Positions 1-64,000 of a stretch of 64,000 nt of DNA are shown here, piece by piece (positions within the stretch are counted from its first letter, which is position 1; each line of letters begins with the position of its first letter). Below the pieces are notes generated by a model that made no database searches, was not told the origin of the DNA, and was given only the letters and a program-made list of their open reading frames with translations. A program made the translations under genes and the position numbers. The stretch covers positions 130,033 through 194,032 of the forward strand of contig JACDOE010000002.1 in the NCBI GenBank assembly GCA_017656255.1, read 5' to 3'. This DNA is from Bacillaceae bacterium. GTDB lineage: Bacteria; Bacillota; Bacilli; JACDOE01.

Positions 1-1
1 C

Positions 2-181
2 TGCCGTGAAATCCCGACGGATAAAACCGTTGTGATGCAATGTCGTTCAGGAGCCCGTTCCGCCATTGCGACCAGTATCATGCAGGCCAATGGAATCAAA
101 AATGTGGTGAATCTCGCTGGAGGCATTGATGAATGGAAGAAACAGGGGCTTCCGGTTGAAGGGGGAAATGTAGCGGTATAA
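2..181 (+). CDS. Rhodanese domain protein, 3' end only
   Basis: The reading frame is open from the window edge to TAA at 179-181, giving the last 59 residues of a protein. It contains the rhodanese active-site loop CRSGAR (catalytic Cys about residue 14 of the visible part) and the typical end of the fold, with the motif NLAGGIDEWKKQGLPVE. Rhodaneses move sulfane sulfur to thiol or cyanide acceptors through a cysteine persulfide. Because the start is outside the window, it may be a single-domain rhodanese or the C-terminal part of a fusion, for example to a metallo-beta-lactamase-fold persulfide dioxygenase. A hairpin terminator follows directly. Confidence 0.85.
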   Translation, partial: CREIPTDKTVVMQCRSGARSAIATSIMQANGIKNVVNLAGGIDEWKKQGLPVEGGNVAV

Positions 182-201
182 AACAGGTACAGGTATCATG
201 T

Positions 202-238
202 AACAGCTTTCTTCTTGTAAAGGAGAAAGCTGTTTTTT
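202..238 (+). terminator. Intrinsic terminator behind rhodanese gene
   Basis: An 11-bp inverted repeat (AACAGCTTTCT / AGAAAGCTGTT) with an 11-nt loop is followed by a T-run. It ends the rhodanese transcript. Confidence 0.85.
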
Positions 239-365
239 AGTGTAAGAATTGAAATAATCCGCTGTCCAAAATCCGAACTCCGTCATCTAACCTCTGATCT
301 CCGTCATAACTGGTATAATAGCATTAATACAGAAAAATGAACCGGCACATGGGAGAGAAAGTAAA

Positions 366-629
366 ATGGATTCTATTTTTCTGATTTTAATTGTTCTCAA
401 TTTGATCGGATTTTTAAATATGGGATGGGACAAGCGACAGGCCAAAAAAGGAAACTGGCGAACCCCCGAATCACGATTTTTTCTTTTGGCTGTTTTCGGA
501 GCAGCATTAGGCATTTACATCGGGATGAACGTGTTCCGACACAAAACACGGCATCGTTCTTTTCGGATCATCATGCCGGCATTGATTGTGGTTCATATGT
601 TGATACTTTATTTTCTGGTTGAGGTATAA
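366..629 (+). CDS. DUF1294 membrane protein
   Basis: An 87-residue protein with a hydrophobic N-terminus, the motif MGWDKRQAKKGNWRTPE around residues 19-36, a hydrophobic glycine-rich helix, and GMNVFRHKTRHRSF around residues 53-66. The conserved DK...R.PE and FRHKT signatures identify the DUF1294 family, small integral membrane proteins of unknown function. About three membrane segments are visible. The ATG is preceded by GGGAGAG at normal distance. It stands alone between a terminator and a convergent symporter gene. Confidence 0.85.
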   Translation: MDSIFLILIVLNLIGFLNMGWDKRQAKKGNWRTPESRFFLLAVFGAALGIYIGMNVFRHKTRHRSFRIIMPALIVVHMLILYFLVEV

Positions 630-716
630 ATCATAACTCCACTCCAAACAGCGGAAGCGGATTCATTTATGCACCGAAAAGTTTCTCCATTGACCGAACT
701 AAACGCCTCCTAATGG

Positions 717-2051
717 TCACGAAGACTTCTCCTCCATCATCCGATTCATCACCACGCAGGCCGTGAGATCACCGGTCACATTGATGGCAGTACGGCTCAT
801 ATCCAGCAGGCGATCTACACCCAGAATCAGGGCGATGCCTGCTGCCGGGATCCCGACACTGTTCAAAATCGTGGCCAGGATGACGATCCCGACCCCCGGT
901 GTGGCGGGCGTCCCGATGGATGCGCCGACGGCGGTAACCACAATCAACAGGAGTGCGGACAAACTCAGCTCAACATCAAACACCTGAGCGAGAAAGACAG
1001 CCGCCACGCCCTGGTATAGAGCCGTCCCATCCATGTTAATCGTTGCTCCCAGCGGGATGATGAACTGGGAAACGGACGGCTTCACATTTAAATTATCTTC
1101 CGCTGTTTTTATCGATAAAGGCATGACCGCAGCCGAACTGGAAGTAGAAAAAGCGAGTAACATCACCTCCCGGATCCGGCCGACAAAAGAAAAGGGAGAG
1201 GTACGCGCCAACAACAGGACAAGCAGCATATAAACTGCAAACATCAACAGCAGGCCGCCGATCACAGTTCCTACATAAACAGCCATTCCCAGAAGAACCT
1301 CAATTCCTACCTTGATTGTCGTCTGGGCAATCAGTCCGAATACAGCAAGCGGTGCCAAAAGCATCGCCCAGCGCACAATCGTCATCGCCACCTGCTGGAT
1401 GGAACTGAGAAAATTGAGTAACGGCTGGGCCTGCTTGACCGGCATCGTGACCAGCGCCAGGCCGAAAATAACGGCAAACAGGACGATCTGAAGCATCTGG
1501 CCTTCTGCCATGGCTCCCAGGGGGTTTTCCGGAAGAAGATTCACAATGTAGCCGGGCAAGTCCCCGATATCACCCGGAACCACCTCCGGATCTCCTGCAT
1601 AATCAGCACGATCCGTTGAGGTGTTATCATTAAAGGATTTATCGATAAAGTGGCCGGGTTGAATAATCAGAGCGGCACTGATTCCGATGGTGATGGCGGT
1701 TGTTCCGGTCAACAGGAAAAACAGGACAACACGCAGCCCCAGTTTTTTCAATTGCTGCAGACTTTCCGCCGAAGCGAGACCGGTGACGATGGAAGCAAAT
1801 ACGAGGGGGACCACAATCATCTGGATCAGGCCCAGAAAAATTTGTCCGGGTAACGCCACCCAGTTCCCGATCATGGCCGAGATCTCCTGGTTCACCCATC
1901 CGGTATCCGGTGACAGAACCAGCCCTATCACCAGCCCGAGGAGCATCCCGATCAACACCTGTAGCCACAGGCGGTTACGGGTCAGTTGCTGCAAATTCTG
2001 GCTCAACAGTTTTAAAGAGCGGGGTGTCAGCAGTTCCAGCGGATTATTCAC
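717..2051 (-). CDS. Dicarboxylate/amino acid:cation symporter (DAACS family)
   Basis: About 444 residues, hydrophobic throughout, with the DAACS/GltT hallmarks near the C-terminus: the serine-rich stretch STSSSAAVMPLS, then NMDGTALYQG, GTPATPG and the final DRLLDMSRTAINVTGD. These form the re-entrant loops that bind substrate and Na+/H+. The protein imports glutamate, aspartate or C4-dicarboxylates across the cytoplasmic membrane; the substrate cannot be read from sequence alone. I chose the GTG at 2051 because AAAGAGGG lies at the correct distance, although the frame is open for 19 more codons upstream. It is monocistronic and converges with the DUF1294 gene. Confidence 0.9.
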   Translation of the reverse strand: MNNPLELLTPRSLKLLSQNLQQLTRNRLWLQVLIGMLLGLVIGLVLSPDTGWVNQEISAMIGNWVALPGQIFLGLIQMIVVPLVFASIVTGLASAESLQQLKKLGLRVVLFFLLTGTTAITIGISAALIIQPGHFIDKSFNDNTSTDRADYAGDPEVVPGDIGDLPGYIVNLLPENPLGAMAEGQMLQIVLFAVIFGLALVTMPVKQAQPLLNFLSSIQQVAMTIVRWAMLLAPLAVFGLIAQTTIKVGIEVLLGMAVYVGTVIGGLLLMFAVYMLLVLLLARTSPFSFVGRIREVMLLAFSTSSSAAVMPLSIKTAEDNLNVKPSVSQFIIPLGATINMDGTALYQGVAAVFLAQVFDVELSLSALLLIVVTAVGASIGTPATPGVGIVILATILNSVGIPAAGIALILGVDRLLDMSRTAINVTGDLTACVVMNRMMEEKSS

Positions 2052-2156
2052 GGTTTTCCCTCTTTCTGTGCAAGGTATTATATCCATTATTATAAAGGAA
2101 AAGACCATACCCTGACATGCTGGTTTTCACAGATCGACAGCCAGGGCTGGTCCGGT

Positions 2157-3098
2157 TTATTCATACAGGGGGCTGACATCGATAATTTTCCACTCATCCT
2201 CATGCTTGACCAGATAGACGTCCTGCTTTTGCCCGACATGATTTTCGTCACCGGGATTAATCCGGATCTGTATCTTGTAGACATTGTCAAATCCCAGGTA
2301 GTTTCCTTCCGGATAGGGAATAGCCCAGCTGATACTTTTGATTTGCTCGCTGGCAGGGAGACGATCCCGGGGAAATGAGTTTTGCACGTCCGGGTGAATG
2401 TAAGAAGACATCTGGTTGGGTTCATCCATGTAAAAAAACGTAGCTCTGTGTTGCATCTTTCGTAATGATCGATCCGGTTTGGACTGAATGAAATCATAAA
2501 TCACCTGGCGGAACTGATTCCGAGGGTCTATGGTTTTGATTAATACGGGATCACTCGATCCGGGCTGATAAAAATTCAGTTCAACTGAAGAGAGGTTCAG
2601 GTGGCTCACAGGAACACGGCCATAATAAGCGAAATATCCATAGTTATTGTTATTTGAGCCGATTTGGGCGCCACTGCCCGCGATCCATCCACTTGCAAGA
2701 CGCATGGTGATATCAAATTTCCTGAACAACTCATGATCTCCCATAAAAATCCCGCTTACTTCGACTCTGGCCTCATCAAACTGATGCGGAAGGGAAAAAA
2801 GGTGGTCGATTCTGGCGAATGTTACAACCAGTGAATGGGGGATATATTTACTCATTTTAAAATACCAGGGTGTATTGTCGAAATCTAAAGTCACCTCGTC
2901 CGTAAACCGCTCAACGCGAATTTCATGCAGTACAAACTGGACGGGTTGACCTGTGTCGGGATCCTCCAGAGTGACTGTCTCATTGATGGGGATCGATTGA
3001 TATTCCAGACGGTGCTGGAAGGCGAGCATCATCAGACCGGCCGGAACCAGAACAAGGAGAAGTGCCATCCATTTCTTTCTGATTCGGGGAAACCTCAT
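2157..3098 (-). CDS. Membrane-anchored extracellular protein of unknown function
   Basis: A 313-residue protein I do not recognise. It has a basic N-terminus (RIRKKW) followed by a single hydrophobic segment at about residues 10-26, so it is probably anchored with the rest outside. The body is beta-rich. A region near residues 140-160 is Gly/Asn/Tyr-rich (GSNNNNYGYFAYYG). The end (VGQKQDVYLVKHEDEWKIIDVSPLYE) resembles the last strands of NTF2/DUF4878-type lipoprotein domains, which commonly finish with a W-K-I-x-D pattern; that is inference. It lies on the same strand as and upstream of the symporter, with about 100 bp between them. Confidence 0.6.
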   Translation of the reverse strand: MRFPRIRKKWMALLLVLVPAGLMMLAFQHRLEYQSIPINETVTLEDPDTGQPVQFVLHEIRVERFTDEVTLDFDNTPWYFKMSKYIPHSLVVTFARIDHLFSLPHQFDEARVEVSGIFMGDHELFRKFDITMRLASGWIAGSGAQIGSNNNNYGYFAYYGRVPVSHLNLSSVELNFYQPGSSDPVLIKTIDPRNQFRQVIYDFIQSKPDRSLRKMQHRATFFYMDEPNQMSSYIHPDVQNSFPRDRLPASEQIKSISWAIPYPEGNYLGFDNVYKIQIRINPGDENHVGQKQDVYLVKHEDEWKIIDVSPLYE

Positions 3099-3185
3099 GG
3101 AAAAATCCTTTAACTGTGTTTGATTTATTTAATAATTACGTTGTGTGACTGTGAAAAGTTTCATATAATTCATAAAATATGAGCG

Positions 3186-3215
3186 TTGACGGGCATGGGC
3201 ATATCCGTTTATGAT
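3186..3215 (+). promoter_or_regulatory. Sigma-A-like promoter of trpB
   Basis: TTGACG (3186-3191) and TATGAT (3210-3215) are separated by 18 nt and lie just upstream of the trpB ribosome site. No T-box or TRAP-type leader is visible, so tryptophan control is not evident here. Confidence 0.55.
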
Positions 3216-3259
3216 TATAGTATTATCGTTGAGACTAGATTAGGGGAGGAATGGTTGAG

Positions 3260-4426
3260 ATGAGCAAAGTGAAAGTGGAGGAAGGTTATTTCGGGCAATT
3301 TGGGGGAAGTTTTGTTCCGCCTGAATTGCAGGAAGTGCTGGATTATCTGTCGGAGCAATTCTACAAGTATAAGGATGACCCGGCGTTTATTGAGGAGTTT
3401 AAATTTTATCTTAAGGAATATGTCGGCCGGGAAAACCCACTGACGTATGCTAATCGGATGACGAAGGAACTGGGCGGTGCCCGGATTTATCTGAAACGGG
3501 AAGATCTGAACCATACCGGAGCCCACAAAATCAACAATGCGATCGGTCAGATATTGTTGGCCAAGCGGATGGGAGCGAAGCGAATCATTGCCGAGACCGG
3601 TGCGGGTCAGCATGGTGTGGCGACGGCAACGGCCTGTGCGATGTTTGATATGGATTGCACCATTTACATGGGTGCTGAAGATACGAAGAGACAGGCCCTG
3701 AATGTGTTCCGGATGGAACTTCTCGGGGCGAAAGTCGTCCCGGTGACCAAAGGCCAGGGACGCCTGAAGGATGCCGTTGATGTCGCGCTGGAGGACCTGG
3801 TGGAAAATTATCAGAACACATTTTATCTGCTGGGGTCGGCTGTCGGACCGCATCCCTTTCCAACCATGGTCAAACATTTTCAATCGGTGATCAGTGAAGA
3901 GTCGAAGCGTCAGATCATGGAGAAAGAAGGACGGCTGCCGGATGCGGTTATAGCCTGTGCCGGCGGAGGAAGTAACGCCATCGGCGCATTTGCCCATTAC
4001 ATCGAAGAAGAGTCGGTTCGCCTGATCGGGGTTGAACCTGAAAAAGCCGCTACCCTGACAAAAGGGGTGCCGGCTGTCTTACACGGGTTCAAGTGCCTCG
4101 TATTGCTGGACGAGGAAGGAAATCCGCAGCCGACTTATTCCATTGCGGCTGGTCTGGATTATCCGGGTATCGGTCCGGAACACAGTTATCTGAAAGAATC
4201 AGGCCGTGCCGAATACGTGACAGTAACCAATGAAGAAGTCCTGGAAGCATTCCAGTTCTTGTCCCGTACCGAAGGGATTATCCCCGCTCTTGAGAGTGCC
4301 CATGCGGTGGCTCACGCCATGAAACTGGCTCCGACCATGGATCCGGACCAGATTCTAGTGATCAATCTCTCCGGACGGGGTGACAAAGACGTTCAGCAGG
4401 TTTTTGAGATGTTAAAAGAAAACTAA
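3260..4426 (+). CDS. trpB: Tryptophan synthase beta chain
   Basis: A 388-residue PLP enzyme that joins indole and serine to make tryptophan. The PLP lysine is in [10 protein letters not shown], the catalytic glutamate in AETGAGQHG, the phosphate-binding glycine loop in [10 protein letters not shown], and the C-terminus contains the usual LSGRGDKD. All beta-chain hallmarks are intact and the length is normal. GGGGAGG at 3243-3249 is too close to the upstream ATG (3251) and better fits the ATG at 3260. No trpA, trpC or trpF flanks it: it stands between its own promoter and a terminator, so it is an orphan copy or the trp genes are scattered. Confidence 0.95.
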
Positions 4427-4449
4427 TAATTGAATGAACAGGAATACGG

Positions 4450-4477
4450 AAATCCCCACGTGACGTGGGGATTTTTT
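4450..4477 (+). terminator. Intrinsic terminator of trpB
   Basis: An 11-bp GC-rich stem (AAATCCCCACG / CGTGGGGATTT) with a 3-nt loop is followed by T6. Confidence 0.9.
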
Positions 4478-4517
4478 GCACTGGATGGGGACTGTCACGC
4501 AGGCCCCTCTAGTTTTA

Positions 4518-5048
4518 TCATCTTCGTGGAATACAAATTTTCTGGCCAATCAAAAGTGCCTGTGGATTGATACCGGGATTGGCGCGGATAAGCGCACGGA
4601 CGGAGATGTTGAAGCGCCGTGCTATGGCATAAAAGGTATCGCCCCGTCTTACGGTGTAGGTGATGGAACCTTCCGGGCAGGTAACGGGCGGTGTGGCCAG
4701 AGGGATACATATGACCTGTCCCGGCATAAGCTGATAGGGATTGATTGCCGGATTGGCCTCAATCAAATCATCAACGGAAACATTAAAGAAACGAGCAATG
4801 GCATACAGGGTATCACCCGGTCTGATCGTATAATAATTTCCTTCCGGGCAGGCCGGATAAATCGGTTGCCTGGGAATGCAGATGCGCTGACCGGGTTGAA
4901 GGAACTGTGGATTGACAAACGGGTTGGCAGAGATAATGGCAGGAACCGATGTTCCAAAACGCCGGGCCAGTCCGTAAATGGTATCTCCGGGCCTGATCAC
5001 ATAGGGGCGTGTATTGGGTGGGCATGGTTGACGATAAAAAGATGGCAT
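4518..5048 (-). CDS. Protein with three LysM repeats
   Basis: A 176-residue protein that is almost entirely three LysM modules, at about residues 15-60, 72-116 and 128-172. Each has the R-x-GDT-x-Y-x-x-A-R-x-F core and ends in a G-Q-x-I-C-I-P strand. The modules bind peptidoglycan or chitin-like glycan. There is no signal peptide and no catalytic domain, which is typical of spore-coat or cortex-associated LysM proteins in Bacilli; in a sporulating organism that is the likeliest role, but it is inference. Cysteines bracket each repeat (CPxG at the linkers, CIP at the ends) and could form disulfides. The ATG is preceded by AAAGGAG; an in-frame GTG four codons earlier overlaps that site and is unlikely. 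Confidence 0.85.
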   Translation of the reverse strand: MPSFYRQPCPPNTRPYVIRPGDTIYGLARRFGTSVPAIISANPFVNPQFLQPGQRICIPRQPIYPACPEGNYYTIRPGDTLYAIARFFNVSVDDLIEANPAINPYQLMPGQVICIPLATPPVTCPEGSITYTVRRGDTFYAIARRFNISVRALIRANPGINPQALLIGQKICIPRR

Positions 5049-5234
5049 TCCGATGATCACTCCTTTTCTGAAGATAGTACATCTGTATGCATATCTCGGG
5101 GAAATGGGTCACCATCAGGGTTAGAAATAGGCATTTGTGTGAGGGGAATCGGTCTAGCAGGATTTTACATGTGTGCTGTTAAATATTATAAGGAGTCGTA
5201 AAGATATCACAGAATGTGTTCGGAGGGAGTCAAC

Positions 5235-5741
5235 TTGAAGCTCGTGCTATATATACCCTATTTGTTCTGGATTTTATTAACACTGATTTTGATACGGGGA
5301 GGTTTTATCGGACATCCGCCCTCTTTTATTGTTTATATCGGTGTTTCCTTCATCGTGGCATTAACACTTGAACTTTATAGAAATCGTACATGGGGAGTCG
5401 GACCCGAAATGAAGAGCAGAAGGTGGGCAGCCTATTTTATCAGTAATATTGTGATGGGTATTCCCCTGTTTGAAATAATATTGGTTGATTTGGTTGTAAT
5501 TGCAGTAAATCCAGTTACTATAATGTCTTCCGGATCAGTTCAGGAAATGACGGTCATCACCCAGACAGCGTGGGCAGGTTATCTGGCGGTCTGGTTTGCT
5601 GTTAACGCAGCAATTCTGCGAATTCATAATTTAAAAAAGATGGTATTACTGCTGGTCAGTCCAATCATCATGTTGGGTGCCTCCCGAGTGATTCACTCGG
5701 CGATCTTCTGGATCGTCACGATGTCATCAGCAACCGGATAA
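5235..5741 (+). CDS. Polytopic membrane protein of unknown function
   Basis: A 168-residue hydrophobic protein with about five predicted membrane segments: an N-terminal pair, one at about residues 65-95, one around 110-130 and one at the C-terminus. No family motif was recognised. A cytoplasmic-looking loop contains RNRTWGVGPEMKSRRW. I chose TTG at 5235 because GGAGGG lies about seven bases upstream; the frame is open to an ATG at 5214 that lacks a ribosome site. It is divergent from the LysM gene. Confidence 0.6.
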   Translation: MKLVLYIPYLFWILLTLILIRGGFIGHPPSFIVYIGVSFIVALTLELYRNRTWGVGPEMKSRRWAAYFISNIVMGIPLFEIILVDLVVIAVNPVTIMSSGSVQEMTVITQTAWAGYLAVWFAVNAAILRIHNLKKMVLLLVSPIIMLGASRVIHSAIFWIVTMSSATG

Positions 5742-5834
5742 AGACATTTCTTGCAGCCAAAGCGTCAAAACGATAACATAATATATATAACCATACAAAA
5801 AGTTTGATAAATCCAATGGAGGTGTGAGCGAACC

Positions 5835-6398
5835 GTGTATGATGTGATCATTGTTGGAGCAGGTCCGACCGGGGCAAGTGCGGCTTTGTTTACAGCCAAA
5901 GCAGGGAAAAAGACATTGCTTTTGGACAGCGACCAGAGCATTACTAAAAAAGCCTGGATTGAAAATCATTATGGTGTCATGGAAATCACCGGGCCTGATC
6001 TGGTGGACATCGGACAGAAACAGGCGCAAAAATTCGGGGCGGAACTGGTTCAGGAAAAAGTGACCGATATCGAAAAAAACGGGGATGGCTTTGACGTCAA
6101 AACTGAAAGTAAACAATATCAGGGGAAACATGTGATCCTGGCAACTGGACTGTCTATCGAACTGGCGGAAAAAATCGGGCTGGAAATCAAACCGGGCACT
6201 GAACCTCGTATCAAACAAATCGTAGCAGTCGACCAGAATGGAAAAACCAGTGTGGATGGCATCTGGGCTGCAGGAACCGTTGCCGGTACCAGTGTACATA
6301 CAATCATTACAGCCGGTGACGGTGCACGGGTGGCCATTAACATCATCAGTGAACTGAATGGTGAACGTTACGTCGACCACGATGTGCTAAAAGGATAA
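5835..6398 (+). CDS. Short thioredoxin-reductase-like FAD protein
   Basis: A 187-residue flavoprotein. The N-terminus is a clear Rossmann FAD-binding site (DVIIVGAGPTGASAALFTAKAG, with the acidic residue at the end of strand 2 in LLLDSD). The C-terminus has the second FAD motif, DGIWAAGTVAG, followed by a helix like that of thioredoxin reductases (HTIITAGDGARVAINI). The central NADPH domain and redox CxxC of true thioredoxin reductases (about 310 residues) are missing, so this is the FAD half only. Similar short proteins occur in Bacilli, so it may be a natural minimal form rather than a deletion. The start is GTG with GGAGGTG upstream. Confidence 0.8.
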   Translation: MYDVIIVGAGPTGASAALFTAKAGKKTLLLDSDQSITKKAWIENHYGVMEITGPDLVDIGQKQAQKFGAELVQEKVTDIEKNGDGFDVKTESKQYQGKHVILATGLSIELAEKIGLEIKPGTEPRIKQIVAVDQNGKTSVDGIWAAGTVAGTSVHTIITAGDGARVAINIISELNGERYVDHDVLKG

Positions 6399-6404
6399 AA
6401 CATG

Positions 6405-6446
6405 AAAAGCTTAGCCCCTTTTTGACAGAGAGGCTAAGCTTTTTTG
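6405..6446 (+). terminator. Terminator between convergent genes
   Basis: A 12-bp inverted repeat (AAAAGCTTAGCC / GGCTAAGCTTTT) is followed by T-rich sequence. It lies between the flavoprotein gene and the convergent chemoreceptor gene and may serve both. Confidence 0.8.
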
Positions 6447-6451
6447 TTTCA

Positions 6452-8185
6452 TTACAGTTTATGATACAATTCGTCCAGCAATCCGATAACTTCTTGTGAA
6501 TACCGTTCCAGCTCGGGGAAAAGGGCGTCTGCATCTTCCAGACGTCCTTCCTTGATGGACGTAAAGATTTTTTTGGCCGTATCATGAATGTGTTTGTGGG
6601 GCTCCTCCAGCTTTTGAAACGCATCGATTCCGGCGATCCGGGAGTTGGTGCGTGCCTGATCATACCAGCGGCCCAGGCGGCACTGATGATGGTCTGTAAT
6701 CTGTTTTTCATCCATCTGATGATATCCGAGGTAATTATTGTAGAGCCACCATTTCCATAAAATGTGCCCTGTTTTCACGATACGAATCATTTGCTTGTCC
6801 TTGATATGGGTCATCAGGCCGATCACATTTTTTCGCAGTTCGTCGATCTGGACACTGGCATTGTATATTTCGTTTCCTGTATCGTGGGAAGAATTCTTGA
6901 TTTCTTCCATATGGTTGAGCACCTGTGCGATCCGTTCTGTAATTTCCCTGGTGCTGGCGGATTGTTGCTGGGCAATTGCGGCAATATTACTGGTGGCTCC
7001 ACCGATCACTTCGATTTGTTTGACAATGTTGTCGAGGCGTTCAATGGATTCCCTGGCATTATCAACCCAGTGATTAATCTGGTTCCCCATGTTTCCGACA
7101 GTTTGCCCGACGGTATTGGCTTCGCTTTGAACTTCCGTAATCGTATTGGTGATATTACCGACAGATTGGCGGGTTTGTTCGGCCAGTTTTCTAACTTCTT
7201 CGGCTACAACAGCAAAGCCGCGTCCCTGTTCTCCGGCCCGGGCTGCTTCAATTGAGGCATTTAACGCCAGCAAATTCGTCTGTTCCGCTACATCCTTGAT
7301 AAATTCGACGACATCGGTAATGTCCTGAATCTTATTGACCAGATCATTGATCTTTGTATTAATATCCGTAAAATCATTGGCCATGGATAAAAATCCGTTG
7401 AGAGATTCATTGATAACCGCCTGTCCTTCATTGGCATTTTTGGAGGTTTCTTCTGTGTTTTCCGCTACTTGCATCGCGTTTTCTGCCACTTCCTGTACCG
7501 AAGCAGAAAGTTGTTCGGAGGCGGCACTCACACCGGATGCTTCATCCACGGTTTTGTCTACTTTATCAAGAAGCTCCTTTACTTTATCAATTTCGACAAC
7601 CGCTTCCATAATGGCACTGACACTGTCTACCACTTTAAAATCCATGTCGGACTGATAAGATTCAAGTACAATCTGGGAATCGAGAGAAAGAACCCGGAGT
7701 AAAGATAAAAGCTTGTCCGACAATGAACGGGGGTTATTTTTGTATGTGTTGACTAAAGCGGGAACCAGGTATTCATACAATCTCATGTAGGATCCCGTGT
7801 ACCATTCGGGTGTCAATTGAATTTTACTGTGGACATCCCCGATTTTTTCCCGGTTGGCTATGTATGTCTCATTAATTTCAATATCGGAAATTGAATTGAG
7901 ATACTGGTTGAATGTTCTGGAAAGACGGTCGATATTGCTGTGCTGGTTAATGGTGGCCATCAGTTGATCAAATTGACCCAGCATTTCGTAATGCCGTTCG
8001 GTGATTTTTTCACTGCATTGCTCAATGATGGGACGGATTTCGCGAACGTTGTCCAGATCCTGTTGATTTAACTGCAAAAATTTCAGTTTGTCCTGTAATC
8101 TGGGAACGTCAGTGATGTCGCTGTCTTCAATGGGTTTAATGCGCGAAACATCAATTTTTTTTGAGGTGAAGATGGTGCTTAACAT
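6452..8185 (-). CDS. Globin-coupled soluble chemoreceptor with C-terminal CZB domain
   Basis: A 577-residue three-part sensor. Residues about 20-185 are a HemAT-like protoglobin: the stretch [16 protein letters not shown] carries the expected proximal haem histidine and the PxWY motif. Residues about 210-450 are a methyl-accepting signalling hairpin whose tip ([19 protein letters not shown], about residue 300) is canonical. Residues about 465-577 match the CZB zinc-binding domain, with H in [19 protein letters not shown] around residue 498 and a later PHKHIHD helix. No membrane segment or HAMP domain is present, so the receptor is cytoplasmic. It would sense O2/NO/CO by haem and zinc or oxidants by CZB, signalling to CheA. 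HemAT itself lacks CZB. Confidence 0.9.
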
Positions 8186-8200
8186 AGGAATACCTCCCCC

Positions 8201-8234
8201 TGATTAAAAATAAAACCGACCTCCTTCAGGCCGG
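8201..8234 (-). terminator. Hairpin with U-run in the chemoreceptor leader
   Basis: On the minus strand CCGGCCT, a GAAGG loop and AGGTCGG (8216-8234; one G-U pair) are followed by TTTTATTTTTAAT, just before the GGGGGAGG ribosome site of the chemoreceptor. This has the form of an intrinsic attenuator. An upstream AGGCC (around 8275) could pair with GGCCT as an antiterminator. No known riboswitch class was recognised. Confidence 0.4.
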
Positions 8235-8629
8235 TGGGTGACTTGAGCCGGACAGATCTTTGAAAAGCTGATCAGGCCTTTTATACAAGCTATCTTTATC
8301 ATGACTGTCTATTTTGACCGTATAGGGGTTTTCCCCTATGTTCCAAGTATAATGTAGAAATTTGTCAAAATCAATAGAACAATCAAGAATAATTTAGAAT
8401 TTTTGAAAAAATGAAAGTTGTTTTCTCAGGAACAGGAAAGCCCGCTGCTCCCTCAGCCCGTGTACCTGGTATTACCATATGATAAAATAATAGGGCCTGA
8501 CAGCCTAGACCGAGTGATTTAAGGAATTTGGGCTGTTTTTCTGAGGGGAAACAAAATCTTAACCGTTGCAGAATGGTTGAGGTAAGCTCAGAATAGAGTA
8601 GAGAAAATGGTTTTCAGAGAGGTGCCGGT
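8235..8629. other. Intergenic region between divergent genes
   Basis: AT-rich sequence between the chemoreceptor (minus) and the BtuF-like gene (plus). Apart from the possible leader hairpin described separately, I see no open reading frame, RNA gene or recognisable operator. A short palindrome, AGGGGTTTTCCCCT, lies at 8324-8337. No B12-box was found, so a cobalamin riboswitch is not supported. Confidence 0.5.
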
Positions 8630-9424
8630 ATGGAAAAGGTATTTGAGGATCATGTCGGAAGGAAGGTGCGGGTTTCATTTCCGCCGCAGCGGATTATATC
8701 ACTCTGTCCATCCATTACGGAAACCCTGTTCGATCTTGGCCTCGAAGAACATATCGTGGGACGGACGCAGTTTTGCATTCATCCAAAGGAACAGGTTGCC
8801 GGTGTCCGAACGGTGGGCGGAACCAAACAAATCAAAAAAGATGTGATTGATTCGTTGAAGCCGGATTTGATTATCGCAGAAAAAGAAGAAAACCCGAAGG
8901 ATATGGTGGAAGAACTGGCGAAAGATTATCCTGTTTATGTTACTGATGTTGAAAATGTGGACGATGCGCTTTCCATGATTCTCGATATCGGTCGTTTGAC
9001 TGATCGTGAAAATGTTGCCGGGAATATGGTGGATGCTATTAGTCGTGCCTTTCAACGTCTTACACCCGTTGACGCCTCGAATCGAGTCAGAGCGGCTTAC
9101 GTGATCTGGCAGAACCCGTTTATGGCGGCAGGAAATCATACATTTATTCATTCCATGCTGGCTTATGCCGGGTTTGATAACGTTTTTGAGACAGGGGAAG
9201 GGCGTTACCCGGAATTCACGCTTGAAGAGCTGGAGAAAGCGAATCCGGACCTGATCATGCTGTCATCGGAACCATTTCCGTTCCGGGAGGAGCACCGACA
9301 GGAATTTTCCCGACGTTTTCCAGGGAAAAAAGTAATCCTGGTTGATGGGGAAATGTTCATCTGGTACGGTTCCCGCATGTTAAAGGCGCCGGCGTATATA
9401 CAACAGATCATCGATTCTCTGTGA
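8630..9424 (+). CDS. BtuF-like helical-backbone metal/cobalamin receptor lacking a signal peptide
   Basis: A 264-residue protein of the periplasmic-binding-protein-like family (PF01497). It begins directly with the mature domain: PPQRIISLCPSITETLFDLG, then VGRT..C..P as in BtuF, and ends with HSMLAYAGFDN...PEFTLEELEKANPDLIMLSSEPFPF. The family binds cobalamin or ferric siderophores for ABC import. Here there is no signal peptide or lipobox and no permease or ATPase gene next to it, so a cytoplasmic corrinoid- or metal-binding role is possible. The start at 8630 is fixed by AGAGAGGTG upstream and homology from residue 4. The VTT gene follows 24 bp later. Confidence 0.85.
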   Translation: MEKVFEDHVGRKVRVSFPPQRIISLCPSITETLFDLGLEEHIVGRTQFCIHPKEQVAGVRTVGGTKQIKKDVIDSLKPDLIIAEKEENPKDMVEELAKDYPVYVTDVENVDDALSMILDIGRLTDRENVAGNMVDAISRAFQRLTPVDASNRVRAAYVIWQNPFMAAGNHTFIHSMLAYAGFDNVFETGEGRYPEFTLEELEKANPDLIMLSSEPFPFREEHRQEFSRRFPGKKVILVDGEMFIWYGSRMLKAPAYIQQIIDSL

Positions 9425-9448
9425 CATTGACAGGCAGGAGTTGAACCG

Positions 9449-9997
9449 ATGGAACAATGGTTATTATCTTTGTTTGAATCAGCCGGCAGTCTTTATGTCG
9501 CTGCGGTCATCAGCATACTGCTGAATACCCTGGTAGCCTTGATGGGTGTGGTGCCCTCCATCGTGATTACAACGGCCAATGTCGCCGTTTTCGGGTTGAT
9601 ACCCGGTTTCTTTGTCTCGTTTATCGGAGAGGTCATCGGGGCTCAGGTTGCTTTTTATCTGTACCGAAAAGGACTTAAAAAACCGGTGCAAAAACGGATT
9701 CGGCATCCGCGCGTCAAAACCTGGCTGGAGAAGCGGGAGGTCAACTTTCTGGTAGTGCTGGAAGGCCGGTTGATTCCGTTCATGCCTGCAGGAATCGTCA
9801 CCTTCTACGCAGCTGTGGGGTCGATGTCCGGGCTTTCTTTTTTTACGGCTTCCACAATTGGTAAAATACCGGCCATGATTCTGGAAACCCTGGCCGCTTA
9901 TGGCCTTGTGCAGGCAAAAGCGGGGTTTATACAACTGGGGATCGCCGTTCTGATCTTTATCCTGGGTTACGGGTTGTGGATCCGAAAGAAGAAATGA
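9449..9997 (+). CDS. VTT-domain (TVP38/TMEM64-like) membrane protein
   Basis: A 182-residue polytopic protein with the VTT/DedA core: a glycine-rich re-entrant segment (GLIPGFFVSFIGEVIGAQVAFYLYRKG) and the downstream signature EGRLIPFMPAGIVTFYAAVGSMSG, including the conserved R..P.....N/G.. pattern. About five membrane segments are visible. Bacterial VTT proteins are linked to lipid scrambling/undecaprenyl-phosphate recycling. It is probably co-transcribed with the BtuF-like gene (24-bp gap); the functional link is unknown. Confidence 0.8.
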   Translation: MEQWLLSLFESAGSLYVAAVISILLNTLVALMGVVPSIVITTANVAVFGLIPGFFVSFIGEVIGAQVAFYLYRKGLKKPVQKRIRHPRVKTWLEKREVNFLVVLEGRLIPFMPAGIVTFYAAVGSMSGLSFFTASTIGKIPAMILETLAAYGLVQAKAGFIQLGIAVLIFILGYGLWIRKKK

Positions 9998-10079
9998 ATC
10001 ACCGTTTCATCCAGTCGGTTGAAGGTTTATAATAGAAACGTTATTTTTGCACTTTATGAAGTACAAGAAGGGATAAAAC

Positions 10080-11480
10080 ATGGCAAGAATCAGACAACAG
10101 ATAGAGTTGGCACGAAGCTATGTCATTTTGTCAATGAGCTTTTTATATCTGGTTTATTTTATATCCGGATCTGATTTGATTTTATCAATACTGGCAATAT
10201 CGGCGTTTCTCGTATTCCTGGTGAATGTGCCCTATGCCCGAACAGCCCCTCGGGTCTTCAGTGTGATCATGTTCGTGGTGGGGATGGGGATCAACTTCTA
10301 CATGCAGCGTGGTATGGATGAGATCATTAATGGTATCGTCACCAATGTCCCTCTGCTGACGTTGATCATGCTGGTTCCCTTGATCTCGATTCCGCTGCGG
10401 GAAGGCGGATATCTGGATTCGGTCCATTTTTATATGAACCGGATGGTGGATCAACCGCGGAAATTGTTTGCCAGCATTTCTTTTTTTCTGTTTTCACTCG
10501 GCCCGGTGCTAAATTTGGGTTCGATCCGGCTTTTGCATGATATTTTAAAAGATGTCCGGCTCAAAAGTAAGTTGCTGGCGAAAGCCTATCTATCCGGTTT
10601 TTCCACGGTCATTCTGTGGTCGCCCTATTTCGGATCGGTGGCACTGGTTTTATTTTTTATGGATTTGCAAGTTTCCGAATATATACCGGTGGGCATGCCG
10701 CTGGCAATCGTGATGTATGCCGTGGGCAATGTGATTTTTCGCCTGACGATGAATGGAAAGGTGCGGGAAGAAAATGACGCATTAGTGGCGGAACAGGGGA
10801 CTGATCTTCATTTAGCGGATATCCCCCACCATCGAAAAAATGTCATCATACTGGCGCTGCTGATAGCAGCCCTGATGCTGTCGGTTCTCACTCTGGAGGC
10901 CATCACACACTGGTCGATGATGTTTCTGGTCAGTATGGTGGCCCTTCTGTTTCCGGCCGGCTGGGCGGTTATCAATCGCAAAGCGGCTGCCTTGAAACGG
11001 AACTGGATTGATTTTCGCAATCGATCTGTCCCCAGTATGAGTAATGAAATTGTGATGTTTATCAGTGCGGGGATATTTGGAAAGTCCCTGACCGGAACGG
11101 CAGTGGCGGAGGCGATCAGTTCAGCTGTGGCGTATATATCATCCATATCAGTGCTGGCACTGGCTGTCTCGATTATAGCTGTTATTGTTGTGTTAACCTT
11201 TACAGGGGTTCATCCGATTGTGGTTGTGATTCCGCTCATCACAACCATCGATCCCCAGGCGATTGGTATGGCGCCTCCCGTGATCGCGCTGGTATTTATG
11301 TTGTCCTGGTCCATTTCGGCGGTGGCAAGCCCGGTGAATCCGTTAAATCTTCTGGTCAGCGGTTCTGTCAGTCGTCCGTCCCTGACGGTAGGGGTCAAAT
11401 GGAACGGGCTGTATCTTTTGACGTTGTTTGTGATCGGGGTGACATACATTTATATCCTTCATCAATTTGTATTTTCATAG
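10080..11480 (+). CDS. Ion-transporter-superfamily-like membrane protein
   Basis: A 466-residue protein with about 11-12 membrane segments. The layout is two similar halves joined by a hydrophilic loop near residues 220-245 (NGKVREENDALVAEQGTDLHLADIPHHRK). The first half has GPVLNLGSIRLLHDIL and the second has FTGVHPIVVVIPLIT and SPVNPLNLLVSGS. Paired re-entrant loops with conserved G-P-N/S-x-N residues are typical of the IT superfamily (ArsB/NhaD, DASS, CitM, YjiH-type), so it is probably a secondary transporter for an anion or organic acid. The substrate cannot be inferred. Confidence 0.6.
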   Translation: MARIRQQIELARSYVILSMSFLYLVYFISGSDLILSILAISAFLVFLVNVPYARTAPRVFSVIMFVVGMGINFYMQRGMDEIINGIVTNVPLLTLIMLVPLISIPLREGGYLDSVHFYMNRMVDQPRKLFASISFFLFSLGPVLNLGSIRLLHDILKDVRLKSKLLAKAYLSGFSTVILWSPYFGSVALVLFFMDLQVSEYIPVGMPLAIVMYAVGNVIFRLTMNGKVREENDALVAEQGTDLHLADIPHHRKNVIILALLIAALMLSVLTLEAITHWSMMFLVSMVALLFPAGWAVINRKAAALKRNWIDFRNRSVPSMSNEIVMFISAGIFGKSLTGTAVAEAISSAVAYISSISVLALAVSIIAVIVVLTFTGVHPIVVVIPLITTIDPQAIGMAPPVIALVFMLSWSISAVASPVNPLNLLVSGSVSRPSLTVGVKWNGLYLLTLFVIGVTYIYILHQFVFS

Positions 11481-11568
11481 CCACAGGTTATCTTCATTTT
11501 CATATAAAAAAGACTCCTTGACTTGTTTGGTGAACGGTACGCTTAAAAGTGGACAGTCTAAAAGTTAA

Positions 11569-11603
11569 AAGATGATCCCGGTATTGATTCGGGATCATCT
11601 TTT
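11569..11603. terminator. Terminator after the transporter gene
   Basis: A 12-bp inverted repeat (AAGATGATCCCG / CGGGATCATCTT) with a 9-nt loop is followed by TTCT. It lies between the transporter and the convergent peroxiredoxin gene. Confidence 0.8.
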
Positions 11604-11678
11604 CTACTTCTGACAGAGCAGGTGGTTATACCGCTCACGCGTTACTTAATCCGTATTGCTTGAAGAGGTGATCACCAC

Positions 11679-12143
11679 CTAAGGTATTAGTTTATCTATC
11701 TCTTTTTTTACGTCATCTATATCCGGGATTGTTAAATCCCCTCCGTAACGCCACTTTATACGACCGTCAGGTTCAATCAATACCACACTGCGACTGGCAA
11801 CCTCTCTTATCCCCGCTACTTCATCCAGCAGAATATTTAGGGATCGACTCACTTCCCGGTTGGCATCACTTATTAAATGAAAAGGGAGCTGTAATTTTTC
11901 ACGAAATGCTGTTAAAGCAAATACACTGTCAATGCTCATCCCATAAAGCGCCAGATTCTTTGCTTTAAAAAATTCAATTTTATCCCGAAACCGGGATAAT
12001 TGAAGCTCTCAGTTCCCTGTAAAAGCAAGGGGAAAAGAAGTAATGACTGCTCCTCTGACATTCTTAAGGATATCCTGTAAAGAGATAGTATCCCCGCTTG
12101 TAGAGGGTAATGTAAAATTGGGGAATTTACTCCGTAAACTCAT
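11679..12143 (-). CDS. Selenocysteine-containing peroxiredoxin (AhpC/TSA-type), in-frame UGA
   Basis: Read through the UGA at 12011-12009, the gene encodes 154 residues with thioredoxin-fold peroxiredoxin features: KFPNFTLPSTSGDTISL at the N-terminus, FPLAFTGN-U-ELQLSRFRDK at residues 37-55 with Sec at 45, SIDSVFALTAFREK and LPFHLISDANREVSRS. In ordinary relatives the active-site loop is FTG-x-C-T-x-E-L, so Sec sits at the peroxidatic cysteine, although two residues are missing after it. A 13-bp SECIS-type hairpin follows. The ATG at 12143 has AAGGAGCGG upstream. It reduces peroxides. Without readthrough only a 44-residue fragment would be made. The 122-codon ORF upstream is probably in the same transcript. 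Confidence 0.85.
11973..12004 (-). promoter_or_regulatory. SECIS-type hairpin of the minus-strand peroxiredoxin
   Basis: On the minus strand, TTCAATT/AATTGAA (7 bp) and ATCCCG/CGGGAT (6 bp) are stacked with a 2-nt bulge and close a GTTT loop. The loop begins 17 nt after the UGA and starts with G. Bacterial SECIS elements lie inside the coding region just after UGA, with the loop about 16-37 nt away and a G in its first two positions. Confidence 0.8.
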
Positions 12144-12197
12144 TTAAACCGCTCCTTTTTATAAAAATGGTGATTTAGTACCTGACAGCTTTTCGGA

Positions 12198-12566
12198 CTA
12201 ACCTTTTCGACGGGTCGTCCAACGCAATACCGTGCTGCTTTTTTGATTTTTTTCCAGTTCATTTAACCATTTAGTAGCCTGTATAAACCCTTCTAATAAT
12301 CCATTCAATGGTTTCTCCTCGATCACTCTGGTTGAATCAATCGGATAAAGAGAAGCAATAACACCGGTAGCATCAGGATAGTCACATGATAATCTTACTC
12401 TATAATGACGACCTGAGATTTCTGGTCGGGCCCACGAGAAACTCAATTGATAACCCTGGCGTCTGACTAACTGAACCCCCTGTCTCCAGGGATCTTCTGC
12501 TTTTTCAATTAACCGCCGAACCATGCCAAACTGTTCTTGCCAGTTTTGTTTCGTAATTTCGATCAC
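12198..12566 (-). CDS. Small conserved-looking protein of unknown function
   Basis: A 122-residue soluble protein rich in Arg and Trp (WRQGVQLVRRQGYQLSFSWARPEISGRHYRVRLSCDYPDA), with no signal, membrane segment or recognised domain. It precedes the selenocysteine peroxiredoxin by 54 bp on the same strand and probably shares its transcript. The start is uncertain: the in-frame GTG (12566) overlaps the strong AGGAGGTG ribosome site. An ATT codon three codons later, eight bases from that site, would be better placed; ATT initiates rarely but is known (infC). Confidence 0.6.
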   Translation of the reverse strand: MIEITKQNWQEQFGMVRRLIEKAEDPWRQGVQLVRRQGYQLSFSWARPEISGRHYRVRLSCDYPDATGVIASLYPIDSTRVIEEKPLNGLLEGFIQATKWLNELEKNQKSSTVLRWTTRRKG

Positions 12567-12691
12567 CTCCTGAAAGGTATATGAATTTTTCTTGATGATA
12601 GAGTATTAAAGCGCTTACAAAATTAATGGTGATACCCTGTTCTCCTGCAAATGATCAAAGCGGGTTATTGTTTGAAGACAAGCCCCGACAC

Positions 12692-12728
12692 TTCGGGCAA
12701 TAACGTGGTTCCATGAGGAGTGTCTTCT
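12692..12728 (-). other. Hairpin downstream of katG
   Basis: Within about 12718-12748, minus-strand AGGAGTG ... CACTCCT encloses a nested TCTTATATAGAAGA repeat, forming a long imperfect hairpin about 60-90 bp downstream of katG. It lacks a strong T-run; a role in transcript ending or stability is possible. The given limits are approximate. Confidence 0.25.
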
Positions 12729-12806
12729 ATATAAGATGCACTCCTTATTTTCTCCCACCTTGCCGCGAAATGTCCGGGCTTTGTTAATGTCATACAGTAG
12801 CAGCCG

Positions 12807-15077
<2,271 letters not shown>

Positions 15078-15549
15078 AGCACATTGTTGGCAAATTCCTC
15101 GTATTCACTATATGACTCCTCTGCCCCAGCGTTTGCTTGAAACTCCTTCATTCCAATGAAGAGGTTTATATAAATCAACCGGATATGGAACGTGTGAATA
15201 AAGTAGTATACCGTGGATAAGTAGATGTTGATGTGGGTTCTGTGGAACAGGCTATAGAGAATAGGTTCGTGAAATTTATTCTGTATGAAAGGATGAAGAG
15301 GAAAGAAAATTGAAGTCGAAGGTTGCAAGCATTATTTTCTAAATCCTATGTCATGTCATAAATCAAATGTTCTTTTAACCGACACGTCAATAGCAGAGAT
15401 TCATTTGTGAACGTGATACGCTATCATTACAAATAACCAGAGCCCCCTAAGAAACAGTTTTAATATTATTATTATTTATATTTTTTTATAAGAAGATTAT
15501 GAATATAAAAAAATAAAAAACCAGTTCTTGAACCTGTACAAGTTATTAA
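15078..15549. other. AT-rich intergenic region
   Basis: Non-coding sequence between katG and the cytochrome c gene, both on the minus strand. It becomes very AT-rich at 15455-15550. An open frame at 14879-15328 is antisense to the katG start and has no ribosome site or family features. Nothing else was recognised. Confidence 0.5.
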
Positions 15550-15604
15550 ATAAAATAAAAAACCCCGGTCAGGGACTTTGTTAACTAGTCCGCAACCAGG
15601 GTTT
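15550..15604 (-). terminator. Terminator of the cytochrome c gene
   Basis: Minus-strand AAACCCTGGT and ACCGGGGTTT form an imperfect stem followed by TTTTTATTTTA. Confidence 0.75.
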
Positions 15605-15634
15605 AGTTCATGGGTTATAAAGCTCTTTTTTTAT

Positions 15635-16000
15635 TTATTCCTGAATAGACAACAGATATTCCGCTACCTGGTCCTCTTTTCCCGGAACAAGACCACCGGG
15701 CATTCCGGCATTTGTACCATTCTTCACGATGTCTACAATTTCTTCTTTGCTTAAATCAAGTTGTTTCAGGCCTGGTACGCTGCCCTGACCGGCAAGATCT
15801 GTACCGTGGCAGGTCATACACTGATTCATAAAGGCCGGCGGTTCTCCACCAGAGGAAGCTGATGTTTCACCGGACTCTCCGGCTTCTGCTCCCGCTGTTT
15901 CCGTGGCCGTTTCCTGATAATTTAAGCCGATGACCCCCAGTAATACGGCAAAAAGAAAGCCTGCGGCTAAAATAGAATAGATAACTTTAATCGGGTTCAT
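15635..16000 (-). CDS. Membrane-anchored c-type cytochrome (c-550/551-like)
   Basis: A 121-residue protein with an N-terminal membrane segment (about residues 6-26), a Gly/Ser/Ala/Glu-rich linker (about 30-52), and a single haem-binding CMTCH motif around residue 60. The sixth-ligand methionine is probably in AGMPGGLVPG, and the last helix is AEYLLSIQE. This is the arrangement of small Bacillus CccA/CccB cytochromes that pass electrons to terminal oxidases on the outer face of the membrane. The ATG at 16000 follows GGAGGAATAAGGA; 17 earlier in-frame codons lack a ribosome site. Confidence 0.9.
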   Translation of the reverse strand: MNPIKVIYSILAAGFLFAVLLGVIGLNYQETATETAGAEAGESGETSASSGGEPPAFMNQCMTCHGTDLAGQGSVPGLKQLDLSKEEIVDIVKNGTNAGMPGGLVPGKEDQVAEYLLSIQE

Positions 16001-16156
16001 GTTCCTTATTCCTCCTATCCTGTACTGATTCCTGTAGGTGAAATCACTCACTTGATGATTATACCATGTTCTTTATCATTCTTCTATTATGTTCGCATAG
16101 GATATTTATAGAATTGATGAAAATTGTAAAAAAAGAATGGAAGGAATCGCATCATC

Positions 16157-16894
16157 ATGATCAAAACAAGGAAACAAATGTTAAATATGAGGAGAGCAGG
16201 AAGGATTCTTGCCGCCTGTCACCGGCAATTGTCCCGGCGAATCAGGCCGGGAGTGAGTACGCTGGAATTGAATCATTTTGTTGAGGACTATCTCGGGAGA
16301 TTCCGGGCATTACCGGAACAAAAGGGATACCGGGGATTTCCATATGCCATCTGTGCATCTGTCAATGATGAGATATGCCATGGTTTTCCCGATGAGAAGC
16401 CGCTTAAGGAGGGGGATATTGTCACCATCGATATCGTGGTGAACAAAAACGGATGGCTGGCAGACTCCGCCTGGTCCTACGCTGTTGGACATATTTCACC
16501 CGAAGCCGAAAATTTATTGCGACTTACCCGGGAAGCGCTTTTTGTCGGAATTCGGCAGGCTGTTCCCGGTAATCGAATCGGAGACATCGGGAATCATATA
16601 CAAACGTTCGCTGAGCGACACGGGCTTTCAGTTGTTCGTGAATTCTGCGGTCACGGCATAGGCAGATACATGCATGAGCCGCCCCTGATTCCCCATTATG
16701 GATCTGCGGGGGAGGGAGCGGAGTTAAAAGAAGGCATGGTGATTACCATTGAACCCATGCTGAATATGGGGAAAAGTTCAGTCAAAATGGATCGAAACGG
16801 GTGGACGGCCCGGACGCGTGATGGTAGCCTGTCCGCTCAATATGAACATACGGTGGCGATTACCCGGGACGGCCCCCGCATTTTAACACGTTGA
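16157..16894 (+). CDS. map: Type I methionine aminopeptidase
   Basis: A 245-residue pita-bread-fold metalloprotease that removes N-terminal methionine. The metal ligands are present in order: His in EICHGFP nearby, Asp in TIDIVV, Asp in LADSAWS, His in CGHGIGRYMHEPP, Glu in VITIEPML and Glu in QYEHTVA. It is monocistronic and not in the ribosomal-protein operon where Bacillus mapA normally lies, so it probably corresponds to the second, stand-alone copy (mapB/YflG type). The ATG follows GGAAGGAATCGC. Confidence 0.93.
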   Translation: MIKTRKQMLNMRRAGRILAACHRQLSRRIRPGVSTLELNHFVEDYLGRFRALPEQKGYRGFPYAICASVNDEICHGFPDEKPLKEGDIVTIDIVVNKNGWLADSAWSYAVGHISPEAENLLRLTREALFVGIRQAVPGNRIGDIGNHIQTFAERHGLSVVREFCGHGIGRYMHEPPLIPHYGSAGEGAELKEGMVITIEPMLNMGKSSVKMDRNGWTARTRDGSLSAQYEHTVAITRDGPRILTR

Positions 16895-16904
16895 CACGAT
16901 TGGG

Positions 16905-17996
16905 CTATCCATCCCGGCTCTGGGCAAGTCGTTCTTTTCGGACAATCCACATGAATACGGCGACTATCAGAATCTCCAACAACAGCCCCAGAGTCGACCA
17001 GACATAGATGGAAAAATAGAAGTGACTAATATTATTACCGAACATCATCATTGACAGAAATCCGATAATAAGCGCAAGGGGAACAAGGAATATTTTCGTA
17101 TCTGTTCCAAACAGCATATTGAAGGAACGGTGAATCCCGTAGAAAGTCAGAGCCATTTTACTGAAAATAGCCGGAATCCAGAAAGAAACCACCAACAGAT
17201 CCAGACGGTCTAAAAAGTCAGTGATATTGATCTGTCGGACCAGAATATAGCTGGGGTAGACCGTATAACGGGCAAGCGTTGATCCGAGAACACTGATGAT
17301 ACTGCCCAGCAAGATAAAGATAAAAATAACAGCCAGACCCACCCCCCAGATCACCGATCGTCTGACATCGCTCTTTGGTTGAACGTTCCCGACGAAGAGA
17401 AAGATGATTACCAGTTCTCCAACCCAGGCCAAACCGACAAAGGTCGTTTGCAGAATGGATGGAACAGCATTTATTTGTAACGGTGGAAGAAGCTTGGCCA
17501 TATCGATCTCATTTAAAAGCAAAAGGGGGAGAAACAGGATAATAATAAATAACAATGAAAAATAGATATCGTTAAAACGGGCAATCACCTCAAATCCCAG
17601 CCATACCAGATAGAGCAGGCAAATCAGGCTGGTAAAAATAATGACAGGCTGGGGGGTCAGCTCAAGTAAAGCAGTCCCTGTAAAATCCGTGAAAGCCCGT
17701 AGATCACGAATCAAAATAAACATGAGAAACAGGATCATTAAAATAGCCAGTAATTTTTGCCCGGTTCGGGAAGAACGGGTTTCGTCGGACTGGAAATCAA
17801 GTGTTTCGATTTTATTCCATCCGACAAAAGCGGTGGTAATCAGCAGAGTCGTAAGCAAGAACCATAGAAATGGAACGAACCAGGTGTTCTGTAATGACAG
17901 ATCAAGGTATGCCTGGGGCATCACGAGTAAAGTTGATGCGGTGATAAAATTGGCTGTCAACAGGGTCAGTTGCAAATTGGATATCCGGGTTTTCAT
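16905..17996 (-). CDS. Spore germinant receptor subunit B (GerAB-type permease)
   Basis: A 363-residue protein with about ten membrane segments, related to the APC-type transporters of the GerAB/spore germination permease family. The N-terminus (SNLQLTLLTANFITASTLLVMPQA) and the loop with PSYILVRQINITDFLDRLD are typical. In dormant spores this subunit sits in the inner membrane and helps bind germinant. Its start overlaps the preceding 72-codon ORF (ATGA), showing translational coupling. It is the last gene of the four-gene ger operon. Confidence 0.92.
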   Translation of the reverse strand: MKTRISNLQLTLLTANFITASTLLVMPQAYLDLSLQNTWFVPFLWFLLTTLLITTAFVGWNKIETLDFQSDETRSSRTGQKLLAILMILFLMFILIRDLRAFTDFTGTALLELTPQPVIIFTSLICLLYLVWLGFEVIARFNDIYFSLLFIIILFLPLLLLNEIDMAKLLPPLQINAVPSILQTTFVGLAWVGELVIIFLFVGNVQPKSDVRRSVIWGVGLAVIFIFILLGSIISVLGSTLARYTVYPSYILVRQINITDFLDRLDLLVVSFWIPAIFSKMALTFYGIHRSFNMLFGTDTKIFLVPLALIIGFLSMMMFGNNISHFYFSIYVWSTLGLLLEILIVAVFMWIVRKERLAQSRDG

Positions 17997-18211
17997 TGAA
18001 TCACCATCCTGGCAATAGGTGCAAAAATGGACTCAATTCGACTGGTAACCATGACCAGGTTTTTGTCAAAGGCGTAAAGAACCGAGAGCACCATGGAGAT
18101 GATTGAAAATACGACAAACCAGATCCGGGCGTGCCGTTTTTCTTTAAACAGCTTTTTTCCCATGGCGTAAGTCATGATCAGTATGATCCAGGAAATAATT
18201 GATGTAATCAT
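17993..18211 (-). CDS. Small two-helix membrane protein in ger operon (GerD-position/GerQ-like extra subunit)
   Basis: A 72-residue protein with two hydrophobic segments (residues 2-17 and 29-47), joined by a basic loop (KKLFKEKRHARIW). It overlaps the C subunit upstream (ATGA) and the B subunit downstream (ATGA), so it is clearly a real gene translated with them. Some Bacillus germinant receptors carry a small fourth 'D' subunit of about 75 residues with two membrane helices that modulates receptor activity. This fits that description in size and topology, but sequence identity was not tested. Confidence 0.8.
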   Translation of the reverse strand: MITSIISWIILIMTYAMGKKLFKEKRHARIWFVVFSIISMVLSVLYAFDKNLVMVTSRIESIFAPIARMVIQ

Positions 18212-19389
18212 GATTCTTCCTCCTCTCCCGGGTCTTTTCCGACATTGCCGACTCGCTCCAGATGGGAGTCAACTTTTACCGTAACGCGGAGATCGGGTAG
18301 TATTTCTCTCCAACGGTGCTTCCATTTCTCGTTCCACAACCGGTTTTCCATCTGATATAAGTGAAGTCCCAGTCCAAAGGTGTCTATTCCTTTCTCCATT
18401 GTTTTGTGCAATATTGATTTGATCTGACTTTCGATCGCTTGATTCATTACGTTTTCGATATGATTATAAGTTTGTGGTTTTTCCAGATTTAAATGAGATA
18501 AATTTTCCAGAACAGTACCCTTTACGGTCAAATAAATGAGAAATTCCGGCTGGTTGTTATGGACCCGGTGGTCTAACTTAAATGATTGTCCTGTAATATT
18601 AATCGTCGCATCCTGATTTTTATCAATCGGAAATGTCATGGATTTACCGCTCATACGTTGTTCCATCCATAAGATGCCATTGGTCTCTCTGGCATCTGTA
18701 ATAAACTGGAGTTTATCCCGTTTGAAAATCCCGATATGTTTAATTTCAACTTCTGGTTTTTGACCGTCTGCTGCCTTGTTTTGTGTTTGGACCACTTCAA
18801 CGACCGGGGCGATGGGGTCCATTCCTTTACGCCGATATTCATACAGAAAACTTTTCAAGTCATGCTCCAGTCCCATTTTCGCTATTTCCCGAATCGCTTC
18901 CGCCGGGACGCGTTCCAGATGGGGGTCGGCATTTAATATATCAAGGGCATCCCCTTTTGCGATCAGCAGATAGTTGGTTAAACGGGATTGCGGAATTCGT
19001 GTGATATTGTCCAGAATCGGATTAATCCCTTTTCTGGACAGTTCTTCCCCCACAATAACCACACGCTGGTGGGCAAAGAAGAGTTGGCGTGACATGCGTT
19101 TTTGCAGATCTTCATTGGCTGCCCGAATGGTTCTTCCGATGCCGGAATCGACATAAAAGGACTTGTCTCCACCTGTACCCCCACCGCCTCCGCCGGAACC
19201 GGCCCCGCCCATGGCACCGGGAAGCGGGACCTGAACCGCAACCCGGAACATCCCTTCTTCGGTGATGTCAAACCCGGAGGCTAAAACAAAGGCCAGATCA
19301 TTAATTTCAACACGGTCCCAGCATCCGGTAAGGGTTAGAGAGGTTAACAGGACAACCAGCAGGGCTGCCTGAAGACGTCTCTTTTTCAT
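18208..19389 (-). CDS. Spore germinant receptor subunit C (GerAC lipoprotein)
   Basis: A 393-residue lipoprotein. The signal peptide ends in the lipobox LTGC, followed by the family signature WDRVEINDLAFVLASGFD. The GerAC body follows, with FAHQRVVIVGEELSRKGI and the C-terminal domain beginning near residue 225. An unusual Gly-rich insert (about residues 60-75, with a run of G) lies in the first domain and may be a flexible loop. It starts four bases inside the end of the A subunit gene. After lipidation it associates with the A and B subunits in the spore inner membrane. Confidence 0.93.
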   Translation of the reverse strand: MKKRRLQAALLVVLLTSLTLTGCWDRVEINDLAFVLASGFDITEEGMFRVAVQVPLPGAMGGAGSGGGGGGTGGDKSFYVDSGIGRTIRAANEDLQKRMSRQLFFAHQRVVIVGEELSRKGINPILDNITRIPQSRLTNYLLIAKGDALDILNADPHLERVPAEAIREIAKMGLEHDLKSFLYEYRRKGMDPIAPVVEVVQTQNKAADGQKPEVEIKHIGIFKRDKLQFITDARETNGILWMEQRMSGKSMTFPIDKNQDATINITGQSFKLDHRVHNNQPEFLIYLTVKGTVLENLSHLNLEKPQTYNHIENVMNQAIESQIKSILHKTMEKGIDTFGLGLHLYQMENRLWNEKWKHRWREILPDLRVTVKVDSHLERVGNVGKDPGEEEES

Positions 19390-20936
19390 TTTCTGTTCTC
19401 TCCTTTGGTACGGGACTTCTTGCTTGAGCGCAGAGTTCTTTTCGGCGATGGAAATTGTGTATTTTCACGTTCCAGGTTTTGTCCTGCGACATGTTTGGGA
19501 CGGTATTTCATCGACCACCAGGGGACCCGGATGAAGATGTCTTTCATTTCATGCAAAGTAAGTGGGGCCACCGGTGCCAGGTACGGTACTCCGAAAGAAC
19601 GGAGTTTGCAGAGGTGAGCCGTCAACAATATGAGTCCGATCAGAATCCCGTATAACCCCAGAATGGCTGCCAGGATCATCATGGGAAACCGGAGCAGTCT
19701 GATGGAGATGGCCAGATTAAACCGGGGTATGGTAAAGGAAGCGATCCCGGTGATCGAGACGATAATGACCATGGGGGCCGATACAATCCCGGCCTGTACG
19801 GCGGCCTGTCCGACCACCAGGGCACCCAGAATACTGACGGCCTGTCCAATGGTTTTGGGAAGACGAACCCCGGCTTCCCGCAATGCTTCAAATGAGATCT
19901 CCATAATCAGGGCTTCAATTAGGGCGGGAAAGGGAATCGCCTCCCGACTGGAAGCCACACTGAGCAAGAGACTGGTCGGCAGCATTTCCTGGTGATAGGT
20001 TGTGACAGCAATGTAGAGAGCCGGTAAAAACAAAGCGATGGCAATAAAAATAAGACGAAGCCAGCGCAGGAAAATCGAGATATGAAACCGTTCATAGTAG
20101 TCTTCACTCGCCTGGATAAGTTGCCAGAAGGTGGTCGGGATAATCAGTGCGAACGGGGTTCCGTCCAGGAGAATGGCGATTCGCCCTTCCAGCAGGTTGG
20201 CTGCTACGGTATCCGGTCTTTCCGTATGCTGGATCTGTGGAAAAAAGCTCCACGGATTGTCTTCTATAAGTTCTTCAATATAGCCACTTTCCAGCACCCC
20301 GTCGATGTCGACTTTTTCCAGCCGCCTGGTTACTTCTTCAACCAATTGCGAGCTGGCCACGTCTTCCAGGTACATGATGGCCAGGCTGGTTTTGGTGTGC
20401 TCGCCCAGTTTCATGGATTTGAGCTTCAAGTGTTGTGATTTCAATTTTCTGCGGACCAGAGACGTGTTGACCCGTAAATTTTCTGTAAAGCCCTCACGCG
20501 GCCCGCGGATGGCAGCTTCAGATTCCGGCTCGGAGACCGAACGTCGTTCCCCGCCTTTGGCATCAAATACAATGGCGTGGTCCAGTCGATCTACGAGCAG
20601 GATACAATTGCCGTCCAGAATGTGAGAGACGGTTTCTTTCATTTTTTTTGTTTCATTGACCGAACTGATGGAATTCATCTGATTCTTGACATTTTGCAGG
20701 TTTAGCTGCATGGAATCAGCCCGGGTCAACATGTGCATCAGGGCGTGAAACTGAATGCTTTTGGTATCGACCATTCCGTCTATAAATACCAGTAAGGCCT
20801 TGACTCCCTCAATGGAAAACGTACGAAAAATCAGATCGGTACTATCGGTAAAAAGGGCCCTCAGGAATTCTTCATTCTTTTCGATATTTCGTTCGATATT
20901 CTGGTCAATGGTGAGTGGATCCGTTCCTTTTTTCAT
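19386..20936 (-). CDS. Spore germinant receptor subunit A (GerAA-type)
   Basis: A 516-residue protein. A soluble N-terminal domain of about 290 residues contains GNCILLVDRLDHAIVFDAKGGERRSV and GYIEELIEDNPWSFFPQIQHTERPD. It is followed by about five membrane segments with LEGRIAILLDGTPFALIIPTTF, SSREAIPFPALIEALIMEISFEALREAG and QAAVQAGIVSAPMVIIVSITGIASF, all strong GerA-family signatures. The tail is basic (PSPKRTLRSSKKSRTKGENRK). I prefer the ATG at 20936 over a TTG five codons upstream. It is the first gene of the operon A-C-D-B. Confidence 0.93.
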   Translation of the reverse strand: MKKGTDPLTIDQNIERNIEKNEEFLRALFTDSTDLIFRTFSIEGVKALLVFIDGMVDTKSIQFHALMHMLTRADSMQLNLQNVKNQMNSISSVNETKKMKETVSHILDGNCILLVDRLDHAIVFDAKGGERRSVSEPESEAAIRGPREGFTENLRVNTSLVRRKLKSQHLKLKSMKLGEHTKTSLAIMYLEDVASSQLVEEVTRRLEKVDIDGVLESGYIEELIEDNPWSFFPQIQHTERPDTVAANLLEGRIAILLDGTPFALIIPTTFWQLIQASEDYYERFHISIFLRWLRLIFIAIALFLPALYIAVTTYHQEMLPTSLLLSVASSREAIPFPALIEALIMEISFEALREAGVRLPKTIGQAVSILGALVVGQAAVQAGIVSAPMVIIVSITGIASFTIPRFNLAISIRLLRFPMMILAAILGLYGILIGLILLTAHLCKLRSFGVPYLAPVAPLTLHEMKDIFIRVPWWSMKYRPKHVAGQNLERENTQFPSPKRTLRSSKKSRTKGENRK

Positions 20937-20967
20937 TTTCGACAACCCCAATGTTTAAGCTACGTCC

Positions 20968-20997
20968 TATTTTGTCCAGTAAAAGATAAAATATCCT
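20968..20997 (-). promoter_or_regulatory. Sigma-G-like promoter of the ger operon
   Basis: Minus-strand GGATA (20996-20992) and CAAAATA (20974-20968) are separated by 17 nt. The sigma-G consensus is about GNATR-18-CATNNTA. Forespore expression is expected for ger receptors, so position and sequence agree. Confidence 0.45.
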
Positions 20998-21021
20998 TTT
21001 ACATAAAGAATCAGAATGTTC

Positions 21022-21049
21022 TTGTGAATGGGGGAAGAATTGCTATAAA
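21022..21049 (+). promoter_or_regulatory. Candidate sigma-A promoter of the Sec-DsbA gene
   Basis: TTGTGA (21022-21027) and TATAAA (21044-21049) are separated by 16 nt, about 40 bp upstream of the GGAGGG ribosome site. Confidence 0.4.
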
Positions 21050-21095
21050 ATTGAAAGTGAATTTGATATGGAAAGTAAAGGCTGGAGGGATGATG

Positions 21096-21746
21096 ATGTT
21101 AAAAATAAGGGTTTATTCGGACTATGTCTGACCGTTCTGTTTTATAGCGGAGGTGCCGCTATCACAGGCGATTGCAGGAAAAGAGGTCGAAGTGGAATGG
21201 ATGCCGTTTGAACTGAGGCCTTATCCGGCTGAAACACTGGACCCGAATGGTGAATATATCCAGACCGCGTGGGAAAAATCGGTGAAACCGATGGCGGAAC
21301 GGTTCGGAGTGAACATGGTTCTGCCTCAGGTGTCGCCACAGCCGCATACCCATCTGGCGTTTGAAGGATACCAGTATGCAAAAGAAAACGGGAAAGCCAA
21401 TGAATATAACCATCATGTGTTTACCGCATATTTCCAGGAAGGAAGAGATATCGGAAACATTGATGTACTGACAGAACTTGCCGGGGAGGTCGGGCTAAAC
21501 AAAGAGGCCTTCAAGGAGGCACTGGTTTCGAGAAGGTATAAAGAAACCCATCAGCAGGCACTTCGTCACGCTTATGAAGAAGCAGAGATTCAGGCTGTCC
21601 CCACGTTTTTCATAGGTGATCAGAAGTTGCAGGGCCTTCATACGAAGGAGATGCTGGAGCGGGTCATCCTGCAGGAACTGGAGAAACATGAAGGAAAAAA
21701 GGATGATCCTGATCAGGGTATGAGTTGTGGGGTGGATGGTTGTTAA
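21096..21746 (+). CDS. Selenocysteine-containing DsbA-family oxidoreductase (FrnE-like), in-frame UGA
   Basis: Read through UGA at 21129-21131, the gene encodes 216 residues. The N-terminus is KIRVYSDYV-U-PFCFIAEVPL, so the family's CPFC/CPWC redox site becomes U12-P-F-C15. The rest is standard for cytoplasmic DsbA/FrnE proteins (COG2761): an alpha-helical insert, QAVPTFFIGDQKLQGLHTKEML with the cis-proline before TFF, and a Cys-containing tail (MSCGVDGC). It likely catalyses thiol-disulfide exchange in the cytoplasm. Of three consecutive ATGs the third (21096) is correctly spaced from GGAGGG. A conventional caller would start at 21153 or later and lose the active site. Confidence 0.9.
21137..21167 (+). 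promoter_or_regulatory. SECIS-type hairpin of the DsbA-like gene
   Basis: ATAGCGG/CCGCTAT (7 bp, perfect) closes an AGGTG loop and is extended by CTGT/ACAG. The loop begins 19 nt after the UGA and has G at its second position, matching the bacterial SECIS rules. Confidence 0.85.
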
Positions 21747-21815
21747 GTATAATCGGGTGCGAAGAAGAGTGTCAAAAGAATAAGGTTACTCGGGCGGTAT
21801 GCCTGAACGTTTTAG

Positions 21816-21840
21816 GACCCGGCGGAAGCCGGGTTTTTAT
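21816..21840 (+). terminator. Terminator of the DsbA-like gene
   Basis: ACCCGGC, a GGAA tetraloop and GCCGGGT are followed by TTTT. Confidence 0.88.
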
Positions 21841-22038
21841 GATGTGAGAAATTTTATAGAAGCCCTTTGATCCAATCTGGTTCAATGGTAGAGAAAAAGA
21901 GAATTTCCTTTTGCGAGGACGCTTAAACAAAAATAGATAGAAAATGTTATATAATCTGAAACTTTTCCGGCATGATGAACCGTCCTAAATCATAGAAGGT
22001 AATGGAAAGGCAAGTCCAAATAAAAAGGAGGAGTTTTC

Positions 22039-24321
22039 ATGATGAGAAAAGGTCATGGAAAGCCGGGAAAGAAAGTGATGGCGAGCTTTCTTGCGGCAAC
22101 ACTTGCGATCAGTGCTGTCCCTGTAGCCGGGTGGGCAGAAGGAACCGGCACCTTTGATGAAAGCAGTCGCATCGCAGCCAGTATCGGTCAGGATGCCGCC
22201 ATATCCAGAGAAGAGGCACTCTCAACTGCAAAAAAATTTGCACCTATTCCGGAGGGGTATCAACTGGAGCGTTCACGATTTCATGATTCATGGTATCAAA
22301 ACGGTCCGGTGTGGCGTTTTTTCTGGTCATCTACTCCGGATCAGAAACAGCGTGGGAACATCAATGTCGTCGTGGATGCCGAAAGTGGCGAAGTGCTTCA
22401 TATGTCTTTCTGGAATGAAGAAAAAGAACCGTATTCTTTTCCGCCAAAAGTAGAATTTGAGCAGGCCAAACAGATCGCACAGGATTATATCAACCGTCAT
22501 TTTGCCGATTTTTCCGATCAGGTTCAACTGGAACCGACCGGCGATCCCGCTGAGAAACTGCCCCTTGACGGACGAATCCAGTATAACTTTAAATTTATCA
22601 GATTGGTAAACGGCATCCCGTTCCCGGAACATTACATACAAATCAACGTGAATGGAAACGGGGAAATCAGGAACGGGAGCTTCCAGTGGGATTCAAGCCT
22701 GGCTTTTCCCGATGTTGAAACGGCAGTGAGTCAGGAAGAAGCGGAGAAAATGTTGAAGGAACGGGTCAATGTGGGTCTTTCATACATTTATCCGTGGAAG
22801 TACCGTCGTAATTTGGAAGAAGAACCGGTTCTCTATCTGGGCTATGAAAGGCCGTACACCTATAATTTACAGTTTTATGTAGATGCCCGTGAGGGGAATT
22901 TGTTGGACCGGTACGGTCAGGTGATGGAAACAGATCATAAAAGTGAAAAACGTCTCCTCGCCGAAGAACCGGTTGGGGATGCACCTGTCCCGCTTGCTCA
23001 GGAACTAACACAGGAACAGGCACTTGAGATCATTCAGAATCATTTTACCATTCCGGAGGAACTGGATTTGACAGATGCTTCCTATACCGATCGATGGAAC
23101 GGGCAGGATATTTCAGCCTGGACCTTCAGGTGGAGAAAGGAAGAGCCGGAAAGCCAGACTTTTATCTGGATAAATGCGACAGTCAATGCAAAAACGGCTG
23201 AAATCCTGGAGTACAGCCGGGATGAAAAGATAGCGGTCCCCGAACGTGATCAAGATTCAGATCTGTTTACCCGTGAAAAAACCAGAGAAAAGGCCATCGG
23301 CGCTATTCGGGACATTAGCCCGCATCTGTTACACCAGTTGTACAGTATAGATACCGGGCAGATAGCCGGCCCTGGTGCAGAAGATTATCATCATTTCCGA
23401 TTTCATCGTCTGGTTAACGGGATTCAGGTAGCCGGACAGGGCGTCAGTGTGACGGTGAATGCGAAAACAGGGGAGATAACCAGGTATTTCATTAACTGGG
23501 ACCAGCGGACGTATCCTGCGCCGCCGCAAAACTTAATGAATGAAAATGAGGCCCTTGATAAACTGTTTGAAGATATTAAGATCCAGCTCAGTTATATGAA
23601 ACCTGATCAGCGTTACTGGCTGGAAGAAGAACAACAACAGCGTGATAATAATCAAGTGTTCCTGGTTTACCGACTGGTGGATTCCCGTCCCGATCATGAA
23701 AGGGTCTTTCTCGATGCCGAGACGGGTGAATGGCGCAGTATGGAGACCGGTGACATTGTCCGTGGAAATGAAGTACCGGAGGATATTGTCGGTCACTGGG
23801 CAGAAAAGGAATTACAACTCATGTATCAGTATAATGCCTTTGAAATGGAAGACGGTCACATTTACCCGGATCGGAATATGAAACGCGGTGAAATCATCAA
23901 AATGTTGATGCTTGCCATGAATCGCGGTCACTTTTACTATAGTGGGACTGAAGAGGCTGCCTTCAAGGATGTGAGTGCTGATTCAGCCTATTTCTCCTAT
24001 GTTCAGGCAGCCGTACAGCAGAATATCCTCGATTCCGAGACGGATGAACTCAGGCCGGAAGAAGAAATTGACCGAGAAGAACTGGCGGAGTTGATTACCC
24101 GGGCACTTGGATATGGAAAACTGGCGGAGACTGATGAGATTTTCAGGCTGTCATTCGATGATGCGGACAGGATTGAGGCCAAAGGCCACGTTGCTATTGT
24201 CAGCGGCCTGGGGATTATGAACGGGAATGGGGTTCAATTTATGCCTGACAAAAAGGTGACACGGGCCGAAGCGGCCGTTGCCTTTTATCGCTTTCTGGAA
24301 AAACGTGCGGAATTGAATTAG
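22039..24321 (+). CDS. Exported YcdB/PepSY-repeat protein with three SLH domains
   Basis: A 760-residue exported protein. The signal peptide is at about residues 1-33 (ends VAGWAEG). Residues about 50-590 contain two long related halves built of YcdB/YcdC and PepSY-like units. The repeated themes are 'ISREEALSTAKKF', 'EQAKQIAQDYINRHF', 'NGIPFPEHYIQINVNGNGEI' and 'NGIQVAGQGVSVTVNAKTGEI'. Residues about 590-760 are three S-layer-homology modules (VGHWAEKELQLMYQYNAF; AAFKDVSADSAYFSYVQAA; VTRAEAAVAFYRFLEK) that anchor proteins to pyruvylated wall polymer. It is therefore held on the cell wall; PepSY domains often inhibit or chaperone proteases, but its target is unknown. The ATG has GGAGGAG upstream. 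Confidence 0.88.
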   Translation: MMRKGHGKPGKKVMASFLAATLAISAVPVAGWAEGTGTFDESSRIAASIGQDAAISREEALSTAKKFAPIPEGYQLERSRFHDSWYQNGPVWRFFWSSTPDQKQRGNINVVVDAESGEVLHMSFWNEEKEPYSFPPKVEFEQAKQIAQDYINRHFADFSDQVQLEPTGDPAEKLPLDGRIQYNFKFIRLVNGIPFPEHYIQINVNGNGEIRNGSFQWDSSLAFPDVETAVSQEEAEKMLKERVNVGLSYIYPWKYRRNLEEEPVLYLGYERPYTYNLQFYVDAREGNLLDRYGQVMETDHKSEKRLLAEEPVGDAPVPLAQELTQEQALEIIQNHFTIPEELDLTDASYTDRWNGQDISAWTFRWRKEEPESQTFIWINATVNAKTAEILEYSRDEKIAVPERDQDSDLFTREKTREKAIGAIRDISPHLLHQLYSIDTGQIAGPGAEDYHHFRFHRLVNGIQVAGQGVSVTVNAKTGEITRYFINWDQRTYPAPPQNLMNENEALDKLFEDIKIQLSYMKPDQRYWLEEEQQQRDNNQVFLVYRLVDSRPDHERVFLDAETGEWRSMETGDIVRGNEVPEDIVGHWAEKELQLMYQYNAFEMEDGHIYPDRNMKRGEIIKMLMLAMNRGHFYYSGTEEAAFKDVSADSAYFSYVQAAVQQNILDSETDELRPEEEIDREELAELITRALGYGKLAETDEIFRLSFDDADRIEAKGHVAIVSGLGIMNGNGVQFMPDKKVTRAEAAVAFYRFLEKRAELN

Positions 24322-24338
24322 AGATTCACAGTGTTTTC

Positions 24339-24371
24339 GGGCTGCTTCCGGAAGGGGCAGCCTCTTTTTTC
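24339..24371 (+). terminator. Terminator of the SLH protein gene
   Basis: GGCTGC and GCAGCC enclose TTCCGGAAGGG and are followed by TCTTTTTT. Confidence 0.8.
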
Positions 24372-24440
24372 ATGGCGAACGCATTTTTATGCTTGATGTA
24401 AAATAGGATAGAACGAAAAAAGGGGTGCAGGAGGAATTTT

Positions 24441-26410
<1,970 letters not shown>

Positions 26411-26412
26411 AA

Positions 26413-26448
26413 AAGGATCCCGTGAAATAGCGGGATCCCATTTTTTTT
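26413..26448. terminator. Bidirectional terminator
   Basis: GGATCCCG and CGGGATCC are flanked by A6 on the left and T8 on the right. It can stop mnmA (plus) and the convergent disrupted gene (minus). Confidence 0.88.
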
Positions 26449-26488
26449 CAACATTAAAAAAAGAATGGGCAAAACTGTCATTCATCCG

Positions 26489-27285
26489 TTACCCTTTATT
26501 GACAACAACATCGAGATCAAGAAAGCTGGAGTATTCCCCACTTTTTGACCAGGTCACATTGTAATTGCTGGCACCACTGTAATAACCTTCGATGTAAACA
26601 TCATGGCTGACATCGGTACGTTGACTGTCATCGCCGAAGTCGTAATTGTGATAATCCGCTTCCAGATCACTGGCGACGGTACGTCCTCCATCAATCACGC
26701 TGTAATAGGTCCAAGCACATCTGTCAATATACCAGTTGGTACCGAATGAACTGGGCTGGGCAACCGTGCACTTTCCGTCACGACTGTTCTTGTATGCGTA
26801 AGTTCCATCATGATCCCAGGTTAATTTATGGGTTGTCCACGCCAAATCTTCCCCAACGGGATCATCCGTGATCGCCTTTACTTCAATCCATGAAGTGCTG
26901 CGGGCCATCATAGAAACATTCTGATCACTCGGATAGCTGGAGGAATCCGTTGTCTTTGTATCACTGGTCTCGACAGGCGTTTGAGATTGCCCTTCCAGGA
27001 CAAATGTTGTTGCAATTCATCTTTTTTCATTTTCTTGACTTTGTATTTTTTGTGTTTGACGTCTACTTTAATTGAGTATCCTTCAGCGCCATCCTTTACT
27101 TTTTCATCTTTTAATTTGACTTTGTAAGTATCACCATCTATTTCTAAAACCATTTTTTTGAAAACTTTCTCACTATCTTTTTCAGGTTCCAGGACATAAG
27201 AGTTTTTTTCTGAAGCGAATACATTTGATGAAAAAACCAGTAAAAGCATCATGGATAACAGAATGCTCAATTTTTTCACTTTCAT
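26489..27285 (-). pseudogene. Exported protein gene with an apparent single frameshift
   Basis: Two overlapping frames join into one protein. The first (from 27285) has a signal peptide (KKLSILLSMMLLLVFSSNVFAS) and a Lys-rich beta domain ending KKMKKDEL. The second continues as ATTFVLEGQSQTPVETSDTK, a Ser/Thr linker and a second domain of about 145 residues rich in Trp, Tyr and Asp ending DLDVVVNKG. Adding one G near 27017 would restore the frame (DEL-ATTFVLEG). The cause may be true inactivation, a sequencing error or programmed slippage; AAAAAAG lies nearby. The function is unknown. The gene is AT-richer than its neighbours. Confidence 0.65.
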
Positions 27286-27421
27286 ATCCCTCCCTATTTT
27301 TAATCAAAAAATGTTAAAATGGTTAAAAATATCAGTTTTACCCATTTACTTTTTATGTTACAATAATTGTAAATAATTTGTCAATTAATTAAAAATTTTC
27401 AAAAAATATGAGGTGATAGCA

Positions 27422-27685
27422 TTGGCTCGATCATGGAGTGAAGCACCAGTTTTCTGGGATATCATGGGTCCCGTGTTGCTGTTGCTTTTTGCCGTCCTGA
27501 TTTTATGGTGGATCGTTTCATTCAGCCGAAAAAAATACAGAAACATGTTTGTAAGCGGGGGCATCAATCTTCTCATATCTTTTGTGTTCGCGTGGTCAAT
27601 CGGGATATTTCTGCTTATTATCAGCCTGGTACAGTTAATTGGCGGAGTATTTGTTTGGAACAGGCAAAAAGCTCAAACAAAATAG
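27422..27685 (+). CDS. Small membrane protein with two hydrophobic segments
   Basis: An 87-residue protein with membrane helices at about residues 14-34 and 45-75 and a short basic tail (WNRQKAQTK). No family was recognised. The TTG at 27422 lies seven bases after AGGTG; the GTG at 27413 overlaps that site. It is divergent from the disrupted exported-protein gene. Confidence 0.5.
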   Translation: MARSWSEAPVFWDIMGPVLLLLFAVLILWWIVSFSRKKYRNMFVSGGINLLISFVFAWSIGIFLLIISLVQLIGGVFVWNRQKAQTK

Positions 27686-27760
27686 GGGACGGTTGAAAAA
27701 GAGTTTCTTTCATGTAACGTAATTCAGAAGAAGAGTGTTTTCAAGTGGAGCAGAGAGAGG

Positions 27761-27797
27761 AAAAAAGCAGGGGAATCAGGATTCCCCTGCTTTTATT
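27761..27797. terminator. Bidirectional terminator
   Basis: AGCAGGGGAAT and ATTCCCCTGCT with a 4-nt loop are flanked by A6 and TTTATT. It lies between convergent genes. Confidence 0.88.
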
Positions 27798-27809
27798 AAA
27801 AGATCTTTT

Positions 27810-28220
27810 TTACGAAGCGGCCGTTTTCCGGTTCTTCACCCCGGTGTAGGCCACCCGCCAGATAACCATTAAGACCAAATTAAACCCGAGTGTTATGACA
27901 CCAAACAGAATGTTAACACCGCGTTGCAGATAGAGTGCTCTTAACAGCAATCCCACAATCGTGGCGATTACCATGGTCGCTGCGGCTTTTTTGGCTGCTG
28001 CCGGCATGTTTTCAACCGCTTCCGGACGATATGCTCCCATCAACGGTGCCGTAATAAACCAGCCGAGAATAAACGGCATCGCCGTTTTCAAAGTATCGAT
28101 CAGGCTAAGACTCATCTCATGATCAGCTCGTCCGGCAATGGAAAAGATAAGAAACACCAGAATATCGCCGGCAATCAAAAGCAGGGTGCCTGCTGAAAAT
28201 CTTCCGTCAGGACGGCTCAT
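27810..28220 (-). CDS. DUF3054 family membrane protein
   Basis: A 136-residue protein with four membrane helices. The family pattern is visible: GDILVFLIFSIAGRADHE near residues 18-35 and TAMPFILGWFITAPLMGAY near residues 46-64. DUF3054 proteins are uncharacterised integral membrane proteins common in actinobacteria, archaea and some Firmicutes. The ATG is preceded by GGAGGGG. It is monocistronic. Confidence 0.82.
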   Translation of the reverse strand: MSRPDGRFSAGTLLLIAGDILVFLIFSIAGRADHEMSLSLIDTLKTAMPFILGWFITAPLMGAYRPEAVENMPAAAKKAAATMVIATIVGLLLRALYLQRGVNILFGVITLGFNLVLMVIWRVAYTGVKNRKTAAS

Positions 28221-28384
28221 GTCAGATTCCCCTCCGATTTCATTTCACGTTTCGATTTCATGTTTATTATATAAGCTTGATGATACTGATAAAAGTTGAA
28301 AATATGACAGAGTTCTTAAAAAATCAGGATAACATGTCGGCCTTAATGATATACATACCATCACAGGACGGGCCAATCAATGAT

Positions 28385-29653
28385 TCAGGCACTAACTCCC
28401 GAGGCCCGTGACAACCGGCGATATAACAGGTAACTTCCTGTTCCGCCGATGCCACAGATGAAAGCGGACAGATAGAAGGCGCTGGAATAGGAATGAGTCA
28501 TGTCGACAATGAAACCGGTCACGATCGGGGAGATAAATTGTCCGATTCCGAAAAACAACGTGATGAAACCCATGGCAATGGCTACGTTTTTGGGACTGGT
28601 AAAATCGCCGGCACCAGCCATCATAATCGATGGAACTGCCCACAGGCTGGATGCGTACAGGATGATTTCGAGCAATAAAAGGGTACTGTGCTGTGACAGG
28701 CCAAAACCGATCAGTAAGACAGTCTGAAAAAAGTAAACCAGGATCAATGTAAAAATGCGGCCGAATTTATCGGAAATCGTCCCCCACAGGGAACCGCTGA
28801 TGATACTCACCAGCCCCGCAACGGCAAAAAATTGTCCCGCCCGTACCTCGTCCATGCCGGCATCCAGCATCAGATAATCGACGATAAAGGTAGAAAAGAT
28901 AATATAGCTGAATCCCCACGTCGAATAGATCAGGCCCACGGCCCAGATCATTTTATTGCGATACACGGAATCTTCTTTGGCTGCCGGAGATTCAGTCGGG
29001 GTATTCGAATCCTGGCCATCATTCAGGTTGAGGACACGTTTCCGCGAAGGGGGATTTTTCAAAAAGACCAGGTGAAGAATCGCGATAATGATAACGGCCC
29101 AGGCCAGCACATGCCAGCTCAACCGCCATCCGGTATCCACCTGGATCGATACGATCCACGGCACGACAATGCCGCTGAACACGATCCCGATTCCTGAACC
29201 GGCCATTGCGGTTCCCGTGGCCATGCCCTTTTTCTCAGGCGTAAACCACTCACCGAGGAGACCCAGCGAAGGGACATAGGCTCCTCCAGCGCCGAGTCCG
29301 ATGAGAAAACAGGCGGCAAGGGCACTCCAGAAACCGGTGGCCACGGCACTCAGAAACATTCCCACCCCGATCATAAATTGAAAAAATACAATCACCTTTT
29401 TATGTGTAAAACGGTTGACAAAATGGCCGGAAACCATTGCGCTCAACAGGTATCCCAGAAAAACAGACGAGGCAACGATTCCGGTTTCACGATAGTTCAA
29501 TGCCAGTCCGTCTTTCATAAACGGCAGGACGGCCCCGAAGGAAAAACGGCCGAACCCCAGGCTGGACAGTACCCCCAGTGTCGTCACAAATAAAATAACC
29601 CAGGCATAGCCCGGCATCTTGTTTTCTTCGATTCGGCTTTGTTGCACATTCAC
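28385..29653 (-). CDS. MFS transporter, YbfB/YjiJ-like
   Basis: About 422 residues with 12 membrane helices. N-terminal motifs FGRFSFGAVLPFMKDGLALNYRETG and GYLLSAMVSGHFVNRFTHKKV (MFS motif A position), and the middle G-rich helix GLGAGGAYVPSLGLLGEWF, are typical. The second half repeats motif A as GTISDKFGRIF. It resembles the YbfB/YjiJ and oxalate/formate-type branches; the substrate is unknown. GGGAG is eight bases from a GTG at 29653; the GTG three codons earlier overlaps the ribosome site. Confidence 0.85.
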   Translation of the reverse strand: MNVQQSRIEENKMPGYAWVILFVTTLGVLSSLGFGRFSFGAVLPFMKDGLALNYRETGIVASSVFLGYLLSAMVSGHFVNRFTHKKVIVFFQFMIGVGMFLSAVATGFWSALAACFLIGLGAGGAYVPSLGLLGEWFTPEKKGMATGTAMAGSGIGIVFSGIVVPWIVSIQVDTGWRLSWHVLAWAVIIIAILHLVFLKNPPSRKRVLNLNDGQDSNTPTESPAAKEDSVYRNKMIWAVGLIYSTWGFSYIIFSTFIVDYLMLDAGMDEVRAGQFFAVAGLVSIISGSLWGTISDKFGRIFTLILVYFFQTVLLIGFGLSQHSTLLLLEIILYASSLWAVPSIMMAGAGDFTSPKNVAIAMGFITLFFGIGQFISPIVTGFIVDMTHSYSSAFYLSAFICGIGGTGSYLLYRRLSRASGVSA

Positions 29654-29752
29654 ATTATCCACTCCCTGTTCCGATCAAATTCCTCAAAGATCGGCAAAAA
29701 TTTAATCTTTTTTCAATATTATAAATCTTTATGCAATCCTAAACCAGTCGAA

Positions 29753-29780
29753 ATAATAAAAAGCAACCCTTCCGGGTTGC
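29753..29780 (-). terminator. Terminator of the methyltransferase gene
   Basis: Minus-strand GCAACCC, GGAA and GGGTTGC are followed by TTTTTATTATT. Confidence 0.88.
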
Positions 29781-29785
29781 CCTGC

Positions 29786-30634
29786 TTACGCTTTTTCAAA
29801 AATACAGACGACCATTTTTACAAAATACTCTCTGCTCAACGGGAGGCGGGCTGGGACGCTGAGAAAGGGGCGCAGCGGTTCATGGTGTTCAAATCGGACT
29901 CTCAGGGGAACGGATTTTTTAATTTGTTCAAAACGTTTAATGGTCATCTTATTAATATAGGAAAAATATTCTTCTCCTGAATCTTTGCGGCCGATGCGAA
30001 ATTCAATGCGCTTCTCCCCGTCCGGCAGCGATGAGACCAGATCTTTATAGACCTGAATCAACGTCTTTTCCGAGAAAAAGGAGTGAACCCACGGGATACC
30101 GATGACATCCGACAGATGAGCTCCGTAAGGATGATAGTAGGGCGGGAAATTGACATAAAGGCGGCCGCCCGGTTTTAACACCCGGTGACATTCGTTGAGT
30201 ACAGCGATCGGATCATCCACATGTTCCATGGCATCGTTCATGATAATGGTATCAAATTTGTCATCGGGAAAAGAAAGGTTGGCTGCGTCACCGGTTACAA
30301 AAGTGGATACCTTATCCAGCCCCTTTTTTCGGGCCAGTTCGGTCGCTTCTTCACGATAGTGCTCAACCACATCGATGCCGTAGACATGACGCGGATTCAG
30401 CGTGGCGTAATAGAGTGTTTTACCCCCGGCACCGCAACCAATGTCCAGGACTTCTTTTCCGGTAAACATATCTTCTTTACTGGTAAATCGCAGATAAAAC
30501 TGCAGCGTTTGTTCCCCCCGCTCAAATTGCCATTCCGCATACGTTTTCTTCCCTTCATTAGCCAGGTTAAACGGATGCACGGGTCGGGGGAACCAACGGT
30601 TCAATTTTTTGCACATCCAGGTTGCGACAGACAT
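29786..30634 (-). CDS. Class I SAM-dependent methyltransferase
   Basis: A 282-residue enzyme. The SAM-binding motif I is VLDIGCGAGGKTLYYA (about residue 62), motif II ends strand 2 at GIDVVEHYRE, VTGDAANLSFPDDKFDTIIMNDAMEHV supplies motifs III-IV, and VLKPGGRLYVNFPPYYHPYG follows. This is the UbiE/Methyltransf_11 pattern. The long C-terminal region (about residues 180-282) may bind the acceptor. It stands alone, so the substrate is not indicated. It is divergent from the SpoVB-like flippase gene. Confidence 0.85.
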   Translation of the reverse strand: MSVATWMCKKLNRWFPRPVHPFNLANEGKKTYAEWQFERGEQTLQFYLRFTSKEDMFTGKEVLDIGCGAGGKTLYYATLNPRHVYGIDVVEHYREEATELARKKGLDKVSTFVTGDAANLSFPDDKFDTIIMNDAMEHVDDPIAVLNECHRVLKPGGRLYVNFPPYYHPYGAHLSDVIGIPWVHSFFSEKTLIQVYKDLVSSLPDGEKRIEFRIGRKDSGEEYFSYINKMTIKRFEQIKKSVPLRVRFEHHEPLRPFLSVPARLPLSREYFVKMVVCIFEKA

Positions 30635-30787
30635 TGGATCTACCCCTTTATCTCCATTCCTGTACGAATCATAATTATATCATAGCTTTAGACGAAGAGA
30701 ATGGGACAGACTTTCGATTTTTTATGATTTACGTGGTAAAATATTATTCTGGCTGGTTTATTTATGACCGGGAAGGAAGTATCAGTC

Positions 30788-32404
30788 GTGACACAAAGAC
30801 ATTTTTTATACGGCGCCCTGATTTTAAGTATTGCAGCCGTCATTTCAAAAGGACTGGGCCTCATCTATCGTATTCCGTTTCAACGGATCGCCGGCGATGA
30901 TGGACTGGCGATGTATCAGGTGACCTATCCGCTATTTTCCACCCTTTTGATTTTAATTGTTTCCGGGATTCCCATTGTCATGTCCAAAATGATCTCGGAA
31001 CAGGCTGCTGTCGGAAATATAGCGGAAGAAAAAAGGATTCTCCGCATCACCCTGATTCTGGTCAGCATGATTGGTTTTCTGGGGTTTGTTTTTCTGTTTG
31101 CGGGGGCTCCCTATCTGGCGGAATGGACCGGGTTGCCCGAAGTGGAACTGTCGATTCAGACCATTTCGTTCGCGTTGTTGATTATTCCGGCAATTGCCGT
31201 TTTGCGTGGCTATTTTTACGGCCATCAAATGATGTTTCCTTCAGGAAGCTCTCAGGTCATCGAACAATTGTTTCGTGTTCTGGCTATTATTTTCTTATCT
31301 TTTTTGCTGGTACAGAAAGGGTTTGCGTTGCCTGAGGTCGTGGCAGGAGCAACCTTCGGCACGGTCATCGGCGCCGTTTTCAGTGTACTGTATCTGTTTT
31401 ATCACTATGTCAAATTTGAAAAAGGGAGAGGCCGGGAGGGACAGGTTTCCGTTGCAACCGGACATGTGTCGGTCACCCGTGGCGACATTTTAAAAAAAGT
31501 GATGATCTTTTCCGCTGCGGTCAGCATCAGTTCATTAATGATCCCGCTGTTCGGGCTGGCGGACTCCTTTTCTGTCGTTAACTTACTGGTGCAATCCGGT
31601 ATAACGGCGGACACGGCGCGAGACTTGTTTGGTTACTACAGTCGCGGACTTCCTTTTGTGCAGGTGTCGACGGTATTTGCAACAGCACTGGCTCTATCCA
31701 TCGTGCCCAAAATCGCGGCGGAAGGCAGGGTTCAAAATACAGAGGAAATATCACGTTCCACAAATCTGGCTGTAAAAGTCACCATTTTACTGGCGCTCCC
31801 TGCCAGTGCCGGATTGGCGCTGCTCGCAGAAAATCTGAACGTGATTTTGTATGGAGACGGTCGTGGAAGTTTGGCCATTGCTGTGTTATCTCTCTCTTCT
31901 TTGTTTTTAACACTGGGAATCACCACTTCTGCCGTTTTACAGGGGAGAGGGAACGTTTACCGGCCTGCTGTGTATCTGTTAATTGCGCTTGGCTTCAAAC
32001 TGATATTGAACCTCTGGTGGGTTCCTGTTTATGATATTACTGGAGCGGCATTTGCGACTCTGGGTGCCTATGCGGTTCTGGTCTTTTTAAATGGCTGGGC
32101 CATTAAACGAAAAATCGAGGGATTTCAGGGATGGACAGCCATGTTCTATCGGCCTCTTTTGGCGACACTGGTTATGGGACTGGCTGTGTTTGCCGGAGGA
32201 AGGTGGGGATTGACGGTGTTGTTTTCCGAACCCACAAAGTGGCAGTTGGCCTTTGTTCTGGCTGTTTTAATCAGTGTGGGGGCGGTTCTTTATTTTGCCG
32301 TCATTCTGGGGACCCGGGCCATTACAAAAAGTGAACTGAGACGTATTCCCAGGATCGGGGAACCTCTAGTGAAATGGCTGACCCGGTTCCGGTTGATCTC
32401 CTGA
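30788..32404 (+). CDS. SpoVB/YtgP-like polysaccharide (lipid-linked) flippase
   Basis: A 538-residue membrane protein with about 14 helices of the MOP/MVF superfamily. The N-terminus (GALILSIAAVISKGLGLIYRIPFQRIAGDDGLAMYQVTYPLF) is the hallmark of the SpoVB/YtgP/MurJ-like branch, and GYFYGHQMMFPSGSSQVIEQLFR is also typical. Members flip lipid II or other undecaprenyl-linked sugars; SpoVB acts in spore cortex synthesis, while YtgP (Amj/MurJ) acts in vegetative cells. I cannot tell which from context. The GTG at 30788 lies eight bases after AAGGAAG. Confidence 0.88.
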   Translation: MTQRHFLYGALILSIAAVISKGLGLIYRIPFQRIAGDDGLAMYQVTYPLFSTLLILIVSGIPIVMSKMISEQAAVGNIAEEKRILRITLILVSMIGFLGFVFLFAGAPYLAEWTGLPEVELSIQTISFALLIIPAIAVLRGYFYGHQMMFPSGSSQVIEQLFRVLAIIFLSFLLVQKGFALPEVVAGATFGTVIGAVFSVLYLFYHYVKFEKGRGREGQVSVATGHVSVTRGDILKKVMIFSAAVSISSLMIPLFGLADSFSVVNLLVQSGITADTARDLFGYYSRGLPFVQVSTVFATALALSIVPKIAAEGRVQNTEEISRSTNLAVKVTILLALPASAGLALLAENLNVILYGDGRGSLAIAVLSLSSLFLTLGITTSAVLQGRGNVYRPAVYLLIALGFKLILNLWWVPVYDITGAAFATLGAYAVLVFLNGWAIKRKIEGFQGWTAMFYRPLLATLVMGLAVFAGGRWGLTVLFSEPTKWQLAFVLAVLISVGAVLYFAVILGTRAITKSELRRIPRIGEPLVKWLTRFRLIS

Positions 32405-32420
32405 TGACATGGTTGTTGAA

Positions 32421-32466
32421 TAAAAAAAGGTTTTATCCGCTCGCTGTATGAGAGTCGGATAAAACC
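32421..32466 (-). terminator. Terminator of perR
   Basis: Minus-strand GGTTTTATCCG and CGGATAAAACC (11 bp) are followed by T7. Confidence 0.88.
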
Positions 32467-32516
32467 CGGGTTATGGCTGCACGCCACCGGACGGTCACAT
32501 TGACACTTTGCAGGTG

Positions 32517-32948
32517 TCAGGAAGATTGACAACTGGGACATAATCCGTAAAATTCTATATTGAGATCGGTTAAAGCATAGCCTGACTTATTTTCTACGTG
32601 TTTAAGGTTAATGTCTGAATCTATATGAATATCATCGATTTGTCCGCATTTTTTGCAAAGTAGATGGAAATGATCGTGTTCTAAGAGTTCAAAACGGGTA
32701 CAACCTTCTCCACAGCGAATTTCTCTGACAATCCCCACTTCTTTGAGAGACCGCAGTGTGTTATAGACCGTAGCAAAGCTCATGCTGGCATATTCGCCCA
32801 TCAGATGATCGTGAATTTCTTCTGCTGTCGGATGATCCAGTTCCTTCAGGGTTTTGATGATGGCGATACGCTGCGGTGTTACCCTGATCGCATGATCCTT
32901 CAGAAGTTGTATAATGGATTCGGTTTGAGGATTGGCCAATGAAATCAC
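32517..32948 (-). CDS. perR: PerR-like peroxide-sensing Fur-family repressor
   Basis: A 143-residue Fur-family regulator: a winged helix (residues about 10-85; TPQRIAIIKTLKELDHPTAEEIHDHL and SFATVYNTLRSL) and a metal-binding dimer domain. The structural zinc site is two CxxC pairs (CKKCG and CPSC). The regulatory ligands EHDHFHLLC and the D of GQIDDIH match PerR, including the aspartate equivalent to D104; Fur has Glu there. At the D85 position this protein has Glu (TRFE), an unusual change. PerR represses peroxide-defence genes until its iron site is oxidised. PerR-like boxes occur upstream of this gene, the glutaredoxin and katG. Confidence 0.85.
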   Translation of the reverse strand: MISLANPQTESIIQLLKDHAIRVTPQRIAIIKTLKELDHPTAEEIHDHLMGEYASMSFATVYNTLRSLKEVGIVREIRCGEGCTRFELLEHDHFHLLCKKCGQIDDIHIDSDINLKHVENKSGYALTDLNIEFYGLCPSCQSS

Positions 32949-32983
32949 CTCCTACTCTTATAAATATTATATCACATATTAAA

Positions 32984-32998
32984 TTAAAATAATTACAA
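32984..32998. promoter_or_regulatory. PerR-box-like operator upstream of perR
   Basis: TTAAAATAATTACAA matches the PerR consensus at 13 of 15 positions, 36 bp upstream of the perR start. It suggests autoregulation and may also act on the divergent glutaredoxin gene. Confidence 0.7.
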
Positions 32999-33010
32999 AC
33001 TAATATTGAC

Positions 33011-33040
33011 TTACAATAATTTTTATTTTAAGGTTATACT
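33011..33040 (+). promoter_or_regulatory. Promoter with second PerR-box-like site before glutaredoxin gene
   Basis: TTACAA (33011-33016) and TATACT (33035-33040) have an 18-nt spacer. A second PerR-like word, TTACAATAATTTTTA (33011-33025, 12 of 15), covers the -35 element, which is where a repressor would block initiation. Confidence 0.5.
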
Positions 33041-33117
33041 TAGGGATTGTAAAGATAAATCCGGGTTTTCCCTGTTGAAATGTACATAACTCCCCGGATG
33101 AAGGAGATCCACGTTTT

Positions 33118-33363
33118 ATGGATGATAACGAGATCATTCTCTATGCGGCCGACGGATGCGGAGGCTGTCAAAAAATGAAGGAACTGCTGGATAAAAGAGG
33201 CCTCAGTTACCTTGAAAAAAATATCACCCGGGATCCGGAGTATCTCGAAGAAATGAGGCAGAAAGGATCTTCCACGGTCCCCACAGTTATCTTTCGTGGC
33301 AAAATGGTGATCGGGCTTCGTCCCAATATGATGAATCGGATGCTGGATGAAGCAGGATTGTAA
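33118..33363 (+). CDS. Glutaredoxin-like protein (CGGC)
   Basis: An 81-residue thioredoxin-fold protein with the redox motif CGGC at about residues 15-18, the cis-proline in STVPTVIF and the helix/strand order of NrdH/Grx-type proteins. It reduces disulfides or persulfides; in low-GC Gram-positives its reductant may be bacillithiol or thioredoxin reductase. The ATG follows AAGGAG. It lies between perR and the selenocysteine peroxiredoxin and is a plausible electron donor to it. Confidence 0.85.
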   Translation: MDDNEIILYAADGCGGCQKMKELLDKRGLSYLEKNITRDPEYLEEMRQKGSSTVPTVIFRGKMVIGLRPNMMNRMLDEAGL

Positions 33364-33462
33364 GTTGTCATAGTTTCGACAAAAATTTGATTTTACACCT
33401 GTGTTATTTTTTGGCACAGGTTGTAAATACTTAAAAATATATAGAACAAAGGAGGATGTAAA

Positions 33463-33945
33463 ATGCCAAAAGGAGCTACTGAAACAAAGACGCTCAAAGT
33501 TGGCGACAAAGCTCCCGACTTTACGCTTAAGGCTCATGGTGATCGCGAAATCACATTAAGCGATTATCTCGGCAAGAAGAATGTGTTCATCGCATTCTAT
33601 CCATTAGACTGGACACCTGTCTGAGGTGCGCAGATGCCTTCTTACGAGGACGATTTGTCCAAGTTTGAAGAGTTTGATACCCAGGTTCTGGGTATTAGCG
33701 TAGACAGTATCCCCAGTCATGAAGCATGGCAGAAATCTCTCGGAGGAATTTCCTATCCGCTCTGTTCCGATTTCTGGCCGCATGGTGAAGTGGCTCAGAA
33801 ATACGGTGTCCTTCGTGATGAAGGAATGACTGAGCGTGCTCTGTTTGTCATCGATAAGGAAGGAGTTGTCCGCTTTATCGATGTGCATCCGATTGATCAA
33901 CAACCGGATAACGAGGAGATTTTTGAAGTTCTCCGTAAACTGTAA
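33463..33945 (+). CDS. Selenocysteine-containing peroxiredoxin, in-frame UGA
   Basis: Read through UGA at 33622-33624, the gene encodes 160 residues. Motifs are [15 protein letters not shown], then [23 protein letters not shown] with Sec at residue 54, where peroxidatic cysteine occurs in the FYPLDFTPVC motif, and [21 protein letters not shown]. The aligned Thr and the later Arg side ([19 protein letters not shown]) are conserved. It reduces H2O2 and organic peroxides through a selenenic acid. GGAGGATGTAAA precedes the ATG at 33463. A hairpin follows the UGA. The upstream part and downstream part are in one frame with only the UGA between them, and both are needed for the fold. Confidence 0.92.
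33638..33670 (+). promoter_or_regulatory. SECIS-type hairpin of the plus-strand peroxiredoxin
   Basis: GGAC/GTCC closes a GATTT loop, 27 nt after the UGA, with a weaker outer stem (CTTC/GAAG). The loop starts with G. The stem is shorter than in the other three genes. Confidence 0.55.
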
Positions 33946-34000
33946 AATATCTAACCTGCAGGATGACAGGTCGTTTGTCCTGCGGGTTTGAGATAAGAAC

Positions 34001-34036
34001 AAAACCTGCTTCAACTTCTGGAGCAGGTTTTTCTTA
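34001..34036 (+). terminator. Terminator after the Sec peroxiredoxin
   Basis: AAAACCTGCT and AGCAGGTTTT (10 bp) are followed by TTCTT. A second imperfect hairpin (AACCTGCAGGA / TCCTGCGGGTT, 33953-33990) precedes it. Confidence 0.85.
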
Positions 34037-34107
34037 CAGTTAGAGTTCTGTTTCCCGGGAGTTCTGTACCATTGAATTCTTGTGGTTGAAATCCGGAAGG
34101 AGGTTAT

Positions 34108-34824
34108 TTGACGAAAATGGAAATATCGAGAAAAGCCATTCCCTATACGCCGAATGACAAGTCTCTTGAGGAAATGGTAATTGGAATTGTTTCCACGGCA
34201 GGCGCGCATTTAAAAGATCAGGAGCCTTTCAGTGAGGATCAAACCACCGGTGATATGACGTACAGGGTGATTCCGGGTGATGTAAACAGTGCTGACTTCA
34301 AGGTGACGCATGCTGCCCCGAAAGAAGAGTATGATACCCGGGAGCCCGAGAAGGACATCAACACCATTTTCCCCATTGATCGCCTGCGTGAATTGAAGGA
34401 GCAGGGCGTGATCGGCGGTATTGCCGACAATCATTTTTCCATGATGGGATTTGCCATGCGATTGAAGCGACTGATGGAAGAAACGATTCCGGAAGTGGCG
34501 AAAAAAGTGGTCCGTTCAAAAGCGGACGGCATTATCTTAACAGCCGGCTGACCGCTCTGTCACCGCACTGTAGTTACAGTGCAGAGAGCGATTGAGGCCC
34601 AGGGGATCCCGACGGTACTGATTACCCTTGATCCCGATCAGTCTGGATTGATGCGGCCGCCCAGAGCGATACATCCGAAAGGATTTCAATTCGGGCATTC
34701 ACTCGGTAAACCGGGTGACAAAGAGACTCAAATGGAAGTCCTGAAAGCAGCCCTTGAACAACTGACTACGCGGCAGGAACCGGGACAAATCCATCACCTG
34801 GATTTCCCATCATATGGCAAATAG
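34108..34824 (+). CDS. GrdB-like selenoprotein of the glycine/betaine/sarcosine/proline reductase family, in-frame UGA
   Basis: Read through UGA at 34549-34551, the gene encodes 238 residues. The central signature is SKADGIILTAG-U-PLCHRT, Sec at residue 148, with the adjacent cysteine (U-x-x-C) typical of selenoprotein B. It is followed by VQRAIEAQGIPTVLITLDPDQ and MRPPRAIHPKGFQFGHSLGKP. Full-length GrdB is about 435 residues; this is the short stand-alone form found outside amino-acid reductase operons, with no GrdA, GrdC or GrdE nearby. A thiol-redox or reductive role is likely but the substrate is unknown. TTG at 34108 follows GGAAGGAGG. A perfect hairpin lies after the UGA. Confidence 0.92.
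34553..34590 (+). promoter_or_regulatory. SECIS-type hairpin of the GrdB-like gene
   Basis: GCACTGT/ACAGTGC (7 bp) closes an AGTT loop and sits on a lower CGCTCT/AGAGCG stem. The loop starts 20 nt after the UGA with G at its second position. Confidence 0.85.
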
Positions 34825-34832
34825 ACGGTTTC

Positions 34833-34859
34833 ACCGGGGAAGCACCCCGGCTTTTTTTT
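34833..34859 (+). terminator. Terminator of the GrdB-like gene
   Basis: ACCGGGG and CCCCGGC with an AAGCA loop are followed by T8. Confidence 0.88.
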
Positions 34860-34941
34860 GCCCTTAAGGCAGTTTACCACCTCGATTTCACCTCGCAGCG
34901 CAGACCCTTCTAATCTCAGAATATCGCTTTCTATAAAAATC

Positions 34942-34971
34942 CGAATATTTTTATAGAGTATGCGCAGACTA
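34942..34971 (+). promoter_or_regulatory. Sigma-G-like promoter of the SASP gene
   Basis: CGAATA (34942-34947) and CAGACTA (34965-34971) are separated by 17 nt and lie directly upstream of the SASP ribosome site. The consensus is TGAATA-17/18-CATACTA, so 11 of 13 positions agree. This fits forespore-specific expression. Confidence 0.6.
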
Positions 34972-34995
34972 CGGAAGAGAGGAGGTGAATCATTT

Positions 34996-35163
34996 ATGGC
35001 AAAAGAAACGCAGACCGGTACCAATGTTGAACATGTCAGAAAGCGTAATGCCGCTTCTCAAGCCGGTGATTCTGAGTTTGCTGCTGAAACCAATGCAGCA
35101 GATGTTCGCCGCAAAAACCAGGCCTCCCAGGCAAAAAGTGCCCAGCAAAATCAACAACCGTAA
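34996..35163 (+). CDS. Gamma-type small acid-soluble spore protein (SspE-like)
   Basis: A 55-residue hydrophilic protein rich in Gln, Ala and Asn. It has two similar segments, NVEHVRKRNAASQAGDSEFAAE and NAADVRRKNQASQAKSAQQN, and the EFAAET motif that contains the GPR-type cleavage region in gamma SASP. Gamma SASPs do not bind DNA; they store amino acids for germination. GAGGAGGTG lies before the ATG at 34996. A sigma-G-like promoter and a terminator bracket it. Confidence 0.88.
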   Translation: MAKETQTGTNVEHVRKRNAASQAGDSEFAAETNAADVRRKNQASQAKSAQQNQQP

Positions 35164-35181
35164 AGGTCCATACTTTATGCT

Positions 35182-35207
35182 AAAGCCCCGTTTTTACGGG
35201 GTTTTTT
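35182..35207 (+). terminator. Terminator of the SASP gene
   Basis: AAGCCCCGT, TTTT and ACGGGGTT are followed by T-rich sequence. Confidence 0.88.
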
Positions 35208-35246
35208 GTGGTATAATTTACAAAAAACTAGATGGGAGACATGCTT

Positions 35247-35648
35247 ATGATTGCCGGGGTCGGCATCGATATCGTCGATCTGGAACGCATCAGTCGTTTG
35301 CTCCAGCGAAAAAAAGACCGATTTTTAAAGCGTATTTTACATAAAAGAGAATGGGACCAGTTGCCCGAAAGCTCAGACCGGCTGGTCGCCTTTGTCGGCG
35401 GCAGATTTGCCGTGAAGGAAGCGGTTGCCAAAGCACTGGGAACAGGGATTGGACCAAAACTGTCCTGGACAGATATCGCCGTGGTGAGGGGAGCCAATGG
35501 AGAACCGCGTATCGAATGGGAATCGGACGTGATACGGCATTTTCCTCTAATAAAGGACGCAAAGACGTTTGTGTCTATTTCCCATGAAAAAAAATATGCC
35601 GTGGCGCAGGTCATTATCGAAGGCCAGTCTGCATATTCGGACAGGTAA
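35247..35648 (+). CDS. acpS: Holo-[acyl-carrier-protein] synthase
   Basis: A 133-residue phosphopantetheinyl transferase that converts apo-ACP to holo-ACP. The signature GVGIDIVDLERI at the N-terminus and FAVKEAVAKALG around residue 56 carry the Mg2+/CoA-binding Asp and Glu; SISHEKKYA is the third motif. GGGAG is eight bases from the ATG at 35247, so two earlier in-frame ATGs are not used. It opens the block acpS-nnrD/E-ydcC-alr that matches the B. subtilis ydc order. Confidence 0.95.
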   Translation: MIAGVGIDIVDLERISRLLQRKKDRFLKRILHKREWDQLPESSDRLVAFVGGRFAVKEAVAKALGTGIGPKLSWTDIAVVRGANGEPRIEWESDVIRHFPLIKDAKTFVSISHEKKYAVAQVIIEGQSAYSDR

Positions 35649-35686
35649 GGACATACATATATATCGCGGGTCTAGGAGGGAGACAT

Positions 35687-37258
35687 GTGTATTTGGTGAA
35701 TGCGCATCAGATGCGAGAAATGGACCGTTTCACCATTGAGAAACTGGGTATCCCCGGCCATATTCTAATGGAAAACGCCGGTCAGTCTGTGGTGGAGGAA
35801 ACCATCCGCAGGTTTTCTTTTGAGCGGGCTGTTGTTTTAAGCGGGCACGGAAATAACGGGGGAGACGGATTTGTGGTTGCCCGGAAACTTGCAAACCAGG
35901 GATATGACGTGGAGGTTTTTTTGCTGGGTGATTCAGGCAAACTGTCTCCTGACAGTCGTCTCCATTACGATATTACCGTTAAGCATGGAGTCGACATTTT
36001 TTCATTTGATGGTAACCCCGACGCGTTGAGAAGCAGTCTGTCCCGGGCGGATTTGATTATTGACGCGATGCTGGGAACAGGGGCGAAAGGTGAATTGCGG
36101 GAGCCTGTCAAAACGGCTGTTGCGCTGGTGCAGGAAAGACAGAGGTGTCAAAAACCGGCTTGCGTTGTGGCGGTTGACATTCCGACAGGGATTGAAACCG
36201 ATACCGGGCATTTGATGGGAATGGCGGTGAAGGCTGACCTCACCGTAGCCCTGCAACTCCCCAAATGGGCCCATTATCTGTATCCCGGTTCGGAATACCG
36301 GGGGGAACTGGTGGTCAGAGATATTTCGATTCCGCCCCGTGCTATGAAACAGGTACCCTGTCATGCCGGTATTGTTTCGGCTGATGAGATAGCCAGGCAA
36401 TTGCCGCCCAGACAGAAACATTCCCACAAGGGAACTTACGGGCACGTCCTGCTGGTGGCTGGTTCGCACGAAATGAGAGGGGCACCTGTTCTGGCCGGAA
36501 AGGCAGCATTAAAAAGCGGTTCAGGGCTGGTGACGATTGCGGTTCCGAGCAACATTTTACCCGGCGTGTCCTCACAGGTAACCGAAGCCGTGATGTGGGA
36601 ATGGCCGGAAGAGGAAGGTCATTTTTCACCGACCCGGTTTCCCGCATGGAAGGAAAAACCGTTTTCCTGTGTGGCGATTGGACCGGGTATCGGCACCTGG
36701 GAGGGAGGAAAAGAATGGCTGGCTGCACTGCTGGAACGTTTCACCTGTCCGGTGGTACTGGATGCCGATGCGTTAAACCTGCTGGCAGAAAACCCTGACA
36801 TGTTGAAACAGCGAAAAGCGATGACAGTCCTGACTCCCCACCCCGGTGAAATGGGTCGGTTATCCGGTCTCAGCACAGCGGAAGTGGAAGCAGACCGCCC
36901 CGGTATAGCCCGGGATTTTGCCCGGAAATATGGGGTTTACCTGATCCTAAAAGGGGCTTACACTTTAATTGCGACCCCGGAAGGTAACCTTTATTTAAAT
37001 ATTTCCGGAAGCCCGGCGATGGCTAAGGGAGGCTCCGGGGATGTTCTGACCGGCATGATCGCTTCCTTTATCGGTCAGGGAATGAATGGTTTGCAGGCGA
37101 TTTGTGCCGGTGTTTATTTACACGGGGTATCCGGTGAAATCTGTGGTGAAAAATCGGAGTACAGTACTGTTGCCACTGACTTAATCAATCATATTGGATC
37201 GGCCATTTCTCAAACGATGATGGTTCTACACTCGAATACACATTTCCCAGGAAATTGA
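35687..37258 (+). CDS. nnr: Bifunctional NAD(P)H-hydrate epimerase/dehydratase
   Basis: A 523-residue two-domain repair enzyme. Residues about 1-225 are the epimerase (YjeF-N; VVLSGHGNNGGDGFVVAR and DAMLGTGAKGELREP). Residues about 235-515 are the ADP/ATP-dependent dehydratase (HKGTYGHVLLVAGSHEMRGAP, VLDADALNLLAENP, TVLTPHPGEMGRL and GGSGDVLTG). It restores NADH/NADPH from hydrated forms. The start is GTG at 35687 with AGGAGGGAG upstream; the ATG two bases earlier is out of frame. It overlaps the next frame slightly and is co-transcribed with acpS. Confidence 0.95.
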   Translation: MYLVNAHQMREMDRFTIEKLGIPGHILMENAGQSVVEETIRRFSFERAVVLSGHGNNGGDGFVVARKLANQGYDVEVFLLGDSGKLSPDSRLHYDITVKHGVDIFSFDGNPDALRSSLSRADLIIDAMLGTGAKGELREPVKTAVALVQERQRCQKPACVVAVDIPTGIETDTGHLMGMAVKADLTVALQLPKWAHYLYPGSEYRGELVVRDISIPPRAMKQVPCHAGIVSADEIARQLPPRQKHSHKGTYGHVLLVAGSHEMRGAPVLAGKAALKSGSGLVTIAVPSNILPGVSSQVTEAVMWEWPEEEGHFSPTRFPAWKEKPFSCVAIGPGIGTWEGGKEWLAALLERFTCPVVLDADALNLLAENPDMLKQRKAMTVLTPHPGEMGRLSGLSTAEVEADRPGIARDFARKYGVYLILKGAYTLIATPEGNLYLNISGSPAMAKGGSGDVLTGMIASFIGQGMNGLQAICAGVYLHGVSGEICGEKSEYSTVATDLINHIGSAISQTMMVLHSNTHFPGN

Positions 37259-37305
37259 CATGGGACCCTCCTTTGTCGAAAACAGGCGAAGGGGTTGATG
37301 AATGT

Positions 37306-38319
37306 ATGCGCCGCTTTTCAAGGATGTTGATCCCCATCCTTGTCCTGATGCTGATTGCGGTAGGCTGTGGTACCAAAAGCATGGAAGATGTCGTGGGTGA
37401 TCTGGACAATCAACTGGAGTCTTTAAAAAGTTATAAAACCAGCGGGAAATTAACCCTTCAAACAGGTGACACCCCGCAACAGTATGATATGGAAATCTGG
37501 TATAAGAAACCGAACTATTACCGGATTGCGTTAACCTCTCAGGAACGCAACATTACACAGATTATCCTGAGAAACGATGATGGTGTATTTGTGCTAACGC
37601 CTCATTTGAACAAGAGTTTTCGCTTTCAAAGCGGATGGCCGGAAAAGCACGGCCAGGTTTACCTTTATGAATCGCTGGTAAAAAGTATTTTGCAGGATGA
37701 ACAGCGCAAGTTTGAAGCCGAAGATGATCATTATGTGTTTGAAGTAAAAGCCGACTATCAGAATCGCTCGTTGACATCCCAGAAAATCTGGCTGACTGAA
37801 GATTTGCTTCCGTCCAGGGTTGAAGTGATGGATACGGACTACAATCCGATGGTACTGGTCGAGTTTGAAAACTTCGATATGAATGTGGAGTTTGATGAGG
37901 ATGCCTTTGATAAAGAACGCAACATGTCGGCGGCTCTGATGGTGATTCCGGCTATGGGTGATGGGAATGAGGAACTTGCCGATGACAGTTTCGGGGTGAT
38001 TCATCCCGCCTATGTCCCTGAAGGCGTCACGCTGTCGAGTGTTGAACAGGTCAAGGAAGAAGAAAATGATGTTGTGGTAATGAAATATACCGGTGTTTAC
38101 AATTATACGTTGATGGAAGAAAGGCCGCAGGCAGCTTCCGTCAGTTATCCTTACGGAGAACCGGTTGATCTTGGCTTCACCTTTGGTGTCCTGACCGGTG
38201 ATCAGAAGAAAACCCTGGTCTGGACGTATAACGGGGTGGAATTTAAATTAAGCGGAAACATGCCGGATGAAGAAATGATACAAGTAGCAAAATCGGTATA
38301 TGGGCAGTCCGGAAAATAA
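37306..38319 (+). CDS. ydcC: YdcC/LolA-like lipoprotein linked to sporulation
   Basis: A 337-residue lipoprotein. The signal peptide ends in IAVGCG, with the lipid-modified Cys at about residue 21. The body begins with a LolA/LppX-type fold (SLKSYKTSGKLTLQTGDTPQQYDMEIWYKKPNYYRI) and ends with a DUF4367-like domain (GVEFKLSGNMPDEEMIQVAKS). It matches YdcC/GerS-like proteins in size and in its position between acpS/nnr and alr. Such proteins are thought to handle lipids at the membrane in sporulating cells; GerS is needed for germination in Clostridia. I prefer the ATG at 37306, with AAGGGG upstream. Confidence 0.87.
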   Translation: MRRFSRMLIPILVLMLIAVGCGTKSMEDVVGDLDNQLESLKSYKTSGKLTLQTGDTPQQYDMEIWYKKPNYYRIALTSQERNITQIILRNDDGVFVLTPHLNKSFRFQSGWPEKHGQVYLYESLVKSILQDEQRKFEAEDDHYVFEVKADYQNRSLTSQKIWLTEDLLPSRVEVMDTDYNPMVLVEFENFDMNVEFDEDAFDKERNMSAALMVIPAMGDGNEELADDSFGVIHPAYVPEGVTLSSVEQVKEEENDVVVMKYTGVYNYTLMEERPQAASVSYPYGEPVDLGFTFGVLTGDQKKTLVWTYNGVEFKLSGNMPDEEMIQVAKSVYGQSGK

Positions 38320-38442
38320 AATCAATCCTCATCTCCGGAGTTTACCAATTTATGGGGCAGCAGGACTGTCCCTGTTTTTACGTGTTCAGACATGTTAAAA
38401 TAAGAGGAGATTTTTCGTATAGGAGTGTCAGGAGGGAACGGG

Positions 38443-39582
38443 TTGGAGACGCCGGGCTATCGTGATACATGGGTGGAAGTAGACTTGAATGCGATTTCTG
38501 CCAATGTGGCGCTATTTTCTGAACATCTGCCACCGAAAACTGAAATCATGGCGGTTGTCAAAGCTGATGGTTATGGACACGGGGCTGTTCCTGTTGCAGA
38601 GGCCGCACTGGCACAGGGGGCTTCTGTACTTGGCGTCGCTTTCCTGGGAGAAGCGGTTCAATTACGCGAGGCCGGATTTGATACTCCTGTGGTGGTACTT
38701 GGCTATACGGCACCGGACTATATGAAAGAAGCGGTTAAGCATCAGGTATCGATCACGATCTATCATATAGAGGCATTAAAGGCTCTGGAGCAATCCGCGA
38801 GGTATGAGGGAATAAAGGGAGCTGTCCATATAAAGGTAGATACAGGGATGTCGCGGATCGGCCTTCGTTACGATGATCCGCAGTTAATGGATTTGATTCG
38901 GTACACCGCTGATTCACCTTACCTGGAATTTGAGGGGATCTTCACGCACTATGCCACAGCGGATGAAATCGATCATCCTCATACTCGTCTGCAGATGGCC
39001 CGTTTTGTGGGATTGCTGGAAAACCTGCAAAAGGATCAGTTGTTACCCCGTTATATTCATGCCAGCAACAGCGCCGCTGCCACCCTGTACCCGGAAAACA
39101 GTCATTCGTTGATCCGTCTGGGAATCAGCCTTTACGGACTTCATCCGTCTGCAGAAGTGCGTAAGGCAAAACAGTTTCCGCTGCAGGAAGCGTTTTCCCT
39201 GAAAACAAGAGTGTCCCATGTCAAGACACTCCCGCCCGGGGAACCGGTCAGTTATGGCGCGACGTATGCCTCAGATCAAGAAGAAGTGATTGCCACGCTT
39301 CCGATCGGTTATGCTGATGGTTATTCCCGGAGTCTTTCCAATAAAGGAGAGGTTCTGGTTCATGGCACCAGGGCTCCTATTGTGGGCAGAATCTGCATGG
39401 ATCAGACGATGGTCCGCGTTACGCATATTCCGGGAGTTGAGGTTGGCGATGAAGTGGTATTGATTGGGAAACAGGGGGAAGATCAAATCTCCATGGATGA
39501 GGTTGCACACTGGCTGAATACGATTAATTATGAAGTCCCCTGTATCATAAGTAAACGTGTTCCGCGCATATATAAAAAATAG
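38443..39582 (+). CDS. alr: Alanine racemase
   Basis: A 379-residue PLP enzyme that makes D-alanine for peptidoglycan. The PLP lysine is in AVVKADGYGHG near residue 40, the second catalytic base Tyr is in VSYGATYASD, and HIKVDTGMSRIGLR and the C-terminal barrel motif PIVGRICMDQTMV are intact. TTG at 38443 follows GGAGGG at six bases; an upstream GTG at 38425 precedes the ribosome site. The downstream endoAI-endoA pair has its own promoter. Confidence 0.95.
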   Translation: METPGYRDTWVEVDLNAISANVALFSEHLPPKTEIMAVVKADGYGHGAVPVAEAALAQGASVLGVAFLGEAVQLREAGFDTPVVVLGYTAPDYMKEAVKHQVSITIYHIEALKALEQSARYEGIKGAVHIKVDTGMSRIGLRYDDPQLMDLIRYTADSPYLEFEGIFTHYATADEIDHPHTRLQMARFVGLLENLQKDQLLPRYIHASNSAAATLYPENSHSLIRLGISLYGLHPSAEVRKAKQFPLQEAFSLKTRVSHVKTLPPGEPVSYGATYASDQEEVIATLPIGYADGYSRSLSNKGEVLVHGTRAPIVGRICMDQTMVRVTHIPGVEVGDEVVLIGKQGEDQISMDEVAHWLNTINYEVPCIISKRVPRIYKK

Positions 39583-39716
39583 ACATGGAGCTTTTAATTG
39601 TTTGAAAGTGAAAAATAAACATGGCCATGTATTGCTGATTGAACCTGGATAATGTTAAAATCATGTGTGCGAAGGGGAAAAATATTTTTCTATCCCAATT
39701 TTTGGGTAGCAGGAAT

Positions 39717-39744
39717 TTGACTTTTTTTATCGAAATACTATGAT
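39717..39744 (+). promoter_or_regulatory. Promoter of the endoAI-endoA operon
   Basis: TTGACT (39717-39722) and TATGAT (39739-39744) have a 16-nt spacer. A GGCAGG/CCTGCC inverted repeat (39754-39789) lies in the leader. Confidence 0.55.
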
Positions 39745-39862
39745 GGAGATCAATCGGCAGGCCTGTTGAAAAGTATAATTTGCCTGCCTTTACGAAATAC
39801 TGGTATAAGAAGTTCAGAAAATCTCTGGAGATCATGGTCAATGGGTTGGAGGTGCGTTTGTT

Positions 39863-40141
39863 TTGTCCAAGGCGAAGACCAAACGTATTATGATTAGTCT
39901 GCCTCAGCAATTATTGCAGGAAATTGACGGCGTGGTTCAAAAGGAATACTCGAATCGAAGTGAGTTTATTCGTCAGGCGATGAAACTCTATTTGAAGGAA
40001 CGCAAAAAACGTTATATTCGGGAAACGATGCAGCAGGGTTATATGGAGATGGCGCATATTAATCTTAATATTGCATCGGAGGCATTTCCAGCGGAGGAAG
40101 AGGCTGATAATACCCTGGACCGCTTGGTTAGCGGGGTGTAG
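39863..40141 (+). CDS. ndoAI: Antitoxin EndoAI (ribbon-helix-helix)
   Basis: A 92-residue antitoxin. The N-terminal ribbon-helix-helix DNA-binding domain is KTKRIMISLPQQLLQEIDGVVQKEYSNRSEFIRQAMKLYL. The acidic C-terminus (FPAEEEADNTLDRLVSGV) would occupy the toxin's active site. The start is TTG with GGAGGTG upstream. The next gene begins four bases after its stop. It also represses its own operon in relatives. Confidence 0.92.
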   Translation: MSKAKTKRIMISLPQQLLQEIDGVVQKEYSNRSEFIRQAMKLYLKERKKRYIRETMQQGYMEMAHINLNIASEAFPAEEEADNTLDRLVSGV

Positions 40142-40144
40142 GGT

Positions 40145-40495
40145 TTGATTGTCAAGCGTGGCGATGTTTTTTTTGCAGACCTTTCCCCCGTGGTTGGTTC
40201 CGAACAGGGTGGTGTGAGACCTGTTCTGGTGATCCAGAATGATATAGGAAACAGGTTCAGCCCCACCGTCATCGTCGCAGCCATCACAGCCCAGATCCAG
40301 AAGGCAAAATTGCCGACCCATGTAGAAATCAATGCCAAAACTTACGGTTTCGACCGTGATTCCGTCATCCTGCTTGAACAGATTCGAACGATAGACAAGC
40401 AACGGTTAACAGATAAAATTACACATCTGGATGAAGAAATGATGATGAAAGTGGATGAATCTCTACAAATCAGTCTGGGTCTAATCGATTTCTAA
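40145..40495 (+). CDS. ndoA: mRNA endoribonuclease toxin EndoA (MazF family)
   Basis: A 116-residue MazF-type toxin. Typical motifs are [46 protein letters not shown] and the conserved KLPTHVEI region. It cleaves RNA (UACAU in B. subtilis EndoA) and is neutralised by the preceding antitoxin. The start is TTG. The position between alr and tex matches B. subtilis. Confidence 0.95.
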
Positions 40496-40499
40496 CCAG

Positions 40500-40535
40500 G
40501 GAGCTACTATGAAATCAATAGTAGCTTTTTCTATT
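40500..40535 (+). terminator. Terminator of the EndoA operon
   Basis: GAGCTACTAT and ATAGTAGCTT form a 9-bp stem followed by TTTTCTATTTT. Confidence 0.85.
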
Positions 40536-40609
40536 TTATGAGGGAATGAATGTGGTATCATGTTTGTATCCACTTGGTGGGACGTATTCAGCATGTTCAG
40601 GAGGTATTT

Positions 40610-42775
40610 ATGGATCAACAGGTGATGATGCAAAACATTGCGGAAGAACTGGGAATTGGCATTAAACAGGTGCAACAAACCGTTCAGTTGCTCGATGAGG
40701 GGAATACGGTTCCCTTCATTGCCCGATATCGTAAAGAACGTACCGGTGAACTTGATGAAGAACAAATCCGCCGGATTGAGGAAAGACTGCAGTATCTTCG
40801 CAATCTTGAAGAACGAAAACAGGAAGTTCTTCGTCTCATTGACGAACAGGGAAAATTGACAGATGAATTGGAACAAAAAATTAAACAGGCGATTAAACTG
40901 CAGGAAGTAGAGGATCTCTATCGTCCCTATCGGCAAAAACGAAGGACCCGAGCAACCGTTGCCAGGGAAAAGGGGCTGGAACCCCTGGCACATATTTTGC
41001 TGGAACAGAAGGAAACGGATCTGCTTTCTAAAGCCGGGGAGTTTATAGACACTGATAAAGAAGTGGGATCAGCCGAAGAAGCACTTCAGGGTGCAATGGA
41101 TTTTATCGCTGAAATGGTTTCCGACGATGCGGATGTACGTAAATGGGTTCGCAGGCAGACCTATGATAAAGGGGTTCTCACCGTCGAGAAGAAGGAAGAA
41201 GAGGACAACCCCAGAAAAGTTTACGAGATGTATTATGATTATCAGGAACCCGTACATAAAGTTGTTCCCCATCGTGTGCTGGCAATCAATCGGGGAGAAA
41301 AGGAAGGCATTCTCAAGGTGCAGATCGAGGCACCAGTAGATGAGATCCTGGGTTACTTGCAGAAAAAATACATCACCCGTCCTGGATCGGAGGCGGCTTC
41401 CTACCTGAAAGAGGCGCTGGAGGATGGGTATAAACGGTTGATTGCCCCGTCAATCGAACGGGATGTACGGAATGAATTGTCTGAAAAAGCGGAGGAACAG
41501 GCGATTCACATTTTTTCGGAAAATCTGCGCAATTTGCTGTTACAACCACCGGTACGCGGTAAGATCGTGATGGGCGTCGACCCGGCTTATCGCACCGGAT
41601 GTAAGCTGGCGGTGATCGACGAGACTGGAAAATTACTGGATATATCGGTTATTTACCCCACGCCACCGGAAAACAGGGTAGAAGAAGCGAAAAAAATCGT
41701 CAAAGCTCTTATAGAGCGACACGGGGTTAATCTGATCGCCATCGGCAACGGTACTGCATCCCGGGAGACGGAACAGTTTATCGCCGATACCATCCGGGAA
41801 ATGAATCAGGAGATTTATTATCTGATCGTCAATGAGGCGGGAGCCAGTGTCTATTCTGCTTCTCCCCTGGCCAAAGAGGAGTTTCCGAAACTAGATGTGG
41901 CCGAAAGAAGCGCCATATCTATTGCACGGCGTTTGCAGGATCCGCTGGCAGAACTGGTGAAAATCGATCCCAAATCAATCGGAGTGGGGCAGTACCAGCA
42001 TGATGTCACCCAGAGCCGCCTGTCAGAAAGTCTTCATCACGTCGTCGAATCCGCGGTTAACTATGTCGGTGTCGACGTGAATACGGCCTCATCTTCTCTT
42101 TTACAGTATGTAGCAGGACTCTCAAAACCGGTGGCGCGTAACATCGTGAAGTACAAGGAGGAAAACGGGAAAATCCGCTCTCGCGAACAGTTGAAAAACG
42201 TGCCCCGGCTGGGTGCGAAAACCTTTGAACAGGCTGCCGGGTTTTTACGGATTCCGGACGGAGAGAATCCGCTGGACAATACGCCGATCCATCCCGAATC
42301 CTATGAACAGGTGAATCAGTTGTTATCCTTGCTGGACATTGATCCGTCTCAGTTGGCAGATGAACAGAATAAAGAAAAATTACGCGCACTCGATATTAAA
42401 CAGGTAGCGGAACAGGTCGGGCTTGGTGTCCCGACGATGAAAGATATCGTTGACAGTTTACTGAGGCCGGGCCGTGACCCCCGTGATGAGCTGCCGAGAC
42501 CCCTTTTGAAAAGTGACGTATTGACACTGGAAGACTTAAAAGAAGGGATGGAGTTGCAGGGGACGGTACGAAACGTTGTCGACTTCGGCGTTTTTGTTGA
42601 TATTGGATTGAAAAACGACGGACTGGTTCACATTTCCCGAATGAGCCGCAAGTTTGTCAAACATCCGCTCGATGTGGTGTCCGTCGGGGATATCGTCAAT
42701 GTATGGGTGATTGGGGTGGATCAGGAAAGGGGCAGAGTCAGTTTGTCCATGATCGCACCGGAAGAAGGGGCATGA
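40610..42775 (+). CDS. tex: Tex family S1 RNA-binding protein
   Basis: A 721-residue protein (usual length about 720). It has the N-terminal Tex HTH region (NTVPFIARYRKERTGELDE), a YqgF/RNase H-like domain (VMGVDPAYRTGCKLAVID, residues about 325-450), helix-hairpin-helix repeats (VGVDVNTASSSLLQYVAGLS) and a C-terminal S1 domain (GTVRNVVDFGVFVDIGLKNDGLVH). Tex binds nucleic acid and affects transcription and ribosome function. AGGAGG is correctly spaced from the ATG at 40610; the 20 codons upstream are not used. Confidence 0.95.
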   Translation: MDQQVMMQNIAEELGIGIKQVQQTVQLLDEGNTVPFIARYRKERTGELDEEQIRRIEERLQYLRNLEERKQEVLRLIDEQGKLTDELEQKIKQAIKLQEVEDLYRPYRQKRRTRATVAREKGLEPLAHILLEQKETDLLSKAGEFIDTDKEVGSAEEALQGAMDFIAEMVSDDADVRKWVRRQTYDKGVLTVEKKEEEDNPRKVYEMYYDYQEPVHKVVPHRVLAINRGEKEGILKVQIEAPVDEILGYLQKKYITRPGSEAASYLKEALEDGYKRLIAPSIERDVRNELSEKAEEQAIHIFSENLRNLLLQPPVRGKIVMGVDPAYRTGCKLAVIDETGKLLDISVIYPTPPENRVEEAKKIVKALIERHGVNLIAIGNGTASRETEQFIADTIREMNQEIYYLIVNEAGASVYSASPLAKEEFPKLDVAERSAISIARRLQDPLAELVKIDPKSIGVGQYQHDVTQSRLSESLHHVVESAVNYVGVDVNTASSSLLQYVAGLSKPVARNIVKYKEENGKIRSREQLKNVPRLGAKTFEQAAGFLRIPDGENPLDNTPIHPESYEQVNQLLSLLDIDPSQLADEQNKEKLRALDIKQVAEQVGLGVPTMKDIVDSLLRPGRDPRDELPRPLLKSDVLTLEDLKEGMELQGTVRNVVDFGVFVDIGLKNDGLVHISRMSRKFVKHPLDVVSVGDIVNVWVIGVDQERGRVSLSMIAPEEGA

Positions 42776-42792
42776 TTTATAAAGGCGCCGGA

Positions 42793-42918
42793 TTACTGAA
42801 AGTTTCGGCGCTCATATCTTTCCTGGAATAGAAACCAGCAATCATTCAACAGGCGGATCTGTCTGCTGTCCTTTCCAATAAAAGCACGTCTCAGTTGCTT
42901 TCGCAGCCAGTACGGCAT
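42793..42918 (-). CDS. cmpA: Cortex morphogenetic protein CmpA
   Basis: A 41-residue gene that is easily missed. The product begins MPYWLRKQLRRAFIGKD, continues SRQIRLLNDCWFLFQERYE and matches the CmpA pattern (MPxWLxxQxxRAFxxKDxxQIxxLNxCWFxY). CmpA is a sporulation quality-control adaptor that helps ClpXP degrade SpoIVA in defective cells. AAGGAGGG lies 11 bases before the ATG. Its location between tex and the SprT-like gene, on the opposite strand, is as in B. subtilis. Confidence 0.88.
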   Translation of the reverse strand: MPYWLRKQLRRAFIGKDSRQIRLLNDCWFLFQERYERRNFQ

Positions 42919-43033
42919 GCAGACTTTCCCTCCTTGTAATCAACACGGTGATAATACATGGGTATGAAGGAAGGACAGAAAACGTGAAGAAAACTTTTTC
43001 AATTGGCTGATTAGCTGCAGGGGGATTTTTAGT

Positions 43034-43489
43034 ATGAATGATCAGGAATTGCAGCGTCTGGTGGAACGTATTTCACGTGAATCATTCGGGAAACCGTTCA
43101 GGCACCGGGCCTATTTCAACCCGCGCCTCCGAACCACAGGAGGCAGATATCTTTTGTCAACCCATCATATCGAGATAAACCCCGGACAGTATGCTGTGTA
43201 TGGAGAAGAGGAACTGATCAATATCATCAAACATGAATTATGCCATTATCACCTGCATCTGGAGGGAAAAGGCTATCGTCACCGTGACCGGGATTTCAAG
43301 GAACTGCTACAGCAGGTGGGTGGAACACGTTATTGCAAACAGGTGAATCCGCCGAAAATTCGGGCGTTCAAATATGAACTGATCTGTACGGAATGCGGCA
43401 TGTCATATAAACGTAAAAAAAGAATGGATCCGAAGCGATACCGTTGCGGAAAGTGCAGAGGAAAACTGATGTTGAAGGAATTGAAGTAA
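43034..43489 (+). CDS. SprT-like zinc metalloprotease family protein
   Basis: A 151-residue SprT-like protein (B. subtilis YdcK). The metal-binding motif HELCHYHLH is at about residues 67-75, and a C-terminal zinc ribbon has CTECG and CGKC. The family resembles Spartan proteases, but bacterial SprT-like activity is unproven. GGGGG lies before the ATG. A hairpin without a U-run (43490-43513) follows, then tRNA-Ser. Confidence 0.9.
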
Positions 43490-43590
43490 AACCGGCATGA
43501 AACAAAGCCGGTTAACATAAACTACCGCAAAAAAGGTGTTGAAAAATCTCCAAAAACGTAGTAAACTAACAAACGTCGCCAGAAAAGCGC

Positions 43591-43683
43591 GGAGAGATAC
43601 CCAAGAGGCCGAAGGGGACGGTTTGCTAAACCGTTAGTGGGCTTTGTAGCCCAGCGCGGGTTCGAATCCCGCTCTCTCCGCCA
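43591..43683 (+). tRNA. trnS-Ser: tRNA-Ser (anticodon GCU)
   Basis: A 93-nt serine tRNA with an encoded CCA end. The acceptor stem is GGAGAGA/TCTCTCC, the anticodon loop TTTGCTAAA gives GCU (codons AGC/AGU), the long variable arm is TAGTGGGCTTTGTAGCCCA, and the T-arm is GCGGGTTCGAATCCCGC. The encoded CCA is normal for Bacillales. Its 3' end is copied in each downstream tandem repeat. Confidence 0.97.
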
Positions 43684-44231
43684 TTTATTATACCTTCTAC
43701 GTATAGCATAAGATCCCAGGTAAATCATACATAATTAAGTCAATTACGCGGGATGAGAACCCGCGCAGCGGAGTTCGCAACTTAGACACAGCGGCTACGC
43801 CGAATAAGCTTCAGCGCAGCTGTGTCATCAGGGTGCTGGTGCGAAGCAGCAGTGAATCCCGCTCTCTCCGCCATTTATTATACCTTCTACGTATAGCATA
43901 AGATCCAGATAAATCATACATAATTAAGTCAATTACGCGGGATGAGAACCCGCGCAGCGGAGTTCGCAACTTAGACACAGCGACGACGCCGAATAAGCTT
44001 CAGCGCAGCTGTGTCATCCGGGTGCTGGTGCGAAGCAGCAGTGAATCCCGCTCTCTCCGCCATTTATTATATTTACTACGTGTAGCATAAGATCCGGAGT
44101 AAATCATACATAATAGGTCAATTACGCGGGATGAGAACCCGCGCAGCGGAGTTCGCAACTTAGACACAGCGGCTACGCCGAATAAGCTTCAGCGCAGCTG
44201 TGTCATCGGGGTGCTGGTGCGAAGTAGCTGT
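43664..44231 (+). repeat. Three tandem ~190-bp repeats anchored on the tRNA-Ser 3' end
   Basis: Units start at 43664, 43854 and 44043 (190, 189, 189 bp) and a fragment (GAATCCCG) starts at 44232. Each unit begins with the last 20 nt of tRNA-Ser (GAATCCCG...CCGCCA), then an AT-rich stretch with a CTACGT..TAG palindrome. Next is a T-arm-like hairpin, GCGGG-ATGAGAA-CCCGC, and finally a larger fold in which TTCGCA/TGCGAA encloses GACACAGC/GCTGTGTC. The copies differ by scattered substitutions and short indels, so the duplication is not recent. No ORF is present. Confidence 0.9.
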
Positions 44232-44271
44232 GAATCCCGTAAGTTAGTCCATATTTGGAATGTAGAAAACG

Positions 44272-44296
44272 ACACCTCGCAGAGGTGTTTTTATAT
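44272..44296 (+). terminator. Terminator after the tRNA-repeat array
   Basis: ACACCTC, GCA and GAGGTGT are followed by TTTTATATTT. It would end a transcript covering tRNA-Ser and the repeats. Confidence 0.8.
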
Positions 44297-44321
44297 TTGA
44301 AAAATCGAGCAAAAACCGGAT

Positions 44322-44353
44322 GATAGCGGAAATTCTTTCCGCTATCTTTTTTT
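44322..44353 (+). terminator. Second terminator downstream of the repeats
   Basis: GATAGCGGAAA, TTC and TTTCCGCTATC are followed by T7. Confidence 0.88.
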
Positions 44354-44808
44354 ATAACTGCCCGAACTACGTTTGAGGGGGTTTTGTATCTGTTCCTCAA
44401 ATATAAGGGTGCCAGTCACTTCGAACAAGATAGCGACCAACGTCAACAGAAACTTAAGAGCAGGTATTAAACTTGAGACAAGCCCTGAAGTTTTCCAGAA
44501 AAATACATTACACTTCGAACATGATATAATAGCCTATTATAAATCACATAAGGCCAACAACACGTCAACAGAAAACAGTTTTTACCCGGTCTCAACAGCA
44601 CTCTGTTATTTATGTTCCATATTGCCACACCACTTATGAGACATGTTCGTGTATATATTAATTACAAATATCCAAAAAATTGAAATTTTTTATAGTTATC
44701 ACAGACTTTTTGTTCATTCTTAGAGAATACTGTCATTTGCACAAAACTGTATATTTGTGGAAAATAGTATCACGGGGTATTTAATTCACATGTAAAGGAT
44801 GGATCTCC
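44354..44808. other. Non-coding region upstream of the HTH-TPR regulator
   Basis: No convincing gene. Two words occur twice in the same order: CACTTCGAACA (44417-44427, 44511-44521) and CGTCAACAGAAA (44441-44452, 44563-44574). The last 170 bp are AT-rich and presumably hold the regulator's promoter. An 88-codon frame at 44373 lacks a ribosome site and family features. Confidence 0.5.
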
Positions 44809-46110
44809 ATGACCAACATCGGAAGGGAAATCCGCAACAAAAGAAAAGAACTCGGGCTGACTCAGCATGATGTAGTAGGAGATTTCATGTCCATTGCCAA
44901 ACTCAGCAATATTGAAAACGGCAAGAAAAAACCTGACCCTGAAACATGGGAATATCTTAAGCAAAAGCTGGGATTAAGTGACGAATTAGTCCATAAAAAA
45001 GAATCCATAGACAAGATTTTATTCGTGCTTGAACAGGCAGAAACCTACTATAAATCGGGAATTGTAGATAAAGCAATTGAAAAATATGAAGAGGCGATCG
45101 AACTGGCTCCCAGGTTCATGCTTTTCAACGAAACCGCCCAGGCCTACAAAGAATTAGGTTTCATTGCCATCGAAGAGAAAAATTACAAACAGGCGCTCAA
45201 TTATTTGGAAAAGGCGATCCGCTACTATGAAGATTTGCATGACCAAAAAAATGCGCTGGAGTGCCGGGCAAAAGTCGGTGTTGTTTACTTCCGCCAGGAA
45301 AAACTGGTTAAATCCCTGTCATGTTTTCAGGACATTCTCAATGACATCAAGGATGAACAGGACCTGATCGGCCCAATCTATTACAATATGGCATCGGTTT
45401 ATTACACTCTGAACAATATGGATGCCGCCAACTATGCCTGTGAAAAAGCACTGGGCCACCTGAACGAACAACAACTGGATTATCTGATCAGTACCCTTAT
45501 ATTACAGGCGATTTTGTTGAAAGAAGCAAAAATGTTCCTGCTGGCAAAAGGCAAACTGGAACAGGCCAAAGACCTTTCCATCAAACATAATAAACCCGTT
45601 TTTATGGCAAAATGCTGGCACAATCTCGGTGAAGTTGAAATGGAAATCAAGCATTTTGACAACGCTCTGAATTATTTTAACCTGTCTCTCGAAGTCAAGG
45701 AACAACTGGAAGATCAGGTCGGTATTATAAGAACCAAAGCTTTCATGGCGGAATTGCATTTAAAAATGGGACAAGTGGAAACAGCGCTGGAAATTGCCCG
45801 GGATTCGTTGAGAATGGCTCGAAACATTTATTCAAAGTCAGAAGAAATCATATCCTTGAAAGCCTTGAGCAAAATCTATCTGGAACTGGACGAAGAACCT
45901 CAATTCCTCGATGTCACATTTAAAGCGATCACACTGGCAGACGAACTCAAACTGGACATGAAAAAGATGGAACTTTATGAAAATGTGGCCAAACATTTTT
46001 ATAAAAAAGGCGATCATGACCGTTGTCTGGATATGCTGCACAAAGCTTTTCTCGTCAAATTAAAAATCGAAGAAATGGAACGACATGAATCAAGTATTGA
46101 TCCGGAATAA
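44809..46110 (+). CDS. HTH-TPR regulator of the RRNPP type (NprR/PlcR-like)
   Basis: A 433-residue protein. Residues about 3-58 are an Xre-type helix-turn-helix (IGREIRNKRKELGLTQHDVV...IENGKKKPDPETWEYL). Residues about 65-420 are roughly nine tetratricopeptide repeats (for example AIEKYEEAIELAPRF, ALNYLEKAIRYYEDL, ALNYFNLSLEVKEQL). This architecture and length fit peptide-responsive RRNPP receptors such as NprR (about 423 residues) and PlcR. A 37-codon gene with a secretion-type N-terminus lies 223 bp downstream and a secreted protease follows. The TPR domain would bind the re-imported peptide and the HTH would control target promoters. The ATG has AAAGGATGG upstream. Confidence 0.9.
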   Translation: MTNIGREIRNKRKELGLTQHDVVGDFMSIAKLSNIENGKKKPDPETWEYLKQKLGLSDELVHKKESIDKILFVLEQAETYYKSGIVDKAIEKYEEAIELAPRFMLFNETAQAYKELGFIAIEEKNYKQALNYLEKAIRYYEDLHDQKNALECRAKVGVVYFRQEKLVKSLSCFQDILNDIKDEQDLIGPIYYNMASVYYTLNNMDAANYACEKALGHLNEQQLDYLISTLILQAILLKEAKMFLLAKGKLEQAKDLSIKHNKPVFMAKCWHNLGEVEMEIKHFDNALNYFNLSLEVKEQLEDQVGIIRTKAFMAELHLKMGQVETALEIARDSLRMARNIYSKSEEIISLKALSKIYLELDEEPQFLDVTFKAITLADELKLDMKKMELYENVAKHFYKKGDHDRCLDMLHKAFLVKLKIEEMERHESSIDPE

Positions 46111-46143
46111 AATTTTATATGGCAAGATTTTATAAAAAATTTG

Positions 46144-46191
46144 AAAACAGGGTTGATTCGATACGAAAAACCGGAATCAACCCTGTTTTTT
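46144..46191 (+). terminator. Terminator of the regulator gene
   Basis: A perfect 15-bp stem (AAAACAGGGTTGATTC/GAATCAACCCTGTTTT, 16 bp with the outer pair) with a 16-nt loop is followed by TT. It separates the regulator from the peptide gene. Confidence 0.85.
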
Positions 46192-46333
46192 GCTATTTAT
46201 CGTAAAATTTTAGGACGACATTTTTATAAAAAGGAACAGATAGGGATAAAATGTAAAACAAAGAAATCAATGGGTACAACTAAATATTTCATGATCAGCA
46301 CCTTCATAATCTAACGGAAAGGAGGGAACGGGC

Positions 46334-46447
46334 ATGAAAAAAATGATCGTTGTGGCTGTTGCACTGGCTTTGTCTCTGGCTCTCGGCATGGGCGCTCCGT
46401 CTATGGATGTGGCCGGTGATCCGGTAGGTCCTTTTTCTCAGCAGTAA
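46334..46447 (+). CDS. Putative secreted signalling pre-peptide, partner of the RRNPP regulator
   Basis: A 37-residue ORF too short for normal calling. It starts MKKMIVVAVALALSLALGMG, a positively charged, strongly hydrophobic Sec-type N-terminus, and ends in the polar tail APSMDVAGDPVGPFSQQ. AAAGGAGGG is seven bases before the ATG, and a strong terminator follows, so it is an independent small gene. Position (just after an HTH-TPR regulator), size and layout match NprX, PapR and Phr precursors, whose active peptides of 5-10 residues come from the C-terminal end. The mature sequence cannot be fixed; candidates lie in GDPVGPFSQQ. Confidence 0.8.
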   Translation: MKKMIVVAVALALSLALGMGAPSMDVAGDPVGPFSQQ

Positions 46448-46505
46448 ATCTATTTAGCTTTAAAATTTTCAGATTTTACAGAAAATATGCGGGTGTTGAT
46501 TTAGG

Positions 46506-46536
46506 AAAGGCCGAAAATTTTTCGGCCTTTTTTTTA
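46506..46536 (+). terminator. Terminator of the pre-peptide gene
   Basis: AAAGGCCGAA, AATTT and TTCGGCCTTT are followed by T-rich sequence. Confidence 0.9.
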
Positions 46537-46863
46537 CGTTTTGATGTGTATAAGGAAAATGGAAGGATTCCCTGGACTTGAACTATTAAAAAAGAGTTGT
46601 CCCAACTGCCGCAAATAGGGCGGCTGTTACCTGACCTCGGTGTGTAAAAATTTTATCCACCGTTTTTCACGAAAAAAACAGGACAGGTTCGGCTCTTTTT
46701 TCGGCGAAAACCCGTATTACAACTTCATATTATTTAACGTTTCCGTGCGCTCGTACGGGAACCAAATTTCGGGGCCGAGGGGGGTGTCAACGATGTGATG
46801 TGTTGTGAGACGGAGATCGGAAAGTCAGGTGCATATTCAAAAACTTTATGGGAGGGGAAGTTC
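46537..46863. other. Upstream region of the subtilisin gene
   Basis: No gene. The region presumably contains the protease promoter and, if the quorum-sensing reading is right, a regulator site. Weak inverted repeats such as GCCGCAAATAGGGCGGC (46611-46627) and CGTGCGCTCGTACGG (46745-46759) are visible; none matches a known PlcR or NprR box. The protease frame is open from 46795, but the supported start is 46864. Confidence 0.45.
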
Positions 46864-48594
46864 ATGTTAAAAGGGAAAAGAATGTTACTGTCCATTCTGT
46901 CTGCTGCGCTGATTCTCTCACCGGTTTATGGAAGTGCACAGGGGAAATCGGCACACCAGCCGGACAAGCCCGAACCGGTCAAACAAGAAAAACCTGCTGC
47001 CATGGTGAATGAAAACGGAAACAAGCTTTTTGACAATCTGGAGAAGAAGCTCCAGGAAGTCGGCAAACAGGACAAGCTTCCCGTTATCATTCAGTTTGAC
47101 GGCAGCAGGGTAAAAGGTAACGCAGAACTGGCATTACAAGAAAAAGTAGGAAAATTCTCAACCAAATATAAATATAGCATTATTGATGGGATCGCCGCAA
47201 CCATGACAAGGGAACAAATTGAAAAACTGGATCGGATCCCTTTTGTCAAACAGGTGGAATATGATGAACAAGTGCAGGCCTTTATGGGAACAGCTGATTA
47301 CTGGTTCGGGACTGAAAAAGCCCGTACCGACTTTTCCGTTGACGGAGATGGAGACGGGAATCCGAACTCCTACTCAAAAGATGATATGGTCATTGCCGTC
47401 ATTGATACGGGAATTGATCCCAACCATGTTGATCTGGATGAAGGAAAAATTATCGGATGGAAGGATTACGTCAATGGACGCACCAGTCCTTATGACGATC
47501 AGGGTCATGGTACCCATGTGGCAAGCATCGCCGCGGGTGAAGGAGAAGGAAACAGTAATTATCACGGCGTAGCTCCGGCAGCGGCCCTGGTCGGCGTCAA
47601 AGTGCTTGATGGGAACGGAAGCGGCTCCATGAGTGATGTGACCGCCGGGATTGACTGGGCGGTTCAAAATAAAGACGTTTATGGCATCGAAGTCTTAAAT
47701 CTCAGCCTTGGGACAAGCTCGAGTTCCGATGGAACCGACTCGACCTCACAGGCGGTCAACAATGCCGTCGATGCCGGACTGGTGGTTACCGTCGCTGCAG
47801 GGAACAGTGGACCGGCCACTTACACAGTGGGATCGCCAGCAGCGGCTGACAAGGCCCTGACCGTGGGTGCGGCTGCCGATCCGGGTGAAAACGGATTTTT
47901 CCTGGCCTACTTCTCCAGCCGCGGACCGACTGCTGATGATCGGATCAAGCCTGATATCGTAGCACCCGGTTACAATATTACCGCCGCACAGGCCGGGACC
48001 ACCTCAAGTTACGTCACTTACAGCGGTACCAGTATGGCCACACCGTTTACGGCCGGTACGGTTGCGCTGATTCTGGATGCGAACCCGTCTTTAAGTCCTG
48101 CTCAGGTTAAAAATCACCTTTACAGCACGGCTCATGACTGGGGGCCGGCAGGCAAAGACATTGACTATGGTAATGGCATGCTGGATGGTTACGAAGCAAT
48201 TCGAAGTGCCGGTGGATTTTCCGGAACCGGTATTGAGCTCCCCAATCATTTTTATGAGGCTGATTCACTCCCCGGTTCCGGCTACAGCGACTGGTATGAT
48301 ATCGAAGTGACGGACAGCAGCGACCCCATTGCCGTCACCCTGATCATGCCGGACTGGACCTCGAGCTGGTTCGGATGGTCAACCAGCCCCGATTTTGACA
48401 TCTATCTGTATGATCCGGCCGGAAACGTGGTCGCTCAGTCTGAAGATACCAAACGTCAGGAGACGATTTCCTTCAATCCGTCTACAACAGGTACCTACAG
48501 GCTAGAAGTTTATGCTTACAGTGACAGCGGTGACTATTTCTTTGATCTGAGTGCCGGGGCAAATTCGTTAACACAGACCGCAGACAACCAGTAA
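46864..48594 (+). CDS. Secreted subtilisin-like serine protease (S8) with PPC domain
   Basis: A 576-residue secreted protease. It has a signal peptide (residues about 1-27), an I9-type inhibitor propeptide (about 60-135; LPVIIQFDGSRVKG, DGIAATMTREQIEKL) and a catalytic domain (about 145-455). The triad is Asp in IAVIDTGID, His in GHGTHVASIAAG and Ser in SGTSMATPFTAG, with the oxyanion Asn in AAGNSG. The C-terminus (about 465-576) is a beta-sandwich pre-peptidase-type domain (DFDIYLYDPAGN...TGTYRLEVYAY). GGGAGGGG precedes the ATG at 46864. It is the first large gene after the regulator-peptide pair and a likely target of it. Confidence 0.93.
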   Translation: MLKGKRMLLSILSAALILSPVYGSAQGKSAHQPDKPEPVKQEKPAAMVNENGNKLFDNLEKKLQEVGKQDKLPVIIQFDGSRVKGNAELALQEKVGKFSTKYKYSIIDGIAATMTREQIEKLDRIPFVKQVEYDEQVQAFMGTADYWFGTEKARTDFSVDGDGDGNPNSYSKDDMVIAVIDTGIDPNHVDLDEGKIIGWKDYVNGRTSPYDDQGHGTHVASIAAGEGEGNSNYHGVAPAAALVGVKVLDGNGSGSMSDVTAGIDWAVQNKDVYGIEVLNLSLGTSSSSDGTDSTSQAVNNAVDAGLVVTVAAGNSGPATYTVGSPAAADKALTVGAAADPGENGFFLAYFSSRGPTADDRIKPDIVAPGYNITAAQAGTTSSYVTYSGTSMATPFTAGTVALILDANPSLSPAQVKNHLYSTAHDWGPAGKDIDYGNGMLDGYEAIRSAGGFSGTGIELPNHFYEADSLPGSGYSDWYDIEVTDSSDPIAVTLIMPDWTSSWFGWSTSPDFDIYLYDPAGNVVAQSEDTKRQETISFNPSTTGTYRLEVYAYSDSGDYFFDLSAGANSLTQTADNQ

Positions 48595-48644
48595 TAACCG
48601 GATTACAATTTATCTTTATGCACCGGCTTGTCCCGATATGACAA

Positions 48645-48679
48645 GCGGATGGCGGCTCCCCAGGGGGCCGCTTATTTTG
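48645..48679 (+). terminator. Terminator of the subtilisin gene
   Basis: GCGGC and GCCGC enclose TCCCCAGGGG (itself able to pair) and are followed by TTATTTT. Confidence 0.75.
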
Positions 48680-48751
48680 TATTTTTGCGTTCCCATTTCC
48701 GCACCTATATAATAGGGTTACAGAGATGACACAAGAACGGGAGAGCCACTC

Positions 48752-49777
48752 ATGAAACGAAAATCCGGATCTGAGCGACTGGATGAATTCGGTTTAATCC
48801 GTTTTCTGACAGAAAGACAGCCTGACAACCGTTCGCCATCAGGCGTCACCATCGGACCCGGTGACGATGCAGCTGTTGTCAAAGTCACGGATGGGATGGA
48901 ACTGGTGGTGAGTTGTGATACGATGGTAGAACATGTTCATTTTAAAAAAGAAACCCTGTCCTGCGAAGATATCGGGTTTAAGGCGCTGGCCGCCAATATC
49001 AGCGATATTGCAGCCATGGGCGGTATTCCCCGCTTTTTCCTGGTGTCGCTGGGCGTGTCCGCTGACTGGTCGGATGACCAGTTGAAAGCGATTTATAACG
49101 GCATGTATGAACTGGCTGATTCTCACAGGATGACCCTGATCGGCGGTGATACGGTTTCAGCCGGACAGCTGGTTCTGACCATTACGGTCCTCGGAGAAGT
49201 AGAAAAAGGGAAAGCCTTGCGTCGATCCGATGCCAGACCGGGGGACCGGGTGTTTGTGACCGGCTCGCTGGGTGGGGCCTCCGCCGGTCTCGATTTTCTT
49301 CTGAAAAACGGAAAAGATCAAGTGGTTCAAAAAATGAGTCGTCTGGTAGAAGCCCATCAACGGCCTGTGCCGCAGGTGAAGGCAGGCAGGTTGCTGAATC
49401 AGGCCGGATTTGTCCATGCTTTGAATGATATTAGCGACGGTCTGGCCAGTGAAGCCTGGGAGATTGCAGAGTCAAGCGACGTCCGGATTGTGCTGGATCC
49501 CGGGAACATCCCGGTATTCCCCGGAGTAGAGGCTTATGCCAGGGAGCAGAACATGGACTATATGGACTGGATCTGGTACGGCGGGGAAGAATTTCAGCTG
49601 ATCGGAACAGTACCTGCCACTCAGGAAAAGCAGTTAAAATCTTTATTTGATCAAAACGGGCTTCCAATATATTTTATCGGCCGGGTGAAATCGGGAGAAA
49701 CTGCGGTCGTATTGGCCGGGACCGGAAAGGATGAGCATCCGCTTCCCCGGAAAGGTTACAATCATTTCAGAGGTTGA
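48752..49777 (+). CDS. thiL: Thiamine-monophosphate kinase
   Basis: A 341-residue ATP-dependent kinase making thiamine diphosphate from thiamine monophosphate. Motifs: GPGDDAAVV (metal/ATP site, about residue 36), SCDTMVEHVHF, AANISDIAAMGG, TLIGGDTV and NDISDGLASEAWEIA. The length is normal. GGGAG lies before the ATG. It opens the ydi-type operon thiL-tsaE-tsaB-rimI-tsaD, in the B. subtilis order. Confidence 0.95.
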   Translation: MKRKSGSERLDEFGLIRFLTERQPDNRSPSGVTIGPGDDAAVVKVTDGMELVVSCDTMVEHVHFKKETLSCEDIGFKALAANISDIAAMGGIPRFFLVSLGVSADWSDDQLKAIYNGMYELADSHRMTLIGGDTVSAGQLVLTITVLGEVEKGKALRRSDARPGDRVFVTGSLGGASAGLDFLLKNGKDQVVQKMSRLVEAHQRPVPQVKAGRLLNQAGFVHALNDISDGLASEAWEIAESSDVRIVLDPGNIPVFPGVEAYAREQNMDYMDWIWYGGEEFQLIGTVPATQEKQLKSLFDQNGLPIYFIGRVKSGETAVVLAGTGKDEHPLPRKGYNHFRG

Positions 49778-49793
49778 TACGGGAGGAAAACCT

Positions 49794-50255
49794 ATGACTC
49801 AAACATCCTACGAGTGGAAAACAAATTCAGTTGAAGAAACGCAGATTCTGGCTGAATCCCTGGGGGAGATACTCAAACCCGGTGATCTGATCACTCTGGA
49901 AGGGGACCTGGGTGCCGGCAAGACCAGCTTTACTCAGGGACTGGCCCGCGGGCTGGATATTTCCGATACGGTTAACAGTCCAACGTTTACCATTATTAAA
50001 GAGTATGAAGGGCGCTTACCACTGTATCATATCGATGTTTACCGTGTCGGCGAAGAACTGCAGGATCTCGGTTACGAAGAATATTTTGAAGGTGACGGTG
50101 TAACCGTGGTGGAATGGGCCAGCATGGTGGAGGATCTGTTGCCCGAAGAAAGGTTGGCGGTTGAAATAGTCAAAGCAGATGATAACAGCCGGATTATCCG
50201 GATGATTCCGTACGGCACTCGCTTTGAAAAACTGTGTAAGGAGTTAAAACAATGA
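49794..50255 (+). CDS. tsaE: tRNA t6A biosynthesis ATPase TsaE
   Basis: A 153-residue P-loop ATPase, essential for t6A37 formation with TsaB and TsaD. Walker A is GDLGAGKTS near residue 40, followed by NSPTFTIIKEY and the conserved HIDVYRV and VEWASMVEDLLPEER. GGGAGG is well placed for the ATG at 49794. The stop overlaps the tsaB start by four bases. Confidence 0.95.
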   Translation: MTQTSYEWKTNSVEETQILAESLGEILKPGDLITLEGDLGAGKTSFTQGLARGLDISDTVNSPTFTIIKEYEGRLPLYHIDVYRVGEELQDLGYEEYFEGDGVTVVEWASMVEDLLPEERLAVEIVKADDNSRIIRMIPYGTRFEKLCKELKQ

Positions 50256-50956
50256 AGATACTGGGGATTGATACATCTAACCTGGTTTTAAGTGTAGCCC
50301 TGATTGAGGATGAAAAAACGCTGGGAGAAATGACCACCAATTTAAAGAAAAATCATTCGGTCCGGTTGATGCCTGCCATTGATGACTTAATGGATGCGTT
50401 ATCGATCCTGCCTGATGAACTGGACGGGATTGCCGTTGCAGAGGGGCCCGGCTCTTACACTGGCGTTCGTATCGGTGTGGCAACGGCCAAGTCCATGGCC
50501 TGGGCGCTGGGCATTCCCCTGATCGGGGTCTCAAGCCTTGAAGCGATTGCCTGGAACACCCCTTTTTTTCAGGGGATGATCAGTCCGCTGTTTGATGCGC
50601 GGCGGGGACGTGTCTATACCGGCCTCTACCGTAGCGGGGACGGTGAATTGCATGTGGAGCAGGAGGATCGGATCATCCCGCTCAACCAGTGGCTGGATCA
50701 ACTGAAGGCCGGTGGAGAACCCGTGTTGTTTCTCGGCGATGATGTTCGCCTGCACTTTGAACAAATCGAAGCACAGTTGGGCGAACTGGCACATTTTACA
50801 ACACCTGAATACCATATTCCGCGTGCTTCCCATATTGCTCGGCAGGGCCTCAAAAAAATCAGTCAGATGAATCCGGAAGCGTTGCATCGTTTTGCCCCGG
50901 CCTATCTCCAGCTTGCCGAAGCGGAAGCAAAATGGCTGGAAAAACAGAAGAACTAG
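50252..50956 (+). CDS. tsaB: tRNA t6A biosynthesis protein TsaB
   Basis: A 234-residue TsaD paralogue lacking metal ligands, which dimerises with TsaD. Motifs: ILGIDTSNLVLSVALI, EGPGSYTGVRIGVATAKSMAW and PLFDARRGRVYTGLY. It overlaps tsaE by four bases (ATGA), showing translational coupling. Confidence 0.95.
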   Translation: MKILGIDTSNLVLSVALIEDEKTLGEMTTNLKKNHSVRLMPAIDDLMDALSILPDELDGIAVAEGPGSYTGVRIGVATAKSMAWALGIPLIGVSSLEAIAWNTPFFQGMISPLFDARRGRVYTGLYRSGDGELHVEQEDRIIPLNQWLDQLKAGGEPVLFLGDDVRLHFEQIEAQLGELAHFTTPEYHIPRASHIARQGLKKISQMNPEALHRFAPAYLQLAEAEAKWLEKQKN

Positions 50957-50968
50957 AGGGGAAAAAGA

Positions 50969-51460
50969 ATGGAAGAGGAAAACAAGCCGAAAAATACGGG
51001 GGAGCAGGGCAAAGAACCGATATTTCGTGCGATGACGCTGGATGATATTGACGCCATTTTTGAAGTGGAACAGAAGTCATTTGCCGTCCCCTGGTCCAGA
51101 GATGCCTTTTATAATGAATTGACCCGGAATCAGTTCGCCCATTATCTTGTGGTGGAATGGGAAGGGAAAGTCGTCGGATATGGCGGGATGTGGCTGATTA
51201 TCGATGAGGCCCATATTACCAATATTGCCATCCATCCCGAGGCCAGAGGGCGAAAATTCGGCGAGCAGTTGCTCAGGCGCTTGCTCGAAGTAGCCGAACA
51301 AAAAGGGGCCAACCGGGTGACCCTGGAAGTGAGACGGTCCAACCAGATCGCCCAGAATCTCTATAAAAAACTGGGTTTTTATGCGGTCGGGATCCGTCCG
51401 CAGTATTATACGGATAATAAAGAAGACGCGATTATCATGTGGGTGGGATTAAAAGAATGA
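50969..51460 (+). CDS. rimI: Ribosomal protein S18-alanine N-acetyltransferase
   Basis: A 163-residue GNAT enzyme. Motifs: [19 protein letters not shown] (RimI N-terminal helix), [20 protein letters not shown] (acetyl-CoA loop R-x-x-G-x-G/A, here RGRKFG) and [19 protein letters not shown]. It has a longer polar N-terminus ([16 protein letters not shown]) than usual. In this operon it may acetylate S18 or other proteins. Confidence 0.92.
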
Positions 51461-51489
51461 AAAACATCAGCATGAACTGGAGTAGCCGA

Positions 51490-52530
51490 ATGATAGAAAA
51501 ATACAGGGGCGATCGGGAAGCGGGTAAGCCCGTCCATATTCTGGGGATTGAAACCAGTTGTGACGAGACGTCTGCCGCCGTCATCAAAGATGGCACAGAG
51601 ATCCTGTCCAATGTGATCTCTTCCCAGGTTGAGATTCACAAGCGTTTCGGAGGCGTTGTGCCGGAAGTGGCTTCCCGTCGACATGTTGAAAATATTACGT
51701 TAATCATCGAAGAGGCTCTTGAGGAAGCCGATTTGAAACTTTCCGATCTGTCTGCGGTGGCGGTCACCTATGGTCCGGGACTGGTCGGGGCATTGCTGGT
51801 CGGGGTTGCAGCAGCGAAAGCGATTTGTTTTGCACGAGGCATCCCGCTGATCGGTGTTCATCATATTGCCGGTCATATTTATGCCAACCGGCTGATGACG
51901 GAGCTGGAATTTCCTCTGCTGGCGCTTGTGGTTTCCGGGGGGCATACTGAACTGATCCTCATGAAAGATCACGGCGAATATCAGGTACTGGGCCAAACCC
52001 GGGATGATGCCGTCGGGGAAGCCTATGACAAAGTGGCGCGGACACTTGATCTCCCTTATCCGGGTGGTCCCCACATTGACCGCCTGGCTCAGGAAGGCAG
52101 GGAAGAGATTGAATTTCCCAGGGCCTGGCTGGAACCGGACTCGTATGATTTCAGCTTCAGCGGCCTGAAATCAGCTGTGATCAACACCCTTCACAACGCC
52201 CGGCAACGCGGGCAGAGATTAAGAAAAGAAGACGTGGCGGCCAGTTTTCAGGCTTCCGTGATTGACGTACTGGTGGAGAAAACGATACGTGCCGCCCGGG
52301 AATACGGGGTGAAACAGATTCTTCTCGCCGGTGGCGTGGCGGCGAACCAGGGCTTACGGGAAACACTCAAACAGCGAACAGAATCGGAAGGTTTCCCGCT
52401 GGTGATCCCGCCGTTATCACTCTGTACGGATAATGCTGCGATGATTGCGGCAGCCGGCTATATCTCCTATCAAAAAGGTGATTTTGCCGGGATGGATTTG
52501 AACGGCATTGCAGGTTTATCTCTGGTATAA
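51490..52530 (+). CDS. tsaD: tRNA N6-threonylcarbamoyltransferase TsaD
   Basis: A 346-residue catalytic subunit of t6A synthesis. Metal ligands are in HHIAGHIYA; other motifs are [58 protein letters not shown] and [14 protein letters not shown] chose the ATG at 51490 because GGAG lies seven bases upstream and the N-terminus then has near-normal length; an alternative ATG at 51457 overlaps the rimI stop. A terminator and a DnaA-box cluster follow. Confidence 0.95.
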
Positions 52531-52534
52531 ATGG

Positions 52535-52564
52535 GCAACCCTTTAACAAGGGTTGCTTTTTTTA
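52535..52564 (+). terminator. Terminator of the thiL-tsaD operon
   Basis: GCAACCCTT, TAAC and AAGGGTTGC are followed by T7. Confidence 0.9.
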
Positions 52565-52727
52565 TGGGTTGGGAAACGGTTGTTTGAGATACCTGCGGAT
52601 TAATTACAGCTATCTCAAAACTCCGGGTTCTGATCGCTGACCTCCGGTTAGCAAGACGTGGTACGCGAATCTACCGGGCATGTGAGACATAGACAGCTAT
52701 ACCGGGTGACAGGAAAAAGGAAAGCAT

Positions 52728-52921
52728 TGTGGATAAAAGTTATCCACAACCCTGTTAATAATGTGGATGAACGGTGGAGAAAGCGCCACTTCAATCACGG
52801 ATAAAATGTGGACAACTGAACAACTTAATTGGGAATTTATGTGGACGATGTGGAAAATTCATATAGATTCCCGTTGTTATGCCTCAAAAATTGTGAATAA
52901 CTTTGTGGATATTGTGGATAG
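52728..52921. promoter_or_regulatory. Cluster of DnaA boxes (possible DnaA-titration or control site)
   Basis: Nine sites resembling TTATCCACA (either strand) fall in 194 bp. Two are perfect and face each other: TGTGGATAA at 52728 and TTATCCACA at 52740. One-mismatch copies start at 52762, 52807, 52849, 52892, 52904 and 52913, and a two-mismatch copy at 52840. There is no dnaA, dnaN or obvious AT-rich unwinding module beside it, so it is not oriC. In B. subtilis a DnaA-box cluster is reported near gcp (tsaD), so this may be conserved. Confidence 0.85.
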
Positions 52922-52970
52922 GAATGCATGTTCTCCATAAAGATCGAAGCAGTGGGAGGTTGTTGCATCC

Positions 52971-55292
52971 ATGCACCAGCCCAATCAAGCGAGAGAAAGA
53001 CATCTATATCAACACATAGTCACCACGTTCATGGCTGTGATCGTGATCGCCCTGTCTTCGGTATCCCCTGTTTATGGCGATAATGCTCAATCCCGTCACG
53101 TGACCCTCGTCGTCGTCAATGGATTATCTTTTCAGGACCTGAAACAGATGGCCACCTTTCCGACATCGGACTGGATCCATCAGGGTTATCTCGGCGGAAT
53201 GAATCTGCGCACTGCGGGAAACACCAATGATGTGAACAATTATGTCACACTGGGTGCCGGAAACCGGGCCGTCGGTTCAACACGGGTAACAGCTGCCTAT
53301 CATGCCTGGGAAACGATCCCCGATGAAAAGATAACCGCGGCAGATTACTATTATCAATTGACGGGAAACCGGCTTAAACCGGGAGAAATCATGGTTCCCG
53401 GAATAGCTTATATTCATAAAAACAATCAGGTGCTACCATATGATGTTATTCCGGGGCTTTTGGGGCAGACATTGAAAGATTATGGAAAATCATCCGCAGT
53501 GCTGGGAAACAGCGATCTGGGACAGGATCCCTTTCGGCTGGCTTCTCTGATCACCATGGATCAGAACGGGATTACAGCGAAGGGAGATGTGAGCCGGGAT
53601 ACGTTAACCAGCGATTTAAGCCGGCCATACGGAGTCAAAACGGACTATAACAAACTCATGCAAAAATGGCTTCAATTAAAACAGACGACTGATTTAACCG
53701 TGCTGGAAGCGGGAGATCTGTATCGCCTGGATACCCGTATGGATGCGATGGATCCGGAATATTTTCAAGCCCAGCGCCGCGCAGTCCTCGAAGAAATCAG
53801 CTCGTTTATCCTTCAACTGCAACAAGCCCAATCCGGTCAGGATCGATTGCTTGTGATTTCGCCGATGGTGAATGCACGAGCAGTTGAAGAAAAGGCGTTA
53901 CTGGCTCCGGTCGTCATGTTACATCCACCATCAGAAGGAAAACAGGGCGGATTATTAACCTCCGCCACAACAAAACGGGATGGAATCATTGCGAACCTGG
54001 ACGTAGCGCCAACGATACTGAATTGGCTGCAAATTCCCGTCCCCGATCAGATGGTGGGGCAGGTGATACAACCTCTACAACGCCATAGTGCCCGGGTTTT
54101 TGCAACTGAAAACGGAATTTTGACCCTGCAGTCCCGGTTCTGGGGGGAATGGGAGAACATTCATCATGTGTACCGGACGCGACCTGACATCCTTTTTTAT
54201 TACATTACGTTTCAGGTGATATTGCTTCTGATCGCCGCTTTTACCTGGTTGAAGGTGAAATGGCGGGGCGCCTATACCTGGGTGCGAATCGCTCTTCTGT
54301 CCCTGCTGGTTTCACCCGTGTTGTTTTTACTGGAACCACTTATTCCATTTATCATGTCACGTGATATGACGCTGATTGTCCTTGTGGGGGCGGCCCTGTT
54401 TGTTTCCTTTTTACTGGAAAAGCTGGCCAATCCGGTGTTATTTCTGGCCGTTGCCCTGCTCGGCTGGATGCCGGTGGTTCTGGATGTCATGGCCGGTGCC
54501 CCTTTGATGAAGCAATCTTACCTGGGTTATGACCCGCTCATCGGAGCGAGATTTTACGGGATCGGAAATGAATATATGGGCGTGGTGATCGGAAGTTCCA
54601 TCCTGTTTCTGTCCTCCTGGTTGGAACGTAAGGGGGAAAAAGGCATGAAAATCACCAGCAGCCTGTTCTTTGTATTTCTGCTGATTGTGTTTGCCGCTCC
54701 GTTCTGGGGAACCAATGCGGGTGGTGCACTAACGGCAATCGTGGCATTCTCCGTTACCTATATCAAACTGTTTGATATCTCATTGAACCGGTCCTGGTGG
54801 ATGACCTTTTTGCTGGTTTTTATAGCCGGATTCTTACTGTTGATCAGTATCAATCTCATTCAGGGTGAGGCAGGAAAGACCCACATCGGGCGAGCGGTAG
54901 AATGGGCGTTAGCCGGGGATCTGGATAAAATCCTCCATATCGTGGAGCGGAAACTGGACATGAACTGGCGGCTGGTGCAGGTGTCCTCCTGGAGCAAAGT
55001 CTTTGTCACATCCATTTTTGTACTGGCCCTGTTTTTAATGAAACCGCGGGGAACCCTGCAAACATTCAACCGCAGCTATCCGTACATGATGCGTGGCATG
55101 ACCGGGATTGTGGCGGCAGCCCTGGTCACCCTTCTGATCAATGATTCCGGGATTGTGGCTGCTGCTACAACGATCATTTATGCGGTGGTCCCCCTGTTGT
55201 TTATGGCGCTCAAACATAAAGAAGCGTCCGCCAGTGACTCTTATGGCACCCGGAGCGATTTTCAGGAGGATGTTCCTTCTGCCGAAAAATAG
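52971..55292 (+). CDS. Membrane protein with extracellular alkaline-phosphatase-like domain
   Basis: A 773-residue protein. A signal-anchor (about residues 17-36) is followed by an outside domain (about 40-390) with an alkaline-phosphatase/sulfatase-like outline: VTLVVVNGLSFQDL, GGMNLRTAG, NNYVTLGAGNRAVGS and KRDGIIANLDVAPTILNWL. About ten membrane helices follow (about 400-750), including GYDPLIGARFYGIGNEYMGVVIG and PFWGTNAGGALTAIVAF. Such proteins occur in many Firmicutes and are uncharacterised; a role in modifying envelope polymers is inference. The strict alkaline-phosphatase metal ligands were not all identified. Its promoter region holds the DnaA-box cluster. Confidence 0.7.
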   Translation: MHQPNQARERHLYQHIVTTFMAVIVIALSSVSPVYGDNAQSRHVTLVVVNGLSFQDLKQMATFPTSDWIHQGYLGGMNLRTAGNTNDVNNYVTLGAGNRAVGSTRVTAAYHAWETIPDEKITAADYYYQLTGNRLKPGEIMVPGIAYIHKNNQVLPYDVIPGLLGQTLKDYGKSSAVLGNSDLGQDPFRLASLITMDQNGITAKGDVSRDTLTSDLSRPYGVKTDYNKLMQKWLQLKQTTDLTVLEAGDLYRLDTRMDAMDPEYFQAQRRAVLEEISSFILQLQQAQSGQDRLLVISPMVNARAVEEKALLAPVVMLHPPSEGKQGGLLTSATTKRDGIIANLDVAPTILNWLQIPVPDQMVGQVIQPLQRHSARVFATENGILTLQSRFWGEWENIHHVYRTRPDILFYYITFQVILLLIAAFTWLKVKWRGAYTWVRIALLSLLVSPVLFLLEPLIPFIMSRDMTLIVLVGAALFVSFLLEKLANPVLFLAVALLGWMPVVLDVMAGAPLMKQSYLGYDPLIGARFYGIGNEYMGVVIGSSILFLSSWLERKGEKGMKITSSLFFVFLLIVFAAPFWGTNAGGALTAIVAFSVTYIKLFDISLNRSWWMTFLLVFIAGFLLLISINLIQGEAGKTHIGRAVEWALAGDLDKILHIVERKLDMNWRLVQVSSWSKVFVTSIFVLALFLMKPRGTLQTFNRSYPYMMRGMTGIVAAALVTLLINDSGIVAAATTIIYAVVPLLFMALKHKEASASDSYGTRSDFQEDVPSAEK

Positions 55293-55298
55293 CGGGGA

Positions 55299-57266
55299 TC
55301 AGGCTTCCTCCTGAAGTTGTTCCCACTCGTGAAAACAACTCTCCCAGGTTTCCCGGATCCGGTCCAGTTCCGTTTGAATCTCCCATGCTTTCTCATGGTC
55401 CTGGTAAATCTCAGGATCACACAAAGCTTCTTCTTTCTGGGTGATGGCGGCTTCCAGTTCGGCCATTTGTTTCTCCAGTTCTTCCAGCCTGCGCAATCGC
55501 TTGCGCTCTTTTTTTCGGGCTTCTTTCTCTCTCAGATAAAATTCCCGGTCCGATCCGCTTTCCTGTGCCTCTGATTCCAGTCTGGTATCCGGTTCAGAAG
55601 GAAGGGGATCCGATTGAGTGGCTGTTTTGGCCGCCTCATGTAACGCTTTTAAATCTTCTTTCTTGTTTTTGTAGTCATCGTAATTTCCCAGATACCACTC
55701 GATTTTGTGACCCGTCAGTTCCATCACATGCGTCGCCATTTTATTCAGAAAATAACGATCGTGGGACACAAAGATCAGAGTACCGGGATAGTGTTCCAGG
55801 GCGTTTTCCAGGACTTCCCGGCTGTAGACATCCAGATGGTTGGTCGGCTCGTCCAGGATTAACACATTGGCTTTTTGCAGCATCAATTTGGCCAGGGACA
55901 GGCGCGCTTTCTCGCCGCCACTCAGATGGGAGACCTTCTTCTTCACATCATCGCCGCTGAACAGGAAATTTCCCAGTACGGTACGGACATCCCGCTCCAG
56001 CATATCGGGATAATCATCCCACAACTCCTGAAGCACGGTTTTTTCAGGATGGAGATTTCGCTGTTCCTGATCATAATAGCCAACAGATACACTGCTTCCC
56101 CACTGGATGTTTCCGTCTAGAGGACGGATCTGGCCGACCAGTGTTTTCAGCAGGGTGGATTTTCCGGAACCATTGGGGCCGATCAGGGCCACTCGGTCTT
56201 CCCGGGTCACTTTAAAATCGATGTGATTCAGCAGTGGGTGCTCAGGATAACCGACTGACAGGTCACTCACCACCAGAACGTCATGGCCTGATTTCTTTTC
56301 AATCTCAAAAGAGAAGGACGCTTTTTTATTGTATACAACCGGTTTGTCGATCCGGTCCATTTTCTCAAGGGCCTTTCTTCGGCTCTGGGCTCTTTTCGTG
56401 GTGGAGGCCCGGGCGATATTTTTCTGAATGAAGTCTTCCATGCGTTTGATTTCTTCCTGCTGCTTTTCATATTCCCGGACTTGCTGATCCAGCCGTTGCG
56501 CTTTCTCCTGTAAAAAACGGCTGTAGTTGCCGGTGTAGCGGACGGCTTTTGTCCGTTCAATTTCATAGACTACATTCACCAGCTGGTCCAGGAAATAGCG
56601 ATCGTGTGAGACCACCAGAATCCCGCCTTCATAATTTTGCAGGTATTGTTCCAGCCAGTTAAGCGTATCCATATCCAGGTGGTTGGTCGGCTCGTCCAGC
56701 ACCAGTACATCCGGTTTTTGCAGCAACAGGCGTGCCAGGGCCAGGCGTGTTTTTTGCCCGCCGCTCAATGTCTCGATCTGTCGATCATAGTCAGCTTCAT
56801 AAAAACGGAGCCCGTGCAGAATGTTCCGGGTATCGGCCTCATAGCGGTAGCCTCCCTGTTCTTTAAAAGACTCACTCAAGCGGCTGTATTCGTCCAGCAG
56901 TTGCTGGTAGGCCGATTCATTCCCGATAATTTCGGGATCTCCCATTTTTGCCTCTAGTTCCCGCAGTTGATGTTCCATTTTTTTCAGCGGGGCAAAAACT
57001 TGCATCATTTCTTCCCAGATGGTTGTACGAGAATTGAGGCCTGTGTTCTGGGCGAGATAGCCAACGGTTGTCTCTTTCTGTTTTATGATTTCACCGGAAT
57101 CGGCCGACATCATCCCGGTTATAATTTTAAGCAAAGTCGATTTACCGGCGCCGTTTACGCCGACCAGGCCGACTCTTTCCCCTTTTCGGACCTGAAGGGA
57201 AACCCGGTCTAGAATGGGTTCTCCCTGAAAGGATTTGGAAATATTAACGGCTTGTAATAAAATCAT
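55299..57266 (-). CDS. ABC-F family ATPase (YdiF-like)
   Basis: A 655-residue protein with two ATP-binding cassettes and no membrane segments. Walker A motifs are GVNGAGKST and GPNGSGKST, signatures LSGGQKTRLALA and LSGGEKARLSLA, and Walker B motifs end in LDEPTNHLD. The P-site tRNA-interaction linker (about residues 240-310) is charged, and a long C-terminal coiled coil (about 560-655; ARKKERKRLRRLEELEKQMAEL) is present. ABC-F proteins act on ribosomes in translation quality control or antibiotic protection; position and length match YdiF. The ATG at 57266 has CGAGGTG upstream. Confidence 0.93.
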   Translation of the reverse strand: MILLQAVNISKSFQGEPILDRVSLQVRKGERVGLVGVNGAGKSTLLKIITGMMSADSGEIIKQKETTVGYLAQNTGLNSRTTIWEEMMQVFAPLKKMEHQLRELEAKMGDPEIIGNESAYQQLLDEYSRLSESFKEQGGYRYEADTRNILHGLRFYEADYDRQIETLSGGQKTRLALARLLLQKPDVLVLDEPTNHLDMDTLNWLEQYLQNYEGGILVVSHDRYFLDQLVNVVYEIERTKAVRYTGNYSRFLQEKAQRLDQQVREYEKQQEEIKRMEDFIQKNIARASTTKRAQSRRKALEKMDRIDKPVVYNKKASFSFEIEKKSGHDVLVVSDLSVGYPEHPLLNHIDFKVTREDRVALIGPNGSGKSTLLKTLVGQIRPLDGNIQWGSSVSVGYYDQEQRNLHPEKTVLQELWDDYPDMLERDVRTVLGNFLFSGDDVKKKVSHLSGGEKARLSLAKLMLQKANVLILDEPTNHLDVYSREVLENALEHYPGTLIFVSHDRYFLNKMATHVMELTGHKIEWYLGNYDDYKNKKEDLKALHEAAKTATQSDPLPSEPDTRLESEAQESGSDREFYLREKEARKKERKRLRRLEELEKQMAELEAAITQKEEALCDPEIYQDHEKAWEIQTELDRIRETWESCFHEWEQLQEEA

Positions 57267-57329
57267 GTCAGTCACCTCGATCTGATTCCTTTATCAGTGT
57301 AACCCAGTATGTGAAAGGGGACAACGTAT

Positions 57330-57920
57330 ATGCTGGCGGATAAACGTGAAATAAGGAGAAAAATACTGGCACTCCGGGGGAATTTGACAGAAGATGAGCG
57401 AAATCAAAAGTCTGATTGTATTGTTCAACGATTGATAGGCTGGGAATTATACCAACAGGCTAAGACGCTTGCTGTGTTTATATCCTTCGGGGATGAAGCG
57501 GATTTGTCCGCTTTGATCGATCATGCCGTAGAAAATGAAAAAGAAGTCCTGATTCCCCGGGTGGTAGATCGAAAAAATGGGCAACTTCGTTTTTACCGGT
57601 TTACGGGATGGGATCAGCTGGAAACCGGCGCTTACGGCATTCGGGAACCCGATCCGAAGCAGGCCGAAGCAGGCCGGATCGAAGAACTGGATCTGATCAT
57701 CACACCGGGAGTTGCCTTTGATCGGACAGGCAGCCGGCTTGGTTACGGCGGGGGTTATTATGACCGTTTTTTTGCATCCCTTTCCCGTGAATGCCGGGAA
57801 ATGCCTCCCCGGGCAGGTGTAGGCTTTGAACTGCAGATCGTCGATCAGATTCCGGTGGAATCCTTTGATGTACGTCTGACCCATCTAGTGACGGAGAAAG
57901 AAATTTATCAATTTTCTTAA
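57330..57920 (+). CDS. 5-formyltetrahydrofolate cyclo-ligase
   Basis: A 196-residue enzyme converting 5-formyl-THF to 5,10-methenyl-THF with ATP. The N-terminus (KREIRRKILALRGNLTEDER) and the ATP/metal motif RLGYGGGYYDRFF are characteristic. It is divergent from the ABC-F gene. No partner gene is adjacent. Confidence 0.93.
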   Translation: MLADKREIRRKILALRGNLTEDERNQKSDCIVQRLIGWELYQQAKTLAVFISFGDEADLSALIDHAVENEKEVLIPRVVDRKNGQLRFYRFTGWDQLETGAYGIREPDPKQAEAGRIEELDLIITPGVAFDRTGSRLGYGGGYYDRFFASLSRECREMPPRAGVGFELQIVDQIPVESFDVRLTHLVTEKEIYQFS

Positions 57921-58015
57921 ATTAATAGGATTATCGCTTTAGGGTTTTGTTTTTACATAAACATGGGTTAAAATTGAGAAAAGAATGATTTTATTTTTTT
58001 CAGGGGGACAGTTGC

Positions 58016-58516
58016 ATGCTAAAAATTTCAATATTGTCAGTCAGTAATGCCGTTTTCTACAAAGAAAAGGAGAACAACAGTGCCAGAGTACTGACAGAAC
58101 TGATTGAAAAAAATCTGGACAGCAAAGTGGCGATTTCGAGAGTTGCACCGGATAATATGGAAACTGTCATTGAATACATGATCGAAATGATTGACCGGGA
58201 TCGTTCGGATTTGCTGTTTACCACCGGCGGTACCAGTCTCAGTCCGGAAGATATCACACCTGAAGCGACGGAACATGTGATTGATCGTTATGTGCCGGGA
58301 ATGGCGGAAGAAATGAGGCGGGTCGCGCTCAAGCAATCCAGAAGAGCGATGCTGACCCGTGCCAAAGTGGGAACGAGAGGGAATACGCTTGTGATTAACC
58401 TGCCCGGCAATACGGAGGATATGGAACTTTGTTTCAGAGCGATTGCGGATCAGATTCCGGATGCGATTGAGATTCTTCAGGGACGCAGCAGTTCAATCAG
58501 GGAGGGGCAGAAGTGA
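58016..58516 (+). CDS. moaB: Molybdopterin adenylyltransferase/MoaB-MogA family protein
   Basis: A 166-residue MoaB/MogA-fold protein with the MPT-binding motif LLFTTGGTSLSPEDITPEAT and the later VINLPGNTEDMELCF region. It would adenylate molybdopterin before metal insertion. It overlaps the next gene by four bases, so the pair forms a small molybdenum-cofactor operon. No moaA, moaC or moaE is visible here. Confidence 0.85.
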   Translation: MLKISILSVSNAVFYKEKENNSARVLTELIEKNLDSKVAISRVAPDNMETVIEYMIEMIDRDRSDLLFTTGGTSLSPEDITPEATEHVIDRYVPGMAEEMRRVALKQSRRAMLTRAKVGTRGNTLVINLPGNTEDMELCFRAIADQIPDAIEILQGRSSSIREGQK

Positions 58517-59508
58517 AGCATCCGCAACTGAAAGAAATCCGGGTGGAGGATGCAGTGGGGATGCCCCTGGCCCATGATTTGACGAAAATCGTGCCCGGAA
58601 AATTCAAAGGGCGCGCCTTTACCCGCGGACATGTAATCCGGGAAGAAGATATTCCGGAGTTGTTAAAGATCGGAAAGGAACACATCTATGTGCTCGATCT
58701 TCCCGAGGGGTATCTTCATGAAGAAGAGGCCGCTCGGCGCATGGCAGATGCCATAGCGGGTAACGGTATTATGAAATCGAAGCCGAAAGAAGGGAAAATT
58801 GTCCTGAAAGCGGCACACCCCGGTCTGGTCAAAATTGATCCAGAAACGGTAAATCGGATGAATGATCTGGAGGGGATCGCCGTCTCCACGATCTATTCAG
58901 ATGAGCCGGTGGAGCAGGACCAAACCATTGCCGGGGTCCGACCGATTCCGTTGATTATTGAGGAAAAGACGATTCAGGCACTGGAACAGTTTGCCGACGA
59001 GGCGCGTCCTGTCATTTCGGTGAAACCTTTTATCTCTCATCACGTGGGGATTGTCACCACGGGAAGTGAAGTTTTCAAAGGAAGAATCAAGGATAGGTTC
59101 GGCCCGGTTCTGAAAGAAAAGATAGAAAAATACGGCTCTACCCTGCTTGAGCAGGTTTTCGCTGATGATGATATGAACATGATTGGGGAAAAAATCAAAC
59201 AGATGATCGAGAAAGGGGCCGATCTGGTGCTGGTTACAGGCGGCATGTCCGTTGATCCGGATGACCGGACGCCCGGAGCGATTCAACGGATCGCCACAGA
59301 TGTGGTCAAATACGGCACGCCGGTCCTCCCCGGATCGATGCTGATGGTAGCTTATCACCAGGACATCCCGATCGTAGGGCTCCCCGGTGGCGCGATCCAT
59401 GACCCTTACACCGCCTTTGACATCCTTTTGCCCCGTATTCTGGCGGGTGAAAAAATAAAAAGGGAAGAAATAACACGGCTTGGATATGGAGGATTCCGGG
59501 CGCGTTAG
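58513..59508 (+). CDS. MoeA-like molybdopterin-binding protein
   Basis: A 331-residue protein. The C-terminal half is a MoaB/MoeA MPT-binding domain (HHVGIVTTGSEVFKGRIKDRFG, LVTGGMSVDPDDRTPGAI, VLPGSMLMVAYHQDIPIVGLPGGAIHDPY). The N-terminal region (VGMPLAHDLTKIVPGKFKGRAFTRGHVI) is a degenerate MoeA N-domain. It is shorter than true MoeA (about 400), lacking its C-terminal domain IV. Such proteins are common in Firmicutes next to moaB and probably insert molybdenum, but this is inferred. The start is GTG at 58513, coupled to moaB. Confidence 0.82.
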   Translation: MKHPQLKEIRVEDAVGMPLAHDLTKIVPGKFKGRAFTRGHVIREEDIPELLKIGKEHIYVLDLPEGYLHEEEAARRMADAIAGNGIMKSKPKEGKIVLKAAHPGLVKIDPETVNRMNDLEGIAVSTIYSDEPVEQDQTIAGVRPIPLIIEEKTIQALEQFADEARPVISVKPFISHHVGIVTTGSEVFKGRIKDRFGPVLKEKIEKYGSTLLEQVFADDDMNMIGEKIKQMIEKGADLVLVTGGMSVDPDDRTPGAIQRIATDVVKYGTPVLPGSMLMVAYHQDIPIVGLPGGAIHDPYTAFDILLPRILAGEKIKREEITRLGYGGFRAR

Positions 59509-59556
59509 TGTATAATACAGACAGGTCTATTTCATTAAAGTAAAGAGGTGTCGATC

Positions 59557-59751
59557 ATGAGTACGATCGGTATTCCCGGTTTGATTCTGATTTTAATTAT
59601 CGCCCTGGTGATGTTTGGGCCGAAGAAGCTGCCCGAACTGGGACGAGCTATGGGAAAAACATTGAAAGAGTTTAAAGATGCCACCCGGGATTTAACCCCG
59701 GACCTGGATGATGACGACGATCACAAGAAGAAAGAGAAGAAAAATACGTAA
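59557..59751 (+). CDS. tatA: Sec-independent protein translocase TatA
   Basis: A 64-residue protein with an N-terminal membrane helix (residues about 6-20), the [14 protein letters not shown] hinge/amphipathic helix and an acidic-then-basic tail ([14 protein letters not shown]). It forms the pore-like assembly of the twin-arginine pathway. AGAGGTG lies before the ATG at 59557. tatC follows after 39 bp. The layout matches tatAY-tatCY of B. subtilis. Confidence 0.95.
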
Positions 59752-59790
59752 TTCTTGTATCTTGCAACTTAAGGGAAGGGAATATGGCCT

Positions 59791-60606
59791 ATGACAGACA
59801 ATGAACGGAAAATGGGCGTCGTCGGGCATTTGACGGAATTACGGATGCGCCTGATCTGGACCATTCTCGTTTTTGTCGTCTCGATGGTCATCGGTTTTTT
59901 TCTGGCAAAACCGGTGATCGAGTGGATGAAAAATGACCCGGCGGCTGAAAATATCCCGTGGTTTGTGTTTGCCCTGCCTGATGCACTCCGGGTTTATATG
60001 CAGTTTGCGTTTGTGATCGGACTGATCATCACGATTCCATTCGCCCTTTATCAGATGTGGAAATTTGTCTCTCCGGGTCTTCGGGAACATGAACGAAAAG
60101 CGGCCCTGTGGTTTATTCCATCGGCCGTTGTCTTGTTTTTATTCGGTATTTCCTTCGGCTATCTGGTGTTGTTTCCGCTAATTGTCGGTTTTATGTCCAA
60201 TCTGGCGGATTCCCTCGGTGCTCAGGAAGCATATGGTCTGGCTCAATATTTCAGATTTATGTTTAACATGGTATTGCCGATCGGCCTTCTGTTTGAGATG
60301 CCGGTGATTGTGATGTTTCTGACCCGGCTGCGACTGATCAATCCGATGCGGCTCAACAAGTTTCGCCGGTATGCGTATTTGATCCTGGTGATTATTGCAA
60401 CCACGATTACGCCTCCGGAATTGATCAGTGAGATTCTGGTGGCCATTCCGCTTTTGCTGTTATATGAATTCAGTATTCTGATCTCACGGGTGGTTTATCG
60501 GAAACAGCTCAGGGAAGATGCCGAGTGGGAAGCGGAATTCGGAAAAATACAGGCAGATGAAGAAGAGAACACTGAAGAATCGGAAGAAAAAAAGAAAGTG
60601 GAATAA
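59791..60606 (+). CDS. tatC: Sec-independent protein translocase TatC
   Basis: A 271-residue protein with six membrane helices. The N-terminal signature MGVVGHLTELRMRL, the conserved first-loop segment PDALRVYMQFAF and the P-helix stretch TPPELISEILVAIPLLLLYE are intact. It recognises twin-arginine signal peptides with TatA. The C-terminus is acidic (ADEEENTEESEEKKKVE). Confidence 0.96.
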   Translation: MTDNERKMGVVGHLTELRMRLIWTILVFVVSMVIGFFLAKPVIEWMKNDPAAENIPWFVFALPDALRVYMQFAFVIGLIITIPFALYQMWKFVSPGLREHERKAALWFIPSAVVLFLFGISFGYLVLFPLIVGFMSNLADSLGAQEAYGLAQYFRFMFNMVLPIGLLFEMPVIVMFLTRLRLINPMRLNKFRRYAYLILVIIATTITPPELISEILVAIPLLLLYEFSILISRVVYRKQLREDAEWEAEFGKIQADEEENTEESEEKKKVE

Positions 60607-60665
60607 GAGAATGACCACGGCCCGGTGCTGCCGTGGTTTTTCTGTATGGGATGGAGGTGCTGGCA

Positions 60666-61313
60666 TTGCTGCCGGATTGGCTGGTTGAAAAATGTATGGC
60701 TCAAATTCGCCCTTTCCAGTGTGAAGGGTTTGTGCTGGGGAGTGGGCCGGCGAACGCCCGGTTGATGTTTGTCGGGGAAGCACCCGGAGCGAAAGAAGTG
60801 GAGCAGGGGGAACCGTTTGTCGGACAGGCGGGGGAGCATCTGAACCGTTTTATTGAATATCTGGGTTATAAAAAAGAGGACGTGTTCATCACCAGTGCCG
60901 TGCGCAGTCGGCCGTACAAAGAGAAAGTGAGAGTCTACAAATCGGGAAAAAAAGTGGTATCCAAAAGCAATCGGACGCCCACGCAGAAGGAAGTTCTGGC
61001 CCATGCCCCTTTACTGGATTTTCAGATTGAGCATATTCAGCCGGAAATCATTGTCACGCTGGGGAATATTGCTCTGCGTCGGGTGCTGGGTATCAGGGAG
61101 ACCATCACACAGGTGCATGGCCGGTTGTTTGAAAGGCCGATTTTGCGGCTGGCGAATTCGTTTCAGCCGGATGCCCGGTACGTTCCGACAGAACGGGTAT
61201 ATCGTGTTTTTCCGATGTATCATCCGGCTGCCGTCCTTTATAACAATTCGCTGGAGCAAGAGATCTTTCAGGATCTGGACCGGTTGAAAGAGCTACTGAA
61301 TGGACAGGGTTAA
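60666..61313 (+). CDS. Uracil-DNA glycosylase superfamily protein
   Basis: A 215-residue protein of the UDG family 4/5-like fold. Motif A is VGEAPGAKEVEQGEPFVGQAG and the C-terminal active-site motif is YHPAAVLY. Family 4 enzymes carry a [4Fe-4S] cluster on four cysteines. Here only two cysteines (KC and QC near the N-terminus) remain and SAVRSRP replaces the expected CxxR region, so the cluster site is probably lost. TTG at 60666 is eight bases from GGAGG, which supports it over an ATG eleven codons earlier. Confidence 0.85.
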   Translation: MLPDWLVEKCMAQIRPFQCEGFVLGSGPANARLMFVGEAPGAKEVEQGEPFVGQAGEHLNRFIEYLGYKKEDVFITSAVRSRPYKEKVRVYKSGKKVVSKSNRTPTQKEVLAHAPLLDFQIEHIQPEIIVTLGNIALRRVLGIRETITQVHGRLFERPILRLANSFQPDARYVPTERVYRVFPMYHPAAVLYNNSLEQEIFQDLDRLKELLNGQG

Positions 61314-61342
61314 AGTCAGATCCAGGGCATCCGCAAAGGCAA

Positions 61343-61474
61343 ATGGGGTTAAGAGTGGGCAGTTTTGATATCGATGATGTTATTTTAAATACAGTCGGTG
61401 CGCTCATCGGATTTTTTCTGTATGATGTGGTGCGGAAAAGGGTGAGCAGAAGGTTACGCACGAAACAGAGGTGA
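61343..61474 (+). pseudogene. VanZ-like C-terminal remnant
   Basis: A 43-codon frame reads VGSFDIDDVILNTVGALIGFFLYDVVRKR. Full-length VanZ-family proteins (about 160-200 residues) end with precisely this F-D-x-D-D-x-x-x-N-T-x-G-A-x-x-G segment. The earlier helices are absent, being replaced by the end of the UDG-like gene. It is therefore the relic of a gene lost by deletion, not a whole gene. Confidence 0.6.
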
Positions 61475-61489
61475 GGGGTCACACAGGGG

Positions 61490-61978
61490 TCATCTCCGCC
61501 GGATTTTAAGTACCATCCTGAGGGTATTTAACGGATGTCCCATGAAATCTTCCTCATATTCCTCGACCACCTGGAAGCCCCTGGACTGATAAAACGTTTC
61601 ACCGGACTTATTCCCTTTTTCAACCTCGACATAGATTTCAGATATCCCTTCCACTTCCTGCAGGACTTCCTCCAAAAGCCGGGAGCCGATTCTCTGTCTC
61701 TGAAAATCGGGGTGCATGTAAAACGCGCTCAGCTCAGCATGGTCATGGCCATGGATAACATTAATAAATCCGGCCATCCTGCCGTCGACTTCAGCCACTT
61801 TAAAGATCGTTTGATCAATCCGTTTTGTTAAAGATGATTGGGCATAGGCCTGTTCAAGAAACTTGTTCTGAATCTCCTCAGGGATCAGTGCCTGATAGGT
61901 ATCGTGCCAGGACACTTCTGCTATCTTTTGAATCTCCGGAATGTCATCATAAGTCGCGTCACGTACAGAACAGTTCAT
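61490..61978 (-). CDS. GNAT family N-acetyltransferase
   Basis: A 162-residue GNAT enzyme. Core motifs: RDATYDDIPEIQKIAEVSW at the N-terminus, LSAFYMHPDFQRQRIGSRLLEEV (acetyl-CoA loop) and VEKGNKSGETFYQSRGF. The substrate is unknown; similar proteins act on small amines or protein N-termini. AAGGAGG is correctly spaced from the ATG at 61978. Confidence 0.88.
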   Translation of the reverse strand: MNCSVRDATYDDIPEIQKIAEVSWHDTYQALIPEEIQNKFLEQAYAQSSLTKRIDQTIFKVAEVDGRMAGFINVIHGHDHAELSAFYMHPDFQRQRIGSRLLEEVLQEVEGISEIYVEVEKGNKSGETFYQSRGFQVVEEYEEDFMGHPLNTLRMVLKIRRR

Positions 61979-62142
61979 GATAACCCTCCTTAACAAGATG
62001 ATAGATTTAATAACAATATCTATCACAGGAAGGAAACATTGTCAATCCAGATCAATCGGTCAATAAAAGCATGGAGTCATGATATCTTTAACTGTTATAC
62101 TGGTACTGGTTATATCCATAAATATATTGAAGGTGAACGATC

Positions 62143-63219
62143 ATGATATTTGATGAAAAAATCATTGAAAAGATCCGGAATCAATCCGCGCAAATCGAAC
62201 AATCAGGTAGACTGTCTGACGATGTTCTCGATTTCATCTATGAAAAGAAGCTGTTTAAACTGTTTGTCCCCGATGAACTGGGCGGCAACATGACCGCTCT
62301 GCCGCAAGCACTGCGCATCTTTGAAGAAGTGTCGCGGATTGACGGGAATTTCGGCTGGGCCGTCACCATCGGTTCAGGTGGCGGCTACTTTGCCGCTTTT
62401 ATGAATGAAGATGTGTCCCGGGGCACTTACACAAACAAAAAGGCGGTGATTGCCGGGAGCGGTTACCCGTCCGGGGTTGCCAGAAGAGAACCGGGAGGCT
62501 ACCGGGTGAGTGGACAGTGGAAGTTTTGCAGCGGATCTTCCTATGCCACCACATTTACAGCCAATTGCTTGATTGAAAATGAAGGTTCCTCCGGCGAACC
62601 GAAGATTCGTTCCTTTATGTTTCGACCGGAACAGGTCCGCATCATCGAAGACTGGACCGCTTTCGGGTTGAAAGCCACGGAAAGCCATTCTATCAAAGTG
62701 GAGGATGTTTATGTTCCGGAGGAAAGAACCTTTGATCTGATGGGACCCCGGATCCATTTTCATGAACAGGTCATCTATCAATTCCCCTTTCAACAATTCG
62801 CCGAAACCTCTTTTGCTGCTGTCTGTATCGGGCTGACCCGCCATTTTATTGAAGAATCCCGCACCTGGGCGGACCGGAATCAAAAAGATTGGGAGGCCTC
62901 CATCTTAAACCGGTATGAATGTGTCAATGAGAGAATTAATGAGGCGGAAGCCAGGTTTTCTCAGGAGGTAGAAGCGTTCTATCAGATGGTAGACCGTTCC
63001 TGGGAAAATTTCATGCAAACCGGTAAGCTGACCGGGGAGGAACAGCAGCAGATCACCAGAAGATGCAAGCAGTTGTCCCGGGTTTCCTTGAATGCAGCAC
63101 AGTCTGTTTTTCCCTATCTGGGGATTCAGGTAATCATGGAGGAACATCCGGTGAATCGGACGTACCGGGATCTGCACACCGCCTGCCAGCACACCATGCT
63201 GGTTCCCTTTGGAGACTAA
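62143..63219 (+). CDS. Acyl-CoA dehydrogenase-like flavoprotein (group D monooxygenase-like)
   Basis: A 358-residue acyl-CoA-dehydrogenase-fold protein. It begins with an N-terminal helical domain (FVPDELGGNMTALPQALRIFEEVSRIDGNFGW). A beta domain contains GYRVSGQWKFCSGSSYATTFTANCLI. A C-terminal helical bundle follows. The W-x-x-x-S-G pattern and absence of the usual catalytic Glu region place it near HsaA/DszC-type flavin-dependent monooxygenases. The substrate is unknown and no partner flavin reductase is adjacent. The ATG at 62143 follows GAAGGTG. Confidence 0.82.
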   Translation: MIFDEKIIEKIRNQSAQIEQSGRLSDDVLDFIYEKKLFKLFVPDELGGNMTALPQALRIFEEVSRIDGNFGWAVTIGSGGGYFAAFMNEDVSRGTYTNKKAVIAGSGYPSGVARREPGGYRVSGQWKFCSGSSYATTFTANCLIENEGSSGEPKIRSFMFRPEQVRIIEDWTAFGLKATESHSIKVEDVYVPEERTFDLMGPRIHFHEQVIYQFPFQQFAETSFAAVCIGLTRHFIEESRTWADRNQKDWEASILNRYECVNERINEAEARFSQEVEAFYQMVDRSWENFMQTGKLTGEEQQQITRRCKQLSRVSLNAAQSVFPYLGIQVIMEEHPVNRTYRDLHTACQHTMLVPFGD

Positions 63220-63245
63220 AATCTATGGTCACGACGGAGATCATA

Positions 63246-63299
63246 ACGGCTTTCGGAACACCTCTTGATGTATTTCCGAAAGCCGACGACCTTTTTTAA
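63246..63299 (+). terminator. Terminator of the flavoprotein gene
   Basis: CGGCTTTCGGAA and TTTCCGAAAGCCG form a 12-bp stem, with a 14-nt loop, followed by ACGACC and T6. Confidence 0.75.
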
Positions 63300-63399
63300 A
63301 TAGAATGGAATATTTTTTCACGGATAAGGATACAATGGGCATGGGTGTAAAACGCAAAAATTTGACGAAAAAAAGCGTTAAAAAATGTGTGAATTGGGG

Positions 63400-63428
63400 T
63401 TGCATTTAAAATTGAAAATGACTATTAT
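63400..63428 (+). promoter_or_regulatory. Sigma-A promoter of groESL
   Basis: TTGCAT (63400-63405) and TATTAT (63423-63428) are separated by 17 nt just upstream of CIRCE. Confidence 0.6.
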
Positions 63429-63436
63429 ATAAATTG

Positions 63437-63463
63437 TTAGCACTCCTCATCATCGAGTGCTAA
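63437..63463. promoter_or_regulatory. CIRCE operator (HrcA-binding site)
   Basis: TTAGCACTC-N9-GAGTGCTAA is a perfect CIRCE inverted repeat between the promoter and groES. HrcA represses groESL and is inactivated by heat shock. Confidence 0.97.
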
Positions 63464-63509
63464 CAACACATGAGATTACAATTTCAGATGGTTAAGGAGG
63501 GTGTTGGTC

Positions 63510-63791
63510 GTGTTAAAGCCTCTAGGAGATCGTGTTGTTGTTGAACCGATCGATCAAGAAGAAACCACTGCAAGTGGAATCGTACTTCCTGACACTGCAA
63601 AAGAAAAGCCTCAGGAAGGTAAAGTTGTAGCCGTAGGAAGCGGGCGTGTTGAAAATGGAGATCGCATTGCCCTGGAAGTCAAAGAGGGCGACAAAGTGAT
63701 TTTCTCCAAATACGCCGGTACGGAAGTTAAAGTTGGAGACAAAGAAATGCTGATCATGCGTGAAAGCGACATTCTTGCCATCGTTGAGTAA
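63510..63791 (+). CDS. groES: Co-chaperonin GroES
   Basis: A 93-residue co-chaperonin that caps GroEL. It begins [18 protein letters not shown], with the mobile loop [23 protein letters not shown] at 63510 is nine bases from AAGGAGG and gives the B. subtilis N-terminus; the GTG at 63501 overlaps the ribosome site. CIRCE-controlled. Confidence 0.97.
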
Positions 63792-63807
63792 ATAAACTAC
63801 ATATTAA

Positions 63808-64000
<193 letters not shown>

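Follow-up and report, generated by a model that had tools for sequence, protein, structure and literature searches.

The regulator, pre-peptide and secreted subtilase genes that lie side by side on the forward strand at positions 44809–48594 of the window (the whole 64-kb stretch of DNA analysed) are likely to form an RRNPP-type quorum-sensing system that is complete in itself, has a peptide code and a candidate operator of its own, and drives secreted proteases. The original prediction had proposed a candidate peptide quorum-sensing module at this place, and the gene architecture, the conservation of the trio and the similarity of the peptide tails all argue for such a candidate. Distant relatives have the trio too, along with a shared DNA box, and a cell-to-cell signalling system is therefore very probable. 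Supplementary tables aside, we found no published description of the trio. If this reading is right, the module would be a compact natural switch for density-dependent subtilase secretion, with a bearing on public-goods evolution and on enzyme production, and the RRNPP family would gain a peptide–receptor pair whose peptide code, [GD]D[PD][VP]G..., is independent and for which a concrete operator candidate is at hand. To our knowledge, few receptor–operator pairs are defined in this family.

Organization of the module

The neighbourhood is as originally described, with an SprT family gene (43034–43489, 3e-66) and a tRNA-Ser (43591–43683) on one side and thiL (48752, 1e-100) on the protease side, together with tsaE. 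In the window, the 3′ end of the tRNA-Ser is repeated three times in tandem ahead of the trio.

The first gene (44809–46110, forward strand) encodes a 433-aa protein for which the predicted RRNPP architecture was recovered by Pfam, with HTH_31 (8e-7, residues 4–61) and TPR_12 (1.9e-23), the HTH occupying residues 4–57 and the TPR superhelix residues 64–428. The AlphaFold2 model (pLDDT 90.8) consists of an HTH and an alpha-solenoid of paired helices, i.e. a TPR superhelix within the range of about 250–500 aa expected of RRNPP receptors, and its fold resembles those of solved receptors (Foldseek TM: RapI 0.62/0.72; Rap pLS20 0.55/0.65; NprR 0.55/0.65). General eukaryotic TPR proteins nevertheless outrank RRNPP members by E-value in both the sequence and the fold searches. 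NprR was absent from the single-sequence phmmer matches of the regulator at E ≤ 0.001, and was matched weakly by a profile of three relatives (4gpk, E about 1e-5, 27 bits). The window genome holds one strong copy of the regulator. A phage or plasmid origin was rejected, as was membership of the arbitrium AimR–AimP family, which is defined by phage location or AimP-family peptides: the regulator had no match in phage records or IMG/VR, and its sole plasmid match was a distant RstA on a C. difficile plasmid.

The regulator gene ends in a Rho-independent terminator (46143–46190, forward strand; 17-bp stem and T-run, folding at −24.5 kcal/mol), and because this terminator is strong, the peptide gene is probably monocistronic in the window. 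Matches in a sigma-70 promoter scan were not above those in shuffles, and promoters were therefore left unassigned. The 37-codon peptide gene (46334–46447, forward strand; MKKMIVVAVALALSLALGMGAPSMDVAGDPVGPFSQQ) was confirmed in each of its predicted attributes, namely its own ribosome-binding site AAGGAGGG (46319–46326, forward strand), a MKKMIVVAVALALSLALGMG secretion-type N-terminus and a Rho-independent terminator (46503–46533, forward strand; −17 kcal/mol). It thereby matches the adjacent pro-peptide gene of 10–100 aa, with Sec-type N-terminus and ribosome-binding site, that accompanies RRNPP receptors, and small ORFs of the same kind are kept beside the relatives of the regulator.

The third gene (46864–48594, forward strand) does encode a secreted subtilisin, of 576 aa, with a signal-type N-terminus, an I9-like propeptide, a Peptidase_S8 domain (1.4e-61) and a C-terminal PPC domain; its homologues are 66–68% identical. 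Its start is most likely ATG 46864, from which the homologues align, and on this ground GTG 46795 was rejected.

The trio in other genomes

Three further genomes of Bacilli have regulator, peptide gene and protease gene in this order, and their chromosomal surroundings are of at least two other kinds: a bio operon and NRPS remnant in one (G022), and a ppi lipoprotein gene upstream in the two others (G399 and G400). This recurrence indicates more than a chance association. G399 (locus L039) is an Alkalihalobacillus macyae MAG whose regulator and protease are 47% and 66% identical to those of the window; G400 is closely related to it (87% identical overall). Regulator relatives with the same peptide and protease neighbours are 47–54% identical. 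The relative in Rossellomorea (L040) is at 34%, with a divergent pre-peptide, and no protease was present in the flank examined. A single-sequence scan of the genome contigs returned no relative; L039 and L040 were found with a two-sequence alignment as query. Order- and family-level searches round G000 and G022 amounted to one genome each.

These five regulators form a monophyletic clade (support 100/100). Loss of the small ORF beside homologous regulators had been named as an outcome that would tell against the module; a signal-type ORF was instead present in all five members of the clade, with a subtilase next to it in four. This ORF occupies the corresponding position in G022, G399 and G400 and is divergent in L040. 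A downstream pre-peptide is also frequent among more distant HTH-TPR matches in Bacilli.

An AT-rich box shared by the peptide and protease genes

First noticed by eye, an AT-rich box with the consensus GTAAAATTTT-N8-ATTTTA is found at the module and again in distant relatives. It is a new element here, and it yields a sharp prediction on the genes controlled. The window contains four copies: copy 1 (TAAAATTTTA, 46108–46117, no strand assigned) overlaps the regulator stop; copy 2 (CGTAAAATTTTAGGACGACATTTTTATA, 46201–46228, forward strand) lies upstream of the peptide gene; copy 3 (TAAAATTTT, 46461–46469, forward strand) lies just past the peptide stop, as it also does in G399 and G400; and copy 4 (GTAAAAATTTTATCCACCGTTTTTCACGAAAAAAACAGGACAGG, 46644–46690, forward strand) lies upstream of the protease gene. 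Every TAAAATTTT/AAAATTTTA site in the 64 kb of the window, four in total, is at the module (shuffle p 0.0005), and exact CGTAAAATTTTA occurs at six places in the 3.4-Mb genome, copy 2 being one of them. Genome-wide, GTAAAATTTTA was not enriched over the reversed control (15 versus 13).

Despite an overall identity of 87%, the noncoding box region of about 50 bp before the protease gene is invariant between G399 and G400, which points to purifying selection on this sequence; copy 4 of the window aligns to it without gaps (p about 0.003). Among 20 S8 genes in three genomes, four have the box upstream, three of them linked to the regulator and one unlinked. The latter encodes a secreted subtilase on contig C8 and is preceded by two exact copies of the box; aligned pairwise with the region before the linked protease gene of the window genome, its upstream region gave no significant match, and the two share the box core alone.

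The regulator and the peptide could be a real pair and the box still belong to another factor, for instance CodY or some unknown repressor, with the protease just a neighbour or under indirect regulation. The targets of RRNPP receptors are not in all cases adjacent genes, nprR is itself under CodY (PMC4147580), and AT-rich boxes are similar to portions of CodY sites, CodY-like matches in the whole window exceeding those in shuffles (15 versus 5.4). However, neither the peptide–protease region of G399 nor the C7 region, both with perfect boxes, has a CodY-motif match (at up to four mismatches), and since boxes at conserved positions lack such matches, CodY was rejected as their owner. The near restriction of the box, among subtilase genes, to those linked to the regulator also argues against another factor. 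So does Rossellomorea, where the recognition helix is different (SVSNLSN versus SIAKLSN/SISKLSN) and no such box is found upstream of the regulator. Control of the box by another factor thus appears rather unlikely, and the regulator of the trio remains the preferred owner.

The predicted signal peptide

With the signal segment judged by composition and cleavage placed after ...DVA, the predicted mature signal of the window is GDPVGPFSQQ (46415–46444, forward strand); the −3 residue at this presumed site is Asp, a poor one. The tails align across genomes (GDPVGPFSQQ, DDPPGPVMP.., GDDVGYS.., DDDVGAFSEQ). The Rossellomorea tail, DDDVGAFSEQ, is identical to that of the window at six of ten residues, a similarity that no background 10-mer equalled (n = 43,389). 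Seven codons differ between the peptide ORFs of G399 and G400 (four silent changes, three conservative), and DDPPGPVMP is unchanged. In these two Alkalihalobacillus-type genomes, the conserved part is the block that directly follows the predicted cleavage after A, later residues varying (S/T, Q/E). For this reason the best candidate signals would be the full 10-mer GDPVGPFSQQ and its N-anchored sub-peptides, besides the C-terminal 5–7-mers. Searched with the Phr_nterm, AimP and LPAM families, the peptides gave sub-threshold matches throughout, such as 13 of 35 bits for AimP_fam on the G022 peptide. The NCBIfam model Phr_nterm scored 12 bits on the window pre-peptide against a cut-off of 25, and a Phr-type pro-peptide was rejected.

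A different role for the 37-aa product, as a secreted inhibitor, chaperone or substrate of the subtilase or as a small bacteriocin, would fit the adjacency of peptide and protease genes in all complete trios and the fact that small inhibitors are common among subtilases. It is nonetheless a very unlikely one: in Rossellomorea the regulator and a tail that matches persist where the flank examined has no protease, more distant HTH-TPR regulators also have downstream pre-peptides, and the tail, just 10–16 residues directly after the signal segment, is built as in RRNPP pro-peptides (PMC10075063). A decaying island, in which regulator, spurious small ORF and protease would be chance neighbours of no present function, would fit the truncated genes of G022 and the tRNA-Ser repeats before the window copy, but is hardly credible given three intact genes in the window, G399 and G400 and the invariance of the 50-bp block.

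Comparison with known systems

The likeness to NprR–NprX and PlcR–PapR put forward in the original prediction stands as a functional analogy, with no claim of orthology to either NprR or PlcR, and the conserved box differs from that of PlcR. In NprR–NprX of the Bacillus cereus group, an HTH-TPR receptor gene is directly followed by that of its pre-peptide, and the pair controls the adjacent nprA (PMC4147580). The order of receptor, pre-peptide and extracellular protease is the same here, with matches to NprR in fold (5dbk) and sequence profile (4gpk); however, the regulator lacks close sequence similarity to NprR, the window protease is an S8 subtilase rather than a neutral protease, and GDPVGPFSQQ is unlike SKPDIVG. 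In PlcR–PapR of the same group, the operator box stands before the peptide gene and the genes of secreted enzymes, and NprB, a protease of the regulon, matures the peptide (PMC4147580). The module shares with it a one-component HTH-TPR receptor, a pre-peptide and a conserved box before the peptide gene and a secreted enzyme, but the element found here, with its ATTTTA half, differs from the PlcR consensus TATGNANNNNANCATA, the peptide is unrelated to ADLPFEF, and the candidate regulon is small (the module, the second subtilase and hemL) whereas that of PlcR is pleiotropic.

AloR–AloP of Paenibacillaceae likewise has an HTH receptor gene immediately before that of a secreted pro-peptide, processing of which leaves about 6 aa or more (PMC7425212); no subtilase link is described in that paper, and many paralogues per genome contrast with the single strong copy here. 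In the Rap–Phr systems of Bacillus, pro-peptides are matured by secreted proteases, subtilases included (PMC11343458). The TPR superhelix is shared with Rap, RapI (4i1a) being the best RRNPP match in fold, but membership was rejected, as Rap, a response-regulator phosphatase, has no DNA-binding HTH whereas the window regulator carries HTH_31 and its module a conserved DNA box.

Proposed mechanism and spread of the module

We propose that the 37-aa precursor is exported and then processed extracellularly, giving a short peptide close to GDPVGPFSQQ that an oligopeptide permease would bring back in. The peptide would then bind the TPR groove of the regulator and alter its activity, a step that the conservation of the tails supports indirectly, and the complex would act at the bipartite box, presumably by activation rather than repression. 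The box upstream of the peptide gene would provide feedback, and those upstream of the linked and C8 subtilase genes would provide protease control, with the result that these public-good enzymes would be produced once the cell population is dense.

More speculatively, the trio may be a transferable quorum-sensing cassette with its own operator code, moving from one chromosomal location to another (in the window it lies behind the end of a tRNA-Ser) and recruiting unlinked genes that acquire the box. The linked subtilase would also mature the peptide, so that positive feedback would operate extracellularly as well. The recruits in this tentative scheme would be the second subtilase and hemL in the window genome and an NRPS promoter in G022. 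The G022 copy of the trio, in a third family, is itself decayed: about 120 internal residues and the N-terminus are missing from the regulator, and about 125 residues from the protease. The peptide ORF is intact there, as in every genome with the trio, and this half-lost copy is possibly a signal that has outlived its response.

Organization and recurrence of the module

Three forward-strand genes make up the candidate quorum-sensing module: a 433-residue regulator (44809–46110) with an N-terminal HTH, TPR repeats and a terminator of its own; a 37-codon pre-peptide ORF (46334–46447) with a strong ribosome-binding site (AAGGAGGG), a lysine/hydrophobic N-terminus and a separate terminator; and a subtilase (46864–48594) with a signal-type N-terminus, propeptide-like domains, an S8 domain and a PPC domain. 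An SprT-family gene and tRNA-Ser lie on one side, thiL-tsaE on the other. This bears out the original prediction of an HTH-TPR regulator, a secretion-type small gene with its own ribosome site and terminator, and a secreted subtilisin, lying between sprT-like/tRNA and thiL; its coordinates also hold, save for the protease start, better set at 46864. Between tRNA-Ser and the module, three head-to-tail 189-bp repeats (43664–44239; 95% match), each bearing a copy of the upstream tRNA-Ser 3′ end (GAATCCCGCTCTCTCCGCCA), look like tandem attachment-site scars.

The regulator has one strong copy in its own genome and a single close relative among 399 Bacilli genomes (G022; 54% over 245 residues). There, the same gene order occurs at a different site, with a bio operon on one side and the remains of an NRPS on the other, and a 37-residue pre-peptide (MKRLLIAILIIAAIGFGASAVYAGDDVGYSVTVDQRS) is followed by a subtilase. 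In this locus (L037 4616–7320), the regulator lacks its N-terminus and approximately 120 internal residues and carries a frame change, and the protease, with a large internal deletion, is short of approximately 125 residues; the peptide gene is intact. Either the signal was kept and the response lost, or the assembly is at fault. A two-sequence profile yielded two further loci: an Alkalihalobacillus macyae MAG (G399; regulator 47% and protease 66% versus the window), whose 40-residue pre-peptide (MKKLLGSGAIILMLLAGFSTNVFADDPPGPVMPSSQHTDL) overlaps the regulator stop, and Rossellomorea vietnamensis (L040; regulator 34%), where a 48-residue ORF with ribosome site GGGGGAAGG and C-terminal end SADDDVGAFSEQISEQNLI diverges from the regulator. 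G400, the sole other genome sampled in the family of G399, has the full trio as well. In a phylogeny, all five regulators group in a single, fully supported clade, and the small ORF, on whose conservation beside homologous regulators the prediction had been staked, is indeed kept in all four relatives.

Conservation of the peptide tail

The Rossellomorea DDDVGAFSEQ is identical to the window's predicted mature peptide, GDPVGPFSQQ, at 6 of 10 positions, a match equalled by none of 43,389 10-mers from short ORFs near more distant HTH-TPR genes. The aligned tails share the start A-[GD]-D-[PD]-[VP]-G. Seven codons of the precursor (four of the changes silent) differ between G399 and G400, DDPPGPVMP being constant and the residues after it variable, which places the informative stretch directly after the predicted signal cleavage. 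In the window precursor, the −3 residue of this putative cleavage site is an unusual Asp.

A candidate operator and its possible targets

The AT-rich words TAAAATTTT or AAAATTTTA occur at four sites in 64 kb (46108, 46203, 46461 and 46647), all in non-coding parts of the module or on the regulator stop (p = 0.0005, dinucleotide shuffles). GTAAAA(A)TTTT is found in the peptide–protease spacer of all three lineages (product of single chances approx. 6e-6, post hoc). G399 and G400, 87% identical, retain an approximately 50-bp block before the protease (AATGTAAAATTTTCAGCCTTGAATTTTATCGAAAAAAATCGATGGGAAAA) without any change, and TTTAAAATTTTACT is conserved 3′ of the peptide stop. Aligning the boxes yields the consensus GTAAAATTTT-N8-ATTTTA.

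Exact CGTAAAATTTTA occurs at six places in the window genome: one within a transporter-like ORF, one upstream of the pre-peptide gene, two upstream of hemL on contig C7 and two on contig C8, approximately 105 and 188 bp upstream of a second secreted subtilase (L084 1132–2358; G000:C8, approx. 134.8–136.1 kb). The 345-bp gap before hemL contains two perfect boxes, TAAAATTTTATCGTAAAATTTTAC and CCGTAAAATTTTACG (L069 3435–3600; G000:C7:19938–20088); no pre-peptide ORF was found at this site. The C8 subtilase, unlinked to the module, is a candidate second target. As a control, a box lies within 500 bp upstream of 4 of 20 S8 genes in G000 (the window genome), G022 and G399, namely the three linked ones and that on C8. 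The shorter box word showed no genome-wide enrichment over a reversed control, as expected if the regulon is small, and equally a caution. In G022, immediately upstream of the decayed module, a truncated NRPS-like gene is preceded by a box doublet (AAAATTTTACTTCTAAAATTTTAC; L037 8940–8980, minus strand) and might be a former target; NprR has a lipopeptide under its control.

Proposed mode of action and relation to known systems

From a three-sequence alignment, AlphaFold2 modelled the regulator with high confidence (mean pLDDT 90.8), a linker joining the HTH to a long TPR superhelix. Ranked by E-value, Foldseek placed generic TPR proteins (LGN, OGT) ahead of Rap and NprR; RapI had the highest TM-score of the RRNPP proteins among the matches listed (0.62/0.72). 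The fold by itself is no proof of a peptide receptor, and the argument rests on gene context and peptide conservation.

The precursor, whose gene architecture is observed, would be produced, exported via Sec and trimmed, as Phr peptides are by secreted proteases (PMC11343458) and PapR by NprB, itself PlcR-regulated (PMC4147580). The trimmed peptide would then re-enter via Opp and dock in the TPR groove, and the receptor would act on the candidate boxes that precede the peptide gene and the subtilase genes, as the conservation footprint and the placement of the boxes suggest. Our guess, from NprR and PlcR, is that it probably activates rather than represses.

The module shows every RRNPP feature examined and would operate much as NprR-NprX and PlcR-PapR do, but the regulator was rejected as an NprR orthologue on the features tested. 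Full-text literature searches turned up no description of a regulator, peptide and subtilase trio of this sequence. The clade could be among the 21 novel candidate subfamilies that RRNPP_detector reports (PMC10075063). What is new is the putative peptide code and the candidate operator, within a known RRNPP kind.

More distant HTH-TPR relatives (approx. 25% identity) often have a pre-peptide immediately downstream, so the pair fits the general RRNPP pattern. One such pre-peptide, 3′ of an HTH-TPR gene in G017 (L004 2795–3016), has four QSEPGGL repeats and reads as a multi-copy pheromone precursor. In family f36 (L021, L022, L025 and L029), HTH-TPR genes are followed by pre-peptides with a common D[DQ]PPIW tail (ADDPPIW..., ADQPPIWGKH), a separate, expanded pair family.
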